The notes under the pieces: generated by a model
The model's input: only the letters and a program-made list of their open reading frames with translations
The model's database searches: none
Told to the model about the DNA's origin: nothing
NCBI GenBank assembly: GCA_017642965.1
Contig: JAEPOJ010000012.1
Location: 1-64,000, forward strand
Reading direction: 5' to 3'
Length of the DNA stretch: 64,000 nucleotides
Source: Phycisphaerales bacterium
GTDB lineage: Bacteria; Planctomycetota; Phycisphaerae; Phycisphaerales; UBA1924
Position numbers and translations under genes: made by a program
Shown: positions 1 through 64,000 of the stretch, piece after piece
How positions within the stretch are numbered: the first letter of the stretch is position 1
Layout of the letters: each line of letters begins with the position of its first letter

Positions 1-560
1 GGCACGATTAGATTGAAGTGATCCATGTTTGGATAGAGGTTGATCGCCAGTCCGTGGAGGGTGATCCAGCGGCGGACGCGGACGCCGATGGCGCAGACCT
101 TGCCGGGCTGATCGGCTTTGAAGCGGTGCTGGGGCTCGATCCACACGCCGGTGGCGTCGGGGTCGGTGTGGGCGGTGATGTCGAGGTCGGCGAGGGTGGC
201 GATGACGGCCCGCTCCAAGGTACGGATGTACTCGTGGATGCGGAGCCCGGCGGCGTTGAGGTCGATGGGGTAACAGACGAGCTGGCCCGGCCCGTGATAG
301 GTGACGTCGCCGCCGCGATCGGTCTGGTGGAGCTGCACGCCCTGGGACGCGAGGAGCGCTTCCGAGGCGAGAACGTGGGTGGGGGCGTCCGGGCGTCGGG
401 TGACGGTGATGACCGGGTCGTGCTCGACCATCAGCACCCGTGCGAGCTCGGCATCGGGAGTGCTGCGTGCCTCGAGGATCTGCTCATGGTGATGTTGCTG
501 GAGCTTGTTGGCGGGCTCGTACGCGAGTCTCTGCAGCGGGATATGGGTGATGGGCAGCAC
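1..560 (-). CDS. lipB: Lipoyl(octanoyl) transferase LipB, C-terminus beyond window edge
   Basis: Reading the minus strand from about 560 gives the LipB fold: RGGDVTYHGPGQLVCYPI (substrate-binding region) followed by GVWIEPQHRFKADQPGKVCA and IGVRVRRWITLHGLAIN, which contain the conserved lysine of the GK(I/V)xAIG motif. The enzyme moves octanoyl groups from acyl carrier protein to lipoyl domains in the cytoplasm. The frame is open to base 1, so the catalytic cysteine that normally follows the HGLAIN segment lies outside the window. The start is uncertain. I chose GTG at 560 because the protein then begins just before the conserved LAYEPA-like region, but there is no clear Shine-Dalgarno. The gene is divergent from lpxA, with only about 90 bp between the two. 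Confidence 0.85.
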   Translation of the reverse strand, partial: MLPITHIPLQRLAYEPANKLQQHHHEQILEARSTPDAELARVLMVEHDPVITVTRRPDAPTHVLASEALLASQGVQLHQTDRGGDVTYHGPGQLVCYPIDLNAAGLRIHEYIRTLERAVIATLADLDITAHTDPDATGVWIEPQHRFKADQPGKVCAIGVRVRRWITLHGLAINLYPNMDHFNLIV

Positions 561-582
561 GGAGGAGTGTAGGAGGAGGGAG

Positions 583-610
583 AATAGGCAGTGGGCAATA
601 GGCAATGGGG
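583..610. repeat. Degenerate heptanucleotide tandem repeat (consensus AATRGGC)
   Basis: Four consecutive 7-mers can be read: AATAGGC, AGTGGGC, AATAGGC, AATGGGG. They sit between the divergent lipB and lpxA starts. The pattern resembles the short tandemly repeated heptanucleotides known from heterocystous cyanobacteria, but here the array is very short and degenerate. No function can be assigned. Confidence 0.5.
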
Positions 611-648
611 TAGAAGGAAGAGGGGATGCGCGGACCTATGATGGGGGC

Positions 649-1455
649 ATGAGCAATGTCCATGCGAGCGCGATCGTTGAGGGGGATGTCAAGCTGGGCG
701 AAGGGGTTGAGATCGGCCCGTTCTGCGTGGTCCGCGGTGACGTCACGCTGGGGGATGGTGTCCGCCTGCTTTCTGGCGTTTCGGTTCAGGGGCCGGCGGT
801 GATCGGGAAGAACACGATCCTGTATCCCGGGGCGGCGATCGGGTACGAGCCGCAGGACTACAAGTTCAAGCCCGGGGCCGAGACGGCGGGGGTGGTGATC
901 GGCGAGGACTCGATCCTGCGTGAGCACACCACGGTGCACGCGGCTACCAAGACCGACGTGCCCACGCGGGTCGGCGACCGGGTGATGATGATGGTGGGCA
1001 GCCATGCCGGGCACGACTCTGTTGTGGGCAACGATGTGATCCTGGTGAACAACGTGCTGCTCGCTGGCCACACCGAGGTGCACGACCGCGTGGTGATGTC
1101 GGGCGGCGTGATGATGCACCAGTTCGGTCGCGTTGGCCGCGGGGTGATGTGCTCGGGTGGCTCAATCCTGAGCAACGATGTGCCACCGTTCTGCATGACC
1201 GCAGGGCGGAACATGGTGGTGGGCCTCAACAAGGTGGGCATGCGTCGCTCGGGGATGTCCAAGGATGAGATGGAGGCGGTACGCCGGGCGTACCGCGATG
1301 TGTTGCGGAAGAACCCGCCGCTCAGTGAGATGCAGGACATGCTCGATGAGCGTGCGCAGGCCAGCGAGGCGGTGCGGGTGATGGCGGACTTCGTGCGCGA
1401 CGCGAAGCGGCCGCTGATGCCGGTTGGCGGAAGGAAATCCCAGGGGCGTGACTGA
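649..1455 (+). CDS. lpxA: Acyl-ACP--UDP-N-acetylglucosamine O-acyltransferase LpxA
   Basis: 268 residues, close to the usual 260-270. It catalyses the first step of lipid A synthesis, transfer of a hydroxyacyl chain to UDP-GlcNAc, in the cytoplasm. The N-terminal two thirds are left-handed beta-helix hexapeptide repeats (IVEGDVKLGEGVEIGPF and so on). The SHAGHDSVVGND segment holds the catalytic histidine region of E. coli LpxA (H122/H125), followed by LAGH and MMHQFG (H144 and H160 equivalents) and the DVPPFCMTAGRN segment. The C-terminal helical domain starts at about residue 200. The reading frame is open further upstream, but ATG at 649 (MSNVHASAIV) fits the family N-terminus. The next gene overlaps it by 8 bp. 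Its presence argues for an LPS-bearing outer membrane. Confidence 0.93.
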   Translation: MSNVHASAIVEGDVKLGEGVEIGPFCVVRGDVTLGDGVRLLSGVSVQGPAVIGKNTILYPGAAIGYEPQDYKFKPGAETAGVVIGEDSILREHTTVHAATKTDVPTRVGDRVMMMVGSHAGHDSVVGNDVILVNNVLLAGHTEVHDRVVMSGGVMMHQFGRVGRGVMCSGGSILSNDVPPFCMTAGRNMVVGLNKVGMRRSGMSKDEMEAVRRAYRDVLRKNPPLSEMQDMLDERAQASEAVRVMADFVRDAKRPLMPVGGRKSQGRD

Positions 1456-2395
1456 TCGGCCGGACCAGATCGGGATCGGATCAGGCGCGAGCGGTGCGCT
1501 GTGCGTGCTGGCGTCGGGCTCGAAGGGGAACTGCTCCGTGCTGGTGGTCCCGGCCACGCGGGAGACGGCGCGCCGGGTGATCCTGATCGACGCGGGCCTG
1601 AGCCCGAGCCGTACGCGGGTGCTCCTGCATCAGCGGGGGATCCGACCGGACGAGGTTGATGAGATCGTGTTCACGCACCTGGACTCGGACCATTGTCATC
1701 AGGGCTGGATCAACGCGCTGCGACCCGGATCGATCACGGGCGCGTGGCGGGCGCAGCTGCGGGTCCACAGGATGCACATGGGACGGGCGCGCCGGATGGG
1801 TCTGCTCTACGCCCGCACCGAACCGTTCGAAGAGGTATTCTCCCCGGCACCCGGGATTGAGATGCGGACACTCATGCTCGCTCACGATGACCTGGGCGTG
1901 GCGGTGTTCCGGGTCGGGATCGAACTGCCGGACCGCGAGGGTGCCTCGCTGGGGTTCGCGACGGATCTGGGGCACGTGAACACGGGACTGATCGAGCACC
2001 TGCGCGGGGTTGATACGCTGGCGATCGAGTCGAACTACTGCCCGGTGATGCAGGAGAACTCGGGTCGTCCGATCTGCCTGCAGCGCCGGATCATGGGCGG
2101 CGCGGGGCACCTGAGCAACGAGCAGAGCGCGATGGCAGTCTCGCGGATCGGCCCGAGGCGGAACCTGGTGCTGCTGCATCTCTCGCAGGAATGCAACGAG
2201 CCGGCGATCGCGATGGGGCATCACCGCCGGTATATCGATGGCGCCGATGGGCGGAGTTGTGTCGTGTCTTCACAGTTCGAAGCGACGCCTTGGGTCGAGG
2301 TGCGAGGCGATGGTGCGTCTCCCGGTGTGGTCCGGGTCGCCAGGCACACCCAGCCCAGCCTGTTCGGGCGAGCGCACGATCGGGGCGCGTCGTGA
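1448..2395 (+). CDS. MBL-fold metallo-hydrolase, WalJ/YycJ-like
   Basis: About 315 residues of the metallo-beta-lactamase superfamily. LCVLASGSKGNCSVL at the N-terminus and ILIDAGLS are typical of the WalJ/YycJ group. THLDSDHCHQGW is the metal-binding H-x-x-x-D-H motif; later FATDLGH and ESNYCPVM give further expected ligands. A C-terminal extension of roughly 60 residues after HLSQECNEPAIA has no recognised domain. I chose GTG at 1448, which overlaps the lpxA stop and has a purine-rich AAGGAAA about 11 bases upstream; an in-frame TTG at 1424 is the alternative. The YycJ family has 5'-to-3' nuclease or hydrolase activity in some members, but the substrate here cannot be told. The stop overlaps the next GTG. 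Confidence 0.82.
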   Translation: MTDRPDQIGIGSGASGALCVLASGSKGNCSVLVVPATRETARRVILIDAGLSPSRTRVLLHQRGIRPDEVDEIVFTHLDSDHCHQGWINALRPGSITGAWRAQLRVHRMHMGRARRMGLLYARTEPFEEVFSPAPGIEMRTLMLAHDDLGVAVFRVGIELPDREGASLGFATDLGHVNTGLIEHLRGVDTLAIESNYCPVMQENSGRPICLQRRIMGGAGHLSNEQSAMAVSRIGPRRNLVLLHLSQECNEPAIAMGHHRRYIDGADGRSCVVSSQFEATPWVEVRGDGASPGVVRVARHTQPSLFGRAHDRGAS

Positions 2396-3309
2396 GCGCG
2401 GAGGAGCGTGGTGGGGAACCGCGTCCGCTGTCTTGGGGTGAGCGGGAATCGCGACGACGTGCACGCCAGCGATCGCATCGGAGCACGAGTGCCGAGCGGG
2501 TGTGGGGGCGGATGCTCAACCGGGCGAGGCGGCTGTCACGTGCGCTCGGGCTCTCGCGCCGGAAGATCGTGGTTGCTGGCATCGCCTATCGGGAAGTGAG
2601 CAACATCTCGCTGCGGCGGGCGCTGGGCGAGACCGGGCCCGGGGTGAAGGAGTACGAGGTGGTGTTCCCGCGTCCCGTGGCTGACATCGAGGGGGCCCAG
2701 CACGCGCACCGGGATTCGATGCGGATCCGATTTACGCACCGGCGCCGGTTCGCCGATCTTGGGCACGACCCTCGGGTGCGCTTCGTTCGTTCCTTGCGCG
2801 GGGTCATCCGCCCGGGGGATCGCGTGCTGGATCTGGGGTGCGGCACGGGCGCAGGCAGCGCGGAACTCGCCTTTGGGGTCGGACCATCGGGCGGTGTCGT
2901 CGCGATCAATCGCGACGGCGAGTCGATTCGCTTTGCGCGCCAGCGGTACAGAGCAAATCATCTCGCCTACGAGCTCGGCTGGCTGGACACGCTTGCCGGC
3001 GAGCTCGACGGGGCGTTCAACGCGGCGATCGCGGTGGATCTGTTCCGAGATGCGAAGGACGACCCGGACCGCACGCGCGCCATCGCGGAGCTTTGGCGCG
3101 TGGTGTGCGATGGGGGGACGGTGCTGCTGATCTGCAGCGACCCGGAGGCGTCCGAGTCGTACGAGCAGCGTTTGGAGGGGCTCGGGGCCGAGTGCGTCCG
3201 CCGGCTCGAGCCGGACCCGGTGCTCGGCTGGGTCGCGATGCGGGGCACAAAGCCGGAGGGGACGCGCGGGACCCGTGATTCGGGCAGCGTGAGGGGTGCG
3301 GGCGACTGA
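2392..3309 (+). CDS. Class I SAM-dependent methyltransferase-like protein
   Basis: 305 residues from GTG at 2392, which overlaps the previous stop (GTGA). The N-terminal 60 residues are strongly basic (GERESRRRARQRSHRS). The central part has the SAM-binding motif VLDLGCGTGAGSAELAF (motif I), then VVAINRDGESIRFARQRY and, about 60 residues on, AELWRVVCDGGTVLLI (the motif after strand 5). These are hallmarks of Rossmann-type methyltransferases; the acceptor substrate is unknown. The translationally coupled start suggests expression with the upstream hydrolase. The C-terminal tail is low complexity. Confidence 0.72.
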   Translation: MSAEERGGEPRPLSWGERESRRRARQRSHRSTSAERVWGRMLNRARRLSRALGLSRRKIVVAGIAYREVSNISLRRALGETGPGVKEYEVVFPRPVADIEGAQHAHRDSMRIRFTHRRRFADLGHDPRVRFVRSLRGVIRPGDRVLDLGCGTGAGSAELAFGVGPSGGVVAINRDGESIRFARQRYRANHLAYELGWLDTLAGELDGAFNAAIAVDLFRDAKDDPDRTRAIAELWRVVCDGGTVLLICSDPEASESYEQRLEGLGAECVRRLEPDPVLGWVAMRGTKPEGTRGTRDSGSVRGAGD

Positions 3310-3327
3310 GCGGGCTACGATCTGATA

Positions 3328-3795
3328 ATGAATGAAGAGACCAACAACCGCCATGATGAATCCGTGACGCCTCAGACGATCGGGGCGACCGCTTCGAGCG
3401 GCGCTCGGATTCTGGATCAGGAGACCGCGATGGCATTCGCGGTCAGGGCCGCCCAGTCGCTCAACGACGACAAGTGCGCCGATGTGATCGTGCTTGATGT
3501 GACCGGGGTCTCTCCGGTCACCGGGTTTATTGTGATTGGCTCGGGCACTTCTGCGCGTCAGATGCGCAGCTCGCTTGAGAACGTGAACGACCTCGCCAAA
3601 GAGGTCGGCACGCGGGCATACGCGATCTCCAGTGACGAGCGCGCGATGTGGCTGCTCGCTGATTTCGTGGACGTCGTCGTGCACCTGTTCGAACCCAACG
3701 CGCGTGCGCACTACGACCTGGAGTCGCTGTGGTCCAACAGCACCCGCGTCGAGGTGCCGCCGAGTGAGCGGAAGCGTCCGGGCTTTGCGGAATGA
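3328..3795 (+). CDS. rsfS: Ribosome silencing factor RsfS (Iojap family)
   Basis: 155 residues. After a variable N-terminus of about 35 residues the Iojap/DUF143 domain is clear: AVRAAQSLNDDKCADVIVLD, SPVTGFIVIGSGTSARQM, then WLLADFVDVVVHLFEPNAR and YDLESLWSNS. The family binds uL14 on the large ribosomal subunit and blocks subunit joining when nutrients are short. The ATG at 3328 is 18 bp after the methyltransferase stop. The stop codon overlaps the aroB start (ATGA), implying translational coupling. The N-terminal extension is longer than in E. coli RsfS (105 residues) and has no recognised motif. Confidence 0.93.
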   Translation: MNEETNNRHDESVTPQTIGATASSGARILDQETAMAFAVRAAQSLNDDKCADVIVLDVTGVSPVTGFIVIGSGTSARQMRSSLENVNDLAKEVGTRAYAISSDERAMWLLADFVDVVVHLFEPNARAHYDLESLWSNSTRVEVPPSERKRPGFAE

Positions 3796-4970
3796 GCGAG
3801 CGGATCATCGATGTCGATCTCGCGGAGCGGGCGTATGAGGTGCGCGTCGGGCGTGGCTCGCTGAGCGGCGTCGCCAGCGCGGCGAGGTCCCTGCTCGGGC
3901 GTCGGTCAGCAAAGGCGCTCATCGTGCGCGACACCGGTGTCCCCGATCGGTTCGAGGCGGGGCTTGTCGGATCGCTGCGTGGCGAGGGCTTCGAGACGAG
4001 CGTGTACGCGATCACGCCGAGCGAATCGATCAAAGAGATAGGGACCGTCCGGGACGTGCTGGTGGATGCCGCGCGGTTCGGGATGTCGCGGGTGGACGTC
4101 GTGGTTGCCCTGGGCGGCGGGGTTGTCGGCGATATCGCCGGCTTTGTCGCGGCGAGCTATCAGCGTGGGATGCCGGTGATCCAATGCCCCAGCACGCTGC
4201 TCTCGATGGTTGATGCATCCGTCGGCGGGAAGACGGGCGTGAACCTGCCTGTAGACGGCGCGCTCTACAAAAACATGGTCGGTGCGTTTCACCAGCCGGT
4301 GCTCGTGGTTGCGGACACAGAGTTGCTGGACTCGCTCGATGCCCGACAGCGTCGGTGCGGGCTCGCCGAGTGCATCAAGCACGCCATGATCTGCGGCAGC
4401 GTTCCGGACGAAGACGATCTGAACGCGGGGCTGCTGACTTGGATGACAGAACGCCTCGGCGCGATCGCCGCGTTCGAGCCCGACACGATCGATGAGCTCG
4501 TTGCCCGCAACGTTGCGCTCAAGGCCAGCGTCGTCATCGGGGACGAGCGAGAATCGCCGGACGCGAAGTCGGGCGGGCGGATGCTGCTGAACTTCGGCCA
4601 TACGTTCGGGCACGCGATCGAAACGCTCGGTGGCATCAGCCCGAGCAATGACCCCGCGGAGGCGCCGCTGCACCACGGTGAAGCGGTGGCGCTGGGCATG
4701 TGCTGCGCGTGCGCTTCAGCGGCTGCAGGCGGCATGTGCGATAAGGACGTTGTGCGGATGCTGCGAGCAATGCTCGATCGGGTGGGTTTGCCCACGAGCG
4801 TCGAGGGGCTGCCTTCCACGGACGAGATCATCGAGCGGATGGGGCATGACAAGAAGGCCGCCGGCGGATCGCTCCGCGTGATTCTGCCCATCGGTCGGGG
4901 AGAATGCTCGATCGTGCCCGACGTAGACCCCGCCGTGCTCGCCGCGGGGATCGATTCGATCCGGCGCTGA
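3792..4970 (+). CDS. aroB: 3-dehydroquinate synthase AroB
   Basis: 392 residues. It catalyses the second step of the shikimate pathway, DAHP to 3-dehydroquinate, using NAD and a divalent metal. The NAD-binding GGGVVGDIAGFVAASYQRG motif is present, as are PSTLLSMVDASVGGKTGVN, GLAECIKHAMI, LLNFGHTFGHAIE (metal-binding histidines) and HHGEAVALGM (third metal ligand). The length is slightly above the usual 360. The ATG overlaps the rsfS stop by 4 bp, so it is probably part of the transcript that starts at lpxA. After the stop come about 150 bp without any gene. Confidence 0.96.
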   Translation: MSERIIDVDLAERAYEVRVGRGSLSGVASAARSLLGRRSAKALIVRDTGVPDRFEAGLVGSLRGEGFETSVYAITPSESIKEIGTVRDVLVDAARFGMSRVDVVVALGGGVVGDIAGFVAASYQRGMPVIQCPSTLLSMVDASVGGKTGVNLPVDGALYKNMVGAFHQPVLVVADTELLDSLDARQRRCGLAECIKHAMICGSVPDEDDLNAGLLTWMTERLGAIAAFEPDTIDELVARNVALKASVVIGDERESPDAKSGGRMLLNFGHTFGHAIETLGGISPSNDPAEAPLHHGEAVALGMCCACASAAAGGMCDKDVVRMLRAMLDRVGLPTSVEGLPSTDEIIERMGHDKKAAGGSLRVILPIGRGECSIVPDVDPAVLAAGIDSIRR

Positions 4971-5122
4971 GGCGGGCATCTCGTTTCGTGTGTTTCCCCT
5001 AAAACGCCGCTCTGCGGGCTCTTCGAAGGGTCTTTATTACAGTGCTTTGCGCCATGGCTCCGATAACACCGTGAACCAGCGGGGGCAGGTTCGTTCTCGT
5101 GGTTGGTATCGGAGTCTCTGCT

Positions 5123-6622
5123 GTGCGCACGTTCACGGTGATCAATCAGAAGGGTGGTTGCGGCAAAACCACGACGGCGATCAACCTCGCCGCGGCCTTC
5201 GCCCGCGCGGGATGCCGGACGCTGCTCGTTGATCTCGATCCCCAGTCGCACTGTGCGGCCGGTCTTGGGATCCCTGAGGATCGCCTTGATCAGGACGTCT
5301 CGGATGCGCTCCGTGCCCCGATTGATGCGGAACTCAATCGTGATCGGTACATCTGGCACGTGAGCCGCAACCTGGACCTGCTGCCATCACGCATGAAACT
5401 CGCCGGCATTGAAGCGCCGGGTGGCGGGCTTGCTGATCAGGAAGACAAGGAGAAGCGTCTCCGCAGCGTGCTGGCACGCCTGACGCGAGACGACTCGCCA
5501 ACTGGAACCGAGGAGCACGCCGATCGCACTGAGATTGGTCCGCGTTCGTTGTATGACGTGTGCGTGATCGACTGTCCGCCTTCCATCGGCCTGCTGTCGT
5601 ACAACGCCATCGCCGCCGGGCGAGAGGTGCTGATCCCCGTCGAGACAAGCTTCTTCTCGCTCAAGGGGGCGTCCAAGCAGGTGCAGACGACGCGCTCGAT
5701 CGCACGCCGGATCGGCATGCGGATCCATCCGCGCCTGCTGGCCACGATGCACGACCCGTCGCAACCCCTGGCGCGTGACTTGCTCGATGATCTCCGTGAT
5801 CGCTTCGGGAGCGGGATGATCCCGGTCGTGGTGCGATACGATCACGCGCTCAAGGAAGCCGCCTCCTTCGGTCAGCCCATCGACGAGTACGACCCGGAAT
5901 CGATGGGCACCGAGGATTACCGATCGCTCTGTGAGTGGCTGATCGAGCATGTGAGCATTGATCGCCCTGAGCCGGGGGAAGAAACCGCGGAACTCGGACG
6001 GATCGAACCGCCGGCTACGCTCGCAGATGCGTCGCTCCGGGTCCAGATCGCGGCCGCGAACATGGGCATCAGCGGCGGGCTCGACGGCACGGAAGTCGGT
6101 GATGGATCGCTCTCGAGGGCGCAGGAGCTTGCGATCAGAGCTAGGACCATGCAATCGAGCGAGCCGAGGGCTGCGGAGCAATCGGCGGGTTCGGCCCCCT
6201 CAGCGGTCGCGGAGAAGAAGCCAGAGCCGCTCCGACGTTCGATGATGCCGCACAAGCCGGTCGCTGTGGAGATCCGTGACGATCGGGTCGTGGAACCGGG
6301 CAGCAGGCCCAATGGCATGGAGATTACACGCGTGCGTCACCTGTTTGGGGTGCGTCGGAGCTCAACAGGCATTCTCTTTGTGCAGCCCGGATCAATCGGC
6401 AACCGCATCGAGATCGCGGGCGACTTCAACGGCTGGGATCCGAGCTCAACCCGCATGACGCTGAATGAGGCGTTGGGTGTGTATGAGCTGCACCTGAAGC
6501 TGCCAACCGGCTCGTACGCTTACAAGCTGGTTGTGGACGGGCAGTGGGTGCTGGACGCGTATAACCCGGATCTCGTGGATAACGGGATGGGCGGGCGAAA
6601 CAACCGGTTCGAGCTGCGTTGA
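5123..6622 (+). CDS. ParA-type ATPase fused to a C-terminal glycogen-binding (CBM48/AMPK-beta-like) domain
   Basis: 499 residues. Residues 1-280 are a ParA/MinD/Soj ATPase. KGGCGKTT (about 10-17) is the deviant Walker A with its signature lysine, LLVDLDPQSHCAAGLGI is switch I/Walker A', and VCVIDCPPSIGLLSYNAI is Walker B. Residues about 280-410 form a linker without recognised fold. The last 85 residues, with IEIAGDFNGWDPSSTRM, GVYELHLKLPTGSYAYKLVV and DGQWVLDAYNP, match the AMPK-beta/isoamylase N-terminal carbohydrate-binding fold (CBM48), including the F-x-G-x-F-N-x-W signature. I chose GTG at 5123, with GGAG 8 bases upstream; GTG at 5099 is an in-frame alternative. No parB gene or parS-like site is visible nearby. 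The next gene, 113 bp on, encodes a MinD-like protein. Confidence 0.88.
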   Translation: MRTFTVINQKGGCGKTTTAINLAAAFARAGCRTLLVDLDPQSHCAAGLGIPEDRLDQDVSDALRAPIDAELNRDRYIWHVSRNLDLLPSRMKLAGIEAPGGGLADQEDKEKRLRSVLARLTRDDSPTGTEEHADRTEIGPRSLYDVCVIDCPPSIGLLSYNAIAAGREVLIPVETSFFSLKGASKQVQTTRSIARRIGMRIHPRLLATMHDPSQPLARDLLDDLRDRFGSGMIPVVVRYDHALKEAASFGQPIDEYDPESMGTEDYRSLCEWLIEHVSIDRPEPGEETAELGRIEPPATLADASLRVQIAAANMGISGGLDGTEVGDGSLSRAQELAIRARTMQSSEPRAAEQSAGSAPSAVAEKKPEPLRRSMMPHKPVAVEIRDDRVVEPGSRPNGMEITRVRHLFGVRRSSTGILFVQPGSIGNRIEIAGDFNGWDPSSTRMTLNEALGVYELHLKLPTGSYAYKLVVDGQWVLDAYNPDLVDNGMGGRNNRFELR

Positions 6623-6735
6623 GCAACGTGCACCCGTGGGTCGGGGGCACTATACTGAACTCGGCTTGAACACATCATGCGATCTGGTGAGGGGCGCTGG
6701 GATGGATCCCGGTGAGATCGGACGCGGAGCAGGGC

Positions 6736-8247
6736 ATGGATGATACACGCGATGGCACGCACGGGGTCGGTGATGGACGCGATGGCGCTCACCCTTCGAT
6801 CCGCCTGGCACCGATCGATCATGATGAGTACGACGCGCTGGCGGACCTTTTTCTGGGCGACGGCGAGCTTGCGCCCGGCGCTGGGCAGCCCGATCAGCCG
6901 GGGCATCAGACACACACTCCAGTTCTCCAGCTCACGCATGATGTTGACGAGCGCGGAGATGTCGAGGAAGATCCAGCCGCTGCGACCGCGAGCGTGATCG
7001 AGTCACTCGAGGCAACGGGTATGCACGCCTCGGCCCTGATGTCGGAGCTGATGGAAGATGGTGAAGAACCAGGCGTGGACTTTGTTCGTTTGCCTCGACC
7101 CAGGGTTGAGGTCATCGTGCTGGGACACCTCCCGGTCCGAGCCACGCTATGGGCCCGTCAGTACGCCTGCGGGAGCGCGAAGGAACACGACGAGATCGTG
7201 GCGCTCGTGCGTGCGGCGTCCGGGAGCACGGCGATCGATCTGATCACCGGGCGTGAGCCGGAGCGTGCGATGGGCTGCGCGGATATCGAGAGCGCGATGG
7301 AATCGATCCATGAGCGGGCGGACCGAGTGATCATGCGTGTCGACGAGCGGATCGAGCCCGAGCTGCTGGACCGTCCCGAGGTTGACACCATCACCATCCT
7401 GACCGGGGCTGACGAGGCCGCGGTCGTTGCCTCGTACCGGCTTGTGAAAACGGTCGACGCGACGCTCAACGATCGCTACGAGGATCAAGGCGATGCGCCA
7501 CGCGTTCGGATCGCGGTGATGGGCTCGCCGAGAGATCACGCCGAGGATGCGCGATTCAAGCTGGAAAACGCGGTCGCATCCTTCCTCGAGCGTCCGGTTG
7601 AGATCATGATCGGCTCAGGTCGGATCGATGCGACCGGCACGACGAACATCTTCCGCGATACGCGCTCGCACCACGCGGGTGACATCATCGACGGGCTCGT
7701 CGCGCTGGCGCACCACGCGGAGATTGAAACGTCTACTGACGACGAACCGCCGGTGGTCGAGACCCGCGTCCTGAGCGCATCACAGGTCAAGCCACGTACC
7801 GGTGCGGATACGCGCGAAGAAGCGCCTCCTCGTGAGGGCAAGGGCGTCGAGCGGGACCCCGATATGCGGGACGGCCTCTGCGCATTGCTCGATGGCGTGC
7901 GGCCGATTGAGACGCGCTGCCCGAAGGCGCAGGGCGTCGAGATGGGGATGGACGACGAGGGGCGCCTGCACCTCGTTGCTTGTGATGCGGACTGCCACAC
8001 AGCGCTTGAACGCCTGTACACCGCCCAGAGCTGGGCCCGGGAGCACCTCGGGCTGCTGCTCCGTGCCGAACCCGGCCTGCGGTTCCCGAGCCCAGATCCG
8101 CGCGATGATTCGGACGCGGTGATGCACCTGATCTCGCACGAGCCGGCCGCGATGCGTGGGATCTACGATACGCCGGTGCGGATGTACGCGTTGGCTCGCG
8201 TGCGTCTGGGCAGCGTGATCGCGCAGGTTGCGACGCCGCTGAACTGA
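6736..8247 (+). CDS. MinD/FlhG-like protein apparently lacking a P-loop, unknown function
   Basis: 503 residues, family not certain. ATG at 6736 has GGAG 6 bases upstream; a GTG at 6712 is in frame. The first 130 residues are acidic. Residues about 130-300 look like the second half of a MinD/FlhG fold: VEVIVLGHLPVRATLWARQY stands where the P-loop should be, TITILTGADEAAVVASYRLV matches the MinD 'TTP-x-x-A-x-x-DAY-x-L-x-K' segment, and VRIAVMGSPRDHAEDARFKL plus VEIMIGSGRID match the segment after it. No GKT/S Walker A is present. The C-terminal 170 residues are unrecognised and contain several cysteines. Its position after the ParA-CBM48 fusion suggests partnership; this is inference. A TATACT hexamer at 6651-6656 could be a -10 element for it, but no well-spaced -35 is visible. 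Confidence 0.6.
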   Translation: MDDTRDGTHGVGDGRDGAHPSIRLAPIDHDEYDALADLFLGDGELAPGAGQPDQPGHQTHTPVLQLTHDVDERGDVEEDPAAATASVIESLEATGMHASALMSELMEDGEEPGVDFVRLPRPRVEVIVLGHLPVRATLWARQYACGSAKEHDEIVALVRAASGSTAIDLITGREPERAMGCADIESAMESIHERADRVIMRVDERIEPELLDRPEVDTITILTGADEAAVVASYRLVKTVDATLNDRYEDQGDAPRVRIAVMGSPRDHAEDARFKLENAVASFLERPVEIMIGSGRIDATGTTNIFRDTRSHHAGDIIDGLVALAHHAEIETSTDDEPPVVETRVLSASQVKPRTGADTREEAPPREGKGVERDPDMRDGLCALLDGVRPIETRCPKAQGVEMGMDDEGRLHLVACDADCHTALERLYTAQSWAREHLGLLLRAEPGLRFPSPDPRDDSDAVMHLISHEPAAMRGIYDTPVRMYALARVRLGSVIAQVATPLN

Positions 8248-8271
8248 TATGTAGAGAACTTTACTGCTGGG

Positions 8272-9681
8272 TTACAGGCAGCCAGAACCAGCTGCTTGGA
8301 TGAACACGCTGACATCAGACATGTCCCAGCGGGCGTCGTTCGTGAGATCGGCGAGCGGGGCGTTGCTGGTGAACGCCACGATGAATGTGTACACGTCGAA
8401 GAAGTTAAACGTGCCGTCGGCGTTGAGGTCCGCGGGGCAGAAATCGGGTGTGGTGAAGAGATAGGCCGCTCCAGAGCCGTTGGCGTGGTCGTCGTCGCCG
8501 TCGGCCCCGGCTGCGACGATGCCGTTATCGATGTCGATCGAAATACCCAGGTGATCGAGCGCCTCTCCGTCACTCGCGAGGAGTTTCGCGATCTGCAGCC
8601 CGGTGGGAACATCAAAGAGGTACGCGGTGCCGGCATGCGGCCCGTTATCGTCGAACTCGCCCCATGCTCCAACAGCCACAATCCCGCTCTCAACAGCAAC
8701 GCTCCTGCCAAAGCGGTCCTGGACATCGCCGTCGTCGGCGAGCAGCTTTTTGACCTGGGCGCCGGTTGTGGCGTTGAAGAGGTAGACCGAACCGGAATCG
8801 GTGTTGTTATCGTCGTCTCGTGGCGCTCCCACGGCAACGATGTTGTCTTCGATGGCAATGTCGTGGCCAAACTGATCGTTTGGATCGGCGTCGGAGGGGA
8901 GGAGCTTGGTGAGCTGCTCGCCTGTGGATGCGTCGAAGAGGTACGCTGAGCCGTCGAATATGTACAGGGCGGAGACGGCGACGATGCCGTTGTCGATGTC
9001 GATGGCGCTGCCGAAGAAATCGCCCGGAGCACCGTCTTCGGGGAGGAGCTTCGCGATCTGTGTGCCGGTTTGTGCGTCGAAGATGTATGCAGAGCCGGAG
9101 TTCTCGCCGTTGTCGTCGTCTGACTCCGCCCCAACGACGACGATGCCGTCATCGATGGCGATCGAGGCGCCGAAGTAGTCGTTGGGGGAGCCGTCGCTCG
9201 CAACAAGCTTCATGATCTGTTGGCCGGTTGAAGCGTCGAAGAGATAGGCCGCGCCTGATCTTGGGCCGTTGTCGGAGTCCGTGAAGGCCCCGATCGCGAC
9301 GATGCCGTTGTCGATGGCGATAGAGCTGCCAAACTGGTCCTCGGGGGTGCCGCTCGTAGTCTGGAGCGTGTAGATCAGTTCTCCGGTGGATGCATCGAAG
9401 AGGTAAGCGCCGCCGCTGCTGCTGCTGACACGAGGTGTACCGATCGCAACGATTCCTTCATCGATGGCGATAACCAGCCCAAAGTTGTCGTTCGCCCGGC
9501 CAAAGTCACGCAGGAGCTTGAAATCCTCGTTGATGACTTGGCCAGCAGCTGAGAAGGTGCAGAGTGCGATAGTTGTCGTTGCGAGGCGTGCGGGTTGATT
9601 TGGCATGGTCTTGTCCATTCGGTGCTTGTGCAGGCTCGGTTCCTGTTGTTCTTCGGCTCTGTGCCTCGGCTTCGTGTTCAT
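8272..9681 (-). CDS. Secreted FG-GAP repeat (beta-propeller) protein with GC-type dockerin-like tail
   Basis: Up to 469 residues. A signal peptide (ARLATTTIALCTFSAAGQV) is followed by seven repeats of about 50 residues of the form D-x-FG-x-SIAIDNGIVAVGA...GAAYLFDASTG-x-x-I-x-KL. Seven FG-GAP units would make a complete seven-bladed propeller, as in integrin alpha-like domains. The last 55 residues are CPADLNADGTFNFFDVYTF, then a second EF-hand-like unit with DLTNDARWDMSDVSVFI, ending GSGCL. This tail is typical of secreted Phycisphaerae proteins. The start is uncertain: ATG at 9681 gives a long n-region, and ATGs at 9618 and 9606 would give a standard signal peptide. It is convergent with the plus-strand gene that ends at 8247. 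Confidence 0.85.
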   Translation of the reverse strand: MNTKPRHRAEEQQEPSLHKHRMDKTMPNQPARLATTTIALCTFSAAGQVINEDFKLLRDFGRANDNFGLVIAIDEGIVAIGTPRVSSSSGGAYLFDASTGELIYTLQTTSGTPEDQFGSSIAIDNGIVAIGAFTDSDNGPRSGAAYLFDASTGQQIMKLVASDGSPNDYFGASIAIDDGIVVVGAESDDDNGENSGSAYIFDAQTGTQIAKLLPEDGAPGDFFGSAIDIDNGIVAVSALYIFDGSAYLFDASTGEQLTKLLPSDADPNDQFGHDIAIEDNIVAVGAPRDDDNNTDSGSVYLFNATTGAQVKKLLADDGDVQDRFGRSVAVESGIVAVGAWGEFDDNGPHAGTAYLFDVPTGLQIAKLLASDGEALDHLGISIDIDNGIVAAGADGDDDHANGSGAAYLFTTPDFCPADLNADGTFNFFDVYTFIVAFTSNAPLADLTNDARWDMSDVSVFIQAAGSGCL

Positions 9682-9763
9682 TCTTTGCTCTCGATCTGAG
9701 GTGGTGCGTGTGGGTGCTTTCGTACCAGCTCGGTTGACACTGCGTTATCGAGAACAGCGCGAA

Positions 9764-9793
9764 ATAAAAATCCCCCCGGCTGTCCGGGGGGAT
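9764..9793 (-). terminator. Rho-independent terminator of clpX
   Basis: Perfect 10-bp stem ATCCCCCCGG / CCGGGGGGAT with a 4-base loop at 9770-9793. On the minus strand it is followed by TTTTATTT. It lies 22 bp past the clpX stop. Confidence 0.85.
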
Positions 9794-9815
9794 CGATTGC
9801 TGCAAGTTTGTAGCC

Positions 9816-11228
9816 TCAGGCGGAGTTGGCCTTGGCGACCTTGAGGTCTTTGAGCGGGGTCTTGTTCTCGATGGACTTGCGGTCGATGATGTACTCGACG
9901 CCGTCGTTGTTCATCTCGGGGAGATCGAACATGTGGTCCATCATGACCTCCTCGATCACCGCGCGGAGTGCTCGGGCACCGGTCGCGCGCTTGGCGGCCC
10001 GCTCGGCGAGGAGCTCGAGCGCGTCGTGCGCAAAGGTGAGCGCGGCGCCTTCGATCGCGAAGAGGTGCTGGTACTGACGGACGAGCGCGTTCTTGGGCTC
10101 GGTGAGGATCTGGATCAGCGCCTCATTGCTCAGCGGCATGAGTGGGGTGATGACCGGGAGGCGGCCCACGAGCTCGGGGATGAGACCGAACTCAACGACG
10201 TCCTCGTTGGTAATCTGAGACTGGAGCCACTCACGCTCCGCGCGGTTGTCGGCGAAGTGTCGACGCTCCTTCGTGTCCGAGTTCGTGCTCGGGGAGCCGA
10301 TCGAGAAACCGATCTTGGTCTGGCCGAGGCGGCGGCGGACGATGTCCTCGATGCCGACGAACGTGCCGCCGACGATGAAGAGGACGTTGGATGTGTCAAA
10401 CTGAATGTACTGCTGCTCGGGGTGCTTGCGTCCGCCCTGGGGAGGGACGTTGGCGATGGTGCCCTCAATCATCTTCAGCAGTGATTGCTGAACGCCCTCA
10501 CCCGAGACATCGCGGGTGATGGAGACGTTGCCGGAGGACTTGCCGACCTTGTCGAGCTCGTCGATGTAGATAATCCCGCGCTGTGCGGCTTCGACGTCGA
10601 AATCAGCGGCCTGGAGGAGCTTGAGAAGCAGGTTCTCGACGTCCTCACCGACGTAACCGGCTTCGGTAAGCGTGGTCGCGTCGCCGATGGCGAAGGGGAC
10701 CTTGAGCATCCGCGCCATGGTCTTGGCGAGCAGGGTCTTGCCCGACCCGGTTGGGCCGATGAGCAGGATGTTGGACTTGTCGAGCTCGATGTCGTTCGCC
10801 TGATCGGATTCCGCGTGGAGCAGACGCTTGTAGTGATTATGAACCGCGACGGAGAGCGAGCGCTTCGCGAGCACCTGCCCGATCACGTACTGGTTCATGA
10901 ACTCGACGATCTCACGCGGCGAGGGGATCTCGGAGAGCTGGGCCGAGACAGACGAGACGCGTCGGCGCTCCTGGCGGAAGATGTTCTGGCAGAGCTCGAC
11001 ACAGTTCGAGCAGATGTAGACCTCGCCAGGACCCTCGACCATGGGGCCGACCTCGCGGGAGGTCTTGCCACAGAAGGAACAAGTGGTGACCTTGCGTCCC
11101 TTGAACCCGCCCGAGCCGGACCCCGTGGTTCCGGCGCCTGAACCGGCATCGGACCCGGAGCCCGAACCGTTGTCAGAGGCGTTGACAGGGGAGTTGCTGG
11201 TGTTGTTGTTTGATGGGTCTCTTGTCAC
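9816..11228 (-). CDS. clpX: ATP-dependent Clp protease ATP-binding subunit ClpX
   Basis: 470 residues. After a Gly/Ser/Asn-rich extension of about 40 residues comes the C4 zinc-binding domain ([11 protein letters not shown]...[10 protein letters not shown]). The AAA+ module has Walker [14 protein letters not shown], Walker [13 protein letters not shown], pore loop [12 protein letters not shown], the [15 protein letters not shown] segment and sensor/arginine regions ending [12 protein letters not shown]. It unfolds substrates for ClpP in the cytoplasm. The extension before the zinc finger is unusual; most ClpX proteins start 5-15 residues before it. No clpP is visible near. A strong terminator follows the gene. 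Confidence 0.95.
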
Positions 11229-11508
11229 GAATAAACCTCTTCTGTCGTGCCTCGGTGTTGTTCGGCCCGTGGGGGCAAATCATCGTTCGTCAGGGGGTAT
11301 CGGCCAGATCTGTAGACCCCCTCAACAGGGAGTCAGCGAGTGGCTGTATATTCCCAGCGCGGGTTTTGCGCGGTATCCATCGTGCTACCGGATTGTTGTC
11401 AGAAGATCATACGGGGTCGCGTGTTGCACGGTTTGAAGTTCAGGATCGTGGGGTGCTGAATCGTTACAGGCGGCACAAAGTGACCCCAAATGGGGGGTAG
11501 GCATGTGT

Positions 11509-11835
11509 TTAGGGCTCGGGGGTCTTTGGATTTCTGCCCGTGGATTCCTCTTGTTCCTGGTCGTGGAGCATGGCGCGGGTCTTTTCGATAATGGTTTGAC
11601 GGGTCTGCTCGTACTCCTCCTGCGAGATCTGACCGGTTTTTCGCATGTGCTCGAGTGATTCCATGAGTGTGCCCGAGGATTGATCCTGCTCACGTTTGTC
11701 ATCGAAGATGCGTCGTTTCACGCTGATGATGATCACGAACCCGACGATGCACAGGATGATCAGCAGGATGATGTAGACGAACGCCCGCATGTCGAGCGTG
11801 GCGTTCTGCGCGAGAGTCATAGTCGCGTGGGTCAT
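11509..11835 (-). CDS. Small membrane protein with C-terminal SHOCT-like segment
   Basis: 108 residues from ATG at 11835 (MTHATMTLAQ); an ATG 15 bases later is an alternative and neither has a clear Shine-Dalgarno. One transmembrane helix (FVYIILLIILCIVGFVIIIS) is followed by a basic stretch. The soluble tail is GTLMESLEHMRKTGQISQEE, then YEQTRQTIIEK, like the short SHOCT-type C-terminal helices that read 'L-x-x-L-x-x-G-x-I-x-x-EEY'. Topology is N-out, C-in by the positive-inside rule. Function unknown. It lies between clpX and another family-less gene, all on the minus strand. Confidence 0.65.
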   Translation of the reverse strand: MTHATMTLAQNATLDMRAFVYIILLIILCIVGFVIIISVKRRIFDDKREQDQSSGTLMESLEHMRKTGQISQEEYEQTRQTIIEKTRAMLHDQEQEESTGRNPKTPEP

Positions 11836-11997
11836 GGGGAAGGGTATGCGGAAAACCTGTCTCAGATCAGTCAGGCGAATCGAGGATTCACCTGATCGAT
11901 CAGGTGCATCAGCGCATCGACACTTCATTGTGCTTGCATGATGCCATTATTTGTTGGCGTCACTCTCGCGAGAGACTGTGTAGATTTTTGAGGCCAA

Positions 11998-12741
11998 TCA
12001 GAACGAGCTCGACGCGATTTCTTCCCGCAGCGGCATCAGCAGGTTTGGCAGCGCGTACTCATCCACGAGGTTCTGGCCGCGTTGGATCAGGTCGTCGAGC
12101 TGGGTCGTGAGGTTGCTCAGGTCTGTGACGGGGTCGAATCGGCGGAGGGTGAGGTAGACGGAGATCGGGTCGGGGTTGGGCTCGTGCGGTTTTTTGCCGC
12201 GTGAACGCGTTTTGATCTCGAAGTGGACCTCCAGCCCCTCGTCGTCGATGAGCTTCATGCCCAGGTTGGGCTGGCAGTCGAGGATGTTAATGTCCGCTGC
12301 GTCAATGAGGGCGGCCATGGGAGAGCCGGCGAGCAGCGCATTGGCAGCAATGGCGTCGTGGTTGCCTGAGGCGTTGAGGTCGAATCCGTAGAGCAGCTCG
12401 ATGTACTCGATGTCGAGAGGGGAAATGGAGAGGAAGTAAGGTGAGGTCTCCATGGTGTCACGGTGGATGGAGTACATGTCGTCGGCGTTGGTCGGATTGA
12501 CGACGCCGGCACGCACGGAGGCCTGTCGGATGGCAACCCAGCGATGGGGGTTGGCGTTGGGGGCGGACTCGAGGGCGAGCTCGTCCTTGTAACGCCGGAA
12601 GGCATTCATGGCGGGATAGCTTCGCCGGGTGCGCTCGAACAACTCGAGCACGGGCTCGCGGTTGGTGGGGAGCTCCATGCGGACGTTGAGTTTGGAGTTC
12701 ACATAGAAATCGTTGCAGAGTGCGCGGTAACTGCTGGGCAT
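11998..12741 (-). CDS. Conserved-looking soluble protein of unknown function
   Basis: 247 residues from ATG at 12741 (MPSSYRALCNDFYVNSKLNV), chosen because AGGAGG stands 8 bases upstream, an ideal Shine-Dalgarno; the frame is open 63 bp further. No signal peptide, membrane segment or known motif. Regions of note are MELPTNREPVLELFERTRR, SPYFLSISPLDIEYIELLYG and VHFEIKTRSRGKKPHEPN. The mixed alpha/beta pattern and codon use look genuinely coding. It could be a cytosolic regulator or structural protein, but nothing supports a choice. Confidence 0.7.
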   Translation of the reverse strand: MPSSYRALCNDFYVNSKLNVRMELPTNREPVLELFERTRRSYPAMNAFRRYKDELALESAPNANPHRWVAIRQASVRAGVVNPTNADDMYSIHRDTMETSPYFLSISPLDIEYIELLYGFDLNASGNHDAIAANALLAGSPMAALIDAADINILDCQPNLGMKLIDDEGLEVHFEIKTRSRGKKPHEPNPDPISVYLTLRRFDPVTDLSNLTTQLDDLIQRGQNLVDEYALPNLLMPLREEIASSSF

Positions 12742-12802
12742 TGCTCGGGCCTCCTTGCCGAAGCGGGATGTGGTGGTTGCGATTTCTGGAAGTGAGTGTA
12801 GC

Positions 12803-12833
12803 AAAACGCCCGGATCTTCGCGGGATCCGGGCG
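12803..12833 (-). terminator. Terminator after the DUF418 gene
   Basis: 10-bp stem CGCCCGGATC / GATCCGGGCG with a 7-base loop (12807-12833). On the minus strand it is followed by TTTT. It stands 17 bp past the DUF418 stop and 60 bp before the next minus-strand ATG. Confidence 0.75.
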
Positions 12834-12849
12834 AGGGAGATTGTGTGAA

Positions 12850-14154
12850 TCAGCGGATGGGGACGAGCTGTCGATAAGTCAGGCAGCGCCAGACCCATTC
12901 GAACGGGCCCATCCTGAAGAAGCGTAACCAGAGCATTGAGAAGATGATATTGAACGCCCAGATACTGAGCACAACGAGCCAGAGCTGAGGATATTCAATC
13001 TTTGCAAAGTATCCGAGGCCGTAGCCATAGAAGAATGTTGTGCACAGGAGCGTGTGGGAGAAGTAGTTGGTGAGCGCCATGCGCCCTACGGCAGCGAGGG
13101 GGACGGTGAGGACCTTGAACGCGCCGAGCTTGCTCAGGGCGATGATCAGGCAGGCGTAGCCGAAGGCGAGCGGCACGCCGACGGGCTGTGCGAGGGACTG
13201 CCATACGAAGCCAGGGAGCTCATCGACGACGGCGTGGATGCCGAGGTAGGCGGGGATCGTGGTGACGAGGCCTGCGGGGATGAGCACGCAAGCGAGAGTG
13301 AGGTAGAAGCTTACGCTTTGTTCTCCGGTGAGGAAGCCGAGGCGGGTCAGCCCCATGCCGGCGGTCATGATGCCCCAGAGCGCGGGGGTGAAGAAGAGAA
13401 CAAACATGAACTGGAAAGAGATGGTCGTGAAGAAACGCACTTGAAAGGCATCAATAAAAGTGCCCGTGTAGCCCGCGATCTCCGCGGCCGGATCCGCGGA
13501 AAGCTCGTCGGCGCCGATGTGGCCAGCGTGGTAGGCCCAGAGGCCAAGGAGCGAGAACCCGACCATGAGTGATGCGCCAAGGAAGTAGAGCCCAAGTCCG
13601 CCCCAGAGCTGGAGCTTCGGATTCAGGCGGCGGACCCACCAGAGGAGCGTGAGTCCGGCGACGGCGTAGAAGGTGAGGATGTCGCCGTACCAGAAGAGGT
13701 AGGCGTGCATCAAACCAAACGCAAGGAGAATCAGGCAGCGGAGGTGCCATAGTGACGCACCTTTTACAAGGGTGTTCTTTGCGAATGCCCTCCGGGATGA
13801 GTTGCACTCTGGGCATGTCGCGTCATCTGGAAGACCAGTCAAGTCGTACGCGCACGCCGCGCACTTGGAGATCGTCTTCTGGTCAAACTTCCGCGCGTAC
13901 ATGACCACGCCCGACCCAAAGAGCAGGGCGAAGAGGAACATGAACTTGCCGAGAAAGAGCGTGGAGGTGATGTCGTGTGCGAGCGTGTTCGCGGGTGAGT
14001 CGGACATCACGCTGGTGGGGTCGGTGCCCGCGGCCATCGGCCAGGCGAAGAACCAGATGTTGGGGACGAGTATCCCCAGCAGCGCGAACCCGCGCAGGGT
14101 GTCGATGGAGGAGTAGCGAAGCTTGGTCGGCGCGGGCTGATCGGGGATACTCAC
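12850..14154 (-). CDS. DUF418-type polytopic membrane protein with an inserted zinc ribbon
   Basis: About 434 residues. It has the acyltransferase-3-like/DUF418 plan: SIDTLRGFALLGILVPNIWF near the N-terminus, GKFMFLFALLFGSGVVMYA, LILLAFGLMHAYLFWYGDIL and, near the C-terminus, GRMALTNYFSHTLLC and FGPFEW-like RMGPFEWVWRCL. Roughly ten membrane helices are expected. Between the second and third helices sits CAACAYDLTGLPDDATCPEC, a four-cysteine zinc ribbon not normal for the family. GTG at 14154 overlaps the upstream stop (GTGA); a TTG at 14181 with GGAG 8 bases upstream is equally possible. DUF418 proteins are thought to act in transport or surface modification, but the substrate is unknown. 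Confidence 0.85.
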   Translation of the reverse strand: MSIPDQPAPTKLRYSSIDTLRGFALLGILVPNIWFFAWPMAAGTDPTSVMSDSPANTLAHDITSTLFLGKFMFLFALLFGSGVVMYARKFDQKTISKCAACAYDLTGLPDDATCPECNSSRRAFAKNTLVKGASLWHLRCLILLAFGLMHAYLFWYGDILTFYAVAGLTLLWWVRRLNPKLQLWGGLGLYFLGASLMVGFSLLGLWAYHAGHIGADELSADPAAEIAGYTGTFIDAFQVRFFTTISFQFMFVLFFTPALWGIMTAGMGLTRLGFLTGEQSVSFYLTLACVLIPAGLVTTIPAYLGIHAVVDELPGFVWQSLAQPVGVPLAFGYACLIIALSKLGAFKVLTVPLAAVGRMALTNYFSHTLLCTTFFYGYGLGYFAKIEYPQLWLVVLSIWAFNIIFSMLWLRFFRMGPFEWVWRCLTYRQLVPIR

Positions 14155-14861
14155 CGGTGCGCTGGGGTGGTCATGATCCAATCGAGGAGCTCCTGTGTGC
14201 GTGAGAGGTCGTCGACAACCAGATGGGCGCCGGCGTCCTCAAGTTCCTGGCGCGTCGCATGCCCGGTGGAGACGGCGAGGGCGCGGCAGTCATTGTCGAG
14301 GGCGCAGGTGACATCGTGCACGGTGTCGCCGATGATGATGACATGTTCGGGTTCGATGTCGCGTGATTTCGCGTTCCGGTAGTTCTCTATCGCGATGGGC
14401 GGCAGGTGCGAGCGAAGGGGCTCGGGGTGCGGCGAGGCATCGCCCCACGCGTTGATGACGAAATGATCCGGATGAAAGCCCGCGCTTCGGAGCTTGATAG
14501 CACCTGTTTCAGGGTAGTTGCCAGTCAGGACGCCGATCGCATCGATGCCCGCATGATTGCGAGTGGCATCGACCAGCTCGTGTGCGCCCGCGAGGGCGCG
14601 GGCGATGGGACGCTCTTGGGCGGTGCGGTCGAGTCCGGCGTGGTAGTGGCGGCGAAGCGCGGTGATGTTGTCTGGGGTGCTCTCAACCTGATTGTTGATG
14701 AGCATCTGCGCGATGATCACCGGGTCCAGGCAGCCGCCGAAGCTGATGCCTTTGGCGGTGAAGCCGGGGTGGAAGAGGTCTCGGCCAGCGTTTTCGAGGA
14801 GCGTGATCCCGATGTGGTCCGTTTCCAGCAGGGTCATGTCGATATCAAACAGAATGAGCAT
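14151..14861 (-). CDS. HAD-superfamily phosphatase
   Basis: 236 residues. Motif I is LILFDIDMTLLETD (nucleophile and acid aspartates, D-x-D-x-T). Motif II is GVLTGNYPE (threonine), and motif III/IV is VIIIGDTVHDVTCALDNDCR (acidic pair). An alpha-helical cap between motifs I and II contains ARALAGAHELVDA. This is the phosphoglycolate phosphatase/Gph-like subgroup, which dephosphorylates small metabolites; the substrate cannot be told. It reads into the DUF418 gene with a 4-bp overlap. Confidence 0.85.
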   Translation of the reverse strand: MLILFDIDMTLLETDHIGITLLENAGRDLFHPGFTAKGISFGGCLDPVIIAQMLINNQVESTPDNITALRRHYHAGLDRTAQERPIARALAGAHELVDATRNHAGIDAIGVLTGNYPETGAIKLRSAGFHPDHFVINAWGDASPHPEPLRSHLPPIAIENYRNAKSRDIEPEHVIIIGDTVHDVTCALDNDCRALAVSTGHATRQELEDAGAHLVVDDLSRTQELLDWIMTTPAHR

Positions 14862-14893
14862 GGCGATGTTACCCTCGTGAGGCGTGCCTTGAT

Positions 14894-15169
14894 TTAGTGA
14901 CGGCGGATTTCAAACTGACGTTCGTCGGGTTCGGTGCGAACGTGCGCGTGCACCTCACGCTCGACGAGGCCGGCGGTCTGCTTGCGGAGTTCGGTCAGGA
15001 ACGCGTTGAGGTCCTGCTCGCTGCCCTGGGCCTCGAGCATGACGGTGCCGTCGGGTTCGTTCCGGACCCACCCGGTGACGGGAAATCGGTTCGCGGCGTT
15101 GCGGGCCCGGGCTCGGAAGCCGACGCCTTGGACTCGTCCCTGGAAGATGACACGTTGTCGGGTGACCAT
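14894..15169 (-). CDS. acyP: Acylphosphatase
   Basis: 91 residues, the normal family size. RQRVIFQGRVQGVGFRARAR contains the G-R-V-Q-G-V-G-F-R signature with the catalytic arginine, and TGWVRNEPDGTVMLEAQG contains the catalytic asparagine (WVRN). It hydrolyses acyl phosphates in the cytoplasm. The frame is open to 15280, but ATG at 15169 (MVTRQRVIF) matches the family start. It is divergent from dnaG. Confidence 0.93.
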   Translation of the reverse strand: MVTRQRVIFQGRVQGVGFRARARNAANRFPVTGWVRNEPDGTVMLEAQGSEQDLNAFLTELRKQTAGLVEREVHAHVRTEPDERQFEIRRH

Positions 15170-15382
15170 GCGGTGATTGTAGTGGATGATCGGACTGTCG
15201 TATGCGGACGGGAGCGTCTGTGCGGGATGCCCCTGATTTTGATTTTCGGAATGCGTTGCCAGCCGCTGGGGCGCGTTCATGATGGTGTTTCAAGGCAAAG
15301 CGCCCACAGGCGGGTCTGGCGCCCGTAGAATCCTTATCGGATGGTCAGATCCGGCGGGGTTGTTTGACAAACGGAGAGCGGA

Positions 15383-17272
15383 TTGAGTGGTTTGTATCCA
15401 CAGAACGACGATGTGCAGCGGGTGCGCGATGCGTCCGACATCGTTCGTGTCGTGGGTGAGCATCTGAATCTCAAGCCCAAGGGACGCGAGTTCGTCGGGC
15501 TGTGCCCGTTCCACGACGATAAGAACCCGTCGATGTGCGTGATCCCCGCGAAGCAGATCTTCCACTGCTTTGTGTGCGGGAGCGGGGGGGATGTCTTCAC
15601 TTTCGTACAGAAGTACCACTCAATGGGGTTCCGGGAGTCGCTTGAGTTCCTTGCTGAGCGGGCCAGCATCGAGCTGACCCCGTACCGAGGGCGGTCGGGT
15701 TCGGATGATGTCGAGGCGCAGAGCATTGGGAACAAGGAGATCCTCGCAGCGAACGACATGGCCGCGGGCTTCTTCCGGGCCATCCTGAACCACCCCGAGC
15801 ATGGCGAGGCGGCGCGCGGCGTGATCGCGCGACGCGGCATCTCTGATGAGATGCTCGAGCGGTTCATGATCGGCGCGAGCCCGGACCGGTGGGACGGGCT
15901 GGTCATCACGGCGGAGAAGAAGGGCGTGCGGACCGAGGCGATGCTCGGCGCGGGGCTCGTGAAGCAGCGAGAACGAGGCGATGGTCAGTACGACGCGCTG
16001 CGGAATCGGCTGATCTTCCCCATCTGCGATCAGATCGGGCGTGTTATCGCCTTCGGCGGCCGGAAGATCAACGAAGAAGACGAGCCGAAGTACCTCAACT
16101 CGCCCGAGACGAGTGTCTTCAAAAAATCAACTACGTTGTACGGCATCAACAACGCGGCCCGGGCCATCAAGCACGAGCGCACGGCGGTGGTTGTGGAGGG
16201 GTACACGGATGTCATCGCCTGCCATCAGGCGGGCGTGGAGCACGTGGTCGGTACGCTCGGTACCGCGTTAACGAGCGGGCACGCGACGGTCCTGCGTCGA
16301 TTGTGCGACACGGTTGTCCTGCTCTTCGACGGTGATGCCGCGGGGATCAAGGCCGCGGACCGCGCGATCGAGGTCCTGCTGTCTGAGACGATCGACATCA
16401 AGATCGCGGCGCTGGCCGGGTACACGGACGCGAAGGACCCCGACGAGCTCTTCAAGCAGGACGACGGCGCGGAGGTGTTCCGTCGGGTGATCGACGGTGC
16501 GGTGGACTTGATCAAGTGGAAGTTTGACCGACTGCGTGATGAGCTGAAAGACGCAGGCCCGGCGCGTGTGACGCAGCGGATCCAGGAAGAGTTGGATCGC
16601 CTGAATGACCTCGGGCTGGGCGAGCTCGAACCGGTGCGGCGCCGTCTGATGATCCGTCAGGTCGCGCAGGCGGCTCGGGTCGAGGAGCGGGTGGTCACGG
16701 AGGCGATCAAGACCGGGCGTGGGCGGAGGCGGTACGATGCGCCAGAGGGCGAAATCGAGCTCAAGGGCGAGATAAACTGGAAGCCGGACGCCCGCGAGCA
16801 GCTGCTCGGGTGCCTGCTTTTTGAGCCGAACCTCTGGAACCTGCTCAGCGGAGAGCAGCGCGAGCTCACGAGCACGGTCCGATTCGCCAGCGAACAGACA
16901 CGACGCGTCGCGGATGCGATGCACTCAAGCGCTGAGAACGGAACAGGCACGGGGCTGCACGCGGTTCTCGGCGAGCTTTCGATGCTCGCGGAGGAGGAAG
17001 GCGTGGATTCACTCCCCGCCAACGAACGGGCAACCGCCCTGTACCGTTTCGTCGCGGAGCACACGGAAGAGGTTGATGATCGCGTCACCCGTTTCTTCAA
17101 CGAGTGCATCGCGAGGCTGGTTTCACTCGAAACACGAAACCACGAACGCAGCATCGCGGTAGACGATTCGGACGCGAACGAAGCGGACCTGTTGGCGAAG
17201 TTTCTGGCTGGTGAGCGGAAGAACCGGTCTCAGACCGGGCTTGGGGGGCGGCCTCGCATCAGCGGGTCGTGA
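15383..17272 (+). CDS. dnaG: DNA primase DnaG
   Basis: 629 residues. The N-terminal CHC2 zinc finger is LCPFHDDKNPSMCVIPAKQI and FHCFVCGSGGDVFTFV. The Toprim domain has VVEGYTDVIACHQAG (catalytic glutamate), GTALTSGHATVLRR and VVLLFDGDAAGIKAADRA (the D-x-D motif). The C-terminal third is a DnaB-interaction-like helical domain starting near DAREQLLGCLLFEPN. It makes RNA primers at the replication fork. The start is a TTG with GGAG 6 bases upstream. With rpoD 61 bp on, this is the dnaG-rpoD part of the macromolecular synthesis operon; rpsU is absent here. Confidence 0.96.
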   Translation: MSGLYPQNDDVQRVRDASDIVRVVGEHLNLKPKGREFVGLCPFHDDKNPSMCVIPAKQIFHCFVCGSGGDVFTFVQKYHSMGFRESLEFLAERASIELTPYRGRSGSDDVEAQSIGNKEILAANDMAAGFFRAILNHPEHGEAARGVIARRGISDEMLERFMIGASPDRWDGLVITAEKKGVRTEAMLGAGLVKQRERGDGQYDALRNRLIFPICDQIGRVIAFGGRKINEEDEPKYLNSPETSVFKKSTTLYGINNAARAIKHERTAVVVEGYTDVIACHQAGVEHVVGTLGTALTSGHATVLRRLCDTVVLLFDGDAAGIKAADRAIEVLLSETIDIKIAALAGYTDAKDPDELFKQDDGAEVFRRVIDGAVDLIKWKFDRLRDELKDAGPARVTQRIQEELDRLNDLGLGELEPVRRRLMIRQVAQAARVEERVVTEAIKTGRGRRRYDAPEGEIELKGEINWKPDAREQLLGCLLFEPNLWNLLSGEQRELTSTVRFASEQTRRVADAMHSSAENGTGTGLHAVLGELSMLAEEEGVDSLPANERATALYRFVAEHTEEVDDRVTRFFNECIARLVSLETRNHERSIAVDDSDANEADLLAKFLAGERKNRSQTGLGGRPRISGS

Positions 17273-17333
17273 TGGGAGACGCGTTGAGGGATCGGCGCGG
17301 CTATATTGGTAGGATTCATTCGGAGAGACACGC

Positions 17334-19202
<1,869 letters not shown>

Positions 19203-19236
19203 TTCCACCGATTTTCGGGGCGATTCAGGCGATCGG

Positions 19237-19266
19237 GGCTCACGCGGCGTGCGTGAGCCTTTTTTT
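19237..19266 (+). terminator. Rho-independent terminator of rpoD
   Basis: Perfect 9-bp stem GGCTCACGC / GCGTGAGCC with a 5-base loop and seven T residues (19260-19266), 35 bp after the rpoD stop. Confidence 0.92.
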
Positions 19267-19332
19267 ATGCTTCGATCTCGAAGTCGTTTGGTACACTGGG
19301 TTTGGCCACACACACTACGACGGGAGAGCGCC

Positions 19333-19938
19333 ATGAACGAACAGATCAGGGAACTGCAGAAGGAAGTCATGGACGCCAAGCAGCGACTGCGCGATGCGAT
19401 CGCGTCCTTCGAGCCCGAACCGGTCGAGGACTGGGAACTCCACGGGCTCAACGGGTGCGTGGTCAAGCTCTCACGTTTGTTCGGCGGCAAGAGTGAACTG
19501 CTGGTGGTTCATAACATGGGGCGTGGGTGCAACTATTGCTCCTTGTGGGGCGACGCCATGAAGGGGATTGCGCCGCACCTGATGCAGCGTTGCGGGTTTG
19601 TGCTGTGCAGCAACGATCCGCCCGAGGTGATCCGCGCATTCCGTGAAACGCGCGGCTGGGATTTCCCGTGCGTGTCAGGTCACGAGACCGGCTTCGCGCA
19701 GGCTATGGGGTACGCGGACGCGGCCGGGAACCCGCACCCCGGTGTCAGCGCATTTCATATGAGCGGCGACGGCTCCATCGTGCGAACGGGGCACATGCCC
19801 TTCGGGCCCGGCGATGACTTCTGCGCGGTGTGGCCGCTGCTTGATCTGATCAAAGACGGCAAGGGCGAATGGGAACCATCGCACGGCGAGGTGAACCCCC
19901 ACGCGGTGGTGAGCGGCTCGAGCTGTCAGTGCATCTGA
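19333..19938 (+). CDS. DUF899 family thioredoxin-like protein
   Basis: 201 residues. ATG at 19333 has GGGAGAG 6-8 bases upstream. After an amphipathic N-terminal helix (QIRELQKEVMDAKQRLRDAI), the thioredoxin-like fold shows SELLVVHNMGRGCNYCSLWG, with a C-N-Y-C pair in the position of the redox motif, then FPCVSGHETGF and GVSAFHMSGDGSIVRTG. These are typical of the DUF899/DUF2063-like thioredoxin group. A C-terminal SSCQCI adds two more cysteines. The activity is unknown; a redox role is inferred from the CxxC. It stands alone after the rpoD terminator. Confidence 0.82.
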   Translation: MNEQIRELQKEVMDAKQRLRDAIASFEPEPVEDWELHGLNGCVVKLSRLFGGKSELLVVHNMGRGCNYCSLWGDAMKGIAPHLMQRCGFVLCSNDPPEVIRAFRETRGWDFPCVSGHETGFAQAMGYADAAGNPHPGVSAFHMSGDGSIVRTGHMPFGPGDDFCAVWPLLDLIKDGKGEWEPSHGEVNPHAVVSGSSCQCI

Positions 19939-19950
19939 GCTGAGCGTCAT

Positions 19951-20424
19951 TCAGGGCGCGACGATGTAATAGAAGCGGTCCGCGGCGAGCTGCTGAAAGA
20001 TGCCGTTGTCGAGGTCACCGTCGTCGAATGTCTCGTCGATCTGCAGCATGTACTCTGGGACACTGACACCCTGGAAGTGCACGCCCACGGCTGACGTGAT
20101 GCCCATCTCGTTGAACTCGACGTCCCAGACGCCCCCGAGGGGCGTGGGGGACTCGAACTCGTCCTGGTCGACATAGCTCTCGAAGCCAGCTGGAATGGAG
20201 CCTGAACCACCGTCCGGTGGGTAGTGACCCTCGCGTGCGGTGAAGTACTCGCACGCGTCGGCGTAGGTTTTGAGACTGGCGATGAAGGTGCTCTGGCGGG
20301 CCTCGTCGGTCGCGCCGGTAAACTGCGGCACCACAATCGCGGCGAGGATGCCGAGAATGACGACTACGATGAGGATCTCGACGAGGGTGAACGCGGACCG
20401 GGTGGATCGTTGCGGCGCGGGCAT
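19951..20424 (-). CDS. Type II secretion/type IV pilin-like pseudopilin
   Basis: 157 residues. The N-terminus has a type III signal: SAFTLVEILIVVVILGILAA, with cleavage expected before the F and the conserved Glu at mature position 5. The hydrophobic helix ends with IVVPQFTGATDEARQSTFIA, as in GspG. The C-terminal domain has no calcium-site or disulfide motif I recognise. No other secretion gene lies near, so it is an orphan. Phycisphaerae genomes contain many such single pseudopilin genes with H-x-x-x-x-F or prepilin motifs; this one could be a minor pilin. An open frame and good start at 20424 support the call. Confidence 0.85.
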   Translation of the reverse strand: MPAPQRSTRSAFTLVEILIVVVILGILAAIVVPQFTGATDEARQSTFIASLKTYADACEYFTAREGHYPPDGGSGSIPAGFESYVDQDEFESPTPLGGVWDVEFNEMGITSAVGVHFQGVSVPEYMLQIDETFDDGDLDNGIFQQLAADRFYYIVAP

Positions 20425-20442
20425 GGTGAAAGCGTGGCAATG

Positions 20443-20473
20443 AAAAACCCGCGGGGCCAGATGACTCGCGGGT
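20443..20473 (-). terminator. Terminator of putA
   Basis: 7-bp stem ACCCGCG / CGCGGGT around a 13-base loop. On the minus strand it is followed by TTTTT. It lies 27 bp after the putA stop and before the pseudopilin gene. Confidence 0.7.
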
Positions 20474-20500
20474 GTTTGGAGTTATCGGGCGGACCAGAAG

Positions 20501-23500
20501 TCAGAGTTCGGGCGCGAACCCGCGTCGCATGGTGTTCTCGCACGAGGCGCGCGGATCAACGAACTGCATCAGGTAGTCGGGGCCGCCGGCTTTGGATCCA
20601 ACGCCGGACATGCCGAAGCCGCCGAAGGGCTGTCGTCCGACGAGGGCGCCAGTGCAGCCGCGGTTGATGTAGAGGTTGCCGACGCGGAACTCATTCTTGG
20701 CCCGATCGATGTGGGCGGGCTTTCGGGTGAAGACGCCGCCAGTGAGCTTGTACTTGTGCCCGTTGGCGAGGCGGAGCGCCTCGTCGAAGTCCTTGGCGTG
20801 CACGACGGCGAGGACGGGGCCGAAGATCTCCTGCTGGTAGATCGTGTGGGATTCGTCCACGCCGGTGAAGATGTGAGGGGCGATGAGGTTCTCGATGCCC
20901 TGGGGCATCTCGAAGTCCTTCTCGCCGACAAGCTCGGTGAGCCCTTCGTCACGGGCGATCTGGATGAACTTGCGGATATTGGTGGCGGCTTCCTCATCGA
21001 TGACCTGAGAGACGTCCGCGTTCGGGTCTGTCGAATCGCCCAGGACGAGAGTCTTGGTCGACTCGCTCAGGCGGCTGAGGAAGAGCTGCATGTTTGGGCC
21101 GTCGGGGCCCTGCGGGTCCACGACGATGCATCGCGAGCACGCGGAGCACTTCTGGCCCTGGAATCCGAATGCGGAGTAACGCACGCCGAGGACCGCCTCG
21201 TCGAGATCGGCGGAGGCGTCAACGATAACGGCGTTCTTGCCGCCCATCTCGCAGATGACCCGCTTGACCATGGTCTGGTCATCATGCGTGACGCCCGCGG
21301 CCTGGATGATATCGAGCCCGACCGCCTTGGAGCCGGTGAACGCGATCAGCGAGATGCGCGGGTCACGGACCAGCGCGGCGCCGGTGGTCTCTCCGGGCGC
21401 TGGGCAGAAGTGAAGCACGTCGTGCGGCGCATTGAGTTCGCTGAGCGCCTCGGTGAGCATCGCGAAGAGTTCCTTCGCGATGGCCGGGGTCTGCTCGGCG
21501 GGCTTGAGCACGACGGTGTTGCCGGTCACGAGGGCGGCGACGGTCATGCCACAGCAGATCGCGAGTGGGAAGTTCCAGGGAGAAATCACCACGGCGACGC
21601 CCTTGGGCTGATACCAGAGCTCGTCGAGCTCGCCGATGAACTTGCCCAGGCGTGTCCGGTTGAAGAGCGGCACGGCATAGCGGGCGTAGTAGGAACAGAA
21701 GTCGATGGCCTCGCACACGTCAGCGTCGGCCTCGGCCCATGTCTTTCGCGATTCCCTGCAGACGATGCCTGCAAGCTCGTCGCGCCTGGCCCGCATCTTG
21801 TCGGCCACCCGCGTCAGCAGCTCGGCACGCTTGATGTGATCGAAATCACGCCACGCGGGAAAGGCGTCGTGGGCCTTACGGATCATCTCCAGCCCCTGCT
21901 CGGGCGTGTGGTCATTGGCCACGGTCTGCACGCTTGCGGATTGAACCGCTTTACCGAACGCCTCCCGCTGCGCCTGTTCGGCGAAATCGCGGAGCGGTTC
22001 GGTGTAGAACGGTCGTCCGTTACGAACCTCGGGGATGCCGGGCGATAGTGCGTGGCGCTGGTGTGCGATCTCATAGAGGTCGACAGGGAGCTGGCCGGAG
22101 TGCTTGGTCTCGGGGTTGGCGAGCAGGATGCTCGTGTCGGCGTTGTCCAAGAAGCCGGCTTTGAGCCATGACTCGTTCGATGTGTTCTCGAGGAGTCGCC
22201 GGACGAGGTAGGCCATGCCGGGGATCATCTCGCCGACCGGGACATACTCGCGGACGCGGAGGCCCATATCCTCGGCCGCGTGCTTGAGCTGGTCGGCCAT
22301 GCCGTGGAGCATCTGGAGCTCGATGGCGTTCTTGGGAAGGTTGCGTTTCTCGAGCCCCGCGAGCGCGGCGGCGATGGAGCGGACGTTGTGAGATCCGAGC
22401 GCGAGCTTGATGCCGCCCTCTCCTGGCTCACGAGGGCAGGCGTCGAGGAAGACCTCGACCATCTGCTCAAAGCAGAGGTCGGTCTGCCACTTCTCGTTCC
22501 AGACCGGGCAGGGCCAGCCCTCTTGCTCGGCGTGGATGGTCTCGTAGTCCCAGTACGCGCCCTTCACGAGGCGGACGGTGACGACCTTGCCGGTGCGCTT
22601 GGCCCACTCGGCGATGCGCTTCGCGTCGTCGACGCCGGACTTGAGATAGGCCTGCATCGCGAGCCCCGCCTCGAACTCGACGTTCTCGCACGCGTGCATG
22701 AACGTATCGAGGGTGAGGTCCTTGAGCTCGTGCTGCTCCATGTCGAAGTTGATGAGCACACCGTTGCGGTTGGCGGCCTCAAGCACAGGCGTGGCTCGCG
22801 ACATGAAGTCGCGGATGGCGGACTCTGGCGCGATGGGGTTGAAGTTCGCGCACAGCGAGGTGACCTTGATGGAGACATTGACCCGCGGGACGACGCCGAG
22901 GTGATCGCGTTCGAGGCGTTCGTTTTCCTTCCAGGTGGAGGCCTCGCCGACGAGGTTCTCGACGAGGTCGAGGTACTTCGCCTGGTACATGTCGGCCTCG
23001 GCGTTGGAGACGCAGGCTTCGCCGAGCAGGTCAACGGAAAAGGCGATGCCGTTCTTCCAGAGCTTGGCGAGCATGGGCAGCGCGTCGGACGCGTCGGTGC
23101 CGGCGATGAAGTTGCCGGCCATGTTTTTGATCTGCGACGAGATGGTTTTGGCCATCATGCCCTTTGCCACGCCGCCGGCCTTGAGCCCGAGGTCCATGAA
23201 GGGCGGGGCCTTGACGCCCGGCTGCGTGAGGTAGTCGACGAGGTGGTCGTGGACCATCTCGGGTGTGGTGAGCGTGGGGAACGCGTCGACGAAGCGGAAC
23301 AGCTGGACCTTGAAGTTGTGGTCCTTCATGGACCAGTCCATGAGCTTGTCCTGATAGAACTTCGCGGAGAGCAGCCCGGCCTTGTGGTCCTTGGCGATGT
23401 CGAGCATCGTGGAGCCGATCTGCATGATGTGTTCTTCACGCTCTGGCGTCGATGTGATCGCAACGGGAGGCCTCGTCGCAGGAGCGGCTGCCGCGACGCT

Positions 23501-23557
23501 GGCGGGCGTGGCAACCTGTGCGGACGAGGACTTCGTTTTGCGACCAAATAACGCCAT
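20501..23557 (-). CDS. putA: Bifunctional proline dehydrogenase / delta-1-pyrroline-5-carboxylate dehydrogenase PutA
   Basis: 1018 residues, the short PutA architecture without an N-terminal DNA-binding domain. Residues about 60-450 are the FAD-dependent proline dehydrogenase barrel (PRVNVSIKVTSLCANFNP, FDMEQHELKDLTLDTFMHAC, RLVKGAYWDYET, REYVPVGEMIPGMAYLVRRL). Residues about 500-1000 are the aldehyde dehydrogenase (PWNFPLAICCGMTVAALVTG, ICEMGGKNAVIVD with the general-base glutamate, FGFQGQKCSACSR with the catalytic cysteine, QEIFGPVLAVVH). It oxidises proline to glutamate. The start at ATG 23557 (MALFGRK) has GGAG 8 bases upstream; the frame is open 84 bp further. Confidence 0.96.
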   Translation of the reverse strand: MALFGRKTKSSSAQVATPASVAAAAPATRPPVAITSTPEREEHIMQIGSTMLDIAKDHKAGLLSAKFYQDKLMDWSMKDHNFKVQLFRFVDAFPTLTTPEMVHDHLVDYLTQPGVKAPPFMDLGLKAGGVAKGMMAKTISSQIKNMAGNFIAGTDASDALPMLAKLWKNGIAFSVDLLGEACVSNAEADMYQAKYLDLVENLVGEASTWKENERLERDHLGVVPRVNVSIKVTSLCANFNPIAPESAIRDFMSRATPVLEAANRNGVLINFDMEQHELKDLTLDTFMHACENVEFEAGLAMQAYLKSGVDDAKRIAEWAKRTGKVVTVRLVKGAYWDYETIHAEQEGWPCPVWNEKWQTDLCFEQMVEVFLDACPREPGEGGIKLALGSHNVRSIAAALAGLEKRNLPKNAIELQMLHGMADQLKHAAEDMGLRVREYVPVGEMIPGMAYLVRRLLENTSNESWLKAGFLDNADTSILLANPETKHSGQLPVDLYEIAHQRHALSPGIPEVRNGRPFYTEPLRDFAEQAQREAFGKAVQSASVQTVANDHTPEQGLEMIRKAHDAFPAWRDFDHIKRAELLTRVADKMRARRDELAGIVCRESRKTWAEADADVCEAIDFCSYYARYAVPLFNRTRLGKFIGELDELWYQPKGVAVVISPWNFPLAICCGMTVAALVTGNTVVLKPAEQTPAIAKELFAMLTEALSELNAPHDVLHFCPAPGETTGAALVRDPRISLIAFTGSKAVGLDIIQAAGVTHDDQTMVKRVICEMGGKNAVIVDASADLDEAVLGVRYSAFGFQGQKCSACSRCIVVDPQGPDGPNMQLFLSRLSESTKTLVLGDSTDPNADVSQVIDEEAATNIRKFIQIARDEGLTELVGEKDFEMPQGIENLIAPHIFTGVDESHTIYQQEIFGPVLAVVHAKDFDEALRLANGHKYKLTGGVFTRKPAHIDRAKNEFRVGNLYINRGCTGALVGRQPFGGFGMSGVGSKAGGPDYLMQFVDPRASCENTMRRGFAPEL

Positions 23558-23676
23558 TCGGGTACTCCGTTGAATGGGGTGTGGGGGGCCCGGGGTTGGG
23601 CATGAGACGGTCCGGGATTGTAGGTTCACCGGGTGATTCACGCCAGATCAGGGGCCCCGATCCGGAGGGGATAGAC

Positions 23677-24687
23677 TTGTGCGTGAAGAGCAGCGACCAC
23701 CAGGTAGACAATCAGACAGAGCACCCGACAAAGCACGGCGGCGTGGCGCTGACGATCGGCAACTTCGACGGCGTGCACCTCGGTCACCGGGCATTGATCG
23801 ATCGGTGTCGATCGCGTGTGGGACCCGATGGGAAAGTCATTGCCCTTGCATTCCACCCGCACCCGATGGCGTACCTGAACCCGGATCACGCGCCCGAGCC
23901 GATCGAGGCGTACGCCCAGCGGGCGGACCGCCTGATGCGCATGGGTGCCGATCAGGTGATCGAACTCAAGCCAACCCCGGAGCTGCTTGGCAAGTCCCCA
24001 CAGGCATTCGTGGATGAGCTGATCGACGAATATCAACCCAGTCTGATCGTTGAGGGGCACGATTTCCACTTCGGTAAGCGTCGTGCGGGCACCCCCGTCG
24101 TGCTCAAGGAGCTGGCCGGTCTGCGCGGCGTGAAGGTCGAAATCGTTCGGCCGGTCGAGATTGCCCTGACCGATCAGTCCGTCGTCATCGCATCCTCCAC
24201 GATCACACGCTGGCTGCTCGCCAACGGGCGGGTCCGTGACGCGGCATTCGTGCTCGGGCGACCGCACGAACTCGTCGGCGAGGTCGTGGCGGGCGATCAG
24301 CTCGGGCGTACGATCGGCTTCCGCACGGCCAACGTCGCGACCGATTCAATGCTGCCCCGCGACGGGGTCTACGCGGCGATCGTCACCATGCCGTGCGGTA
24401 GACAGATCGGCGGGGCGGTCAACGTTGGGGCACGCCCGACGGTGCAGGGCACCCATCGGCGGGCGGAGGTGCACCTCATCGATCGCGATGGGTCTCCGAT
24501 GGACATGCCCCAGAACACGCCGGAGTATGGTTGGCCGATCCGGGTGGGGCTGGTCGGCTGGGTGCGGGATCAGGTGAAGTTCGATTCGGTGGAGACGCTC
24601 AGCGGGCAGCTTTCTCGCGATGTGAAGCGGGTGGCGGCCATGGTGGAGCCGCTGCTTACGGGCGAATCCGTGGGCGCAAGCGTCTAG
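23677..24687 (+). CDS. ribF: Bifunctional riboflavin kinase / FAD synthetase RibF
   Basis: 336 residues. The FAD-synthetase half has VALTIGNFDGVHLGHRALID (nucleotidyltransferase G-x-F-D-x-x-H-x-G-H), LAFHPHPMAYLNPDH and IVEGHDFHFGKRRAG. The riboflavin-kinase half has GRTIGFRTANVATDSMLPRD (T-A-N motif) and DGVYAAIVTM, NVGARPTVQG. It makes FMN and then FAD. I chose TTG at 23677, 8 bases after GGAGG; GTG at 23683 is in frame and 14 bases after it. The next gene, mnmA, starts 38 bp on in the same orientation. Confidence 0.94.
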   Translation: MCVKSSDHQVDNQTEHPTKHGGVALTIGNFDGVHLGHRALIDRCRSRVGPDGKVIALAFHPHPMAYLNPDHAPEPIEAYAQRADRLMRMGADQVIELKPTPELLGKSPQAFVDELIDEYQPSLIVEGHDFHFGKRRAGTPVVLKELAGLRGVKVEIVRPVEIALTDQSVVIASSTITRWLLANGRVRDAAFVLGRPHELVGEVVAGDQLGRTIGFRTANVATDSMLPRDGVYAAIVTMPCGRQIGGAVNVGARPTVQGTHRRAEVHLIDRDGSPMDMPQNTPEYGWPIRVGLVGWVRDQVKFDSVETLSGQLSRDVKRVAAMVEPLLTGESVGASV

Positions 24688-24725
24688 AATCAATCGCTTT
24701 GCAGAACACGAATGGTCATTCCGGG

Positions 24726-25907
<1,182 letters not shown>

Positions 25908-25961
25908 TCGTGAGTTGTCCGAATATCCGCTTGGGATCGGGCGTTTTTGCCCCTAGAGTAG

Positions 25962-26456
25962 ATGTACATGCACCACGAAGAACTCCAGACGAATCACCTG
26001 GCCGCCTACCTGTCGGGGCTCAATGCCTCGACGCTCGATCGTGAGGACGACCCTGCTGTCGATGAGGACGGGCATGTCATCACCGGCACCATCATCCGCC
26101 GATTGGAAGACCAGGGCTCGCTGGCGCCGGTCCGCGTCCGTGTCGGCCACGGCGTGTCGGCGCAGACGGCCGCCCAGATGCTTCGCAAGATGGCGGACAT
26201 GATCGAGGACACCCCCGATTTTCTGAGTCAGCGTGCGGGGGCGGCTGTGCGTCGTCTCCCCGATGGCACCACCCAACGCAAGCAGCTGACGATCAAGGGC
26301 ATGCTCGCCGCAGCAGAGGAAATGTCCCCCGACGAACGCGCCAAGCTCCACGCGATGCTCGACGAGATCCGGGTGCAGATCGATGACCCCGACAAGGGTG
26401 ACGAGCCCGGCGGTTCGTGGGGCGGGACGAGCATTAGCGGGCCTGGGCTGGACTGA
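25962..26456 (+). CDS. Small acidic protein of unknown function
   Basis: 164 residues from ATG at 25962; a second ATG two codons later is possible, and neither has a clear Shine-Dalgarno. There is no signal peptide or membrane segment. Residues 60-110 (VRVRVGHGVSAQTAAQMLRK, MADMIEDTPDFLSQ) form amphipathic helices. A second helical stretch is MLAAAEEMSPDERAKLHAML, and the C-terminus is Gly/Ser-rich. It may be co-transcribed with mnmA, 54 bp upstream. No family recognised. Confidence 0.55.
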   Translation: MYMHHEELQTNHLAAYLSGLNASTLDREDDPAVDEDGHVITGTIIRRLEDQGSLAPVRVRVGHGVSAQTAAQMLRKMADMIEDTPDFLSQRAGAAVRRLPDGTTQRKQLTIKGMLAAAEEMSPDERAKLHAMLDEIRVQIDDPDKGDEPGGSWGGTSISGPGLD

Positions 26457-26482
26457 GTTAATTGATTACTTTGAGTGGGTGC

Positions 26483-26544
26483 CCCGACTCGGCGCGCAGC
26501 GGCGCAGTCGGGAGTATGCTGTGCTTCGCCGCACTGCGCCGAAG
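26483..26544. repeat. Two successive inverted repeats in the convergent intergenic gap
   Basis: The first hairpin has CCCGACT at 26483-26489 and AGTCGGG at 26506-26512, with a GC-rich loop. The second, at 26524-26544, reads CTTCGCCGCA c TGCGCCGAAG with one mismatch. There is no T-tract on either side, so neither is a standard terminator. They lie between a plus-strand and a minus-strand gene end and may still act as structured 3' ends. Confidence 0.45.
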
Positions 26545-26572
26545 ACGGCGAGTACGGCCCCCCGGATACCGC

Positions 26573-27478
26573 TCACTCGGGCTTCTTCATAATGAACATG
26601 TAGTTGAACCCACGCAGAAAGAAGTTCTGCTCTTCCGCGGCCTTATGCCAGTTGCCGCGTTGGAGCTTCTGGTTGTGGCGGACGACGCTGATGATGTCGA
26701 TGGGCTCGAAGTAGTCGCGCATGATCGCGAAGAGCTCGAAGCCGATGGGCATGAAGGTGCCGGACTTTTTGCCCTTGTGCTTCTTCCATGAGTCGGAGAC
26801 ATAGAGCCCCATGTACGACCCGGGCTTGAGGATGCGATCGATCTCGGAGATGACCTGGTCCATCGCTTCGTAGTACGCGTGCCCCATCATGACGTCGTCG
26901 TCCTGCATGGGGGCGCCCGAGTCGAGCTTGCCGATGCATCGCTCGTCGTCGGAGTAGTCGATGTGGGTGGAGTAGGGGGGGTCAATGAAGACGAAGTCGG
27001 CCGTCTCATCGGGCATGGGGATCTCGCGCGCGTCGGCGAGGGTGATCTCGGGTCGTTGCGGATGGAGATCAAACCCGATGCCCTTGCGTTGCAGGTCCTT
27101 GCAGACATCGAGCGTGGTGCCCGAGCCGCACATCGGATCGACGACGGTGTCGCCCTTGCGGGTGTAGCGCTGCAGCAGCTGCCAGATCGCCCACGAGGGC
27201 GAGGCCCCGGCGTAGTCCTTCGACCCTTGCATCTTGCGCCCGAGGTGATCGTCGTAGTGCTGGGAGGGGTACTCCCAAAGGGTGGTGGTCATGATGCCCA
27301 TCTGCGGGCGCTCGCCGGGCTTGACTTTCTTCGGGTTGGCGTGGGCCGGGCCGGATTTTTTGTTATACGGCGGCTTCGATTTGGGCTTTCGCTTGCCGCG
27401 GTACGCCTTGCCCGAGCGTGAGCCGGGGTCGTTGAGCTCCTGCTCGATCTTGGCTCGGATGTCGTCGCGTTTGGGCAT
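26573..27478 (-). CDS. DNA (N4/N6) methylase-like protein, orphan
   Basis: 301 residues from ATG at 27478; the frame is open to 27844 but the protein looks complete from MPKRDDIRAKIEQELNDPG. After a Lys/Pro-rich basic region (residues about 20-70), the methylase core has motif I VVDPMCGSGTTLDVCKDLQR, then FDLHPQRPEITLADAREIPM and the catalytic motif IV FVFIDPPYSTHIDYSDD. Later LKPGSYMGLYVSDSWKKHKG and FFLRGFNYMFIMKK complete the Rossmann fold. Order I-before-IV fits gamma- or alpha-type or RNA m2G-like enzymes. No restriction endonuclease or specificity gene is adjacent, so it is an orphan; target DNA or RNA is unknown. Confidence 0.78.
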   Translation of the reverse strand: MPKRDDIRAKIEQELNDPGSRSGKAYRGKRKPKSKPPYNKKSGPAHANPKKVKPGERPQMGIMTTTLWEYPSQHYDDHLGRKMQGSKDYAGASPSWAIWQLLQRYTRKGDTVVDPMCGSGTTLDVCKDLQRKGIGFDLHPQRPEITLADAREIPMPDETADFVFIDPPYSTHIDYSDDERCIGKLDSGAPMQDDDVMMGHAYYEAMDQVISEIDRILKPGSYMGLYVSDSWKKHKGKKSGTFMPIGFELFAIMRDYFEPIDIISVVRHNQKLQRGNWHKAAEEQNFFLRGFNYMFIMKKPE

Positions 27479-27501
27479 GGGGGATGGTATGCGCCGATCT
27501 G

Positions 27502-27936
27502 CTAGAGCGAATAGACGAGCGCGAGGAGCAGATCCGCACCGATGAAGAGCGTGAAGAAGCCGAGCAGGATGATTGGTGATGCGTAGCCGAGCTGGAGTTG
27601 CCTCCGGGGGCGGCCTTGGTAGAAATGGTCGCGTTTCAGGCGATCGCGTGCCATCAGGGCACAGACAAAGCCGACGAGATGGAAGAGCAGCATCAGCGGG
27701 ATCGTGAACGGGAGGAAGCCCACCACGATCAGCGCTCCTGTCATCAGTGAGAAGGCGATTCCGCACCAGGTGAAGATCTGCGAGAAGAGGATCAGTGTCC
27801 TCGCGGTGTCCGAGAGCTGCGGGCGAACGAGTTGTGTGCCGCACTCCGGGCAGTTCTCGCCGACACGCATGCCCATGGTGTTGTAGAGGCAGTGCGTGCA
27901 GCGGGGAGGGGCCAGCTCGCTCGTATTGGTAATCAC
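27502..27936 (-). CDS. Zinc-ribbon membrane protein, three helices
   Basis: 144 residues. GTG at 27936 overlaps the stop of the upstream phosphoesterase gene by 4 bp (GTGA). The N-terminal 40 residues are a zinc ribbon, CTHCLYNTMGMRVGENCPEC, then G. Two or three hydrophobic helices follow (TWCGIAFSLMTGALIVVGFL, IPLMLLFHLVGFVCALM, SPIILLGFFTLFIGADLLLA). Topology suggests the ribbon is cytoplasmic. Function unknown; the ribbon recurs in several proteins of this window. Confidence 0.75.
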   Translation of the reverse strand: MITNTSELAPPRCTHCLYNTMGMRVGENCPECGTQLVRPQLSDTARTLILFSQIFTWCGIAFSLMTGALIVVGFLPFTIPLMLLFHLVGFVCALMARDRLKRDHFYQGRPRRQLQLGYASPIILLGFFTLFIGADLLLALVYSL

Positions 27937-29024
27937 GGCAGCGCTTCGATGAGCTTCAGCGTCGCTTCCTCGAGCGGGAGGCGAATCTTGGCGCCCGCGG
28001 CACGAGCGTGCCCGCCGCCGCCGAGGCTGTTGCAGACCTGATTCACATCAACGGGCGGGTTGCCTTCCCACTCGTCGGGCTTGGAGCGCAGCGAGACCTT
28101 GGTGAAGACGCCGTCGCTGTCCTTCTGCTCGGTGAGCATGGCGACGACGCGGATGGACGCGACGGACTGGGGGATGTCGACAAAGCCGCCGGACTCGCCT
28201 GGCGCGGCGCCGGTCTCCTTGAAGTCGTCGAGCTTGAGGCACATGATCGCGGCGTGCTTGTCGTGGATGAGCTGCATGGACTCGAGGGCACGGGCCATGA
28301 GCTTGAATCGGGTGGCACGGTCGCGCTGGTAGAGCATGGCGAAGAGCGACGACTGGTTCACGCCCGCGTCGAGCAGTTGCCCGGCCAGGCGCATGACGCG
28401 CCCATCGACGTTGGAGTGCTTGAACCAGCCGGTGTCGGTCGCGAGCCCGACGTAGAGCGGCGTGGCGATATCCACCGGGAGCTTGCTCGGGCAGTCCACG
28501 CCCAGCAGGTGGCAGCAGATGTCCGCGACGGGCTGGACGACGGCGGCGGCTTCTGTATCGAGCAGGCGTCGGCTCGCGACCTCGCCGTCGCCCTGGAGGT
28601 GGTGGTCGATGATGGTGGTCTGCTCGGCCCGCCCCTTGAGGAACTCGGCGAAGGGTGCGAGCTGGGTCCACGAGCCGGTGTCGGTAATGATCACGCCCTC
28701 GGGATCGAAAGCGCCGGGGACAGGCTGGTTGTCCTCGATCACGCGGGCCTTGGTGTTGCCGATGATGGTCTTGGACCACTCTGGCATCGGGGCGGCGTAC
28801 CAGCACTCGGCGAGCGAGGCGGCCCCGGATGAGTTGCGGGTCTGATTGATGGCCCGGGCGAGTGCGACAGTGGATCCCAGCGCATCACCGTCGGGCTTGG
28901 CGTGGGTGAGCAGGAGCAGCGAGTGCTGCTCATTGATCCAGTCCGCGATGCCCTTCGCATCGATGGTGGTGGTCCATTCGTTGTGCAATGTGTCGTCCTC
29001 GATCATCGGTGTCGTGTCGGGCAT
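27933..29024 (-). CDS. DHH/DHHA1 phosphoesterase, NrnA-like (oligoribonuclease/pAp phosphatase)
   Basis: 363 residues. The DHH domain shows LLLLTHAKPDGDALGSTVAL (motif I), GVIITDTGSW (II), TTIIDHHLQGD (III, the D-H-H triad) and PLYVGLATDTGWFKHSNVDG (IV). The DHHA1 domain ends with VCNSLGGGGHARAAGAKIRL, the G-G-G-G-H substrate loop. NrnA-type enzymes degrade short oligonucleotides and dephosphorylate pAp or c-di-AMP products. Motif IV and the insert LAECWYAAPMPEWSKTIIGN differ in length from B. subtilis NrnA. Overlap with the downstream membrane protein implies coupling. Confidence 0.9.
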   Translation of the reverse strand: MPDTTPMIEDDTLHNEWTTTIDAKGIADWINEQHSLLLLTHAKPDGDALGSTVALARAINQTRNSSGAASLAECWYAAPMPEWSKTIIGNTKARVIEDNQPVPGAFDPEGVIITDTGSWTQLAPFAEFLKGRAEQTTIIDHHLQGDGEVASRRLLDTEAAAVVQPVADICCHLLGVDCPSKLPVDIATPLYVGLATDTGWFKHSNVDGRVMRLAGQLLDAGVNQSSLFAMLYQRDRATRFKLMARALESMQLIHDKHAAIMCLKLDDFKETGAAPGESGGFVDIPQSVASIRVVAMLTEQKDSDGVFTKVSLRSKPDEWEGNPPVDVNQVCNSLGGGGHARAAGAKIRLPLEEATLKLIEALP

Positions 29025-29048
29025 GATCGACTATATCGGGCGATTTGC

Positions 29049-30308
29049 TCAGGCATCGTCATCAAATGAGCGGGGTTTGAGGGCGTCGTCCTTGGTCGTG
29101 TCATGGCGGATGGTCTTCTTGGGGATGTCGTCCGCCTCGTCATCGGGTGAGAGAGGGATATCACCGTCGTCGGGGACCTCGGTCTGCGGTGCGTAGGGCG
29201 TTCCGCCCGCCTTGGGCTTGCCCCGCGCATCGAGCTGCTCGTTGAAGAACACGCCCTTGTTCTCGCCGTGCTCGTCGAGGTCGATGGGGGTGTTGTCGTG
29301 GTAGGGCTTGACCTTGGCCGGATCCCTGATCGCCGGGATCGTCGGGTGCGAGATGAGTGTGCCGCACTCGGGGCACGGGTTGCCGGGCTCGAGCCCGATG
29401 AGGTTGAAGCCGCAGTAGTCGCAGGGCGTGTCATCGACGATCCGCCCCTTGTACTGCTCTTCCTTCTTGCGTCGCTCTTCCTTCCGCTCAAACGAGCCGG
29501 AAGCGTGGTCCTGGTTATTCACGACCCAGTGCATCACGTGGGTCATCTGGAGGAATGTAAAGTTGTAGACAATGACCGTGAAGAAGATGATGATCGAAGG
29601 AAACGCTGCGACGAATATCAGCGAGGTGCTTCCCAGCGCAATACCAAGCCCGGTCAGCAGCGCGGTGATCGTGCCGACCACGGCCAAGATCCAGGCGCAC
29701 CCACGCAGGCGGTCCGCGAGGTTGTTGTTTGAGGTCCAGTAGGCGAGCTCTGCGAGGTAGACGCTTGTCGGGATCATGCTTACCCACGCGGCGACGCTGA
29801 TCAGTGCGCCAAAGCCCGCGAGCAGGCCCAGCATGATGCCACCGCCGCCGGTCGTCGAGTTCTGGAGCGAGAAGATCGCGGCACCGATCAACGCCTCGGC
29901 GGGCCATGTGATGTTGAGAAGACGCACGATGAGACGGAAGCGATCGTTGTCGAGCACCCTGTCCTTGCGGATGCTCTCTCGATTCGGCCTCGGAAGCGTG
30001 ATGAAATAGATGCCCAGGATCCAGAGGAGCGAGGCAAAGATATCGATGGCAACCTCGACCGTCCTGGGTGTGAATACCGAGAGCACGGTGAGCACGATCC
30101 CTGTGCTCGAGAGCAGAAACCCGAAGCGCAGCTTCTTGACGAAGTGCATCGGGGCCTCGTCCATGATGGTGCCCGAGGTCTTGGCGGACCGCTGGCGGAT
30201 CGGACGCCCACACTCCGGGCACTTGCCCCCGGGCTGCAAGCCCTTGAGGTTGTACCCGCAATGGTCGCATTCCCGATCGTGCGCGATGTGTGTCTGAATC
30301 GTGCTCAT
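29049..30308 (-). CDS. Polytopic membrane protein with two zinc ribbons
   Basis: 419 residues from ATG at 30308 (a TTG three codons upstream also fits). Zinc ribbon 1 is CDHCGYNLKGLQPGGKCPEC at residues 14-33. Six or so membrane helices follow (FGFLLSSTGIVLTVLSVF, IFASLLWILGIYFITL, IMLGLLAGFGALISVAAWV, CAWILAVVGTITALLTGLGI, SLIFVAAFPSIIIFFTVIVY). Zinc ribbon 2 is CDYCGFNLIGLEPGNPCPEC. The C-terminal 100 residues are acidic and probably disordered. Function unknown. Both ribbons are similar to each other, which suggests duplication or domain shuffling. Confidence 0.78.
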   Translation of the reverse strand: MSTIQTHIAHDRECDHCGYNLKGLQPGGKCPECGRPIRQRSAKTSGTIMDEAPMHFVKKLRFGFLLSSTGIVLTVLSVFTPRTVEVAIDIFASLLWILGIYFITLPRPNRESIRKDRVLDNDRFRLIVRLLNITWPAEALIGAAIFSLQNSTTGGGGIMLGLLAGFGALISVAAWVSMIPTSVYLAELAYWTSNNNLADRLRGCAWILAVVGTITALLTGLGIALGSTSLIFVAAFPSIIIFFTVIVYNFTFLQMTHVMHWVVNNQDHASGSFERKEERRKKEEQYKGRIVDDTPCDYCGFNLIGLEPGNPCPECGTLISHPTIPAIRDPAKVKPYHDNTPIDLDEHGENKGVFFNEQLDARGKPKAGGTPYAPQTEVPDDGDIPLSPDDEADDIPKKTIRHDTTKDDALKPRSFDDDA

Positions 30309-30356
30309 AGACCCCAAGAATGTACCCGCTCAATCGCCGGCGGGTTGCCTCAGGGT

Positions 30357-30388
30357 GAAAAAACACAGCCGACGGTGCGCGTCGGCTG
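30357..30388 (-). terminator. Terminator after the STN-domain gene
   Basis: 9-bp stem CAGCCGACG / CGTCGGCTG with a 5-base loop (30366-30388). On the minus strand it is followed by T residues (GTTTTTT). It lies 70 bp after the STN-domain gene stop. Confidence 0.85.
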
Positions 30389-30457
30389 CTGAGAGAGGAG
30401 CGTTGTGGTTCCGCTCGGATGGAGTATGAGAAAGAACTCGGGTCAGGAGTCTGCGGC

Positions 30458-31354
30458 TCAGGGGTCGGTGCTGGGGCGGATCTTGACGTGCTGACGGCCC
30501 TTCACCTTGCGGATCTGCTGGAGCCGTGCCGGCCAAAAGTCGTAGCCAGCGATCTGGCGGTGGATGTAGTCCGGTGCGGTGATGATGAAGGACTGGTTGT
30601 AGAGGGTGATCGATCCGCCGTCACCGCCGAGATCGACCCACTGATCGGGTTCGACGGTGGAGATGATGAGCTGCTCGAGGGCCTCTGCCCGGTCGGCGAA
30701 GGAGGTGATGTCCTGCGGGTCCTGGTTGCCTCCGGAGAAGGGGCTGGTGCTGCCGCCTCCGCCGCCCTGACCGCCCTGCTGGATCGCGCTCTGGAGGTCA
30801 AACTCCGGCGCGTTGTCGAAGTTGGGCACGAGGTAGAGCAAGTCAGAAACGTCGTAGAGCTCAACCCGTGAGTTCTCGTTAAGTCGAGACTTTGGACCGC
30901 ACTCGATCGAGCCGTAGTCCGTGAACTGCCAGGTGTACTCCTCGCCAGACGCTTCAGTCCGCTGCGCACGCAGCAGGATCCTTTCGAGGACCACGAGCGC
31001 TGGAATCTCCTTAACCTTCACCGTGATCTCTGTCTCGGGGTCGATGCCGATGGTGTCCAGATCATCGTTGATGTAAACCGGTTCAATCTCCGCGCCGGTG
31101 ACATCCGCGATAAAGCTGAATAGATCGGCGATAGGCTGATCCTCGACCTCCAGAGTCACGGGCTTGGAGAGCAGGGTCAGCGTCTCACGCTTCGCCCGGC
31201 GACTCTCCGCGTCGTCCGAACTGGTCGAGCTCTGGGCGGTCGCGGCGGTGTCCGAGATAGCAATGGTCGAAACCGCGACCAGCGGGAGCCCCGCGCAGGC
31301 AACGAGAGAGCATGCGAGGGATGAAATAGTTCGAGCGCGGCGGACGAGTTTCAT
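30458..31354 (-). CDS. Secreted STN/secretin N-terminal-like domain protein
   Basis: 298 residues from ATG at 31354, with GGAG 8 bases upstream; the frame is open to 31426. An N-terminal signal peptide (MKLVRRARTISSLACSLVAC, then AGLPLVAVSTIAISDTAATA). The next 100 residues carry TLLSKPVTLEVEDQPIADLF and ITVKVKEIPALVVLERILLR, the beta-alpha-beta plan of the STN/secretin-TonB short N-terminal domain. A Gly-rich segment (QQGGQGGGGGSTSPFSGG) follows, then the C-terminus ITLYNQSFIITAPDYIHRQI. No outer-membrane secretin pore domain is present. It probably acts in the periplasm; partner unknown. Confidence 0.78.
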   Translation of the reverse strand: MKLVRRARTISSLACSLVACAGLPLVAVSTIAISDTAATAQSSTSSDDAESRRAKRETLTLLSKPVTLEVEDQPIADLFSFIADVTGAEIEPVYINDDLDTIGIDPETEITVKVKEIPALVVLERILLRAQRTEASGEEYTWQFTDYGSIECGPKSRLNENSRVELYDVSDLLYLVPNFDNAPEFDLQSAIQQGGQGGGGGSTSPFSGGNQDPQDITSFADRAEALEQLIISTVEPDQWVDLGGDGGSITLYNQSFIITAPDYIHRQIAGYDFWPARLQQIRKVKGRQHVKIRPSTDP

Positions 31355-31518
31355 GGGCGAGTCTCCGTCAGGATGGGATGGATCGGGCGTGTGTGGTGCG
31401 ACGCTGAGGTTCCTTGTGTGCCTCATAACGGTGGGTCCGGCGGGGGTTGATGGCGATCCGGCGCATCAACGGTAGACCTTCGCACAGTGTTTCCCCTGTG
31501 GTACCTTGCTGGGCAATT

Positions 31519-31539
31519 GTACCAAACATTCTTTGGTAC
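31519..31539. promoter_or_regulatory. Perfect inverted repeat GTACCAAA-N5-TTTGGTAC
   Basis: Eight-base arms GTACCAAA and TTTGGTAC with a five-base spacer CATTC. It lies 165 bp upstream of the STN-domain gene start. There is no T-run, so it is not a terminator; it looks like an operator or a 5' leader hairpin. A further GGTACC half-site stands about 20 bp away. Confidence 0.5.
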
Positions 31540-31583
31540 GCACAGGGGCGATTCTCGGTTGCATTCCTTGATTCAGGTGCACG

Positions 31584-31607
31584 TAAAAAGCACCCCTGAG
31601 GGTGCTT
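31584..31607 (-). terminator. Terminator of the cupredoxin gene
   Basis: 7-bp stem AGCACCC / GGGTGCT with a 4-base loop. On the minus strand it is followed by TTTTT. It lies 38 bp after the cupredoxin stop. Confidence 0.85.
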
Positions 31608-31644
31608 GAATGCGGTTGAGGGGGCATCTTCCGGTCGCCGCCGT

Positions 31645-32319
31645 TCAGGGGCAGCCCATGTTGAACGCGTTGAGGAATGCCGAGACATCAAAGAAGTTGT
31701 ACATCCCATCGTCTGTGAAGTCCGCCGCGGGATCCATGGCGTTGAAGGCGCTGAGGAACGCGGAGACATCGAAGAAGTCGAGCATCGCATCGCCCGTCAG
31801 ATCCGCGGGGCATGCCGCCGGCGCCTCAACGATGATCTTGCCGGTCATCGCCGCGTGCGACAACACCAGGCAGGTGTAGTAATATTCGCCCGCATCATCA
31901 TTGCCCGGCGTCCATGTGATCTGATCATCCACGGGCTCCGGGTCTGCCGTGAAGTCAGCGATGGGCTGGAGCGAGGCGGCATCGATCACCGCGATGTCTG
32001 AGGTGTCGCGTGAGTAGTTGCCATCCGTTCCTGAAACAGGGAGGGTGTCGTCGGTCATGCGGAATGGATGACTGAAGGTTTCGTTATCGAAGATATAGGT
32101 TTCACCACTCACGAGTGTGATCGTTGGGTCCACGATGCCTGTGAACGTGCCCGAATCGTCGCTCCAGCTGATGAGGAAGTGGCTGGCGGCCTGATTGAGG
32201 ATGATGAACGTCACACCCTCGTCGACGGTGTAGCTGTTGGGGCCGGTCTGTGTTGTATCGGCATGCAGAGATGCGCTGGCTGCGAGCAGCGTGGCGATGG
32301 TGATGATGCGTGTGTTCAT
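31645..32319 (-). CDS. Secreted cupredoxin-like protein with GC-type dockerin-like tail
   Basis: 224 residues; GGAGAG stands 5 bases before the ATG. A signal peptide (MNTRIITIATLLAASASLHA) is followed by a beta-sandwich. SHPFRMTDDTLPVSG supplies a histidine ligand, and GEYYYTCLVLSHAAMTGKII supplies Cys, His and Met in the order of a type 1 copper site. The last 55 residues are CPADLTGDAMLDFFDVSAFL and a second unit ending FFDVSAFLNAFNMGCP. Cupredoxins carry electrons; the tail indicates export to the outer surface or envelope. Copper loading is inferred, not seen. Confidence 0.85.
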   Translation of the reverse strand: MNTRIITIATLLAASASLHADTTQTGPNSYTVDEGVTFIILNQAASHFLISWSDDSGTFTGIVDPTITLVSGETYIFDNETFSHPFRMTDDTLPVSGTDGNYSRDTSDIAVIDAASLQPIADFTADPEPVDDQITWTPGNDDAGEYYYTCLVLSHAAMTGKIIVEAPAACPADLTGDAMLDFFDVSAFLSAFNAMDPAADFTDDGMYNFFDVSAFLNAFNMGCP

Positions 32320-32437
32320 GAGGACTCTCCTGTATGGTGGATTTCTGAGTATTTCGATAGACGATGCATCGGGGCGGCGTTGCTTCTCGATGTCCTGAAG
32401 AGATCCGTTCTCTTCTCCCCAGAATCAGGGAATGCAC

Positions 32438-33862
32438 ATGGGCACGACACTCGTCTGGTACGCGAACAATCTCAGGGTTGACGATCAACCAGTACTAATC
32501 GCTGCGGCTGATCGGGGACCGGTGGTCCCGGTATACGTATACGACCCAGAATATACAGGACCATCCGCGATGGGTGGGGCCACCAAATGGTGGGCTCATC
32601 ACAGTCTGGAAGCCCTCCAGGGGCGTCTGGACACCTTGGGATCGCCACTGATCGTGCGAAAAGGCGATCCCGCGGAAGAACTCCGCAAGGTCGCAAACGC
32701 GGTGGGGGCGGACAGTGTCATGTTCTGCGAGTCGATCGAACCTGATTTGCAGGAACGGGAGGAGCATGTTGAATACGAGCTCGGCAAGCACGATATTGAG
32801 GCCGAGCGTTTCCCGATGCACCTCCTCTGGGAAATCGGTTCGGTCATGACCAAGGACGGGAACCCGTACCAAGTGTTCTCACCGTTCTGGAAAATGGCCC
32901 TTAAAACCGCCACGCCCGAAGAGCCGCTCGATGCGCCCAAGAAACTCATCCCTCCCGCCAAGCACACCAAATCGCTCGAAATCGACGAGCTCGGGTTACT
33001 CCCCGACATCGAGTGGTACACCCAGATGGAGAAACGCTGGACACCCGGCGAGAAGGGCGCCCGCGGACGATTCGCCGCTTTCGTCGAGCATCGCCTGAGC
33101 GAGTACCACGAGGATCGGAACCGATTGGATATCCCGGGTTGGAGCGCGATGTCGCCTCATATTCACTTTGGCGAGATCTCCGTGCGCCGCATCTGGCACA
33201 CAATCGCGCAGGATCCCCAGTGGAGTAAGGTCAAGGGCAAGGAGCACTACCTCCGCGAGATCGGATGGCGCGAGTTTGCCCAGCACCTGATCAATCACTT
33301 CCCTCGCACCATCGACGAGCCGCTCCGAGAGAACTTCAAGGAATTCCCCTGGGTCAAGAACACGTCCCAGTTCGACAAGTGGAAGCGTGGGCAGACCGGC
33401 TACCCGGTCGTGGACGCCGCGATGCGTCAGTTGTGGGCGGAGGGGTGGATGCCCAATCGCGCTCGCATGATCGTCGCGTCGTTTCTCTGCAAGGACCTGC
33501 GGATCTCGTGGGAAGAAGGGATGGCGTGGTTCTGGGACACGCTCGTCGACGCAGATCTGGGAAGCAACACCCTGGGCTGGCAGTGGACCGCCGGGTGTGG
33601 CGCGGACGCGGCACCATACTTCCGCGTCTTCAATCCGGTTTCCCAAGGCACCAAGTTCGACCCCGACGGGGATTTTGTCCGTGAATGGTGCCCGGAGCTG
33701 AGCAAGCTCGATAAGGGCGCAATCCATGAGCCGTGGGAAGCCAAGCCCATGGAACTCTCCGCGGCGGGTGTGACGCTCGGCGACGAATACCCCGAGCCGA
33801 TGGTCGACCACAAGAAAGCCCGCGAGGACGCGCTCGAAGCGTTTGAGAAAATCAAGGGCTGA
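32438..33862 (+). CDS. phr: Deoxyribodipyrimidine photolyase/cryptochrome family protein
   Basis: 474 residues. N-terminal antenna-binding (DNA_photolyase) domain, then a C-terminal FAD domain: SAMSPHIHFGEISVRRIWH, EIGWREFAQHLINHFP, GYPVVDAAMRQLWAEGWMPN and GWQWTAGCGADAAPYFRVFN, KFDPDGDFVREWCPEL. It would use blue light to split cyclobutane pyrimidine dimers. Two odd points: the usual W-F-R-R-D-L-R start is WYANNLRVDDQP here, and the H of the W-M-H-N-R motif is replaced by P (WMPNR). ATG at 32438 is chosen because AGGGA is 7 bases upstream; an ATG two codons earlier is too close to it. Class I photolyase is likely, but a cryptochrome-like role cannot be excluded. Confidence 0.9.
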   Translation: MGTTLVWYANNLRVDDQPVLIAAADRGPVVPVYVYDPEYTGPSAMGGATKWWAHHSLEALQGRLDTLGSPLIVRKGDPAEELRKVANAVGADSVMFCESIEPDLQEREEHVEYELGKHDIEAERFPMHLLWEIGSVMTKDGNPYQVFSPFWKMALKTATPEEPLDAPKKLIPPAKHTKSLEIDELGLLPDIEWYTQMEKRWTPGEKGARGRFAAFVEHRLSEYHEDRNRLDIPGWSAMSPHIHFGEISVRRIWHTIAQDPQWSKVKGKEHYLREIGWREFAQHLINHFPRTIDEPLRENFKEFPWVKNTSQFDKWKRGQTGYPVVDAAMRQLWAEGWMPNRARMIVASFLCKDLRISWEEGMAWFWDTLVDADLGSNTLGWQWTAGCGADAAPYFRVFNPVSQGTKFDPDGDFVREWCPELSKLDKGAIHEPWEAKPMELSAAGVTLGDEYPEPMVDHKKAREDALEAFEKIKG

Positions 33863-33884
33863 GTATCCACCTGTCCTCACTCAA

Positions 33885-33908
33885 GCCGCGTCAATCCGAC
33901 GCGGTTTC
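33885..33908 (+). terminator. Terminator of the photolyase gene
   Basis: 7-bp stem CCGCGTC / GACGCGG with a 5-base loop, followed by TTTCTC. It lies 23 bp after the photolyase stop. The T-tract is short, so activity is less sure. Confidence 0.6.
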
Positions 33909-33931
33909 TCAATGGTGACGTATTTGAGCAC

Positions 33932-33968
33932 AAAAAAGGCCGACGGCGTCCACACGGACGCCGCCGAC
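33932..33968 (-). terminator. Terminator of the fasciclin gene
   Basis: Stem built on GGCGTCC / GGACGCC (loop ACAC), extended by flanking GC pairs. On the minus strand it is followed by TTTTTT. It is 42 bp past the fasciclin gene stop. Confidence 0.8.
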
Positions 33969-34009
33969 ACTGGCAACTCCCCACACACAGGGGTCTGGTT
34001 GATCGCGGA

Positions 34010-34954
34010 TCAGTTGCTCGGGAGAATCACGCGATCGATGACGTGGATGACGCCGTTGCTTGCTTCGATATCAGGATTGACAACCTTGGCGTCGTTGATC
34101 TTGACGTTGCCCCAGGACTTAGTGATCTTCACATCACCACCCTGAAGCGTTTCGGCCTCGCCGGCCTTGATGGCCTGGTCTGCAAACACGCGCCCTTCAA
34201 CAACGTGGTAGAGCAGGATCGAACGGAGCTTGTCCTTGTTTTCCGGCTTGAGGAGGTTCTCGACGGTGCCCTCAGGGAGCGCTGCGAACGCCTCGTCGGT
34301 GGGTGCGAACACAGTGAACGGACCCTCGCCACTCAGCGCGTCGATGAGATCCGCTGCTTCGAGTGCCGCAGCGAGGGTGTTGAACGAACCGGCAGATGTC
34401 GCGACCTCGAGGATCGAATCGCTCTCGGGGAGGATTACTTCGTCGATGACATGGATGATCCCGTTGGTGCACTCGATGTCGGTCTTGACGATCGTCGCAT
34501 TGTCGATGTCGCCATCAGCGATATCCGCACGCTGCCCGTTGAGCGTGGTGAGGGTCTTGGAACTCAGTACCTTTCCGGCGTCAAACTCACCGGGGACAAC
34601 GTGGTACGTGAGGATGCCGACAAGCATGTCTCGGTTCTCGGGCTTGAGAAGTGTTTCGAGCGTGCCCTTGGGCAGCTTCTTGAACGCTTCGTCAGTAGGT
34701 GCGAAGACGGTGAACGGTCCGTCGCCCTTGAGGGCGCCCACGAGCTGGGCTTCGGTCAGTGCCTTCGCAAGGATCGTGAAGTTTCCGGCGTTGACCGCGG
34801 TGTCAACGATGTCCTTCTTCGCCGTGTAGCTTGCCTTGGTCATCATGGCGTCCGTGCGACTGGAGCTGTTTGAGTTGCAAGGGCCGGCGTTCGCGAACGC
34901 GACGGAGGCGCTGAGGATGGTGCCGGTGAGAACGGTGAGTGCTTTGGTGTTCAT
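34010..34954 (-). CDS. Secreted protein with two fasciclin (FAS1) domains
   Basis: 314 residues. GGAG is 9 bases before the ATG. A signal peptide (MNTKALTVLTGTILSASVAF, cleavage after ANA) is followed by two FAS1 domains. Each has the H1 box GPFTVFAPTDEAFKKLPKGT or GPFTVFAPTDEAFAALPEGT and the H2 box GIIHVIDEVILP or GVIHVIDRVILP. FAS1 proteins mediate adhesion. The gene is divergent from an ECF sigma factor and RskA-type anti-sigma factor, 313 bp away, the gene trio seen for mycobacterial SigK, which controls the FAS1 proteins MPT70 and MPT83. Control by that sigma factor is therefore a reasonable inference. Confidence 0.93.
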   Translation of the reverse strand: MNTKALTVLTGTILSASVAFANAGPCNSNSSSRTDAMMTKASYTAKKDIVDTAVNAGNFTILAKALTEAQLVGALKGDGPFTVFAPTDEAFKKLPKGTLETLLKPENRDMLVGILTYHVVPGEFDAGKVLSSKTLTTLNGQRADIADGDIDNATIVKTDIECTNGIIHVIDEVILPESDSILEVATSAGSFNTLAAALEAADLIDALSGEGPFTVFAPTDEAFAALPEGTVENLLKPENKDKLRSILLYHVVEGRVFADQAIKAGEAETLQGGDVKITKSWGNVKINDAKVVNPDIEASNGVIHVIDRVILPSN

Positions 34955-35267
34955 GGTGAGGTCTCCTTTGTGTAGATTCCTGACTAGGTTGTGGAATGCA
35001 CGGCTTGTTCACATCTGGCAGACACTACCTGATGCGGTCCGGACCTCGCCGCGAGGTTGCGGTTGCTTTCGGGGTGGCCGAATCGCTCGATGCGAGAATC
35101 CGTGAAGAAAATTTCTGCGAGATAGGGGTGCATCCGCATCGATTCGTCGATCGAAGTCGGTTACCAAGCAGGAACGATTGGATGAAGCTATGATTCAGGC
35201 AGCTGTCCCAATGCGAGGTGTGCCAGATCGGCACCGGTGGGACCGGACAAGGGGTGCAACTCAAGTG
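34955..35267. other. Divergent regulatory gap between the FAS1 gene and the sigma factor gene
   Basis: 313 bp with no open frame of quality. It must hold two divergent promoters. An imperfect palindrome TCGC-TCGAT-GCGA is visible at about 35083-35095, and another palindromic tract around CGCATCGATTCGTCGATCG at 35125-35145. I could not identify an ECF -35/-10 pair with confidence on either strand. Confidence 0.4.
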
Positions 35268-35849
35268 ATGTCGGGCAACGATCACACACCGCTGCTCACT
35301 GAGGTGGCGAACGGAGACCAGGAAGCAATGAGAACGCTGATCAAGCGTTACTCAGGCCTCGTCTGGTCGCTCGTCCGCCGCAAGATCAGTTCGCAGAACG
35401 ACGCAGAGGATCTCGTGCAAGAGATCTTCGCGGACATATGGAAAAGTGCTCACCGATATGACCCCAGCATCGGGTCCGAGGACACCTTTGTTGCCATGAT
35501 CACAAGAAGACGCATCATCGACCAGATCCGACGCATCGGACGCTCGCCAACGCAGGTGACCCTCGACGCGCCGAACGCTCGGATCGCGTGCTCCGAAAAC
35601 GAGGATATTGAGCGTTTCGACACGACGCCCAACGCCAAGCGTGTTATGCGTGTCCTCAGATCGCTGCGACCTGAGCGTCGCCAGACAATCGAACTCGCGG
35701 TGGTCCACGGGCTCTCGCATTCACAGATCGCTGAATCGACCGGCATGCCTCTGGGCACCGTAAAAGCGCATCTGCGTCGAGGGCTCGACGAGGTTCGTAC
35801 ACTGCTCAACCCGCAGCTCTCTGCTGATTCGAAGGGGGTGACACCATGA
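35268..35849 (+). CDS. ECF-family RNA polymerase sigma factor (SigK-like)
   Basis: 193 residues from ATG at 35268; the frame is open to 35178 and other starts are possible, because no strong Shine-Dalgarno is seen. Region 2 has RYSGLVWSLVRRKISSQNDA, EDLVQEIFADIWKSAHRYDP and EDTFVAMITRRRIIDQIRRI. Region 4 has ERRQTIELAVVHGLSHSQIA and ESTGMPLGTVKAHLRRGLDE, the DNA-binding helix-turn-helix. No region 1 or 3, as usual for ECF. The anti-sigma gene overlaps its stop (ATGA). This is the layout of sigK-rskA. Confidence 0.92.
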   Translation: MSGNDHTPLLTEVANGDQEAMRTLIKRYSGLVWSLVRRKISSQNDAEDLVQEIFADIWKSAHRYDPSIGSEDTFVAMITRRRIIDQIRRIGRSPTQVTLDAPNARIACSENEDIERFDTTPNAKRVMRVLRSLRPERRQTIELAVVHGLSHSQIAESTGMPLGTVKAHLRRGLDEVRTLLNPQLSADSKGVTP

Positions 35850-36739
35850 GTGATCACCGCAACCGAGAACTCAGCGAACGACTGATCGACCTGAGCGCCG
35901 ATTATGCGATGGGTCTGCAGGATCACGGCGATCAGCAAGAGCTGGAACATCTCGATCCCGACAAGAGCGCTCGCCAGGCATTCGAGGCGGTGGCCGCGGA
36001 ACTCGACATCGCATACGCCGAAACGGACCCCATTGACATGCCTGCCGGTCTTCAAGAACGGCTATTCGCTGCGATCCCTTCGCCCGGATCCTCCAAGCCA
36101 GCCGCCGCTCAGCCAGAGCTCCGCCTCACGAGTGACCATACCGATGTCGCTGGCAGCCCGCAGATGCACTCGCCACGCGGAGCTTGGTTCCCGTGGCTCG
36201 TTGCGGCGGCTTCGCTCGCGGTGACCGCCGGTGTACTGCTCCAGCCCGCACCGCAGGCACCCCAGCAAGCACCCGCGTTGACCGCGGCTGAGAAGCGTGA
36301 TGCCTTGCTTGAGGCTCATGCCAACGACGAAGACCTCCTCCGGTACGCGTGGACCCCGACCGGTGACCCCGCGGTTGTCGGTCAGGTCACCGGGGAGCTG
36401 ATCTGGGACGAGGCCACCGACGAGGGATACATGACCATCGGCGGGCTCGAGGTCAACGACCCGACCGAGTTCCAGTATCAGCTCTGGATCTTCGACGCCT
36501 CCCGCCCGCTCGGCGAACTGCCTCAGCACGGCGACGCGTTCGGAGGGTTGCTGACCCAGCGTCCGATCGACGGCGGCGTGTTCGACATCAACGAAGATGG
36601 GGAGGTCGTCATCCCGATCGATCCCAAGCTCATGGTGAAGCAAGGCGTTGCATTCGCCGTTACTGTTGAGCCACCAGGCGGCGTGGTCGTCTCCGATCGC
36701 TCGCGCGTGCCGCTGCTCGCGATCCCACCTCAGGGCTGA
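35846..36739 (+). CDS. RskA-type membrane anti-sigma factor
   Basis: 297 residues. The N-terminal 60-80 residues form the cytoplasmic sigma-binding domain (LSERLIDLSADYAMGLQDHG, then an acidic helix; no zinc-binding HCxxC motif). A single transmembrane helix (WFPWLVAAASLAVTAGVLLQ) lies at about residue 115-135. The periplasmic RskA domain has FQYQLWIFDASRPLGELPQH, GGVFDINEDGEVVIPIDP and AFAVTVEPPGGVVVSDRSRV, the typical Y-Q-L-W and F-A-V-T-V-E-P-x-G-G boxes. It would sequester the sigma factor until intramembrane proteolysis. The ATG overlaps the sigma stop; a terminator follows. Confidence 0.92.
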   Translation: MSDHRNRELSERLIDLSADYAMGLQDHGDQQELEHLDPDKSARQAFEAVAAELDIAYAETDPIDMPAGLQERLFAAIPSPGSSKPAAAQPELRLTSDHTDVAGSPQMHSPRGAWFPWLVAAASLAVTAGVLLQPAPQAPQQAPALTAAEKRDALLEAHANDEDLLRYAWTPTGDPAVVGQVTGELIWDEATDEGYMTIGGLEVNDPTEFQYQLWIFDASRPLGELPQHGDAFGGLLTQRPIDGGVFDINEDGEVVIPIDPKLMVKQGVAFAVTVEPPGGVVVSDRSRVPLLAIPPQG

Positions 36740-36763
36740 TCCCCATCCCCACATTGCAAAGAA

Positions 36764-36791
36764 ACACCCGGGTTTGACCCGGGTGTTTTTT
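36764..36791 (+). terminator. Terminator after the anti-sigma gene, probably bidirectional
   Basis: Perfect 10-bp stem ACACCCGGGT / ACCCGGGTGT with a 3-base loop and six T residues on the plus strand. On the minus strand a TTTCTTT follows, so it may also end the PEP-CTERM gene. Confidence 0.9.
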
Positions 36792-36820
36792 CATCCGAAA
36801 GAGGGGGTATCGGATGGTGT

Positions 36821-37600
36821 TCAGCGTCGACGCCGTGCTGCAAGCAGTCCCATCCCACCGAGCGCGAGCAGCCCCGATGGAGCAGGAACCGTATTGTACT
36901 CGTACGTGACGGTGAGCGTGCCGTAGTGGGCGATGCGGTCGAAGTTCACGAAGATCCCGTAGTACGGGTCAATGAACGGGCCATCGAACGGGCCGTCTGG
37001 CGGGTTGTTCGGATCAACTACCCAGTTCGGATCATTCACCCATTCGAAGAGGAGCTCCGAGATGCCACCCATAAAGGTGATGAGCTGTCCTCCGCCGCTG
37101 ACCACGTCCAGGATGCTCTGGCCGAAGTCATCGCTGTTGTCAAACATCTGGTTGAAGGTGAACGCCTCAGAAACAGTCGTATACTGCGTATCAACGCCGC
37201 TCTGGTTGTACCCGTCGGACGCTCCGAGGTCACCGGTAATCCCGATCTCAAAGAGCCCACCCGCGCCAATCGCGGGGATCGAAGGGCCACCATCTCCGCC
37301 CCGCCCATCGAGCGTGCCCAGCTGGTGGATGGTGTAGTACCCGGCATCGAGGAGCCAATCGCCCGCGTTCAGTGCGGTGTACCCGTTGGACTCGATCGTG
37401 AGATCGAACTCCATGGTCTGGTCGTACGAGAACGACACGCCGGTGAGCTCACGCGTGCCGCCCATGTCGTCGAATCGATCGAACGCGATGTTGCCGCCGA
37501 AGAATCCGTCGATGCTGAACTTGGTCTGAGTGGAGACCGTGTCTGCGGCAGCACTGCCAGCGATGGCCGCGAGCAGCAGTGTGGTTGTGAGGTGCTTCAT
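36821..37600 (-). CDS. Secreted PEP-CTERM-like (choice-of-anchor) protein
   Basis: 259 residues from ATG at 37600, with AGGAGA 9 bases upstream; the open frame extends to 37702. A signal peptide (MKHLTTTLLLAAIAGSAAA) comes first. The body is beta-rich with FSIDGFFGGNIAFDRFDDMG and LTGVSFSYDQTMEFDLTIES, which resembles the choice-of-anchor E group. The C-terminus is VPAPSGLLALGGMGLLAARR, ending RR: a V-P-x-P-S motif, one hydrophobic helix and an arginine cluster, as in exosortase-sorted proteins. Surface location is expected; no exosortase gene is in the window. Confidence 0.85.
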   Translation of the reverse strand: MKHLTTTLLLAAIAGSAAADTVSTQTKFSIDGFFGGNIAFDRFDDMGGTRELTGVSFSYDQTMEFDLTIESNGYTALNAGDWLLDAGYYTIHQLGTLDGRGGDGGPSIPAIGAGGLFEIGITGDLGASDGYNQSGVDTQYTTVSEAFTFNQMFDNSDDFGQSILDVVSGGGQLITFMGGISELLFEWVNDPNWVVDPNNPPDGPFDGPFIDPYYGIFVNFDRIAHYGTLTVTYEYNTVPAPSGLLALGGMGLLAARRRR

Positions 37601-37698
37601 GATCTCATTCTCCTTGTGATCATTTCTGTTCTGAGAAGGCCAATCGTGGGTTTGGCCGGTGCTGATGTCAGCAGCGTACACGAGGAGGGATGGGCGCG

Positions 37699-37723
37699 TC
37701 AATATTCTCTAGAGAAATATTGA
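37699..37723. promoter_or_regulatory. AT-rich near-palindrome between divergent genes
   Basis: The 25-bp element has arms TCAATATT and AATATTGA around a central CTCTAGAG, with one extra A. In this GC-rich DNA the AT-rich symmetry stands out. It lies between the divergent PEP-CTERM gene (starts 37600) and the unknown gene starting at 37780, so it is in the right place to be an operator for either. Confidence 0.55.
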
Positions 37724-37779
37724 AAGAATTTGTGTGAGATTTCTGGATTGGCCCCCGTATCCGCCCTCATCGCGTTACA

Positions 37780-39018
37780 ATGCCCTTCATGGTGCGAGAA
37801 ACGCAGAAGCCCGGCGAGCCGAACTTCTCAAACGAAGCGGTTGTCTGTGTCCGCAGGGCACAGGCAGCAGTCTCGGAACTGCTTACTGGTGCGGGGCTTG
37901 GCGGTGCTCGCCCGACAGAAGTGGGACGGTACCTGGGCGTTGACAAGACACTCGCCTGGAAGATGTCTCGCTTCTCAGAGTCCAAGGATCTCGTCAAGGC
38001 GGTCAAGCACATCCCCGGCACGGGGGGGATCGAGATCGTGCTCAAGGCAGCCGCAGCGAAAGGCGTCACAGAGGATCGAATCAATGCGGTTCGCGATGCA
38101 GATCGGGCATTCAGGGATTTCGTGCGCCAGCGTGCGGGTGATCGGCGCTCGTTCGAGGCCATGCTCGCCGCCGGCGGGCGTGATGAGCGGATCGAGCTTG
38201 AAGAACGGAAATCCTTCTACCAGTCCGCATCTGCGATCTGGGGCGTTCGCGCGAAAGTGCAGATGCTGACGCTGTGTCTCAAGCCATCGGAACAGCACCC
38301 GGATCGTGTGGATGTGCTTCAGATTTCCGGATTTATTGACTTTGAACGCCTCCGTGCGGACGTGCCGTGGATCATCCGTCGCCTCTGGACCTCGGATACC
38401 GAATCCACAACGGACAACGATTTCGAGCGTTCCCCGGTTTGCCCCGAGGCAGCAACGAACGGCTCGCTCCCGGTGATCCCGGAGTTCTGCACTCATCCAC
38501 TCCCTGAGATTCAGCAGTTCAAAGGAAACAACGGGGTCATCTACGACGAGATCGCTCCGGGCCCGGTGGGCAAGCACGGCGCACTGACCTGCGTGACTGG
38601 TGAGCTGTACAGCGGCGCGATCCCACGCAACTGGTCACCGGAGAACACGTTCGGACGATACGAGCTGGTGCTGCGAACGCCCGTCGAGTGGGTGATGTTT
38701 GACATTTTCGTGCACGAGGACCTTCGGAACTTCGGGGACTTCCGCTACTCGATCTTCGGGCTGCTCGAAGACCGCCCCGGGGTTGGGATCGGCAAGTCGC
38801 ACGACCGGCCGATCGCGGGCCCAGAAGAGGCCGCCGGCTTAGGCACGCCGCCAATCGTGCACACGAGCCGCTATGGTGACTACGCACGCCTGCTCGAACA
38901 CGCGATGGAACGTGCGGGTTGGGGCGAGCTTGCCTCGTACCGTGGGTATCGAAGCGAGATCGAGTACCCGGCCACGCCGTGGTGTCTCACTATGCAGTGC
39001 GATATCACCCAGGACTGA
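37780..39018 (+). CDS. Protein of unknown function with possible N-terminal helix-turn-helix
   Basis: 412 residues. ATG at 37780, or ATG three codons later, both without a good Shine-Dalgarno. The N-terminal 80 residues are helical (RRAQAAVSELLTGAGLGGAR, PTEVGRYLGVDKTLAWKMSR), and the second part looks like a helix-turn-helix: TEVGRYLGVDKTLAWKM. The rest is mixed: SASAIWGVRAKVQMLTLCLK, RYELVLRTPVEWVMFDIFVH, PPIVHTSRYGDYARLLEHAM. No known domain, signal or membrane segment. A DNA-binding sensor is one possibility, but this is inference only. Confidence 0.65.
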   Translation: MPFMVRETQKPGEPNFSNEAVVCVRRAQAAVSELLTGAGLGGARPTEVGRYLGVDKTLAWKMSRFSESKDLVKAVKHIPGTGGIEIVLKAAAAKGVTEDRINAVRDADRAFRDFVRQRAGDRRSFEAMLAAGGRDERIELEERKSFYQSASAIWGVRAKVQMLTLCLKPSEQHPDRVDVLQISGFIDFERLRADVPWIIRRLWTSDTESTTDNDFERSPVCPEAATNGSLPVIPEFCTHPLPEIQQFKGNNGVIYDEIAPGPVGKHGALTCVTGELYSGAIPRNWSPENTFGRYELVLRTPVEWVMFDIFVHEDLRNFGDFRYSIFGLLEDRPGVGIGKSHDRPIAGPEEAAGLGTPPIVHTSRYGDYARLLEHAMERAGWGELASYRGYRSEIEYPATPWCLTMQCDITQD

Positions 39019-39039
39019 GCGGTCTGGTATCCTGTCGTG

Positions 39040-39882
39040 ATGACAGATGCAACGAAGATCGGATTTCTTCACCCTGGCGAGATGGGTGTTTCCCTTGCCG
39101 CGAGCGCGATCGCCAGCGGCATGGAGGCGTATTGGTGCGCGGATGGGCGGAGCGGTGCCACACGCAAGCGTGCAGCAGAACACGGCTTGACCGAGCTCGG
39201 TACGATTTCGGCGATGTGTGACGTCTGCGAGATGATCGTCAGCATCTGCCCACCTGCGGCCGCGGACGACGTCGCGGATGCTGTGCTCAGCTGCGGGTAC
39301 AGCGGTGTCTATATCGATGCCAACGCAATCTCTCCGATGCGAGCTCGTGCTATCGCAGGGCGAGTACACGCTGCAGGTGCTCATTATGTTGATGGGAGTG
39401 TGATCGGCGGCCCCGCTTGGACGCCCGATGAAACGATTATGTATCTCTCTGGCCCACACGCGGAACGCGTACCCGCGTGTTTTCGCGACGGCATGCTGGC
39501 GACTCGGGTGATCGGTGATCAGGTTGATCGTGCTTCTGCGCTGAAGATGTGCTACGCGGCATTCACCAAGGGGTCGACCGCGATGCTCTGCGCCATCATC
39601 GCTGCCGCGCACGCGCTTGGTGTTGACGATGAACTCAGGAATCAATGGGATGAGGACGCTGCTGGGAGCACTGCTGATCGCTACGCCCGATTGTGCAGGG
39701 TCACCCGCAAGGCGTGGCGGTACGAGGGGGAGATGCGCGAGATCGCACAAACCCTCGAGCACGCGGGCCTGCCGAGTGGCTTTCATTCGGCGGCGGCTGA
39801 GCTGTACGCAGGGATGAGCTCTTTCAAAGACCGGGATCCGCTGCCGGACCCTGGAGAGGTGATCGAGGCATTGCTTACCTGA
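39040..39882 (+). CDS. NAD-binding 6-phosphogluconate dehydrogenase-like oxidoreductase (DUF1932 C-terminus)
   Basis: 280 residues from ATG at 39040 (GTG directly before it is the alternative). The N-terminal Rossmann half has KIGFLHPGEMGVSLAASAIA (G-x-G-x-x-x motif variant) and MIVSICPPAAADDVADAVLS. The middle has YIDANAISPMRARAIAGRVH and HYVDGSVIGGPAWTPDETIM, like beta-hydroxyacid dehydrogenases. The C-terminal half has ALKMCYAAFTKGSTAMLCAI, the DUF1932 signature. The substrate is unknown. Its stop is adjacent to the stop of the histidine kinase gene on the other strand. Confidence 0.83.
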   Translation: MTDATKIGFLHPGEMGVSLAASAIASGMEAYWCADGRSGATRKRAAEHGLTELGTISAMCDVCEMIVSICPPAAADDVADAVLSCGYSGVYIDANAISPMRARAIAGRVHAAGAHYVDGSVIGGPAWTPDETIMYLSGPHAERVPACFRDGMLATRVIGDQVDRASALKMCYAAFTKGSTAMLCAIIAAAHALGVDDELRNQWDEDAAGSTADRYARLCRVTRKAWRYEGEMREIAQTLEHAGLPSGFHSAAAELYAGMSSFKDRDPLPDPGEVIEALLT

Positions 39883-41640
39883 TCATGCCGTGCGAGCATG
39901 CGAGACCGCACGCTCCTTGGGCAGCTCGATGCAGAACATCGCGCCGCCTTGCGGACTCTGCTCGATCCAGATGCTGCCATCATGGATCTCCACCACGCGC
40001 CGTACGATCGACAGCCCGACGCCAGTACCCTGCACAGTCGTATCGAGACGCTGAAAAAGCTCAAAGATCCGTTCGCGGTATTCCTCGGGGATGCCCGGTC
40101 CGTTGTCACCGAAGCGCAACTGGACCCGGGAACCAAGGTCCCTGAACTCGATGTCGATCTGGAGATTCTCTTCCGATAGTGCATACTTCAGTGCATTGAC
40201 GATCAGGTTCTCAAAGATCTGACGGACGCGTACAGGATCCGCGCTGATCTCCGGAATGTCACCGTGTGTGCAGATCGTTGCACCCGCGTTGTCGATCTGA
40301 TCATCGAGTTCCGAGATTGTCTCCGAGAGCAACTGCGAGCAGGAGACCCGCTGGAAATCATCCTCAGATCGGCCGATCCGGCTGAGCTCGAGGAGCACCT
40401 CGATGTTGGTTCGCATCCGCTCGGTGCCGATGATGATGCAATCGGCGTACTCACCCAGATTCTGAGTCTCGCCTTCTTCCAGCTCATCGCGGAGCAGGTT
40501 CGCGAAACCCTGGATTGAGAAGAGCGGTGATTTGAGGTCGTGGGATGCGGTGTACACGTACTGCTCTAGCTCCGAGTTTTTGCTTTGCAGTTCATTGTTC
40601 GCGATTTCAGCGAAATGGAGTGCCTGACGATTGGCGCGAGCAAGCAGCAGGAACAGTGTAAAGATCATGCTATCGATTACGAGTCCCCCGAAGAGGATCA
40701 CCAGCGGCTTGGAGGTGGCTTGCGCCGCACGAAAGGATAATCCGGACTCGATCGCGAAGACCCAGTCTCTCCCGTACACATTCACAAGGAAGTTCTGAGC
40801 GTGGTACGGCTTCGGGTCGTAGTCTGCGTTCTGCGTGTTCAACTCTGTATACAGCACCTGGCCAGCATCGCTGAGCTCGATATTGACATGGCGACTCTCC
40901 TGCGCGAGGACGCCCGCCATGAGGTTTCTCACAACGAACGGAGCGTATACAAGCGCCTGCAACTCGGCCTCGCCCTGCTTGGAGTGCCTGTGCCCGTAGT
41001 TGCGGTAGTACGGCGCGTAGAAGAGAAACCCCGGCGTCTTGTTCGAATCCTGAACGAGGACAATCGGGCCGGTGATCTGAGCCGTGCCGCTGTTACGGGC
41101 CTTCTCGGCCGCGGTGTATCTGTTTGCTTCGTGGGCGATATCGAGCCCGACCGCCTGCCTGTTCGATTCCACCGGCTCGATGTAGGTGATCGGGTACGCC
41201 ATGGGGCGGTCGTGCTCGGGATAAATCTTGAAGCCGGGTCGGCTGAACTGCTGGTACTCCGCGAACGCTTCGAGCTTCGCCGGCTCGACCGCCTTGATTA
41301 CACCGATGCCATTGATCCCGGGGTATTTCTCCTCGATGGAGATGCTGTGCGCATATTCAGCCCACTGTTCGTGGGAAACATCGCCGTCCAGTGTCTCGTA
41401 CAGCGCAACTCCCGCCCAGAGCGCATCCTCGTACTTCTGCATCCGTTCCTGGATAAGTTCCACGACCTGTGCTGACTCACGATCGAACTGCTTCTGGATC
41501 CGGTCATCGACCTGCTTCTTCGTCATATGCCATGCGAAGAGTGTCAGCAGCAGCGAACCGATGACAACCTGCCAGTGAACTAGGTGCAGGCGCGTGGCAC
41601 GCTCGAGCTTTGTCCGGATGTCGTCGGAGTTGATCTGCAT
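39883..41640 (-). CDS. CHASE-domain sensor histidine kinase
   Basis: 585 residues. An N-terminal transmembrane helix (HWQVVIGSLLLTLFAWHM) is followed by a periplasmic CHASE domain (about 60-290; YPGINGIGVIKAVEPAKLEA, QFSRPGFKIYP, GLDIAHEANRYTAAEKARNS). A second helix (PLVILFGGLVIDSMIFTLFL) follows. HisKA has YVYTASHDLKSPLFSIQGFA with the phosphorylated His at about 366. HATPase_c has the N box FENLIVNALKYA, G1 FGDNGPGIPEE and G2 GTGVGLSIVRRVVEIHDG. The kinase is second in a unit with a response regulator 22 bp upstream. CHASE ligands are small molecules; this one is unknown. Confidence 0.94.
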   Translation of the reverse strand: MQINSDDIRTKLERATRLHLVHWQVVIGSLLLTLFAWHMTKKQVDDRIQKQFDRESAQVVELIQERMQKYEDALWAGVALYETLDGDVSHEQWAEYAHSISIEEKYPGINGIGVIKAVEPAKLEAFAEYQQFSRPGFKIYPEHDRPMAYPITYIEPVESNRQAVGLDIAHEANRYTAAEKARNSGTAQITGPIVLVQDSNKTPGFLFYAPYYRNYGHRHSKQGEAELQALVYAPFVVRNLMAGVLAQESRHVNIELSDAGQVLYTELNTQNADYDPKPYHAQNFLVNVYGRDWVFAIESGLSFRAAQATSKPLVILFGGLVIDSMIFTLFLLLARANRQALHFAEIANNELQSKNSELEQYVYTASHDLKSPLFSIQGFANLLRDELEEGETQNLGEYADCIIIGTERMRTNIEVLLELSRIGRSEDDFQRVSCSQLLSETISELDDQIDNAGATICTHGDIPEISADPVRVRQIFENLIVNALKYALSEENLQIDIEFRDLGSRVQLRFGDNGPGIPEEYRERIFELFQRLDTTVQGTGVGLSIVRRVVEIHDGSIWIEQSPQGGAMFCIELPKERAVSHARTA

Positions 41641-41662
41641 CGCTACTAAGCCGGTCTCGGTG

Positions 41663-42088
41663 TCAGTAACCGCGATTCCAGCGGAGCCAGTACTTCACCA
41701 TGTCGGTGAGCATGGTCTGGAACTCCTTGAAGTTGACTGATTTCGTGAGGACGCTGTTGGCCTGAAGGGCTAGCGCTTCGTGCCGATCTGTATCGGAGAG
41801 TGAGGTGGTGAGGATCACCACCGGCACCACGCGCAGCCGCTCCGAAGACTTGATCATCTTGAGCACCTCGTGCCCGTTCAGCTTTGGGAGTTTCAGATCC
41901 AGAACGATCAGCTTCGGGATCGTCTCCCGCTCGCAGCTCAGGAACTGAACCGCCGCCTCGCCGTCTGAAATATGCAGGATCTCCGTGTCGGGGTCCGGCA
42001 TCGCGCGCTTGAGCGTGCGTGTGATCAGATCCGAGTGATGGTCATCGTCCTCAATCAGGAGGACCGAGTTTTCAAATTCGAGGACGAT
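41663..42088 (-). CDS. Rcp1-like response regulator with non-canonical start codon
   Basis: About 141 residues. The receiver domain has ENSVLLIEDDDHHSDLITRT (acidic pocket), KLIVLDLKLPKLNGHEVLKM (phosphorylated Asp) and VVILTTSLSDTDRHEALALQ, NSVLTKSV (conserved Thr and Lys). It ends soon after, so it is a single-domain Rcp1/CheY-like protein. From the stop at 42131 to the receiver there is no ATG, GTG or TTG in frame. The only ordinary start is ATG at 42001, which would remove the first strand and acidic pocket. I placed the start at ATC 42088, because GAGGT stands about 5 bases upstream; CTG at 42127 is another option. A frameshift or sequencing error is the rival explanation. Confidence 0.7.
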   Translation of the reverse strand: MVLEFENSVLLIEDDDHHSDLITRTLKRAMPDPDTEILHISDGEAAVQFLSCERETIPKLIVLDLKLPKLNGHEVLKMIKSSERLRVVPVVILTTSLSDTDRHEALALQANSVLTKSVNFKEFQTMLTDMVKYWLRWNRGY

Positions 42089-42249
42089 GGGGCACCTCGC
42101 GATCGGCCGAAGGACAGGTAGTAACAGTTAAGTTCGTCCTTCACCCAATCGGGCGAATCATGGCATGATTCAAGTGAAACTGGCGGGATGTGGGGGATAT
42201 CCGCGGCGGACGCACAGATCTGAGTGAACCGGGTCGACACCGTGAAAAG

Positions 42250-42322
42250 AGCCACCTGCGAGACTCGAACTCGCGACCTAAGCTTTACGAAAGCTTCGCT
42301 CTACCAACTGAGCTAAGGTGGC
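42250..42322 (-). tRNA. tRNA-Thr (anticodon CGU)
   Basis: 73 nt, CCA not encoded. The acceptor stem GCCACCT / AGGTGGC pairs at all 7 positions. D arm GCTC-AGTTGGTA-GAGC. The anticodon stem AAGCT / AGCTT holds the loop TTCGTAA with CGT at 42289-42287. T arm GCGAG-TTCGAGT-CTCGC. It reads ACG codons. Confidence 0.95.
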
Positions 42323-42355
42323 CGATAACCCGCAGTTCGCGGATCGTGGGCAAAG

Positions 42356-42381
42356 AGTATACGCAAGCTTGGCGGGGTCAA
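42356..42381 (-). promoter_or_regulatory. Putative sigma-70 promoter of tRNA-Thr
   Basis: TTGACC (-35) and TATACT (-10) lie upstream of the tRNA with a 14-bp spacer, shorter than the ideal 17. The -10 is 33 bp before the tRNA 5' end, a plausible leader length. The spacer is the main weakness. Confidence 0.4.
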
Positions 42382-42410
42382 CCACCAGGAATGAGCCATC
42401 CACGCAGATG

Positions 42411-42448
42411 AAAAAACGCCCCCCGGAGCACACGGCTCGGGGGGCGTT
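42411..42448 (-). terminator. Terminator of the M43 metalloprotease gene
   Basis: Stem of about 12 bp (AACGCCCCCCGGAG / CTCGGGGGGCGTT with one bulge). On the minus strand it is followed by TTTTTT. It lies 34 bp past the protease gene stop. Confidence 0.88.
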
Positions 42449-42481
42449 GACGAATGGCGATTGAGCGATGGTCAGCTCAGG

Positions 42482-43708
42482 TCAGGGACAACCGACGTTG
42501 TAGAGCCCGAGGAAGAGCGACACATCGAAGAAATCGAAGCTGCCGTTGTTATCGAAGTCGGCCGATGGGTCCTGAGCGTTGAACGCCGCGAGATAGGCCG
42601 AGACATCGAAGAAGTTAAGTGTCCCGTACGGCTCGGCCAGGTCAGCATCGGTGCAGCCGGAGGGGCCAGCGACGGTGTAGAGGTTCGGACGGTAGTTGAT
42701 GAGCGAGCAGCGCATCCTGTTTGCCTGCTCCGGGGTGAACTGGTTCATGCAGCGGTCATCGGAGTAATCCATGTAGTTGTGGATCGGGGCCTGCGAGCCG
42801 CATGAAGTGCGGCTGCCCGGGCAGCCGTAGGTGGGGGAGCTCTCCGGGTTGGTGTCCACGATCAGATCGCCCGACGTGTAGGTGTTCCCGCAGCCGCCCG
42901 CGAAGGTGTGGTCGAGCCCGAGGTAGTGCCCGACCTCATGGGTGACCGTGCGCCCGAGGTTGAACGGTGCGTACGGCGCGTTGCGGCCGAAGGTCGAGTG
43001 AAGGATCACGACCCGGTCCGAGTTCGATCCCGCGATGCCGCCCTGGGGCAGGGTCGGCACGTACCCGAGGGCGCCGCCGCCGTTGTTGGTGTAGATATTG
43101 AGGTATCGGTTGGTATCCCACGCGAGCGTGTTGTAGTACGCACCGCCATCGTTGTACCAGGTGTTGTTGGTCGAGCGGGTGATGCCGGTGGTGGGGTTCC
43201 CGTTCGGATCCTCGGTCGCGAGGTAGAACTCGATCTGCACGTCGGTGCCCGGCGCACCGTTGGTGCCGGCAATCGCCAGGAAGTCCTCATTGAGGATCTC
43301 GATCTGTGAGTACACACGAGAGTCCGGAACATTGCCGGTGCCGTTCGTGCGCTGGATGATGTGCACGACAACAGGGATACGGTACTTCTCAACGCTGGGG
43401 TCGTACTCCGGCTCTATGCGTGTGCGAGAGAAACTGCAATCGCTCGGTGTGCCGCGGGCGACATCATCGCCGAAGTCGAAGCTGACCGTCTTGCATCGGG
43501 TGTCCTCAAACTGGTGGTATCCCGATGCCGCGAGCGCTTCCCATGAGTCGTACGTCACGCCGTCCGCGATGATTTCGGTATCTGAGATGACGATGAAGCG
43601 ATCGTTGATGATCCCCTCGTTCTCGCCGATGGCTCCTGGGGAAGTCGTAGGACCCAGCAGGGTTGTGCCGGTGAGTGTGAGTAGCGTTGCGATGCTGGCG
43701 GTGAGCAT
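42482..43708 (-). CDS. Secreted M43 (pappalysin-type) zinc metalloprotease with GC-type dockerin-like tail
   Basis: 408 residues from ATG at 43708, with AGAGG 9 bases upstream. A signal peptide (MLTASIATLLTLTGTTLLG) comes first. RIPVVVHIIQRTNGTGNVPD begins the metzincin domain. TVTHEVGHYLGLDHTFAGGC holds the H-E-x-x-H-x-x-G-x-x-H zinc site, followed by cysteine-rich CPGSRTSCGSQAPIHNYMDY, where NYMDYSDDRCMNQFTPEQAN supplies the Met-turn. The tail is LNFFDVSAYLAAFNAQDPSA, then a second unit ending YNVGCP. It should be exported and cleave proteins outside the cell. Confidence 0.92.
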   Translation of the reverse strand: MLTASIATLLTLTGTTLLGPTTSPGAIGENEGIINDRFIVISDTEIIADGVTYDSWEALAASGYHQFEDTRCKTVSFDFGDDVARGTPSDCSFSRTRIEPEYDPSVEKYRIPVVVHIIQRTNGTGNVPDSRVYSQIEILNEDFLAIAGTNGAPGTDVQIEFYLATEDPNGNPTTGITRSTNNTWYNDGGAYYNTLAWDTNRYLNIYTNNGGGALGYVPTLPQGGIAGSNSDRVVILHSTFGRNAPYAPFNLGRTVTHEVGHYLGLDHTFAGGCGNTYTSGDLIVDTNPESSPTYGCPGSRTSCGSQAPIHNYMDYSDDRCMNQFTPEQANRMRCSLINYRPNLYTVAGPSGCTDADLAEPYGTLNFFDVSAYLAAFNAQDPSADFDNNGSFDFFDVSLFLGLYNVGCP

Positions 43709-43973
43709 GTGTTGAGACCTCTTGTACGCGATATGCGTCAGCAATTGGCGTGTGATGCGAAGGAGACCCCTCGTCCGAACAGGATCACACGGTCAGTTTG
43801 TCGAGTTTCTGGTTCGGTCAGAACGACCTGATACACGAACAAAATCACCCGAATGGGCACCCCAATATACGGCACCCACGGGTGATGAAGTTCCATGAAA
43901 TCCGGATTCCGGGTCTCAGTGGTTATCGGTCTGCTAAGCGACTGCTGTTACTGCGTTTGCGTCATGAGTGAGT

Positions 43974-44786
43974 TCACTCAGAATCAGTGCCGACGCTCGC
44001 GAACGCGGAGTTTGGCTCGCTCACCGAGGCCTGGTATGCGATCTGGATCGCTTCGACAAACTGCTCGTGCGGGACCATGCCCATCAATGCCCGGCGATCG
44101 TTGAGGTTCGTGGGGTCTTCGATCGGGACTGTCGGTACAGGGATCATGACGCCGAGGTCATTGCGGGACATCTTCATCTGCGTGCCAAAGACCTGCGGCT
44201 GATCTGAGAACACGCGGATGCGGTCAGTCAGCAGCGCCACATACGAGGCAGGCAGCTCGCCCTGCTTCACGAGATCCACCATCATCGTGAGGCAGCTGTT
44301 CTGAAAGTCGACGTCATGCCCTGCGTGCTGGATCACCATGTACGCGGCCTGAGTCGCCTTGAGCCCGACGAGATCCCGTGTTGGCCACCCGATCTGATCC
44401 ACGATTTCCTTCAGGCGTTCAGCGTGGGCTTGATCGATAGCCTGCACGGTCCGGATCGCTTCCGGGTCCTGTTCATCCGCGTACGACGCACGCACCAGCT
44501 CTCGGTCGTGCTCATACATCGCTTCGAGCTCTTCGCGGATCTCCTCCACGCTAAGCGAGGAGACCGGCGTGTCGTACGCAGGCACAGCTTCGTGATCGAA
44601 TGTGCTCCCGAGCACGAACTCGCTGTCGTCCGTCGGAGAAGCCGCGATCACGGGTTTCGCTGAGGACCGCTGTTCCTTCGGCGCATAGCTATCGGACTCG
44701 AAGGATTGGCGGTTACTGCTGCTTGCGCAGCCTGCCAGCGAAAGGATCAGGGCGGTTGTCAACGAGAAAGCGAGTGGGCGATTCAT
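43974..44786 (-). CDS. DUF6624-like lipoprotein
   Basis: 270 residues from ATG at 44786. The signal sequence MNRPLAFSLTTALILSLAGC has the lipobox LAGC, so a lipidated cysteine at residue 20 is expected. Residues about 90-230 have QAHAERLKEIVDQIGWPTRD, LVGLKATQAAYMVIQHAGHD, LPASYVALLTDRIRVFSDQP and QVFGTQMKM, which match DUF6624 (W-P-T, Q-H-A, L-x-D-R, Y/F-G-T-Q). Function unknown. It sits in a minus-strand run after an aldo/keto reductase and is separated from it by a terminator. Confidence 0.82.
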   Translation of the reverse strand: MNRPLAFSLTTALILSLAGCASSSNRQSFESDSYAPKEQRSSAKPVIAASPTDDSEFVLGSTFDHEAVPAYDTPVSSLSVEEIREELEAMYEHDRELVRASYADEQDPEAIRTVQAIDQAHAERLKEIVDQIGWPTRDLVGLKATQAAYMVIQHAGHDVDFQNSCLTMMVDLVKQGELPASYVALLTDRIRVFSDQPQVFGTQMKMSRNDLGVMIPVPTVPIEDPTNLNDRRALMGMVPHEQFVEAIQIAYQASVSEPNSAFASVGTDSE

Positions 44787-44885
44787 GCACCCATCATCGA
44801 AAATCCAGGCCCAACGGCACACCGAACTGCATGGATGTCTGTGTGAAGCATCTTTCCTGGCCGTTACAGACAGCACAAGCATACA

Positions 44886-44908
44886 TAAAACGCACCCACT
44901 CTGGGTGG
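44886..44908 (-). terminator. Terminator of the aldo/keto reductase gene
   Basis: 6-bp stem CACCCA / TGGGTG with a 3-base loop (44894-44908). On the minus strand it is followed by GCGTTTTATG. It is 29 bp past the stop. Confidence 0.6.
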
Positions 44909-44936
44909 ATTGACGCACGCACCGGAGACAGTCAAC

Positions 44937-46025
44937 TCAGTAGCGTTCCGAGTCATCCTTGGGGCTCAGGCCCCAGGGCTCGCTTGGCACGCCGTTGATG
45001 CTCGTCCCGTTCTGGATCGCAGGGGTGATGCGATCAAGGAAGTTGTGGGGGAAATGCTTGTCGTAGGTGCACTTCTCTTCCAGACGCGCCCGCTGCTCGT
45101 CGCTGAGCTCAAACTCCAGCGCCCCGAGGTTGTCCTCAAGCTGCGAGAGTCGTTTGGCACCGATGATTGTGGAAGTGACGGCATCATTGCCCTGCACCCA
45201 GTTGAGCGCCACCTGCGCCGGGGTCGCGTTGTGTTCCTTGGCGACTTCAACCATCTCGTCGAGCAATGTGTAGGTCCGCTCGTTGAGGTAGGGCGAGTCC
45301 ACCGCGGCGCGTGTCTCCTCGGGTGAAGGACGACCGTCGCGGGTGTATTTGCCCGACAACACCCCACCCCGCAACGGGGACCACGGTGTCACACCGAGAC
45401 CCTGGTACTTAGCCATCGGGAGCAACTCGTCCTCCGGCGTGCGCTGCAAGAGCGAGTACTCGATCTGCAGCGCGATCAACGATTCCCACCCGTGCTGCTT
45501 CGCGATGCTGATCGCTTCGGTGCAGACCCACGCGGGGTGATCCGAGAACCCGATGTAGCGCACCTTGCCCGATCGCACGAGATCGTTGAGCGTGGACATC
45601 GTCTCGATCAACGGCGTGTGCCGATCCCAGAAGTGGACCCAGAGCAGGTCGATGTAGTCCGTCTGGAGGCGCCGCAGCGAATCCTGGACCTGATGGATGA
45701 TCGCTTTGCGCCCCGCGCCGCCGCCGTTGGGGTCGCCCGGGTGCATGTTGCCGCAGAACTTGGTCGCGATGACGGTGCGATCGCGACTCGATGGGTTGTC
45801 TTTGAAGTAGTCCCCGATGATCTTCTCGGAGTGCCCCTTGGTGTACGCGTTGGCGGTATCAAGGAAGTTGCCCCCACGATCGAGGTACGCGCCGAGCACA
45901 TCGAGCGATTCCTCGATGTTCGTCCCGACCACGCCCCAGTCGTCCCCGAAGGTCATGGTCCCGAGGCAAAAGGGCGAAACGCGGAGCCCGGAGTGGCCGA
46001 GCGTGCGGTAGTCTTTGAGTGACAT
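44937..46025 (-). CDS. Aldo/keto reductase
   Basis: 362 residues from ATG at 46025, with GGAGGAT just upstream. It has the AKR TIM barrel: LRVSPFCLGTMTFGDDWGVV, GGNFLDTANAYTKGHSEKII (catalytic Asp and Tyr), VIATKFCGN (Lys), LRRLQTDYIDLLWVHFWDRH (His), GKVRYIGFSDHPAW and VTSTIIGAKRLSQLEDNLGA (NADPH binding). It reduces carbonyls with NADPH; the substrate is unknown. It is divergent from the zinc-ribbon membrane protein pair. Confidence 0.93.
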   Translation of the reverse strand: MSLKDYRTLGHSGLRVSPFCLGTMTFGDDWGVVGTNIEESLDVLGAYLDRGGNFLDTANAYTKGHSEKIIGDYFKDNPSSRDRTVIATKFCGNMHPGDPNGGGAGRKAIIHQVQDSLRRLQTDYIDLLWVHFWDRHTPLIETMSTLNDLVRSGKVRYIGFSDHPAWVCTEAISIAKQHGWESLIALQIEYSLLQRTPEDELLPMAKYQGLGVTPWSPLRGGVLSGKYTRDGRPSPEETRAAVDSPYLNERTYTLLDEMVEVAKEHNATPAQVALNWVQGNDAVTSTIIGAKRLSQLEDNLGALEFELSDEQRARLEEKCTYDKHFPHNFLDRITPAIQNGTSINGVPSEPWGLSPKDDSERY

Positions 46026-46064
46026 AGGATCCTCCGTTGGGTGCCATGCGGAGGAATGGTAGTC

Positions 46065-46517
46065 GTGATGTTCAGGTGGCAGAAGCTGACAGACGCGCGG
46101 GGGCGCAAGTGGGAGGCGTGCGATGTGCGTGATGCAATCGCCGCGTCCGGGCTTTCTCGTGAGCAACTCGTCTTGCCAGGCCAGACGACGCCATTCTACC
46201 AAGGGTTGCTGCTTGGCGGCACGCTGATCGTTTTCTTGTGGTGGCTTGTCGCAAAGTTGTTCTTCCCCATGTTGCTAGATATTCCGTTGTGGTCGCTCTC
46301 AGGGCTCACGCTGTACGGTTTGCTGTTCTTTGTTCCAGGTACGATTTTCGGTATTGAGTTAGCCCGTAATGGTTGGCACAGCCCGAGATACGCGATCGAG
46401 GCGATGACCCATGCCGGGTTATGCGCTTCCTGTGGATACCGAATCAACAGCTTGCAGCCTGATTCCGACGGCTGCACTGTCTGCCCTGAGTGCGGCGCAG
46501 CGTGGAGGATGCCGTGA
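46065..46517 (+). CDS. Zinc-ribbon membrane protein, first of a tandem pair
   Basis: About 150 residues. GTG at 46065, ATG at 46068 or ATG at 46056 are possible starts; GGAGG at 46050-46054 best fits the first two. Two helices are seen (YQGLLLGGTLIVFLWWLVAK, LWSLSGLTLYGLLFFVPGTI). The C-terminus is CASCGYRINSLQPDSDGCTV, then CPECGAAWRMP: the zinc ribbon at the end rather than at the start. The stop overlaps the next gene start by one base. Both proteins end in CPECGAAWR, so they are paralogues. Confidence 0.72.
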   Translation: MMFRWQKLTDARGRKWEACDVRDAIAASGLSREQLVLPGQTTPFYQGLLLGGTLIVFLWWLVAKLFFPMLLDIPLWSLSGLTLYGLLFFVPGTIFGIELARNGWHSPRYAIEAMTHAGLCASCGYRINSLQPDSDGCTVCPECGAAWRMP

Positions 46518-47074
46518 TGGGTTTGGGAGCCGAGCGATGGATGCTCGATAGCCGTGGGGAGGATGTGCAGCTGCGGCCCGACCCGGAGGGCGAGTGGCGC
46601 CATCGACGGAGTTTTCAGCTTGACTGGGGGCAGCGCGCCAAGCTGACCATGAAGAATCCGCGAGTAGCCTGCGTGCTCGCACTCCGTGAGCTGAACACGC
46701 TGGAGTTCCGCCCGGATTCGCGGCACGATGTTCTTCTGATGCTGACGTGGCATGTGATCCTGGGTGTTGTCAGCGGTGCGATGTTGTACGCGATGATCCT
46801 GCGGGATTTCTTCGGTGACTGGAACTGGGTCGCGATTGCCATCACGCTGCTGTGCAGTGTCATCGGGTTCCTCATCGTGCTCTGGTGGACATGGCGCAAG
46901 GGTGATCGTCGGTACCGTGAACTCTGTGCCGTGCTGCGCCAGACCCCGCCTCATTGTGGGGGGTGCTGGTACCCGCTCGGCGAGTGGACGGAGGAGGACG
47001 GGTGCACGGTCTGCCCGGAATGCGGCGCAGCCTGGCGCATCTATGAGGTTGATGGAACCTCTGCTCAGGACTGA
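46517..47074 (+). CDS. Zinc-ribbon membrane protein, second of a tandem pair
   Basis: 185 residues. The ATG at 46517 overlaps the previous stop (TGATG), with GGAGG 8 bases upstream, which strongly supports it. Two helices lie in the middle (LMLTWHVILGVVSGAMLYAM, WVAIAITLLCSVIGFLIVLW). The C-terminus CGGCWYPLGEWTEEDGCTVC, then PECGAAWRIYE, is the zinc ribbon again. The N-terminal half (DSRGEDVQLRPDPEGEWRHR, RRSFQLDW) is polar. Function unknown; translational coupling suggests a heteromeric complex. Confidence 0.75.
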   Translation: MGLGAERWMLDSRGEDVQLRPDPEGEWRHRRSFQLDWGQRAKLTMKNPRVACVLALRELNTLEFRPDSRHDVLLMLTWHVILGVVSGAMLYAMILRDFFGDWNWVAIAITLLCSVIGFLIVLWWTWRKGDRRYRELCAVLRQTPPHCGGCWYPLGEWTEEDGCTVCPECGAAWRIYEVDGTSAQD

Positions 47075-47115
47075 GGGTATATCTGAATACCTCTCACCAA
47101 GAGCAGGAGACCCGC

Positions 47116-48063
47116 ATGCACACACGCACACGCAACCGCTACCGCGCGATCATCGCCGCTTCCATCCTCGCTGCGACCGGATCGATCGCCGGCGCATCCT
47201 TGCACCTCGACACGCCAACAATGCAGGAGGCCCAAGCGCACCTGCAGCAGCAGGACTGGGACAGCGCCATCGCGGCCTACCGCGCCATCACCAAAGAGCA
47301 ACCCACCAACGCCAACGCCCAGTTCCTGCTGGGATATGCGCTGCACGCCTCGGGCGACCTGGACAACGCGATCCTCCAGCACAAGAAGGCCGCCAAGATG
47401 CCGCAGGTCGCCGGGCCCGCGAGCTACAACCTCGGGTGCGCCTACGCGCTGAAGGGCGAGACCGACGACGCCTTCGAGACGCTGCGAATCGCGATTGATC
47501 TCGGCGTGCGCGACATCAATCAGTTCAAGAACGATCCGGACCTCACCTCGCTGCGCAAGGACGAGCGATGGGCGTCGATGCTCAAATCGATCAAGTCGCT
47601 CAGCGAGGCAGAGACCGCCCTTCACTTCTGGGTCGGCGAGTGGGACTGCTACAACACGCAGAACGGCAACCTGGGCGGCACCAACACGCTGAGCTTCCGC
47701 GTGGGCAACAAGGTCATCCACGAGTCGTGGACCTCAACAGGCGGGCAGTTCGCCGGCGAGAGCTGGAACGTCTACAACCGCGAGACCAACCGCTGGGAGC
47801 AGACCTGGGTGGACATCTCTGGGGCGCGCCTGTTCATCACGGCCGAGTGCAACGACGACTCGGTCGAGGGGTTGATGTTCGAGGGCGAGAACGTCCGCCC
47901 GGGTGCCGAACCGCAGCAGACACGGATGCACGTGCGCCCAGTCGATGGCGGGCGGGTGCTCCAGACCGGCTTCATCAGCGACGACGGCGGCAAGACTTGG
48001 ACGCAGCGTTACGAGTTCATCTACGTGCCCAAGGGCGACGTTTACGACCGCGACGAGAGCTGA
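47116..48063 (+). CDS. Secreted TPR protein with a DUF1579-like C-terminal domain
   Basis: 315 residues. CAGGAG is 8 bases before the ATG. A signal peptide (YRAIIAASILAATGSIAGAS) is followed by two or three TPR units (AQAHLQQQDWDSAIAAYRAI, AQFLLGYALHASGDLDNAIL, SYNLGCAYALKGETDDAFET). The second half has LHFWVGEWDCYNTQNGNLGG, HESWTSTGGQFAGESWNVYN and QTRMHVRPVDGGRVLQTGFI, a lipocalin-like barrel of the DUF1579/heme-lipocalin type. It is probably periplasmic. The ligand is unknown. Confidence 0.82.
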   Translation: MHTRTRNRYRAIIAASILAATGSIAGASLHLDTPTMQEAQAHLQQQDWDSAIAAYRAITKEQPTNANAQFLLGYALHASGDLDNAILQHKKAAKMPQVAGPASYNLGCAYALKGETDDAFETLRIAIDLGVRDINQFKNDPDLTSLRKDERWASMLKSIKSLSEAETALHFWVGEWDCYNTQNGNLGGTNTLSFRVGNKVIHESWTSTGGQFAGESWNVYNRETNRWEQTWVDISGARLFITAECNDDSVEGLMFEGENVRPGAEPQQTRMHVRPVDGGRVLQTGFISDDGGKTWTQRYEFIYVPKGDVYDRDES

Positions 48064-48108
48064 TCTGGGCAGCAAACGGGCTTGTGCGAGAAATATTTTG
48101 AGGCACAT

Positions 48109-48122
48109 GTAGCCAGAGCTAC
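48109..48122. promoter_or_regulatory. Upstream palindromic half-operator GTAGC-N4-GCTAC
   Basis: GTAGC and GCTAC arms around CAGA, centred 30 bp upstream of the start-codon palindrome of the porin gene. The two elements share the GTAGC/GCTAC arms, so one regulator probably binds both. Confidence 0.5.
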
Positions 48123-48134
48123 TTTGTGCGTCTA

Positions 48135-48156
48135 ATTTGTAGCCATGGCTACAAAT
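48135..48156. promoter_or_regulatory. 22-bp perfect palindrome centred on the porin start codon
   Basis: The left arm is ATTTGTAGCCA and the right arm is its exact reverse complement (TGGCTACAAAT). The centre falls between the A and T of the ATG at 48145. Its position means that a bound protein or an RNA hairpin here would block translation or transcription of the porin gene. Confidence 0.65.
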
Positions 48157-49332
48157 AATACCGCAAACGTACTCTTGCTCTTCATCACGATCATGGCTTC
48201 GCAGGCCCACGCCTCAGACGACGATTCGTGGTCCCTCCTGAGCGATCACACGCCCGAAGGCGTCGAGATTGCCGGCGAATGGATCGGTGAATACACCGGT
48301 GTCGTTTCGGGTGGCGTTCGCTCGAACGGCGGTGTTCGGCAACTGCTGACGATTGACGCGGCGCACGATCTGGAGGCAATCTTCGGGCTTGAGCGAACAC
48401 AAGTGTTCGCTCAACTGCTCCACGCAGAGCCCGGTGATGACGGTGGAAGCGCCGACGCAGGCGATCTGCAGGGGCTTTCCAACATCGAGATCGATCGATC
48501 GCTCACCGCGATTTACGAGCTCTGGATCGAGCACGAGTTGGAGGACGCGAACCTGCGGATCAAGCTCGGTAAGGTCGACGCGAACTCCGAGTTCGACGCC
48601 CTCGACATGCTCGATGGGTTTTCGAACTCCTCCGCGGGGTTCTCGCCGACGATCTTCGCGCTCCCGACATTCCCCGACCCGTCGTTCTCGGTGAACCTGT
48701 TCTGGTCGCCGACAGATGCCGTCACGCTCGGGTACGGGCTGTACGACGGCGCGCTGGCAGCGGACGGGGTCCTGACGGGAAGCCGAGGCCCGAGCAGTTT
48801 CTTCGATGACGATCGCTCAAACGACTGGTTCCACATCGCGCAGGTCGATATTGATTGGGATCATCACCACGGCGGCGGTCTCGCGCTCGGTGGGTGGCAC
48901 CACACAGGCACCTTCGTTCGGTTCGACGGCGGCACCGAAGACGACGCGAGCGGGCTCTTCGCAACAATTCACCAGACCCTCTGGCGTGACACGGACAGTG
49001 AACGTTCTGTCGAACTCGGACTGCAATATGGCTGGAGCGATCCGGACATCTCCGAGGTCGAGCATCACATCGGTCTTGGGTGTGTGATGCACGCGCCGTT
49101 CACATCGCGCGAGAATGACGAGATCGGTGTGTACTGCACCTGGTCCGACCTGAGCGACGAGCCCGGCGCCGGTTTCGATGAGAACGAGACGGCGATCGAT
49201 GCGTACTACGCGATCGCCCTTCATCAGAGCGCGACCCTCCGCCCCGAGGTCCAATACATCTTCAACCCTTCGGGCGACCCGATGATCAACGACGCGTTGG
49301 TGCTTGGGTTTCGATTGGAACTGGGCTTCTGA
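48145..49332 (+). CDS. OprB-like carbohydrate porin
   Basis: 395 residues. A signal peptide (MATNNTANVLLLFITIMASQ, ending AHA) is followed by an amphipathic beta-barrel pattern. The OprB family pattern shows LEAIFGLERTQVFAQLLHAE, YELWIEHELEDANLRIKLGK, SPTIFALPTFPDPSFSVNLF and LGGWHHTGTFVRFDGGTEDD. The final residue is Phe (FRLELGF), the outer-membrane assembly signal. Porins of this type let sugars cross the outer membrane. The start ATG lies inside a 22-bp palindrome. It is convergent with mutS; the stops are adjacent. Confidence 0.82.
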   Translation: MATNNTANVLLLFITIMASQAHASDDDSWSLLSDHTPEGVEIAGEWIGEYTGVVSGGVRSNGGVRQLLTIDAAHDLEAIFGLERTQVFAQLLHAEPGDDGGSADAGDLQGLSNIEIDRSLTAIYELWIEHELEDANLRIKLGKVDANSEFDALDMLDGFSNSSAGFSPTIFALPTFPDPSFSVNLFWSPTDAVTLGYGLYDGALAADGVLTGSRGPSSFFDDDRSNDWFHIAQVDIDWDHHHGGGLALGGWHHTGTFVRFDGGTEDDASGLFATIHQTLWRDTDSERSVELGLQYGWSDPDISEVEHHIGLGCVMHAPFTSRENDEIGVYCTWSDLSDEPGAGFDENETAIDAYYAIALHQSATLRPEVQYIFNPSGDPMINDALVLGFRLELGF

Positions 49333-52062
49333 TCAATCGCCCGATGCTTCCTTGTGAAGCGATCGCAACGCATCAAACGCCTGCATCGGCGTCATCTCCT
49401 CGAGCTTGATCTGTCGGAGCGAATCGACCACCGGGTGCTGGACAAACTCCGTGAACAGGCTCATCTGCGAGCTCGCTGCCGACTTGTTCGCCGCCTGGAC
49501 CTGCTTGGTGTCCACGCGCCCCGCGTGCTCGACGCTGAGCGACTCCAGAACGGCCTTGGCTCGCTGGGTGACCTGCCTGGGCACACCCGCGAGCTGTGCG
49601 ACGTGGATGCCATAGGACTGGTCGGCGCGTCCGGCGCGGATCGAGTGGAGGAACGCGATCTCCTGATTCCCATCCTCGCTCGTCCATTCACGCACGGCCA
49701 CATGCAGGTTCTTGACCTGCCCCTCAAGCCTGGTCTCCAGCTCGGTGATCTCGTGGTAGTGCGTCGCGAAGAGCGTGCGGGGTTGGTGCTCGGCCAGCCA
49801 TTCGCTGATCGCCCACGCGAGCGAGAGCCCGTCGAGGGTCGAGGTGCCCCGCCCGATCTCGTCGAGGATGACGAGCGATCGCTCGTCCGCGTGGTTGAGG
49901 ATGTTGGCGGTCTCGATCATCTCGACCATGAAGGTTGACTGCCCGCGGTGCAGCGCGTCGTCCGCGCCCACCCGGGTGAAGATCCGTGTCGCGATGCCGA
50001 CCGTCGCGCCCGCCGCGGGCACAAAGCTGCCCGCCTGCGCGAGCACGACCAGCAACGCGTTCTGTCGGATGTAGGTGCTCTTGCCGGCCATGTTCGGGCC
50101 GGTGATCAGCGCGAGCGACGCGGGCGAATGCTCCTGCGCCAGTGTACAGCCGTTGGGGACGAAATCGTGCCCGAGCGTTTCATCGAGCACTGGGTGGCGA
50201 CCATCGGTGATCTCGAGGGTGGGGTCTTCGACGATTTTGGGGCGGACCCAGCCGCGCTGCGATGCCTTGATGGCGAAACCGAGCAGGCAGTCGATGGTCG
50301 CGACAATATCAGAGAACCGCCCGAGCGGATCGAGGTGCTTGCGTGCACGATCGCAGAGCTGGTCGAAAAGCACACGCTCACGCTCGTTGGCCCGGTCGCC
50401 CGCGGAGAGCACCTTCTCCTCGTACTCCTTGAGCTCGGGCGTGATGTACCGCTCGGCGTTCTTGAGTGTCTGCTTCCGCGTGAAGATGTCCGGGGCACGC
50501 TGTGCCTGGGCGGCCGGCAGCTCGATGTAGAACCCGAAGACCTTGTTGTAGCCCACCTTGAGCGAGGGCAGCTCGTGCTCATCAATAATCCGCTGCTGGT
50601 ACTGGCTCAGCCAGGCGCCGGCATCACGCTGGAGCCCGCGTGCCTCGTCGAGCTCGGCGTCGATGCCGTCGTTGATCAGCCCGCCCTCACGCAGGTGCGC
50701 CGGGGCGTCTTCGACACAGCAGCGGGTTATCTCCTGCCCGAGCGGGAGAACATCGTCGCGGATCTGGCTGAGCGCCTCGTGATGGGTCTTCAGCGATTCG
50801 CACCGTTCGATGGCGCTCATGAGCTCCTCGATCAGCACACTCGCACCACCCAGCGCCACCAGATCGCGCGGCGTCGCCCGCCCCAGCGCGATGCGACCCG
50901 CGATTCGGGCGAGGTCGCACATGCTCCCAAGCACCTCGGACAGATCGTCGCGGAGCTCACCGCTGAGTGTGAGCGACTCGACCGCGTCCAATCGTGCGTT
51001 GATAGCGTCCTGATCGATGAGTGGGGCCGAGAGCCAGTTTCGCACGAGGCGCTTGCCCATCGGGGTATGCATCACGCAGCGTGTTCCCACCGGGCTGGCG
51101 AGGAACACACCCGAGAGCGAGCCGCTCAGTGATTGTTCTCGGATAGTCTGCTCGATCTCCAGCGATCTCAGCGAGACGCGGTCGATCAGGCAGTGGTTCT
51201 CACGCTGCAAGCGAGTCGGGGGGCGCAGGTGCGCCAGCGAGGCGTGCTGCTGAGCCGGACCGCGTTTGGCGCCCTCGTCGATCGCCTGGGTCTCGCTGAG
51301 ATACCGCAGCATCGCACCTGCGGCGTGCACGCCCGGCGATGTGTTCTCAAGCCCCAGCCCCTCGATGGTGCCCAGGCGGTACTGGTGCTCGATGGCCTCG
51401 AGCGCCTCGGCCTGGCCGAACTGCCAGCCCGGACGCGGCGTGAGCGAGGCGTTGATGCCTGCGCTGAGATCAACGATGCGCTTTGGGGCGTCGCCCGAGA
51501 CGGGAGCCGCGTAGATCAGTTCACGCACGCCCAGGCGTCCGAGCTCATCCGTGCATTGCTCGAGCGAGCCGTCGAAGATCGAGAACGCACCGGTCGACAA
51601 CTCAACGATTGCGATGCCCGCGTGGTCCTCGTCATGGACGACGATCGCGCCCATCGGAACGGCCTGCTCATCTCGAAGGAGCGATTCATCGACAAGCGTG
51701 CCCGGAGTCACCACCTGCGTCACGCCGCGGTCCACGACGCCCTTGGCGTCCTTGGGGTCCTGGAGTTGATCGACCACGGCCACCCGGTAGCCCATCTCGA
51801 TCGCGCGGGAGATGTATGTCGATTTCTGGTGGTGGGGGACCCCGGCCATCGGGATCGCGTTGCCGCGTGTGGTCAGGGTAAGCCCGAGATCACGCGAGAG
51901 GTTCTCGGCATCCTCGCCGAACAGCTCGTAGAAGTCGCCCATCCGGAAGAACAGCACGCAGTTTGGGTGGCGTTCCTTGATTTTGCGCCACTGACGCATG
52001 CCGGGGGTGTCCCAGGGGTCTTTCGCAGGCTTCTTGGTCGGCTTGGCGGCTTTGGTGCTCAT
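49333..52062 (-). CDS. mutS: DNA mismatch repair protein MutS
   Basis: 909 residues. The mismatch-recognition domain has CVLFFRMGDFYELFGEDAEN (the F-x-E motif lies just before). The core has TPMGKRLVRNWLSAPLIDQD, and the ATPase has Walker A ALITGPNMAGKSTYIRQNAL, FTRVGADDALHRGQSTFMVE, Walker B LVILDEIGRGTSTLDGLSLA and ATHYHEITELE. The C-terminus ends with a dimerisation helix region. It detects mispairs in DNA. I chose ATG at 52062 (MSTKAAKPTKK) on length; a GTG at 52095 is open. No mutL in the window. Confidence 0.96.
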   Translation of the reverse strand: MSTKAAKPTKKPAKDPWDTPGMRQWRKIKERHPNCVLFFRMGDFYELFGEDAENLSRDLGLTLTTRGNAIPMAGVPHHQKSTYISRAIEMGYRVAVVDQLQDPKDAKGVVDRGVTQVVTPGTLVDESLLRDEQAVPMGAIVVHDEDHAGIAIVELSTGAFSIFDGSLEQCTDELGRLGVRELIYAAPVSGDAPKRIVDLSAGINASLTPRPGWQFGQAEALEAIEHQYRLGTIEGLGLENTSPGVHAAGAMLRYLSETQAIDEGAKRGPAQQHASLAHLRPPTRLQRENHCLIDRVSLRSLEIEQTIREQSLSGSLSGVFLASPVGTRCVMHTPMGKRLVRNWLSAPLIDQDAINARLDAVESLTLSGELRDDLSEVLGSMCDLARIAGRIALGRATPRDLVALGGASVLIEELMSAIERCESLKTHHEALSQIRDDVLPLGQEITRCCVEDAPAHLREGGLINDGIDAELDEARGLQRDAGAWLSQYQQRIIDEHELPSLKVGYNKVFGFYIELPAAQAQRAPDIFTRKQTLKNAERYITPELKEYEEKVLSAGDRANERERVLFDQLCDRARKHLDPLGRFSDIVATIDCLLGFAIKASQRGWVRPKIVEDPTLEITDGRHPVLDETLGHDFVPNGCTLAQEHSPASLALITGPNMAGKSTYIRQNALLVVLAQAGSFVPAAGATVGIATRIFTRVGADDALHRGQSTFMVEMIETANILNHADERSLVILDEIGRGTSTLDGLSLAWAISEWLAEHQPRTLFATHYHEITELETRLEGQVKNLHVAVREWTSEDGNQEIAFLHSIRAGRADQSYGIHVAQLAGVPRQVTQRAKAVLESLSVEHAGRVDTKQVQAANKSAASSQMSLFTEFVQHPVVDSLRQIKLEEMTPMQAFDALRSLHKEASGD

Positions 52063-52093
52063 CTGAGGGAGCGATTGTATCGAACGGGCGCAC

Positions 52094-52120
52094 AAAAACG
52101 CCCGCTGGAGCGGGCATTTT
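52094..52120 (-). terminator. Terminator between trxA and mutS
   Basis: 7-bp stem GCCCGCT / AGCGGGC with a 2-base loop and TTTTT on the minus strand (also on the plus strand). It is 24 bp past the trxA stop and 32 bp before the mutS start. Confidence 0.8.
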
Positions 52121-52143
52121 TCGCGCTTTGTTGGGTAGACGCC

Positions 52144-52464
52144 TCAGCTATCGAGGGCACCGGCGTACTCGTCGTACTGACGGAGCCCAACAAACTGATC
52201 GGTCCGCTCGCCACCCTTGAACACCATCACGGTGGGGATGGACGAAACGCCAAACTTGGCGGCCAGCTGCGGGTGCTCATCAATGTTAAGCTTGCCGATC
52301 TGGGCCTTGCCCTCGTAGTCAGCCGCGAGCTTCTCGATCGTGGGCGTGAGCGCTCGGCACGGGCCGCACCAGGGGGCCCAGAAATCCACCAGTGTGGGGG
52401 TGTCCGAGCTGGTCAGCTGGTCAAAGTTGTCTTCTGTGATTTCGATGACGGTCTGGGTTGCCAT
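52144..52464 (-). CDS. trxA: Thioredoxin
   Basis: 106 residues from ATG at 52464; GGAG is 9 bases upstream. PTLVDFWAPWCGPCRALTPT carries the W-C-G-P-C redox motif, and VSSIPTVMVFKGGERTDQFV carries the cis-proline. It reduces protein disulfides in the cytoplasm. Standard length. A terminator separates it from mutS. Confidence 0.97.
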   Translation of the reverse strand: MATQTVIEITEDNFDQLTSSDTPTLVDFWAPWCGPCRALTPTIEKLAADYEGKAQIGKLNIDEHPQLAAKFGVSSIPTVMVFKGGERTDQFVGLRQYDEYAGALDS

Positions 52465-52579
52465 GGTTGAGTCTCCTGTCATGCACGATGCCGTTCAATT
52501 TCAGATCCTATCCGATGACAACCCATAGACTGAGCATTCTATTCCATCGAATTTTCAGGAGCCGCCAGGGTCACAAAGA

Positions 52580-53164
52580 TCACGCGCTGGCCGGGCTCAG
52601 GCGGCGTGCGCAAGCCCGTTCAAGCAGAATTTCAGCGATTTGACGCGCATGGCGGGCGGGTAAGTCTGTACGGATCTGTCTCGCAGTGCAGTTTGATCCG
52701 CTCGCGATCATGGCCAGCATGCTGGAAAGGGTCTCGGAATCGTCCAACTCGGCCTTATGGCACAGATCTTCAAAGAGGGCAGTCAGTCGCTCGAGGTGGG
52801 CGTGCGCGGCCTTTGCGGGCTCCGAATCAGGATCTGGGAACTCGGCCACCGCGGCCTGGAACATGCAGCCGCAGTAGTCCGCAGAGTTGTACCACCCCGC
52901 GAGGGCATCGAAAATCCCCAAAATCTGGTCGTATGGGTCGCTAAGGTGGGAAACAGAGGTACTCAGACGCCCGAGCATGTCATGGCTCGCATCGTTGAGT
53001 ACGGCCACGATCAGCATGTCCTTAGAGCCAAAGTTGTTGTAGAGGGTCATCTTGGCGACGTTGGCTTCATCAAGGATGCGTTCGATCCCTGTGGTATGGA
53101 AGCCTTCGGTCTCGAAGAGGCGACGGGCACAGGAAACGAGATGTTGCTTCTTTGAAGGTGGCAT
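52580..53164 (-). CDS. TetR-family transcriptional regulator
   Basis: 194 residues from ATG at 53164; the open frame reaches 53377, but the family starts here (MPPSKKQHLVSCARRLFETE). The N-terminal helix-turn-helix has GFHTTGIERILDEANVAKMT and LYNNFGSKDMLIVAVLNDAS. The C-terminal ligand domain has YDQILGIFDALAGWYNSADY and CGCMFQAAVAEFPDPDSEPA, like the YxaF/LmrA-AcrR-type group with a C-G-C-x-F segment. It is divergent from an AhpD-like gene; the gap holds an inverted repeat that may be its operator. The CGC cysteines could sense oxidation or electrophiles, which is inference. Confidence 0.9.
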   Translation of the reverse strand: MPPSKKQHLVSCARRLFETEGFHTTGIERILDEANVAKMTLYNNFGSKDMLIVAVLNDASHDMLGRLSTSVSHLSDPYDQILGIFDALAGWYNSADYCGCMFQAAVAEFPDPDSEPAKAAHAHLERLTALFEDLCHKAELDDSETLSSMLAMIASGSNCTARQIRTDLPARHARQIAEILLERACARRLSPASA

Positions 53165-53202
53165 GTGATACTCGTGAAATTTTCGAACGGGCTCGAATAA
53201 AC

Positions 53203-53216
53203 AGACTGGTTGGTCT
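53203..53216. promoter_or_regulatory. Putative TetR operator AGAC-N6-GTCT
   Basis: AGAC and GTCT arms around TGGTTG, between the divergent regulator (39 bp away) and the AhpD-like gene (90 bp). TetR-family regulators of the NemR/YxaF type bind AGAC...GTCT sites. The spacing suits autoregulation. Confidence 0.5.
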
Positions 53217-53305
53217 ATTCTAACGTATGAGACACACGCCTGCAAGCGAGCAGGTGAGGAAAACTGGAGTAATAGCCCGCACCAGTGGGCATGGAGCACA
53301 CCAAA

Positions 53306-53854
53306 ATGGCACGCATCGAACCGACCACGCTTGATCAGGCACCCGAATCGACGAAGCAGACTCTCGAAGGCATTCAATCCAAGCTCGGCAAGGTCCCGAA
53401 CCTGCTTGCCACGCTCGGCAAGTCACCCGCGGCTCTGAACAGCTACGTGAAGCAGAAGGAAGCGCTCTCAACCGGTGTTCTTGGTGACAAGGTCGGCGAA
53501 TCGCTTGCTTTGGCGATTGCCAACTTCTCAAAGTGCAGCTACTGCGCCGCAGCACACAACGCGATCGGCAAGTTGGTTGGGCTCAGCGATGATGAACTGG
53601 AGCGGAACCGAAACGGGCGATCCGATGATCCCAAGACACAGGCGGCGATTGACCTCGCCCGCGAGGTTGTCGAGTCGCGTGGATTCATCAGCGATGAGGC
53701 GTTCGATCGAGCCAAGTCACAGCTCAGCGAGGAAGAAGTGCTGGAGGTCATCACCATCACCACGTTCAACCTCTTCACGAACTACATGAACCACGCTCTG
53801 AATACGGAAATTGATTTCCCAGAAGTTGAACTCGCTGCGTCTGCAGCGGTCTGA
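53306..53854 (+). CDS. Carboxymuconolactone decarboxylase/AhpD-like peroxidase-related protein
   Basis: 182 residues. ATG at 53306 (MARIEPTTLDQAP) has GGAG 9 bases upstream; an ATG at 53291 is possible. KVPNLLATLGKSPAALNSYV and ANFSKCSYCAAAHNAIGKLV hold the AhpD C-x-x-C-x-x-x-H redox site, and VITITTFNLFTNYMNHALNT is typical of the peroxidase-related group. It probably reduces peroxides or alkyl-hydroperoxide reductase partners. Divergent from the TetR regulator, so it is the likely target. Confidence 0.9.
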   Translation: MARIEPTTLDQAPESTKQTLEGIQSKLGKVPNLLATLGKSPAALNSYVKQKEALSTGVLGDKVGESLALAIANFSKCSYCAAAHNAIGKLVGLSDDELERNRNGRSDDPKTQAAIDLAREVVESRGFISDEAFDRAKSQLSEEEVLEVITITTFNLFTNYMNHALNTEIDFPEVELAASAAV

Positions 53855-53905
53855 GCAGCGAACTCACTCAGGCCCGGTGGATACGCACCTGCGAGACCGA
53901 AACAC

Positions 53906-54001
53906 GCGACGTCCTGATCCCCCTCTCCGGGACGTCGCAGGCCGGGCCCCGGGTCCGGAGCCCGGCCACCGAATACCTCCCGAGTCAGAGACTGGCTCGG
54001 G
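53906..54001. repeat. Cluster of three strong hairpins between the AhpD-like gene and truB
   Basis: Hairpin 1: GCGACGTCC / GGACGTCGC (53906-53938). Hairpin 2: GGCCGGGC / GCCCGGCC (53940-53967). Hairpin 3: CCCGAG / CTCGGG (53979-54001) with GACT/AGTC inside. A fourth, terminator-like hairpin follows at 54031. None encodes protein. An element here could be a structured leader RNA of truB or a small RNA. Confidence 0.55.
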
Positions 54002-54028
54002 TATCAGGATCACCCCATTTCCTGCGCC

Positions 54029-54062
54029 GCGCCGCCCGAGTGTTTCGGGCGGCGTGGTTTTT
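54029..54062 (+). terminator. Terminator-like hairpin just before truB
   Basis: 9-bp stem GCCGCCCGA / TCGGGCGGC with a 5-base loop (54031-54053), then GTGG and five T residues. It is 17 bp before the truB ATG, so it either ends the AhpD-like transcript or an upstream RNA, or attenuates truB. Confidence 0.75.
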
Positions 54063-54079
54063 GGTATCTAGAGTTCGGA

Positions 54080-54811
54080 ATGACTGAATCAGCCCAACGC
54101 CCGATTGAGGGAGTCATTGTGATTGACAAGTCGCTCGGGCTGTCCTCAATGCAGGTGTGTGCGATCGTTCGCGGCAAGCTCAAGGCCGGCGGTGCGCCCA
54201 AGCGCGTGAAGGTTGGGCATGGCGGGACACTGGATCCGCTCGCCAGCGGCGTGCTCGTGGTGCTTGTGGGCAAGGCCACCAAGCGGTGTGATCAGGTGAT
54301 GGCCGGCAGCAAGCGGTATGAGACGACCATCGATCTCTCACGCCTGTCGAGCACGGACGATCTTGAGGGAGAACTGACAGCGGTTCAGGTCGATCGCGTG
54401 CCGGAGCTCGAGGATGTGGAGCGTGCGTGCACGCAGTGGACGGGTAGCGTGATGCAGAAACCGCCCGCGTACTCTGCGATCAAAGTCAACGGCCAGCGGG
54501 CGTACGCGCTGGCCCGCAAGGGGGAAGAGGTCGAACTTAAGCCCCGCCCCGTACGGATCGATTCGGTCAAGATCGTCGAGTACAACTGGCCGATGCTCAC
54601 GCTCGACATCACATGCGGGAAGGGAACGTATATTCGTTCGCTCGGGCGCGATATCGGAGAGACAATGGGCGTGGGAGGGGTGCTCACGGGGCTTCGGCGC
54701 ACCAGAGTTGGACGATTCGCGATCGAAGATGCGGTCACGCTCGAGGAACTGCCAGATCCGATGGACCCGTGGTCTCTGAGTCTCGATCCGGAGTTGTTCG
54801 CTGACGCCTGA
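54080..54811 (+). CDS. truB: tRNA pseudouridine(55) synthase TruB
   Basis: 243 residues. EGVIVIDKSLGLSSMQVCAI and VKVGHGGTLDPLASGVLVVL contain the catalytic Asp (G-G-T-L-D-P). KRYETTIDLSRLSSTDDLEG and KPPAYSAIKVNGQRAYALAR, then CGKGTYIRSLGRDIGETMGV, are typical. It makes pseudouridine 55 in the T loop. The short length means no C-terminal PUA domain. It is convergent with the membrane protein gene, 5 bp away. Confidence 0.96.
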   Translation: MTESAQRPIEGVIVIDKSLGLSSMQVCAIVRGKLKAGGAPKRVKVGHGGTLDPLASGVLVVLVGKATKRCDQVMAGSKRYETTIDLSRLSSTDDLEGELTAVQVDRVPELEDVERACTQWTGSVMQKPPAYSAIKVNGQRAYALARKGEEVELKPRPVRIDSVKIVEYNWPMLTLDITCGKGTYIRSLGRDIGETMGVGGVLTGLRRTRVGRFAIEDAVTLEELPDPMDPWSLSLDPELFADA

Positions 54812-54816
54812 GCTGA

Positions 54817-55953
54817 TCAGCGGTCAGACACGGGCTCCCAGATCTCCGTGAGGCCCTGCCCGTCACAGATCCTTCGGATCGCGAGGTAGAGCAGTGTCGC
54901 GCTGGTGAAGTAGAGCGAGACAACGTAGCCGTACACGATGATCGTCACGATCCCCCGGATTGCCTCGATGGTGTTGTAGGCGAAGGACTTGGTCGCCCCG
55001 AGGTTGCCTTCGCCGGTAAGTGCGCTCTCCGTGGCCAGACTGGAGAAGTAGTTCGCGGCCCAGTCGGTCATGTCCTGGGCGACCGAGGCGAGCAGCGCGA
55101 AGATCGAGGCGGCGATCGTGGCGATGGTCCCGAGCAGCAGGACGTAGATGAAGTAGCGGAGCGGCTTGCCGATCACATAGGCGTAGCAGCGCTGGATCGC
55201 ATCGAAGCCGTCGGTGCCTTCGATGCTGAGGGCCGGGACGATCATGGGGGAGGCGACCACGTGGAGCACGAGCACGAACGAAGCGAGGGCCCCGAGGGCC
55301 AGGCCGACCGCGTAGAGCAGTGAACCGATCACATCGAGGATGGGGAAACTCAAGAGGAGCCCCCCGATCGCGATGAGCAGGAATATCAGCGTTGAGAACA
55401 GTACGGGGCCGATCACGGCCGACACGAAATGCTTGGCCCGATGGAGGGTGAAATGCACGGTCTCATCGCGTGAGGCGTAGCGCCCCTGGGCAAACTCGAA
55501 TGCGGTGGATCGAGAGATCGTCCCACCGACGAGCACCAGCACGGTGACGACCGGGAGCCCCAGCAGGATGGTGAGCAGTGGGTTGTTCATCACGCTGTTG
55601 CGGAGGATGGTGGCTGCCCAGACCACGGTCTCGGTGAGCCGGACGGGATTGAGCGAAGCGATGGCACCGAGGAGCCCTTCGGCGATCTCGGTGAGCGTGG
55701 CGGTGATCGGGTCGCTGCCAGCGGATCCGCTCGGCGTGGTATCGCCCCTCAGCCAGTCGTACGCGTTGAGGATCAGCGCAACGAGGAAGACGCCGACGCA
55801 GCCCGCGATGAGGCGGTTTGGCGAGAGCGCCAGAGCCGGGGCCCGGAGGACCCTGGGCCAGATCAGCTCATCGGTGACGTCGCTCAGCGTGATGCTGGGC
55901 TCTCTCAGCGGTGATCTTGGGGCTTCGGGTGATGGTCTGCTCGGCGGGCTCAT
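54817..55953 (-). CDS. Polytopic membrane protein of unknown function
   Basis: 378 residues. The N-terminal 45 residues are Pro/Ser-rich (MSPPSRPSPEAPRSPLREPS). Five to six membrane helices follow (IAGCVGVFLVALILNAYDWL, LTILLGLPVVTVLVLVGGTI, VLFSTLIFLLIAIGGLLLSF, ALGALASFVLVLHVVASPMI, YFIYVLLLGTIATIAASIFA, YGYVVSLYFTSATLLYLAIR). No family motif. The run ATKSFAYNTIEAIRGIVTII is a possible loop. The start at ATG 55953 has no strong Shine-Dalgarno. Confidence 0.72.
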   Translation of the reverse strand: MSPPSRPSPEAPRSPLREPSITLSDVTDELIWPRVLRAPALALSPNRLIAGCVGVFLVALILNAYDWLRGDTTPSGSAGSDPITATLTEIAEGLLGAIASLNPVRLTETVVWAATILRNSVMNNPLLTILLGLPVVTVLVLVGGTISRSTAFEFAQGRYASRDETVHFTLHRAKHFVSAVIGPVLFSTLIFLLIAIGGLLLSFPILDVIGSLLYAVGLALGALASFVLVLHVVASPMIVPALSIEGTDGFDAIQRCYAYVIGKPLRYFIYVLLLGTIATIAASIFALLASVAQDMTDWAANYFSSLATESALTGEGNLGATKSFAYNTIEAIRGIVTIIVYGYVVSLYFTSATLLYLAIRRICDGQGLTEIWEPVSDR

Positions 55954-56012
55954 AGTAAGGATGGTACACGAATCTGCTTGCCTCGGCGCTGTGTTGTGTC
56001 GATGATACGCTC

Positions 56013-56891
56013 ATGATCAAGACTCTTCGACAGTGGATCAGCAGGGCGCTCGCGCTCGCGGTGCTGGGTCCTTTGAGCGCCCACGCCGCCAGCAATCTCG
56101 TGGGCATCGATGGCTCCGCGGCGCACACGCTCCTGACCGGAGACTCCGCAGCCGGAGGCATCGTCGCACTACTCATCGTTGGAGCGCTGACCATGGTTGC
56201 TGGTATCGCGGGTGCCGTGCTGAGCGATCGCCGTGAGGCATTCCTCGCGATGGGTTTCGTGCTCGGCTGGGTCGCCTGGACAAGCGGGCGCATCGGTCGA
56301 ATCTACCTGCTCGCACCAGATGCTTCGACCGCGATCGAACTCGCGGCTGAGTGTGCGCTGCTCATCGCTTTCGTGGTGCTGGCTGGCGTGCTCGTGAGCC
56401 GATCGGATGAGTCGGATCCGTTCACCAGCTTCTCGCTCAAACGCATCAAGGGGTGGCTTGGGCAGCAGTCGATGCTGATCGCGCTCGGAGCAGCTCTTGT
56501 CGCCGGTGGCGTGATCGCGTGGGTGTTCGGCTCCTATGACTTCCCCGGCCAATCCACCGGGGTCGGGTTCCTCGCGGGCATCGGTGCCGGCGTGGCGGGG
56601 ACGCTTGCCGCGGGGGCGATGCAGGGTAAGGCGGAGCATGACGGCACCCCGTTCGCGCCGATGATGCTCGGCGTGATGCTCGCGGGTGTGCTGCTGCCGC
56701 TGCTGACGATCGTGTACCCCGGCCTGGGGTCGATCGAAGAGCTGGTGCTCAAGGGCAACCTCCCCGGCACGGTGATCGTTTCGCCGGCCGCATGGCTCAC
56801 CGGAGCCTTGCTTGGAGTCCCAATGGGGCATTCATGGGTTGAGCAGACGCATGCGCATGCGAACGCTCAGCCTGTCTCCAGCGGTTCGTGA
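56013..56891 (+). CDS. Polytopic membrane protein of unknown function
   Basis: 292 residues. A possible signal or first helix (ISRALALAVLGPLSAHA), then about six helices (GIVALLIVGALTMVAGIAGA, AFLAMGFVLGWVAWTSG, CALLIAFVVLAGVLVSR, QSMLIALGAALVAGGVIAWV, VGFLAGIGAGVAGTLAAGAM, PMMLGVMLAGVLLPLLTIVY). The C-terminus is short and His/Ala-rich. No family recognised. ATG at 56013; divergent from the gene at 55953 with 59 bp between. Confidence 0.7.
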   Translation: MIKTLRQWISRALALAVLGPLSAHAASNLVGIDGSAAHTLLTGDSAAGGIVALLIVGALTMVAGIAGAVLSDRREAFLAMGFVLGWVAWTSGRIGRIYLLAPDASTAIELAAECALLIAFVVLAGVLVSRSDESDPFTSFSLKRIKGWLGQQSMLIALGAALVAGGVIAWVFGSYDFPGQSTGVGFLAGIGAGVAGTLAAGAMQGKAEHDGTPFAPMMLGVMLAGVLLPLLTIVYPGLGSIEELVLKGNLPGTVIVSPAAWLTGALLGVPMGHSWVEQTHAHANAQPVSSGS

Positions 56892-56936
56892 ACCGCGGAA
56901 GCGACCGTGGCGGCGGGAAAAGAATGGGCTGCCTCA

Positions 56937-59900
56937 TTATCCGCCCGGCGTGGTGCGGATCGGAGAGGGCGCGTTCACCTCGAACCGATCGAGCTTGAGG
57001 TCCCAGAGCAGCGTGCGAGCCGATGTCGGGGCGGAGCCGTCGTTGTTGTAGAGTGTCACGAGATTGTTCTCAACCGCTGATGCGAATAGCGATTCTTCGA
57101 TCGCGTCGTATTCCGCGAGATCGCAGACAAGCTCTCGATCCTCATACTGAAAGCGAACATTGCCCCGCGCGATCGCAGACGTGAGCGCGTTGGCGTTGCC
57201 CGCGATGGACTCGGCATTCTCCGTGCCGGTCGGGTCCGTCTCGAAGTTGGCGACGAGTGTGTCGGTCTGCAGTGTCGCGATCTCATTGGAGGAGAGTGAT
57301 TTGTGATCGACCTGGACGGTGCCGGCGAAGGTGCCGGTGCCTTGGAGTCGCTCGAGGGTCATCCGCGTTTTCCAGGTGAACCGGGTCAGCCCGGATCCCC
57401 CGATCGGGCGATCGGGCTGGGCGGCCTGCTCGCGTTGCTGACTCTGCTCGCGGTCGAGGACCAGCAGCGTGCCTGCGCCGGGCACGACGAGTGTCTGCTT
57501 CTCGTTGTCTGCGAGGATCTGTGCGCCTTCCAGATAGAGCACGCCGATCGCGAGTTCTGGGTTTTCGGGTGAATAACTGCGGGACTCGACCGAGGCGGGC
57601 ACGGGTGTCTGCCCCGGTTCGGCACGCCCTGAAGCACGGGCACTGATGAGCTGGCGTTCGGGCGATCGGGCGCCGCCCACCGGATCACTCGTCGGCATCG
57701 GCGTCAGATTGATTGTCATCCGATCCGCCTTGAGCGTATCGCGCGTCAGGGCGTCCGGTGTCGAGATCACCCTGACATCACCGCGACACTCAACGGTGCC
57801 CAGCGTGTCCTCGAACCGCATGGACTGTGTCCAGCGGGCGTTGACATGGCCCTCGAGCCCGGGCATCGCGTCCGGTGCCTGATCCAGCGCGATATCGTGA
57901 TCGAAGGTACCGGGGCCGACGACCTCGACGCTCCGGCGTTTCGCCCGGAGCGTGATATGCTCGCCTCCGATGGTCGAGCCGGCCTGCGTCACCTGAGCGT
58001 CTTTTCCCTTGAGCGTAATGACTTCGTTGATCCCATCCGCTTCGAGCTCGTCTGCGCGGGCGGTGGTCCGGCTGCTATCGCGGTAGTTCACGCCACCGCG
58101 TGCCTGCGCAGACTTGATGAGCGTCTTTCCGCTCCGATCCTGCACCAGCTGTGCGTGCATCTCAGCTGCACGAAGCATCTGATCAGGGGTGCGTCCCATC
58201 GATGAACCGACCGAGGAAACGCGGACTGGTTGGGACGGATCGTTCGGGTTGATGGCAGGGACAAAGTCGATCGTGACTGTCTGGCCGGTGAGCGTCTGTT
58301 TCTCGGCGCTGGCGATAACGCCTTCCTCAAGGACAATCTGGGTGAGTGACGACGCGGCAGGGAGCTCCGGGTCGAGCATCGCGTTGATGGCCCTGGCGCC
58401 GACCGAGCTGCCATCCTGCTCCGCGATCGCGGCGCCTTCGAATCGTGCGTGCTCCAGGCGTTGGGTGAGCTGACCTTGCTCATTGATCGCGAACTTGATT
58501 TCAGCCCGGTCCTTCCAGCGCACGCTCGCGACCTGCGACGGGTCCGGGTCGCTGGTCGTGATCGAGCCACGCATGTTCATCTCGATCAGCCCGGTGGTCA
58601 GGTCGGCGAGCAGCGACTCGGAATACAACGTGCCGGCCTCTTCAACCTCGAGCTTGATGATCCCCTCATCGCTTGCCTTGCCATCGAGCTTGGCGATCGC
58701 GCGGGTCGCGAAATAGGTGAGGCGAGTCGCCTGCCCGCTGAATCCGCGGTCTGGAGCACTCATAGAGATGCCGCGTCCATCGTTGGCGTTCAGGCGCAGC
58801 GCGACCCGATCCTCCACGAGCTGAGTCGGGAGCTCATCGTCGATCGGGCGGACACGCATCGGGCCGGACCAGGTGATGACCAGGTCCTCTGGCTCGGCCT
58901 GCGTCTCGGTCTGAGTCTCGGTCTGCGTCTCGGTCTGGGCGAGGTTCTGGTTGCTCTGGCCCTCCGATGACGGTGGCGTATCGGTATTGGGCTGCTGAGT
59001 TGCGGGAGTGCGTTGATCCGAGTCCGGGACAGGGGGCGCAGATGACTGCTGGGCGAGCGCGATGCGCCTGATCGCGTCCTCGGGGATCTGCCCATCGATG
59101 ACTGATGCCCAGAGCTCGAGTGCATCAGCGAGCACGTATCCTGACCCCGACATTTCGGCGCGGACATCGGCATCCATCGTGATGAGATAGTGCTGCTCTT
59201 CAAGCTCAGGCGTGGAAACGGTCGCGGGCTGAAGCGGCTCGTCTTCACGCTGCTCAGCGGCCAGTGTATCAGCCTCCGCAGCTGGTAGTGTGTCGACATC
59301 CGAACCCTGTGCTGCGGCCTGCGAGCTAGCTGAGGACCCAGCTGGTTGCGCCTGTGTCCGCGTCGCGTTTGAGTCGGAGAGCGTGCTCGTGTGGATAACC
59401 ATCTGGTCGCCCTGCATCACATCGATCAGCTCGATCCGGTTCTGCAGGTCGTTAAAGATGACTGTGAGGTCCGCGCCAGCGAAATCGACTTGTTCTGACT
59501 CGATCTCGAACCGGCCACCACTGCGCATTCGAAGGTAGCGGCGTTCGAACTCGAGCGGCTGATCGAATCGAGCGGTCAGGGTGGGCCGCTGGGCATCCGT
59601 CGTGGGTTCGCCGGGTGCCGGCGTTGAGTCGTACGCTCGGATGACGATGTTGCCCTCTAGCGTGCCCGATTCCGGCGCTTGGTTGGGATCGGGCATCAGC
59701 ATCGTGGCGAAATCGGCGTTGACCCGGATCGCCCGCCCGTCATCCAGATAGATCCATGATTCGGGATCATCGAGTCGGCGTCGCCCCTCGCCGATGGGCT
59801 CGAAGCGGGCCGCGCGCAGTGTGGATGAAACACGGGTCGGGTCGTCCTGGTCCACGATGGTGACGAACATCGATCCGCCGGTCTGCGTGTTCTCGATGTC

Positions 59901-60059
59901 GATGATCTCATCGGGGTCGGGGAAGTCGTCAGAATCGGTAGGCTGGTTGGGCGTTGTCACCATCATCGAAACCACGATGATGGCCGTAAAGATCATTGCG
60001 AGCACACCCGCGGCGATGAGCCCGATGCCTTTGATGGAGATGCCGGAGGGTGGAGCCAT
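56937..60059 (-). CDS. Large LptC/LptA-like LPS-transport protein
   Basis: 1040 residues from ATG at 60059 (MAPPSGISIKGIGLIAAGVL); the frame is open further to 60626 but that part looks non-coding. One N-terminal membrane helix (GIGLIAAGVLAMIFTAIIVV). The rest is beta-rich with many short repeats of the OstA type: FEIESEQVDFAGADLTVIFN, ITLRAKRRSVEVVGPGTFDH and VLYLEGAQILADNEKQTLVV, as in LptC/LptA (jellyroll) proteins. A Thr-Gln-Glu repeat (TQTETQTETQTETQAEPE) and a Gln/Ser/Pro linker lie in the middle. With LpxA in this window, a role in LPS export is plausible. It is much longer than LptA (185) or LptC (190). Confidence 0.72.
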   Translation of the reverse strand: MAPPSGISIKGIGLIAAGVLAMIFTAIIVVSMMVTTPNQPTDSDDFPDPDEIIDIENTQTGGSMFVTIVDQDDPTRVSSTLRAARFEPIGEGRRRLDDPESWIYLDDGRAIRVNADFATMLMPDPNQAPESGTLEGNIVIRAYDSTPAPGEPTTDAQRPTLTARFDQPLEFERRYLRMRSGGRFEIESEQVDFAGADLTVIFNDLQNRIELIDVMQGDQMVIHTSTLSDSNATRTQAQPAGSSASSQAAAQGSDVDTLPAAEADTLAAEQREDEPLQPATVSTPELEEQHYLITMDADVRAEMSGSGYVLADALELWASVIDGQIPEDAIRRIALAQQSSAPPVPDSDQRTPATQQPNTDTPPSSEGQSNQNLAQTETQTETQTETQAEPEDLVITWSGPMRVRPIDDELPTQLVEDRVALRLNANDGRGISMSAPDRGFSGQATRLTYFATRAIAKLDGKASDEGIIKLEVEEAGTLYSESLLADLTTGLIEMNMRGSITTSDPDPSQVASVRWKDRAEIKFAINEQGQLTQRLEHARFEGAAIAEQDGSSVGARAINAMLDPELPAASSLTQIVLEEGVIASAEKQTLTGQTVTIDFVPAINPNDPSQPVRVSSVGSSMGRTPDQMLRAAEMHAQLVQDRSGKTLIKSAQARGGVNYRDSSRTTARADELEADGINEVITLKGKDAQVTQAGSTIGGEHITLRAKRRSVEVVGPGTFDHDIALDQAPDAMPGLEGHVNARWTQSMRFEDTLGTVECRGDVRVISTPDALTRDTLKADRMTINLTPMPTSDPVGGARSPERQLISARASGRAEPGQTPVPASVESRSYSPENPELAIGVLYLEGAQILADNEKQTLVVPGAGTLLVLDREQSQQREQAAQPDRPIGGSGLTRFTWKTRMTLERLQGTGTFAGTVQVDHKSLSSNEIATLQTDTLVANFETDPTGTENAESIAGNANALTSAIARGNVRFQYEDRELVCDLAEYDAIEESLFASAVENNLVTLYNNDGSAPTSARTLLWDLKLDRFEVNAPSPIRTTPGG

Positions 60060-60117
60060 AGGGGATTCTAGGTCGGGTTGAGCGTTCGCCGGGGGTGGGT
60101 GCCTACAGTCCCGTCGC

Positions 60118-60999
60118 ATGATGTATTCGCTGAATGTGAACTCGATCCGTTCCCTGCTCAAGAAACGCGGCAAGAGCGCGCTGGCCGTGCAGGACCTCCC
60201 AAAGTACACGCGAGAGAATCTCGATCTGAGAGCGTTGAACCTTTCGACGGATCTGCTCAAAGGGATGGGACGCAGCGAGATCACCCGGATCCGTGATAAC
60301 GGGGACAAGGTGGGCTGCACCTGCCTGATGCTCTCGGAACTCGAGCCCCTGGATATGATGGGAAACAAGGGAGAGGCGAGCGCGGACCGCATGTCCCGTG
60401 TCATCATCGCAGGGAGCGTGCTGGGCTGCAACGCGGTATCAGTTTCGATCAAAGCCCCGGATACCGATGATGCCTTTGAGGTCGTTACAGAGCACATGAA
60501 GCATGTGCTCGAGAGCGCAGACAGCGCCGACATCAATGTGCTGATCGCACCCAATGACGGGCTCACAAGCGATGCGGATCGGACGACGGAGCTGGTCAAA
60601 GCGATCGGCGGGTTCCGGATCGGCACGCTGCCCGATTTTCAGGCGGCGCATGAATCCGGGGACCCAGTCCATTACCTGCGCCGCCTGACGCCGTACGCGA
60701 CGGTGGTCAACGCCTCCACGCTCGCGTTTGAGGACGCGGAGCCTGATGACGACGCGATGATGGCCGCCGAGGGCCTCAGCGGGCTCGACGCGCTCGCGGC
60801 GGAACTGGAGGCGATGGACGACGCTGCCCCCCCGAAGCATGTGGGTTACGAGCTGGAACCGATGGTGGGGGCGATCAAAGCTGTGGGCTTCAGTGGGAAT
60901 ATCGCGCTTGACTACAGGGGGGAAGGTGATGGTACACTGGGTGTGTTGCAGACCAGGGACGCGATCGAGGCGGCGTTGGTGTCGCTCGCGGAACCCTGA
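60118..60999 (+). CDS. Sugar phosphate isomerase/epimerase-like TIM-barrel protein
   Basis: 293 residues. The N-terminus is MMYSLNVNSIRSLLKKRGKS. The pattern includes GCTCLMLSELEPLDMMGNKG, IIAGSVLGCNAVSVSIKAPD, ESADSADINVLIAPNDGLTS and GFRIGTLPDFQAAHESGDPV, HYLRRLTPYATVVNAS, which follow the xylose-isomerase/AP-endonuclease-2 barrel (metal ligands Glu/His/Asp). The last strand ends GFSGNIALDYRGEGD. The substrate is unknown. The gene precedes cmk by 41 bp. Either of two tandem ATG codons (60118 or 60121) may start it. Confidence 0.75.
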   Translation: MMYSLNVNSIRSLLKKRGKSALAVQDLPKYTRENLDLRALNLSTDLLKGMGRSEITRIRDNGDKVGCTCLMLSELEPLDMMGNKGEASADRMSRVIIAGSVLGCNAVSVSIKAPDTDDAFEVVTEHMKHVLESADSADINVLIAPNDGLTSDADRTTELVKAIGGFRIGTLPDFQAAHESGDPVHYLRRLTPYATVVNASTLAFEDAEPDDDAMMAAEGLSGLDALAAELEAMDDAAPPKHVGYELEPMVGAIKAVGFSGNIALDYRGEGDGTLGVLQTRDAIEAALVSLAEP

Positions 61000-61040
61000 G
61001 CCGAGAATGTTGGCGACCTGAGCGTCAGGAAGGGGCTCTC

Positions 61041-61802
61041 GTGCCCGTAAGCGAGACCAGTGAACGCGTGGCGAAGGAATCGCCGTCTTCCACCCAGTCG
61101 ACAGCGGGGTTCACGGTGCCGAGCACCAAAGAGATCATCATCACGATCGACGGCCCCGCCGGGACCGGCAAGTCCACGGTGGCGCGGATGCTCGCGCAGC
61201 GTCTGGGCTTGGATTTTCTTGATACCGGCGCGATGTACCGTGCTGCGGCGGCCATCATGATCGATCGTGGGTACACGGAGGATGAGATCGGGGAGCTGGT
61301 CTCGGCGGTCATCGGTGCCGACCTGCATTTCGATTGGTCTCAGGACCCGCCGACCATCCTCGCATGGGATACCCCGATCGATCATCGGATCCGCTCGGAC
61401 GACGTGACTCAGCGGGTCTCCTTTGTCGCGACAATACCCGAACTGCGTTCGCACATGGTCCGCAAGCAGCGCGTGATCTTCGCGCAACATCCGCGTCTGG
61501 TCACCGAGGGACGAGATCAGGGGTCCATCGCGTTCCCCGACGCACCGGTGAAGTTCTACTTGGATGCGGATCCCAAGGTCAGGGCTGAACGACGGATCGA
61601 CCAGCTTGGGCTCAATGGCGATGTGAGCGTTGATGAGATGTGCGAGCGGATTCTGGAGCGAGACCGGATCGACTCATCGCGCTCTGACGGTCCGCTGGTC
61701 TGCCCGGACGATGCGATCGTCATTGATACATCCGAGCTGTCGATCGACGGTGTCATCGACGAGATGGAGCGGGTCGTACGCGATCGGTTGGACGATCTGT
61801 GA
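61041..61802 (+). CDS. cmk: Cytidylate kinase
   Basis: 253 residues from GTG at 61041; GGAAGGGG is 5-6 bases upstream. An N-terminal Ser/Thr-rich tail of 28 residues precedes IIITIDGPAGTGKSTVARML (P-loop). FLDTGAMYRAAAAIM, HMVRKQRVIFAQHPRLVTEG, RDQGSIAFPDAPVKFYLDAD and AERRIDQLGL are family motifs. It phosphorylates CMP and dCMP. The stop overlaps the pyrD start (GTGA). Confidence 0.95.
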   Translation: MPVSETSERVAKESPSSTQSTAGFTVPSTKEIIITIDGPAGTGKSTVARMLAQRLGLDFLDTGAMYRAAAAIMIDRGYTEDEIGELVSAVIGADLHFDWSQDPPTILAWDTPIDHRIRSDDVTQRVSFVATIPELRSHMVRKQRVIFAQHPRLVTEGRDQGSIAFPDAPVKFYLDADPKVRAERRIDQLGLNGDVSVDEMCERILERDRIDSSRSDGPLVCPDDAIVIDTSELSIDGVIDEMERVVRDRLDDL

Positions 61803-62746
61803 GCGACAGCGCGTTGCGAACGAGCATCGCCGGGATCGACCTCTCGAGCCCGATCCTGCTCGCGGCGGGCACGGCTGGAGTCCTGTCGGAGATGCGCGAT
61901 GTGCTCGACCCCGCACAGCTCGGCGGGATCGTGACCAAGTCGATCACAAAGGAAGTCAGGCACGGGAACCCGTTCCCCCGGATCACCTTTGCGCGTGCGG
62001 GCATGATGAACGCGATCGGGCTGGCGAACCCTGGGATCGATGCGTTTGCGCGTGACGAGGGCAAGAAGGCGGCGTCGATGGGTTGCCCGATCATCGGGTC
62101 CGTTGCCGGGGATCGACTGGACGATTACGTCGAGGTCGCGACCAGGCTCGCATCGATCGACGGTATCCGGGCCATCGAGGCGAATGTCTCCTGCCCGAAC
62201 GTGCACTCCGGGCTGGAGTTTGGGAGTGATCCCGTGGCACTCAGGGACCTGATCACAGCGATGGCGGGCGCGATCGGGGAGACCCCGATGTTTGTGAAGC
62301 TCTCCCCGGTGACGGTCGGGACGCCCAACACCATCGTGGATCTGGCACGGGTCGCGATCGAATCGGGCGCGCGCGGGCTGACCCTGACCAACACGGTCCC
62401 CGCGATGGGTATCGATGTGCAAACGCGTAAGCCGATACTCGCGAACGTCACTGGCGGCCTGAGTGGACCGGCGATTCACCCGATCGTGGTTCGCCTCGTG
62501 CACCTGGTGTATCGGGGGCTCGCGAAAGACGCGGGTGTGCCGATCATCGCGGCGGGTGGCGTAACACGATGGGAAGATGCCGCGGAGTTCATCCTTGCGG
62601 GGGCGAGCGCGGTACAGATTGGTGCGGGCAGCTTCGCGTCCCCACGTGCGAGCGTCAGGATGCGCAAGAAACTGTCGAGCTGGGTGCTCGACCAGGGCGC
62701 GAGCAGCGTGCAGGAACTGGTCGGTCAGGTGCGGCTGGGCGACTGA
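61799..62746 (+). CDS. pyrD: Dihydroorotate dehydrogenase, class 1
   Basis: 315 residues. GTG at 61799 overlaps the cmk stop by 4 bp. SPILLAAGTAGVLSEMRDVL and GGIVTKSITKEVRHGNPFPR (FMN-binding Lys), AIEANVSCPNVHSGLEFGSD (catalytic Cys of class 1B), FVKLSPVTVGTPNTIVDLAR and LTLTNTVPAMGID, then GLSGPAIHPIVVRLVHLVYR and AGASAVQIGAGSF, complete the barrel. It oxidises dihydroorotate to orotate in pyrimidine synthesis. Whether NAD-dependent with a PyrK partner is not shown. It overlaps the convergent GT4 gene by 22 bp. Confidence 0.95.
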   Translation: MSDSALRTSIAGIDLSSPILLAAGTAGVLSEMRDVLDPAQLGGIVTKSITKEVRHGNPFPRITFARAGMMNAIGLANPGIDAFARDEGKKAASMGCPIIGSVAGDRLDDYVEVATRLASIDGIRAIEANVSCPNVHSGLEFGSDPVALRDLITAMAGAIGETPMFVKLSPVTVGTPNTIVDLARVAIESGARGLTLTNTVPAMGIDVQTRKPILANVTGGLSGPAIHPIVVRLVHLVYRGLAKDAGVPIIAAGGVTRWEDAAEFILAGASAVQIGAGSFASPRASVRMRKKLSSWVLDQGASSVQELVGQVRLGD

Positions 62747-63930
62747 GCCGCCGCGGCCTCGTGCACCGACCAGTAGTGCTCGAACGATGCGACGAAGGTG
62801 TGGTTCTTCATCAGCTCGACGCCGTTGGTTCCCAGCGTGCTTCGCAGATCATCATCGCACGCGAGCCTGACCATGGTGTCGATCCACGCCGGCTCTTCGT
62901 CGTGCCTGAGCACGAACGCGGTGGGCGTGTCGTGGTGCTGGTCGTAGACGATCTCCTTGGGGCCGCCTTGATCGGTGACGATGACCGGGAGCCCGGAGGC
63001 CTGGGCCTCCATGACGACCTGTCCGAGGGTGTCGGTGGTTGAGGGGAAGATGAAGAAGTCGCACGACGCGTAGAGCGTGGCAAGCTCGACGCCATGGCGG
63101 AACCCGAGGAAGTGTGCCCCCTGCGGGGCGAGCTTCTCCTCCATCTCGGCGCGGTAGGGGCCGTCGCCGATGATGACCAACTCGATCTCCCTGCCCTGGG
63201 CTTGGACTCGTTCACGAATGGTGGGCCACATGCGGACGAGCATCGGGAGATTCTTCTCGGTGCTTACGCGCCCGCAGAAAACGGCCTTGATCGAGTCCTC
63301 CTTGAGCCCGTAACCCGCCCAGATGCTCGTGTCGCGTAGCGTGTGGTCGAATCTGGTATCGTCGAACCCGGCGCGGAGGCGGACAAGCTTTTCTTCCCGA
63401 ACGCCGAGATCGACGAGTCGCTGGGCGTAGTCGGCGCTGCGCGAGAAGACGTACTTGAACCGCCTGTAGAAGAACCGCATGTGCCCGCGGCAGAGCGCGG
63501 AGCACAGCGAGTTATCGAACAGCTCATCGATATACGCTGGGAAGTCGGTGTGGTAGACACCAACGATGGGTATCCGCATCAGGCGTGCAGCGAGAAAACC
63601 AACGGTGCCCACTGGGCCGGGGGTCGAAACGTGGATGACGTCCGGTGCGTACTCCTGCGCTGCGCGCATCATCTCGAAAGCGGGGGGGAGGGCGATCTCA
63701 AGGGTCTCGTACCCGGGCATGGCGCGGGCGTAGATCGGCGTGAAGTTGCGTACCCCATCAACCTGGGGCATCTTGAGGCGTGTCGAGGTGAACACGCACA
63801 GATCGTGGTTCGTGTCGTGAGCCGTCTGCGCGGTGTTCTGGATGAACCGGCACACGCCGTTGATGTCCGCCAGCGTGTCCGTGAACTTCAGGACTCGTAT
63901 CGGTTTCGTTGTGGTGTGTTGCGCGATCAT
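62725..63930 (-). CDS. GT4-family glycosyltransferase
   Basis: 401 residues from ATG at 63930. N-terminal Rossmann half: VLKFTDTLADINGVCRFIQN (the G-V acceptor loop), PDVIHVSTPGPVGTVGFLAA and GVYHTDFPAYIDELFDNSLC. The C-terminal half has AVFCGRVSTEKNLPMLVRMW, VIIGDGPYRAEMEEKLAP, LYASCDFFIFPSTTDTLGQV (the E-x7-E region is VVMEAQASGLPVIVTDQGGP). GT-B fold with nucleotide-sugar donor. Similar to monogalactosyl/mannosyl-diacylglycerol or PimB-type enzymes. It probably builds a surface glycolipid; the acceptor is unknown. Its last 22 bp overlap pyrD in the opposite orientation. Confidence 0.92.
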   Translation of the reverse strand: MIAQHTTTKPIRVLKFTDTLADINGVCRFIQNTAQTAHDTNHDLCVFTSTRLKMPQVDGVRNFTPIYARAMPGYETLEIALPPAFEMMRAAQEYAPDVIHVSTPGPVGTVGFLAARLMRIPIVGVYHTDFPAYIDELFDNSLCSALCRGHMRFFYRRFKYVFSRSADYAQRLVDLGVREEKLVRLRAGFDDTRFDHTLRDTSIWAGYGLKEDSIKAVFCGRVSTEKNLPMLVRMWPTIRERVQAQGREIELVIIGDGPYRAEMEEKLAPQGAHFLGFRHGVELATLYASCDFFIFPSTTDTLGQVVMEAQASGLPVIVTDQGGPKEIVYDQHHDTPTAFVLRHDEEPAWIDTMVRLACDDDLRSTLGTNGVELMKNHTFVASFEHYWSVHEAAAAQSPSRT

Positions 63931-63978
63931 GTCGTGAATGATTGTTAGGGACGATCAATGAGGAGATTCAGACCGCGC

Positions 63979-64000
63979 AAAGAAAAGCCCCGCGCCGGGG
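63979..64000 (-). terminator. Partial terminator at the window edge
   Basis: CCCCG-CGC-CGGGG (63988-64000) with TTTTCTTT following on the minus strand. It would end a gene lying to the right on the minus strand. The stem is cut by the window edge, so its full length is not seen. Confidence 0.5.

Follow-up and report, generated by a model that had tools for sequence, protein, structure and literature searches.

A ParA-type ATPase carrying a C-terminal CBM48 domain and its putative P-loop-less ParA/MinD-fold partner in Planctomycetota

The window, the whole stretch of 64,000 nucleotides of Phycisphaerales DNA that was analysed, carries on its forward strand a single open frame for a ParA–CBM48 fusion protein of 499 residues (5123..6622), whose GTG start was placed from homologues. 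The protein consists of a ParA-type ATPase domain (residues 1–282, 5123..5968), a linker (residues 283–402, 5969..6328) and an AMPK-beta/CBM48 domain (residues 403–499, 6329..6622). The initial annotation had described a full ParA ATPase and a C-terminal AMPK-beta/CBM48 module in one ORF, and this architecture is confirmed, both parts scoring over their Pfam cut-offs. Directly downstream on the same strand lies a partner gene (6736..8247), the ORF of which is open from 6712 and likely starts with the ATG at 6736. The upstream neighbours rsfS (3328..3795, forward strand) and aroB (3792..4970, forward strand), both assigned by Pfam, are found there in part of the order only. Further downstream, the protein encoded at 8272-9681 on the reverse strand and a protein of another locus (L205, 354-2750) end alike with CPADLN.DG..NFFDV..F, which by eye has a dockerin-like or sorting-tail look.

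The ATPase domain is defined by Pfam AAA_31/CbiA, by its ParA fold and by invariant alignment columns. It contains the deviant Walker A motif KGGCGKTT with the signature lysine Lys10, followed by LLVDLDPQ and VIDCPPS. The pattern KGG[CVS]GKT is present in 88 of the 91 fusion sequences and unmatched in 3, and the PDB fold comparison list of the fusion protein is filled by ParA entries. R189 and R218 of Soj are basic residues that we take to be involved in nucleoid binding, R189 being required. By alignment, these positions are occupied by Ser and Ala in the window, and the relatives are mixed: the R189 position is Arg in 39 of the 91 rows, 23 others being unreadable by pattern, and 27 of the 91 are unreadable at the R218 position. 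The same genome encodes a second, canonical ParA with KGGVGKTT (L206, 3896-4930, reverse strand) on a 5.9-kb contig in which no ParB was recognised by eye; a large ORF with the appearance of a membrane metalloprotease (by eye) adjoins it.

The CBM domain is delimited by Pfam, PDB alignment and conservation. An HMM search detects the C-terminal module as CBM48, with 40.6 bits for PF16561 (cut-off 26.8) and 24.1 bits for PF02922 (cut-off 22.4), and AMPK-beta is its nearest relative among PDB sequences. W100, K126, W133, N150, L146 and T148 of AMPK-beta are named as carbohydrate contacts in excerpts of two studies (PMC2642990, PMC4032982). W438, K468, W475 and N493 of the window protein occupy the W100, K126, W133 and N150 positions, respectively. 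Conservation was assessed over 91 distinct CBM sequences drawn from 109 fusion ORFs, which are mutually related and hence not independent. Among these, Trp is kept in 90 at the W100 position and in 90 at the W133 position, the K126 position is always basic (Arg in 71, Lys in 20), and the N150 position is Asn in 82 and Asp in 6; the L146 and T148 positions are variable. Thus, the Trp and Lys/Arg residues at the carbohydrate-binding positions, a check of which had been suggested in the initial annotation, are conserved. From the preservation of its sugar site, the CBM would be expected to bind some alpha-glucan. A profile scan also finds short stand-alone ORFs of 107–134 residues in the genus that match the CBM region alone, apart from the fusion (G018:C67:55748-55930, G007:C10:1116097-1116276, G014:C9:122213-122371 and G003:C122:91691-91843).

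The linker between the two domains, placed by alignment, is modelled with low confidence, pLDDT being mostly below 50. It contains a short helix motif, SRAQELAIRAR, and similar motifs appear in other Phycisphaerales rows of the alignment, the pattern being matched by 27 of 98 distinct linkers. Because two CBM-less relatives (L188 and L189) retain a linker-helix-like motif at or near their C-terminus, a role of its own is suggested for this putative helix.

The partner is composed of an N-terminal helix motif, YDALADLFLG, a P-loop-less MinD-like domain and a C-terminal alpha/beta domain. In the window its fold is of the ParA/MinD type with the P-loop absent, and the nearest folds are those of FlhG and FleN. 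The N-terminal helix motif recurs among the partners as their most recurrent short element, and the first 60 residues of the window partner ORF are acidic (net -10). None of 23 downstream family members has a Pfam match at E 0.1 and the window partner has a MinD-like fold, so that no neighbouring ParB is recognised. The partner gene lies directly downstream of the fusion in 43 of the 73 fusion genomes of the class, and a comparable match was not seen in the 45 class genomes that lack this ParA lineage. A recognisable partner was not found in the other 30 fusion genomes, which are all sampled members of families f8, f17, f19, f20, f23 and f24 plus G029; there the partner is dispensable, diverged or located elsewhere in the genome. 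The partner gene and its adjacency to the fusion are new and go beyond the initial annotation.

The fusion is recurrent among relatives. A profile scan of 41 genomes combined with a domain search finds it in 20 of 21 genus genomes, the exception being G016, whose best ParA locus carries no CBM. Across a class sample of 120 genomes, each at least 90% complete, it is present in 73: in 46 the profile match covers the full length or nearly so, and in 27, where the match does not span both domains, the CBM was found in the same ORF. The 47 fusion-negative genomes belong to f15 (18), f9 (15 of 17), f22 (7), f18 (3) and f25 (1) or are G111 (f11), G030 and G036; the last two have the same ParA lineage with the CBM absent. 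Retrieval of the best ParA locus from 18 of the 45 lineage-negative genomes showed no CBM in any of these ORFs; for the other 27, absence is read from the profile score alone, with a best E of 1e-54 or weaker than 1e-69 among the matches listed. Of the 148 genomes in the phylum sample, 131 belong to other classes; among these, the best loci of 14 genomes were fetched and one fusion was found (G172). Genome contigs were also scanned with exact peptide patterns. For the best 80 of 138 relatives, every record matched over the full length is from Planctomycetota, and in none of the loci obtained (L046-L112) do ParA and CBM share an ORF.

Several trivial or mobile origins of the fusion were considered. 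A local artefact or misassembly is ruled out, since the domains follow the same order in 20 of the 21 genomes of the genus and elsewhere in the class. The PHROGs match is to the general ParA family only, so that a phage origin is rejected. A defence origin is likewise rejected on PADLOC matches that all lie below 20 bits, and a mobile-element origin on plasmid records with partial ParA matches, none of the 5000 records listed reaching 80% query coverage.

Maximum likelihood was used to build a tree from 60 ParA domains, those of 44 fusions and 16 non-fusions; it is drawn at the midpoint, its root not being established. In it, a branch with support 100/100 sets 14 plain ParAs apart. The two CBM-less rows are nested among fusions from their own families. 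Provided that the plain ParAs contain the root, one gain of the CBM and two later losses would suffice to explain the tree, and several independent fusions are unneeded. The branch of one sequence (L148, from G029) is very long, and support for the placement of G172 is weak (81/31). No full CBM was found in any frame of the loci of the two CBM-less proteins, which gave 86 weak matches. The best of these is a CBM-like stretch of 30 residues about 3.5 kb from the gene (L188, 1437-1523, E 0.001).

The gene surroundings of the pair vary. In our own crude gene calls, which failed to call the fusion at 5 of 46 loci, no neighbour besides the partner is kept class-wide, and the flanking genes differ from family to family. 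No flagellar gene was noticed among the conserved neighbours in an inspection of these calls. A gene for a CapD-like sugar-nucleotide enzyme (by eye) lies upstream in four f11 loci. In f8 and f6 (L215-L217, L236 and L247), an HldE-like ADP-heptose synthase gene (by eye) is located one to three genes away on the opposite strand.

The distribution of glucan enzymes differs from that of the fusion. Neither a phosphorylase match nor a GlgB branching enzyme over the cut-off was found in any of the 21 genus genomes, 13 of which reach 90% completeness with contamination of 5% or less; these drafts are incomplete, and divergent enzymes may escape such searches. Weaker matches to the GlgB model occur in 15 of the 21, short CBM ORFs accounting for some. 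Among the 120 class genomes, GlgA exceeds its cut-off in one, with two f18 genomes coming close, GlgB in 15 and the GH57 branching enzyme in 19, and a phosphorylase match, mostly of a divergent kind, is found in 110 (64 of 73 fusion genomes versus 46 of 47 others). A branching enzyme at these cut-offs is commoner with the fusion (27 of 73 versus 6 of 47; Fisher p 0.004, relatedness ignored), and neither GlgB over the cut-off nor the GH57 enzyme is found in 46 of the 73. Weaker GlgB-like matches, at roughly 200 to 300 bits (E below 1e-60), occur in 43 of the 120 (17 of 73 fusion genomes, 26 of 47 others). When these are included, the difference disappears (44 of 73 versus 32 of 47; p 0.44, relatedness again ignored). 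Hence, none of the enzymes covered by the GlgA, GlgB, GH57 and phosphorylase profiles tracks the fusion in the class. In the genome of the window, GlgA and the GH57 branching enzyme are not found over their cut-offs, and a GT4-type protein scores under the glgA_Coryne cut-off. The proteins behind weaker GlgB-like matches were inspected in this genome, where two GH13 proteins have N-termini that look signal-like by eye. The same genome encodes a 489-residue GT4/GT5-like glycosyltransferase (L203, 443-1912, reverse strand) starting MRILMLGWEFPPFMAGGLGTA, which could be a divergent glucan synthase. In much of the class, ORFs of comparable size also match PF08323.

The main conflict for the interpretation is thus between an intact sugar site and glycogen enzymes that were not found. 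The initial annotation had offered glycogen granules as cargo, and the genus does not bear this out: the enzymes of granule metabolism are not found there, although the fusion is kept. A classical granule is unlikely as the cargo in the genus because glycogen-metabolism genes do not follow the fusion. Some link to an alpha-glucan may nevertheless exist, and the ATPase may respond to glycogen, as the initial annotation had also proposed.

No ParA–CBM48 architecture was found described among the open-licence PMC papers listed by the searches, in line with the initial annotation. Unlike Soj and other ParA partition ATPases, the protein carries a C-terminal CBM48, its neighbour is not a recognisable ParB, and its genome holds another ParA (L206, KGGVGKT). 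The CBM resembles the glycogen-binding domains of AMPK-beta and SEX4 (CBM48, AMPK1_CBM) in scoring over the Pfam cut-offs of this family and in keeping the W, K/R, W and N contacts, but it is attached to a bacterial ParA ATPase rather than to a kinase subunit or a glucan enzyme. As in McdA–McdB and other A/D cargo systems, an ATPase is accompanied, in 43 of the 73 fusion genomes, by a neighbouring partner whose N-terminal element is conserved; here, however, the partner itself has a P-loop-less ParA/MinD fold and the ligand domain sits on the ATPase. The Walker A motif KGGCGKT also differs from the SGGQGKT given for McdA in a passage of PMC9178275. The window partner differs from FlhG and FleN in lacking a P-loop, and no flagellar gene was noticed among the conserved neighbours. 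The parts are of known kinds, and their combination, distribution and partner are, to our knowledge, new.

We tentatively favour, at somewhat less than an even chance, an old two-gene module of an A/D-type ATPase, in which the ATP cycle places or gates something on, or in response to, alpha-glucan. The first protein would be an ATP-dependent dimer switch, and two C-terminal CBM48 domains per dimer would bind alpha-glucan. The second would offer its N-terminal helix to the ATPase, in the manner of a ParB-type N-terminal peptide, and would either trigger ATP hydrolysis or connect the ATPase with cargo. Partners of A/D ATPases act through their N-terminus, as stated in an excerpt of PMC10241942. 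Dimerisation, glucan binding, partner-stimulated hydrolysis and any positioning are what we infer from these features. A partner-worked ATP switch is an economical reading, given the unbroken ATPase motifs and the association of the partner with this ParA lineage. Several observations stand against it. A recognisable partner is missing from 30 of the 73 fusion genomes, the N-terminus of the window partner is acidic whereas those described for A/D partners are positive, and the position of Soj R189 is Ser in the window and reads as Arg in only 39 of the 91 rows, with 23 unreadable by pattern. Moreover, glucan enzymes do not track the fusion, two lineages do without the CBM, and besides the pair no neighbour is kept class-wide in crude gene calls. 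It is rather unlikely, though worth entertaining, that the ParA acts on alpha-glucan as its surface or cargo, with or without the nucleoid, together with a same-fold pseudo-ATPase partner and without classical glycogen metabolism.

Other readings of the same features have to be weighed against this partner-worked module. FleN controls FleQ, and on this model the pair may be a glucan-sensing regulator, in which the AMPK-beta-like CBM alters the cycle of the ParA/pseudo-MinD ATPase to control an enzyme or a transcription factor with no movement involved. The closeness of the CBM to AMPK-beta and of the partner to FlhG and FleN is consistent with such a regulator, as is the inhibition of AMPK by branched glucan through this very domain (an excerpt of PMC2642990), but no effector gene beside the pair is conserved class-wide in crude gene calls and a glucan pathway that tracks the fusion was not found; we regard it as a somewhat unlikely account. 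The positioning or partition of glycogen granules, which would suit the intact glucan-site residues, the excess of branching enzyme at curated cut-offs and the frequent phosphorylase match in the class, is improbable, given the absence of phosphorylase and over-cut-off GlgB matches from the genus, the 46 fusion genomes without branching enzyme at the cut-offs, the loss of the difference with weaker matches, the single GlgA and the phosphorylase kept in nearly all fusion-negative genomes. The CBM may instead have been repurposed as a protein-binding or structural module that has lost sugar binding, as might be expected from its persistence in a genus where glycogen enzymes were not found and its loss from two lineages that retain the ATPase. 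However, both Trp residues at the surface and the Lys/Arg are kept almost throughout (90, 90 and 91 of 91), although a structural role alone has no need of them, so that repurposing, too, has a low probability. It is very unlikely that the protein acts like BcsQ in directing where exopolysaccharide is made: the ParA domain does match BcsQ models and the f11 loci contain the CapD-like gene, but the TIGR03371 score of 88.3 bits is far under the cut-off of 157.85, the Walker A motif is KGGCGKT instead of the RGGVGTT given for BcsQ in a passage of PMC9178275, and the genes on either side vary by family.

ATPases of the ParA family arrange DNA and protein bodies within bacterial cells, and the cargo of many orphan members has not been established. 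The fusion described here is an orphan-type ParA with a built-in clue to its ligand, since it carries a CBM in most sampled families of the class, often together with a pseudo-ATPase partner. The cell biology of the phylum Planctomycetota is unusual. If glucan is bound, the fusion would be a direct tie between cell organisation and carbohydrate stores or signals in this phylum; if it is not, the fusion would be an example of a sugar-binding domain that serves another purpose with its contacts kept. If alpha-glucan is indeed the surface or cargo, the module would be a bacterial positioning machine directed at carbohydrate, and its presence would suggest a glucan body inside the cell that has not yet been described.
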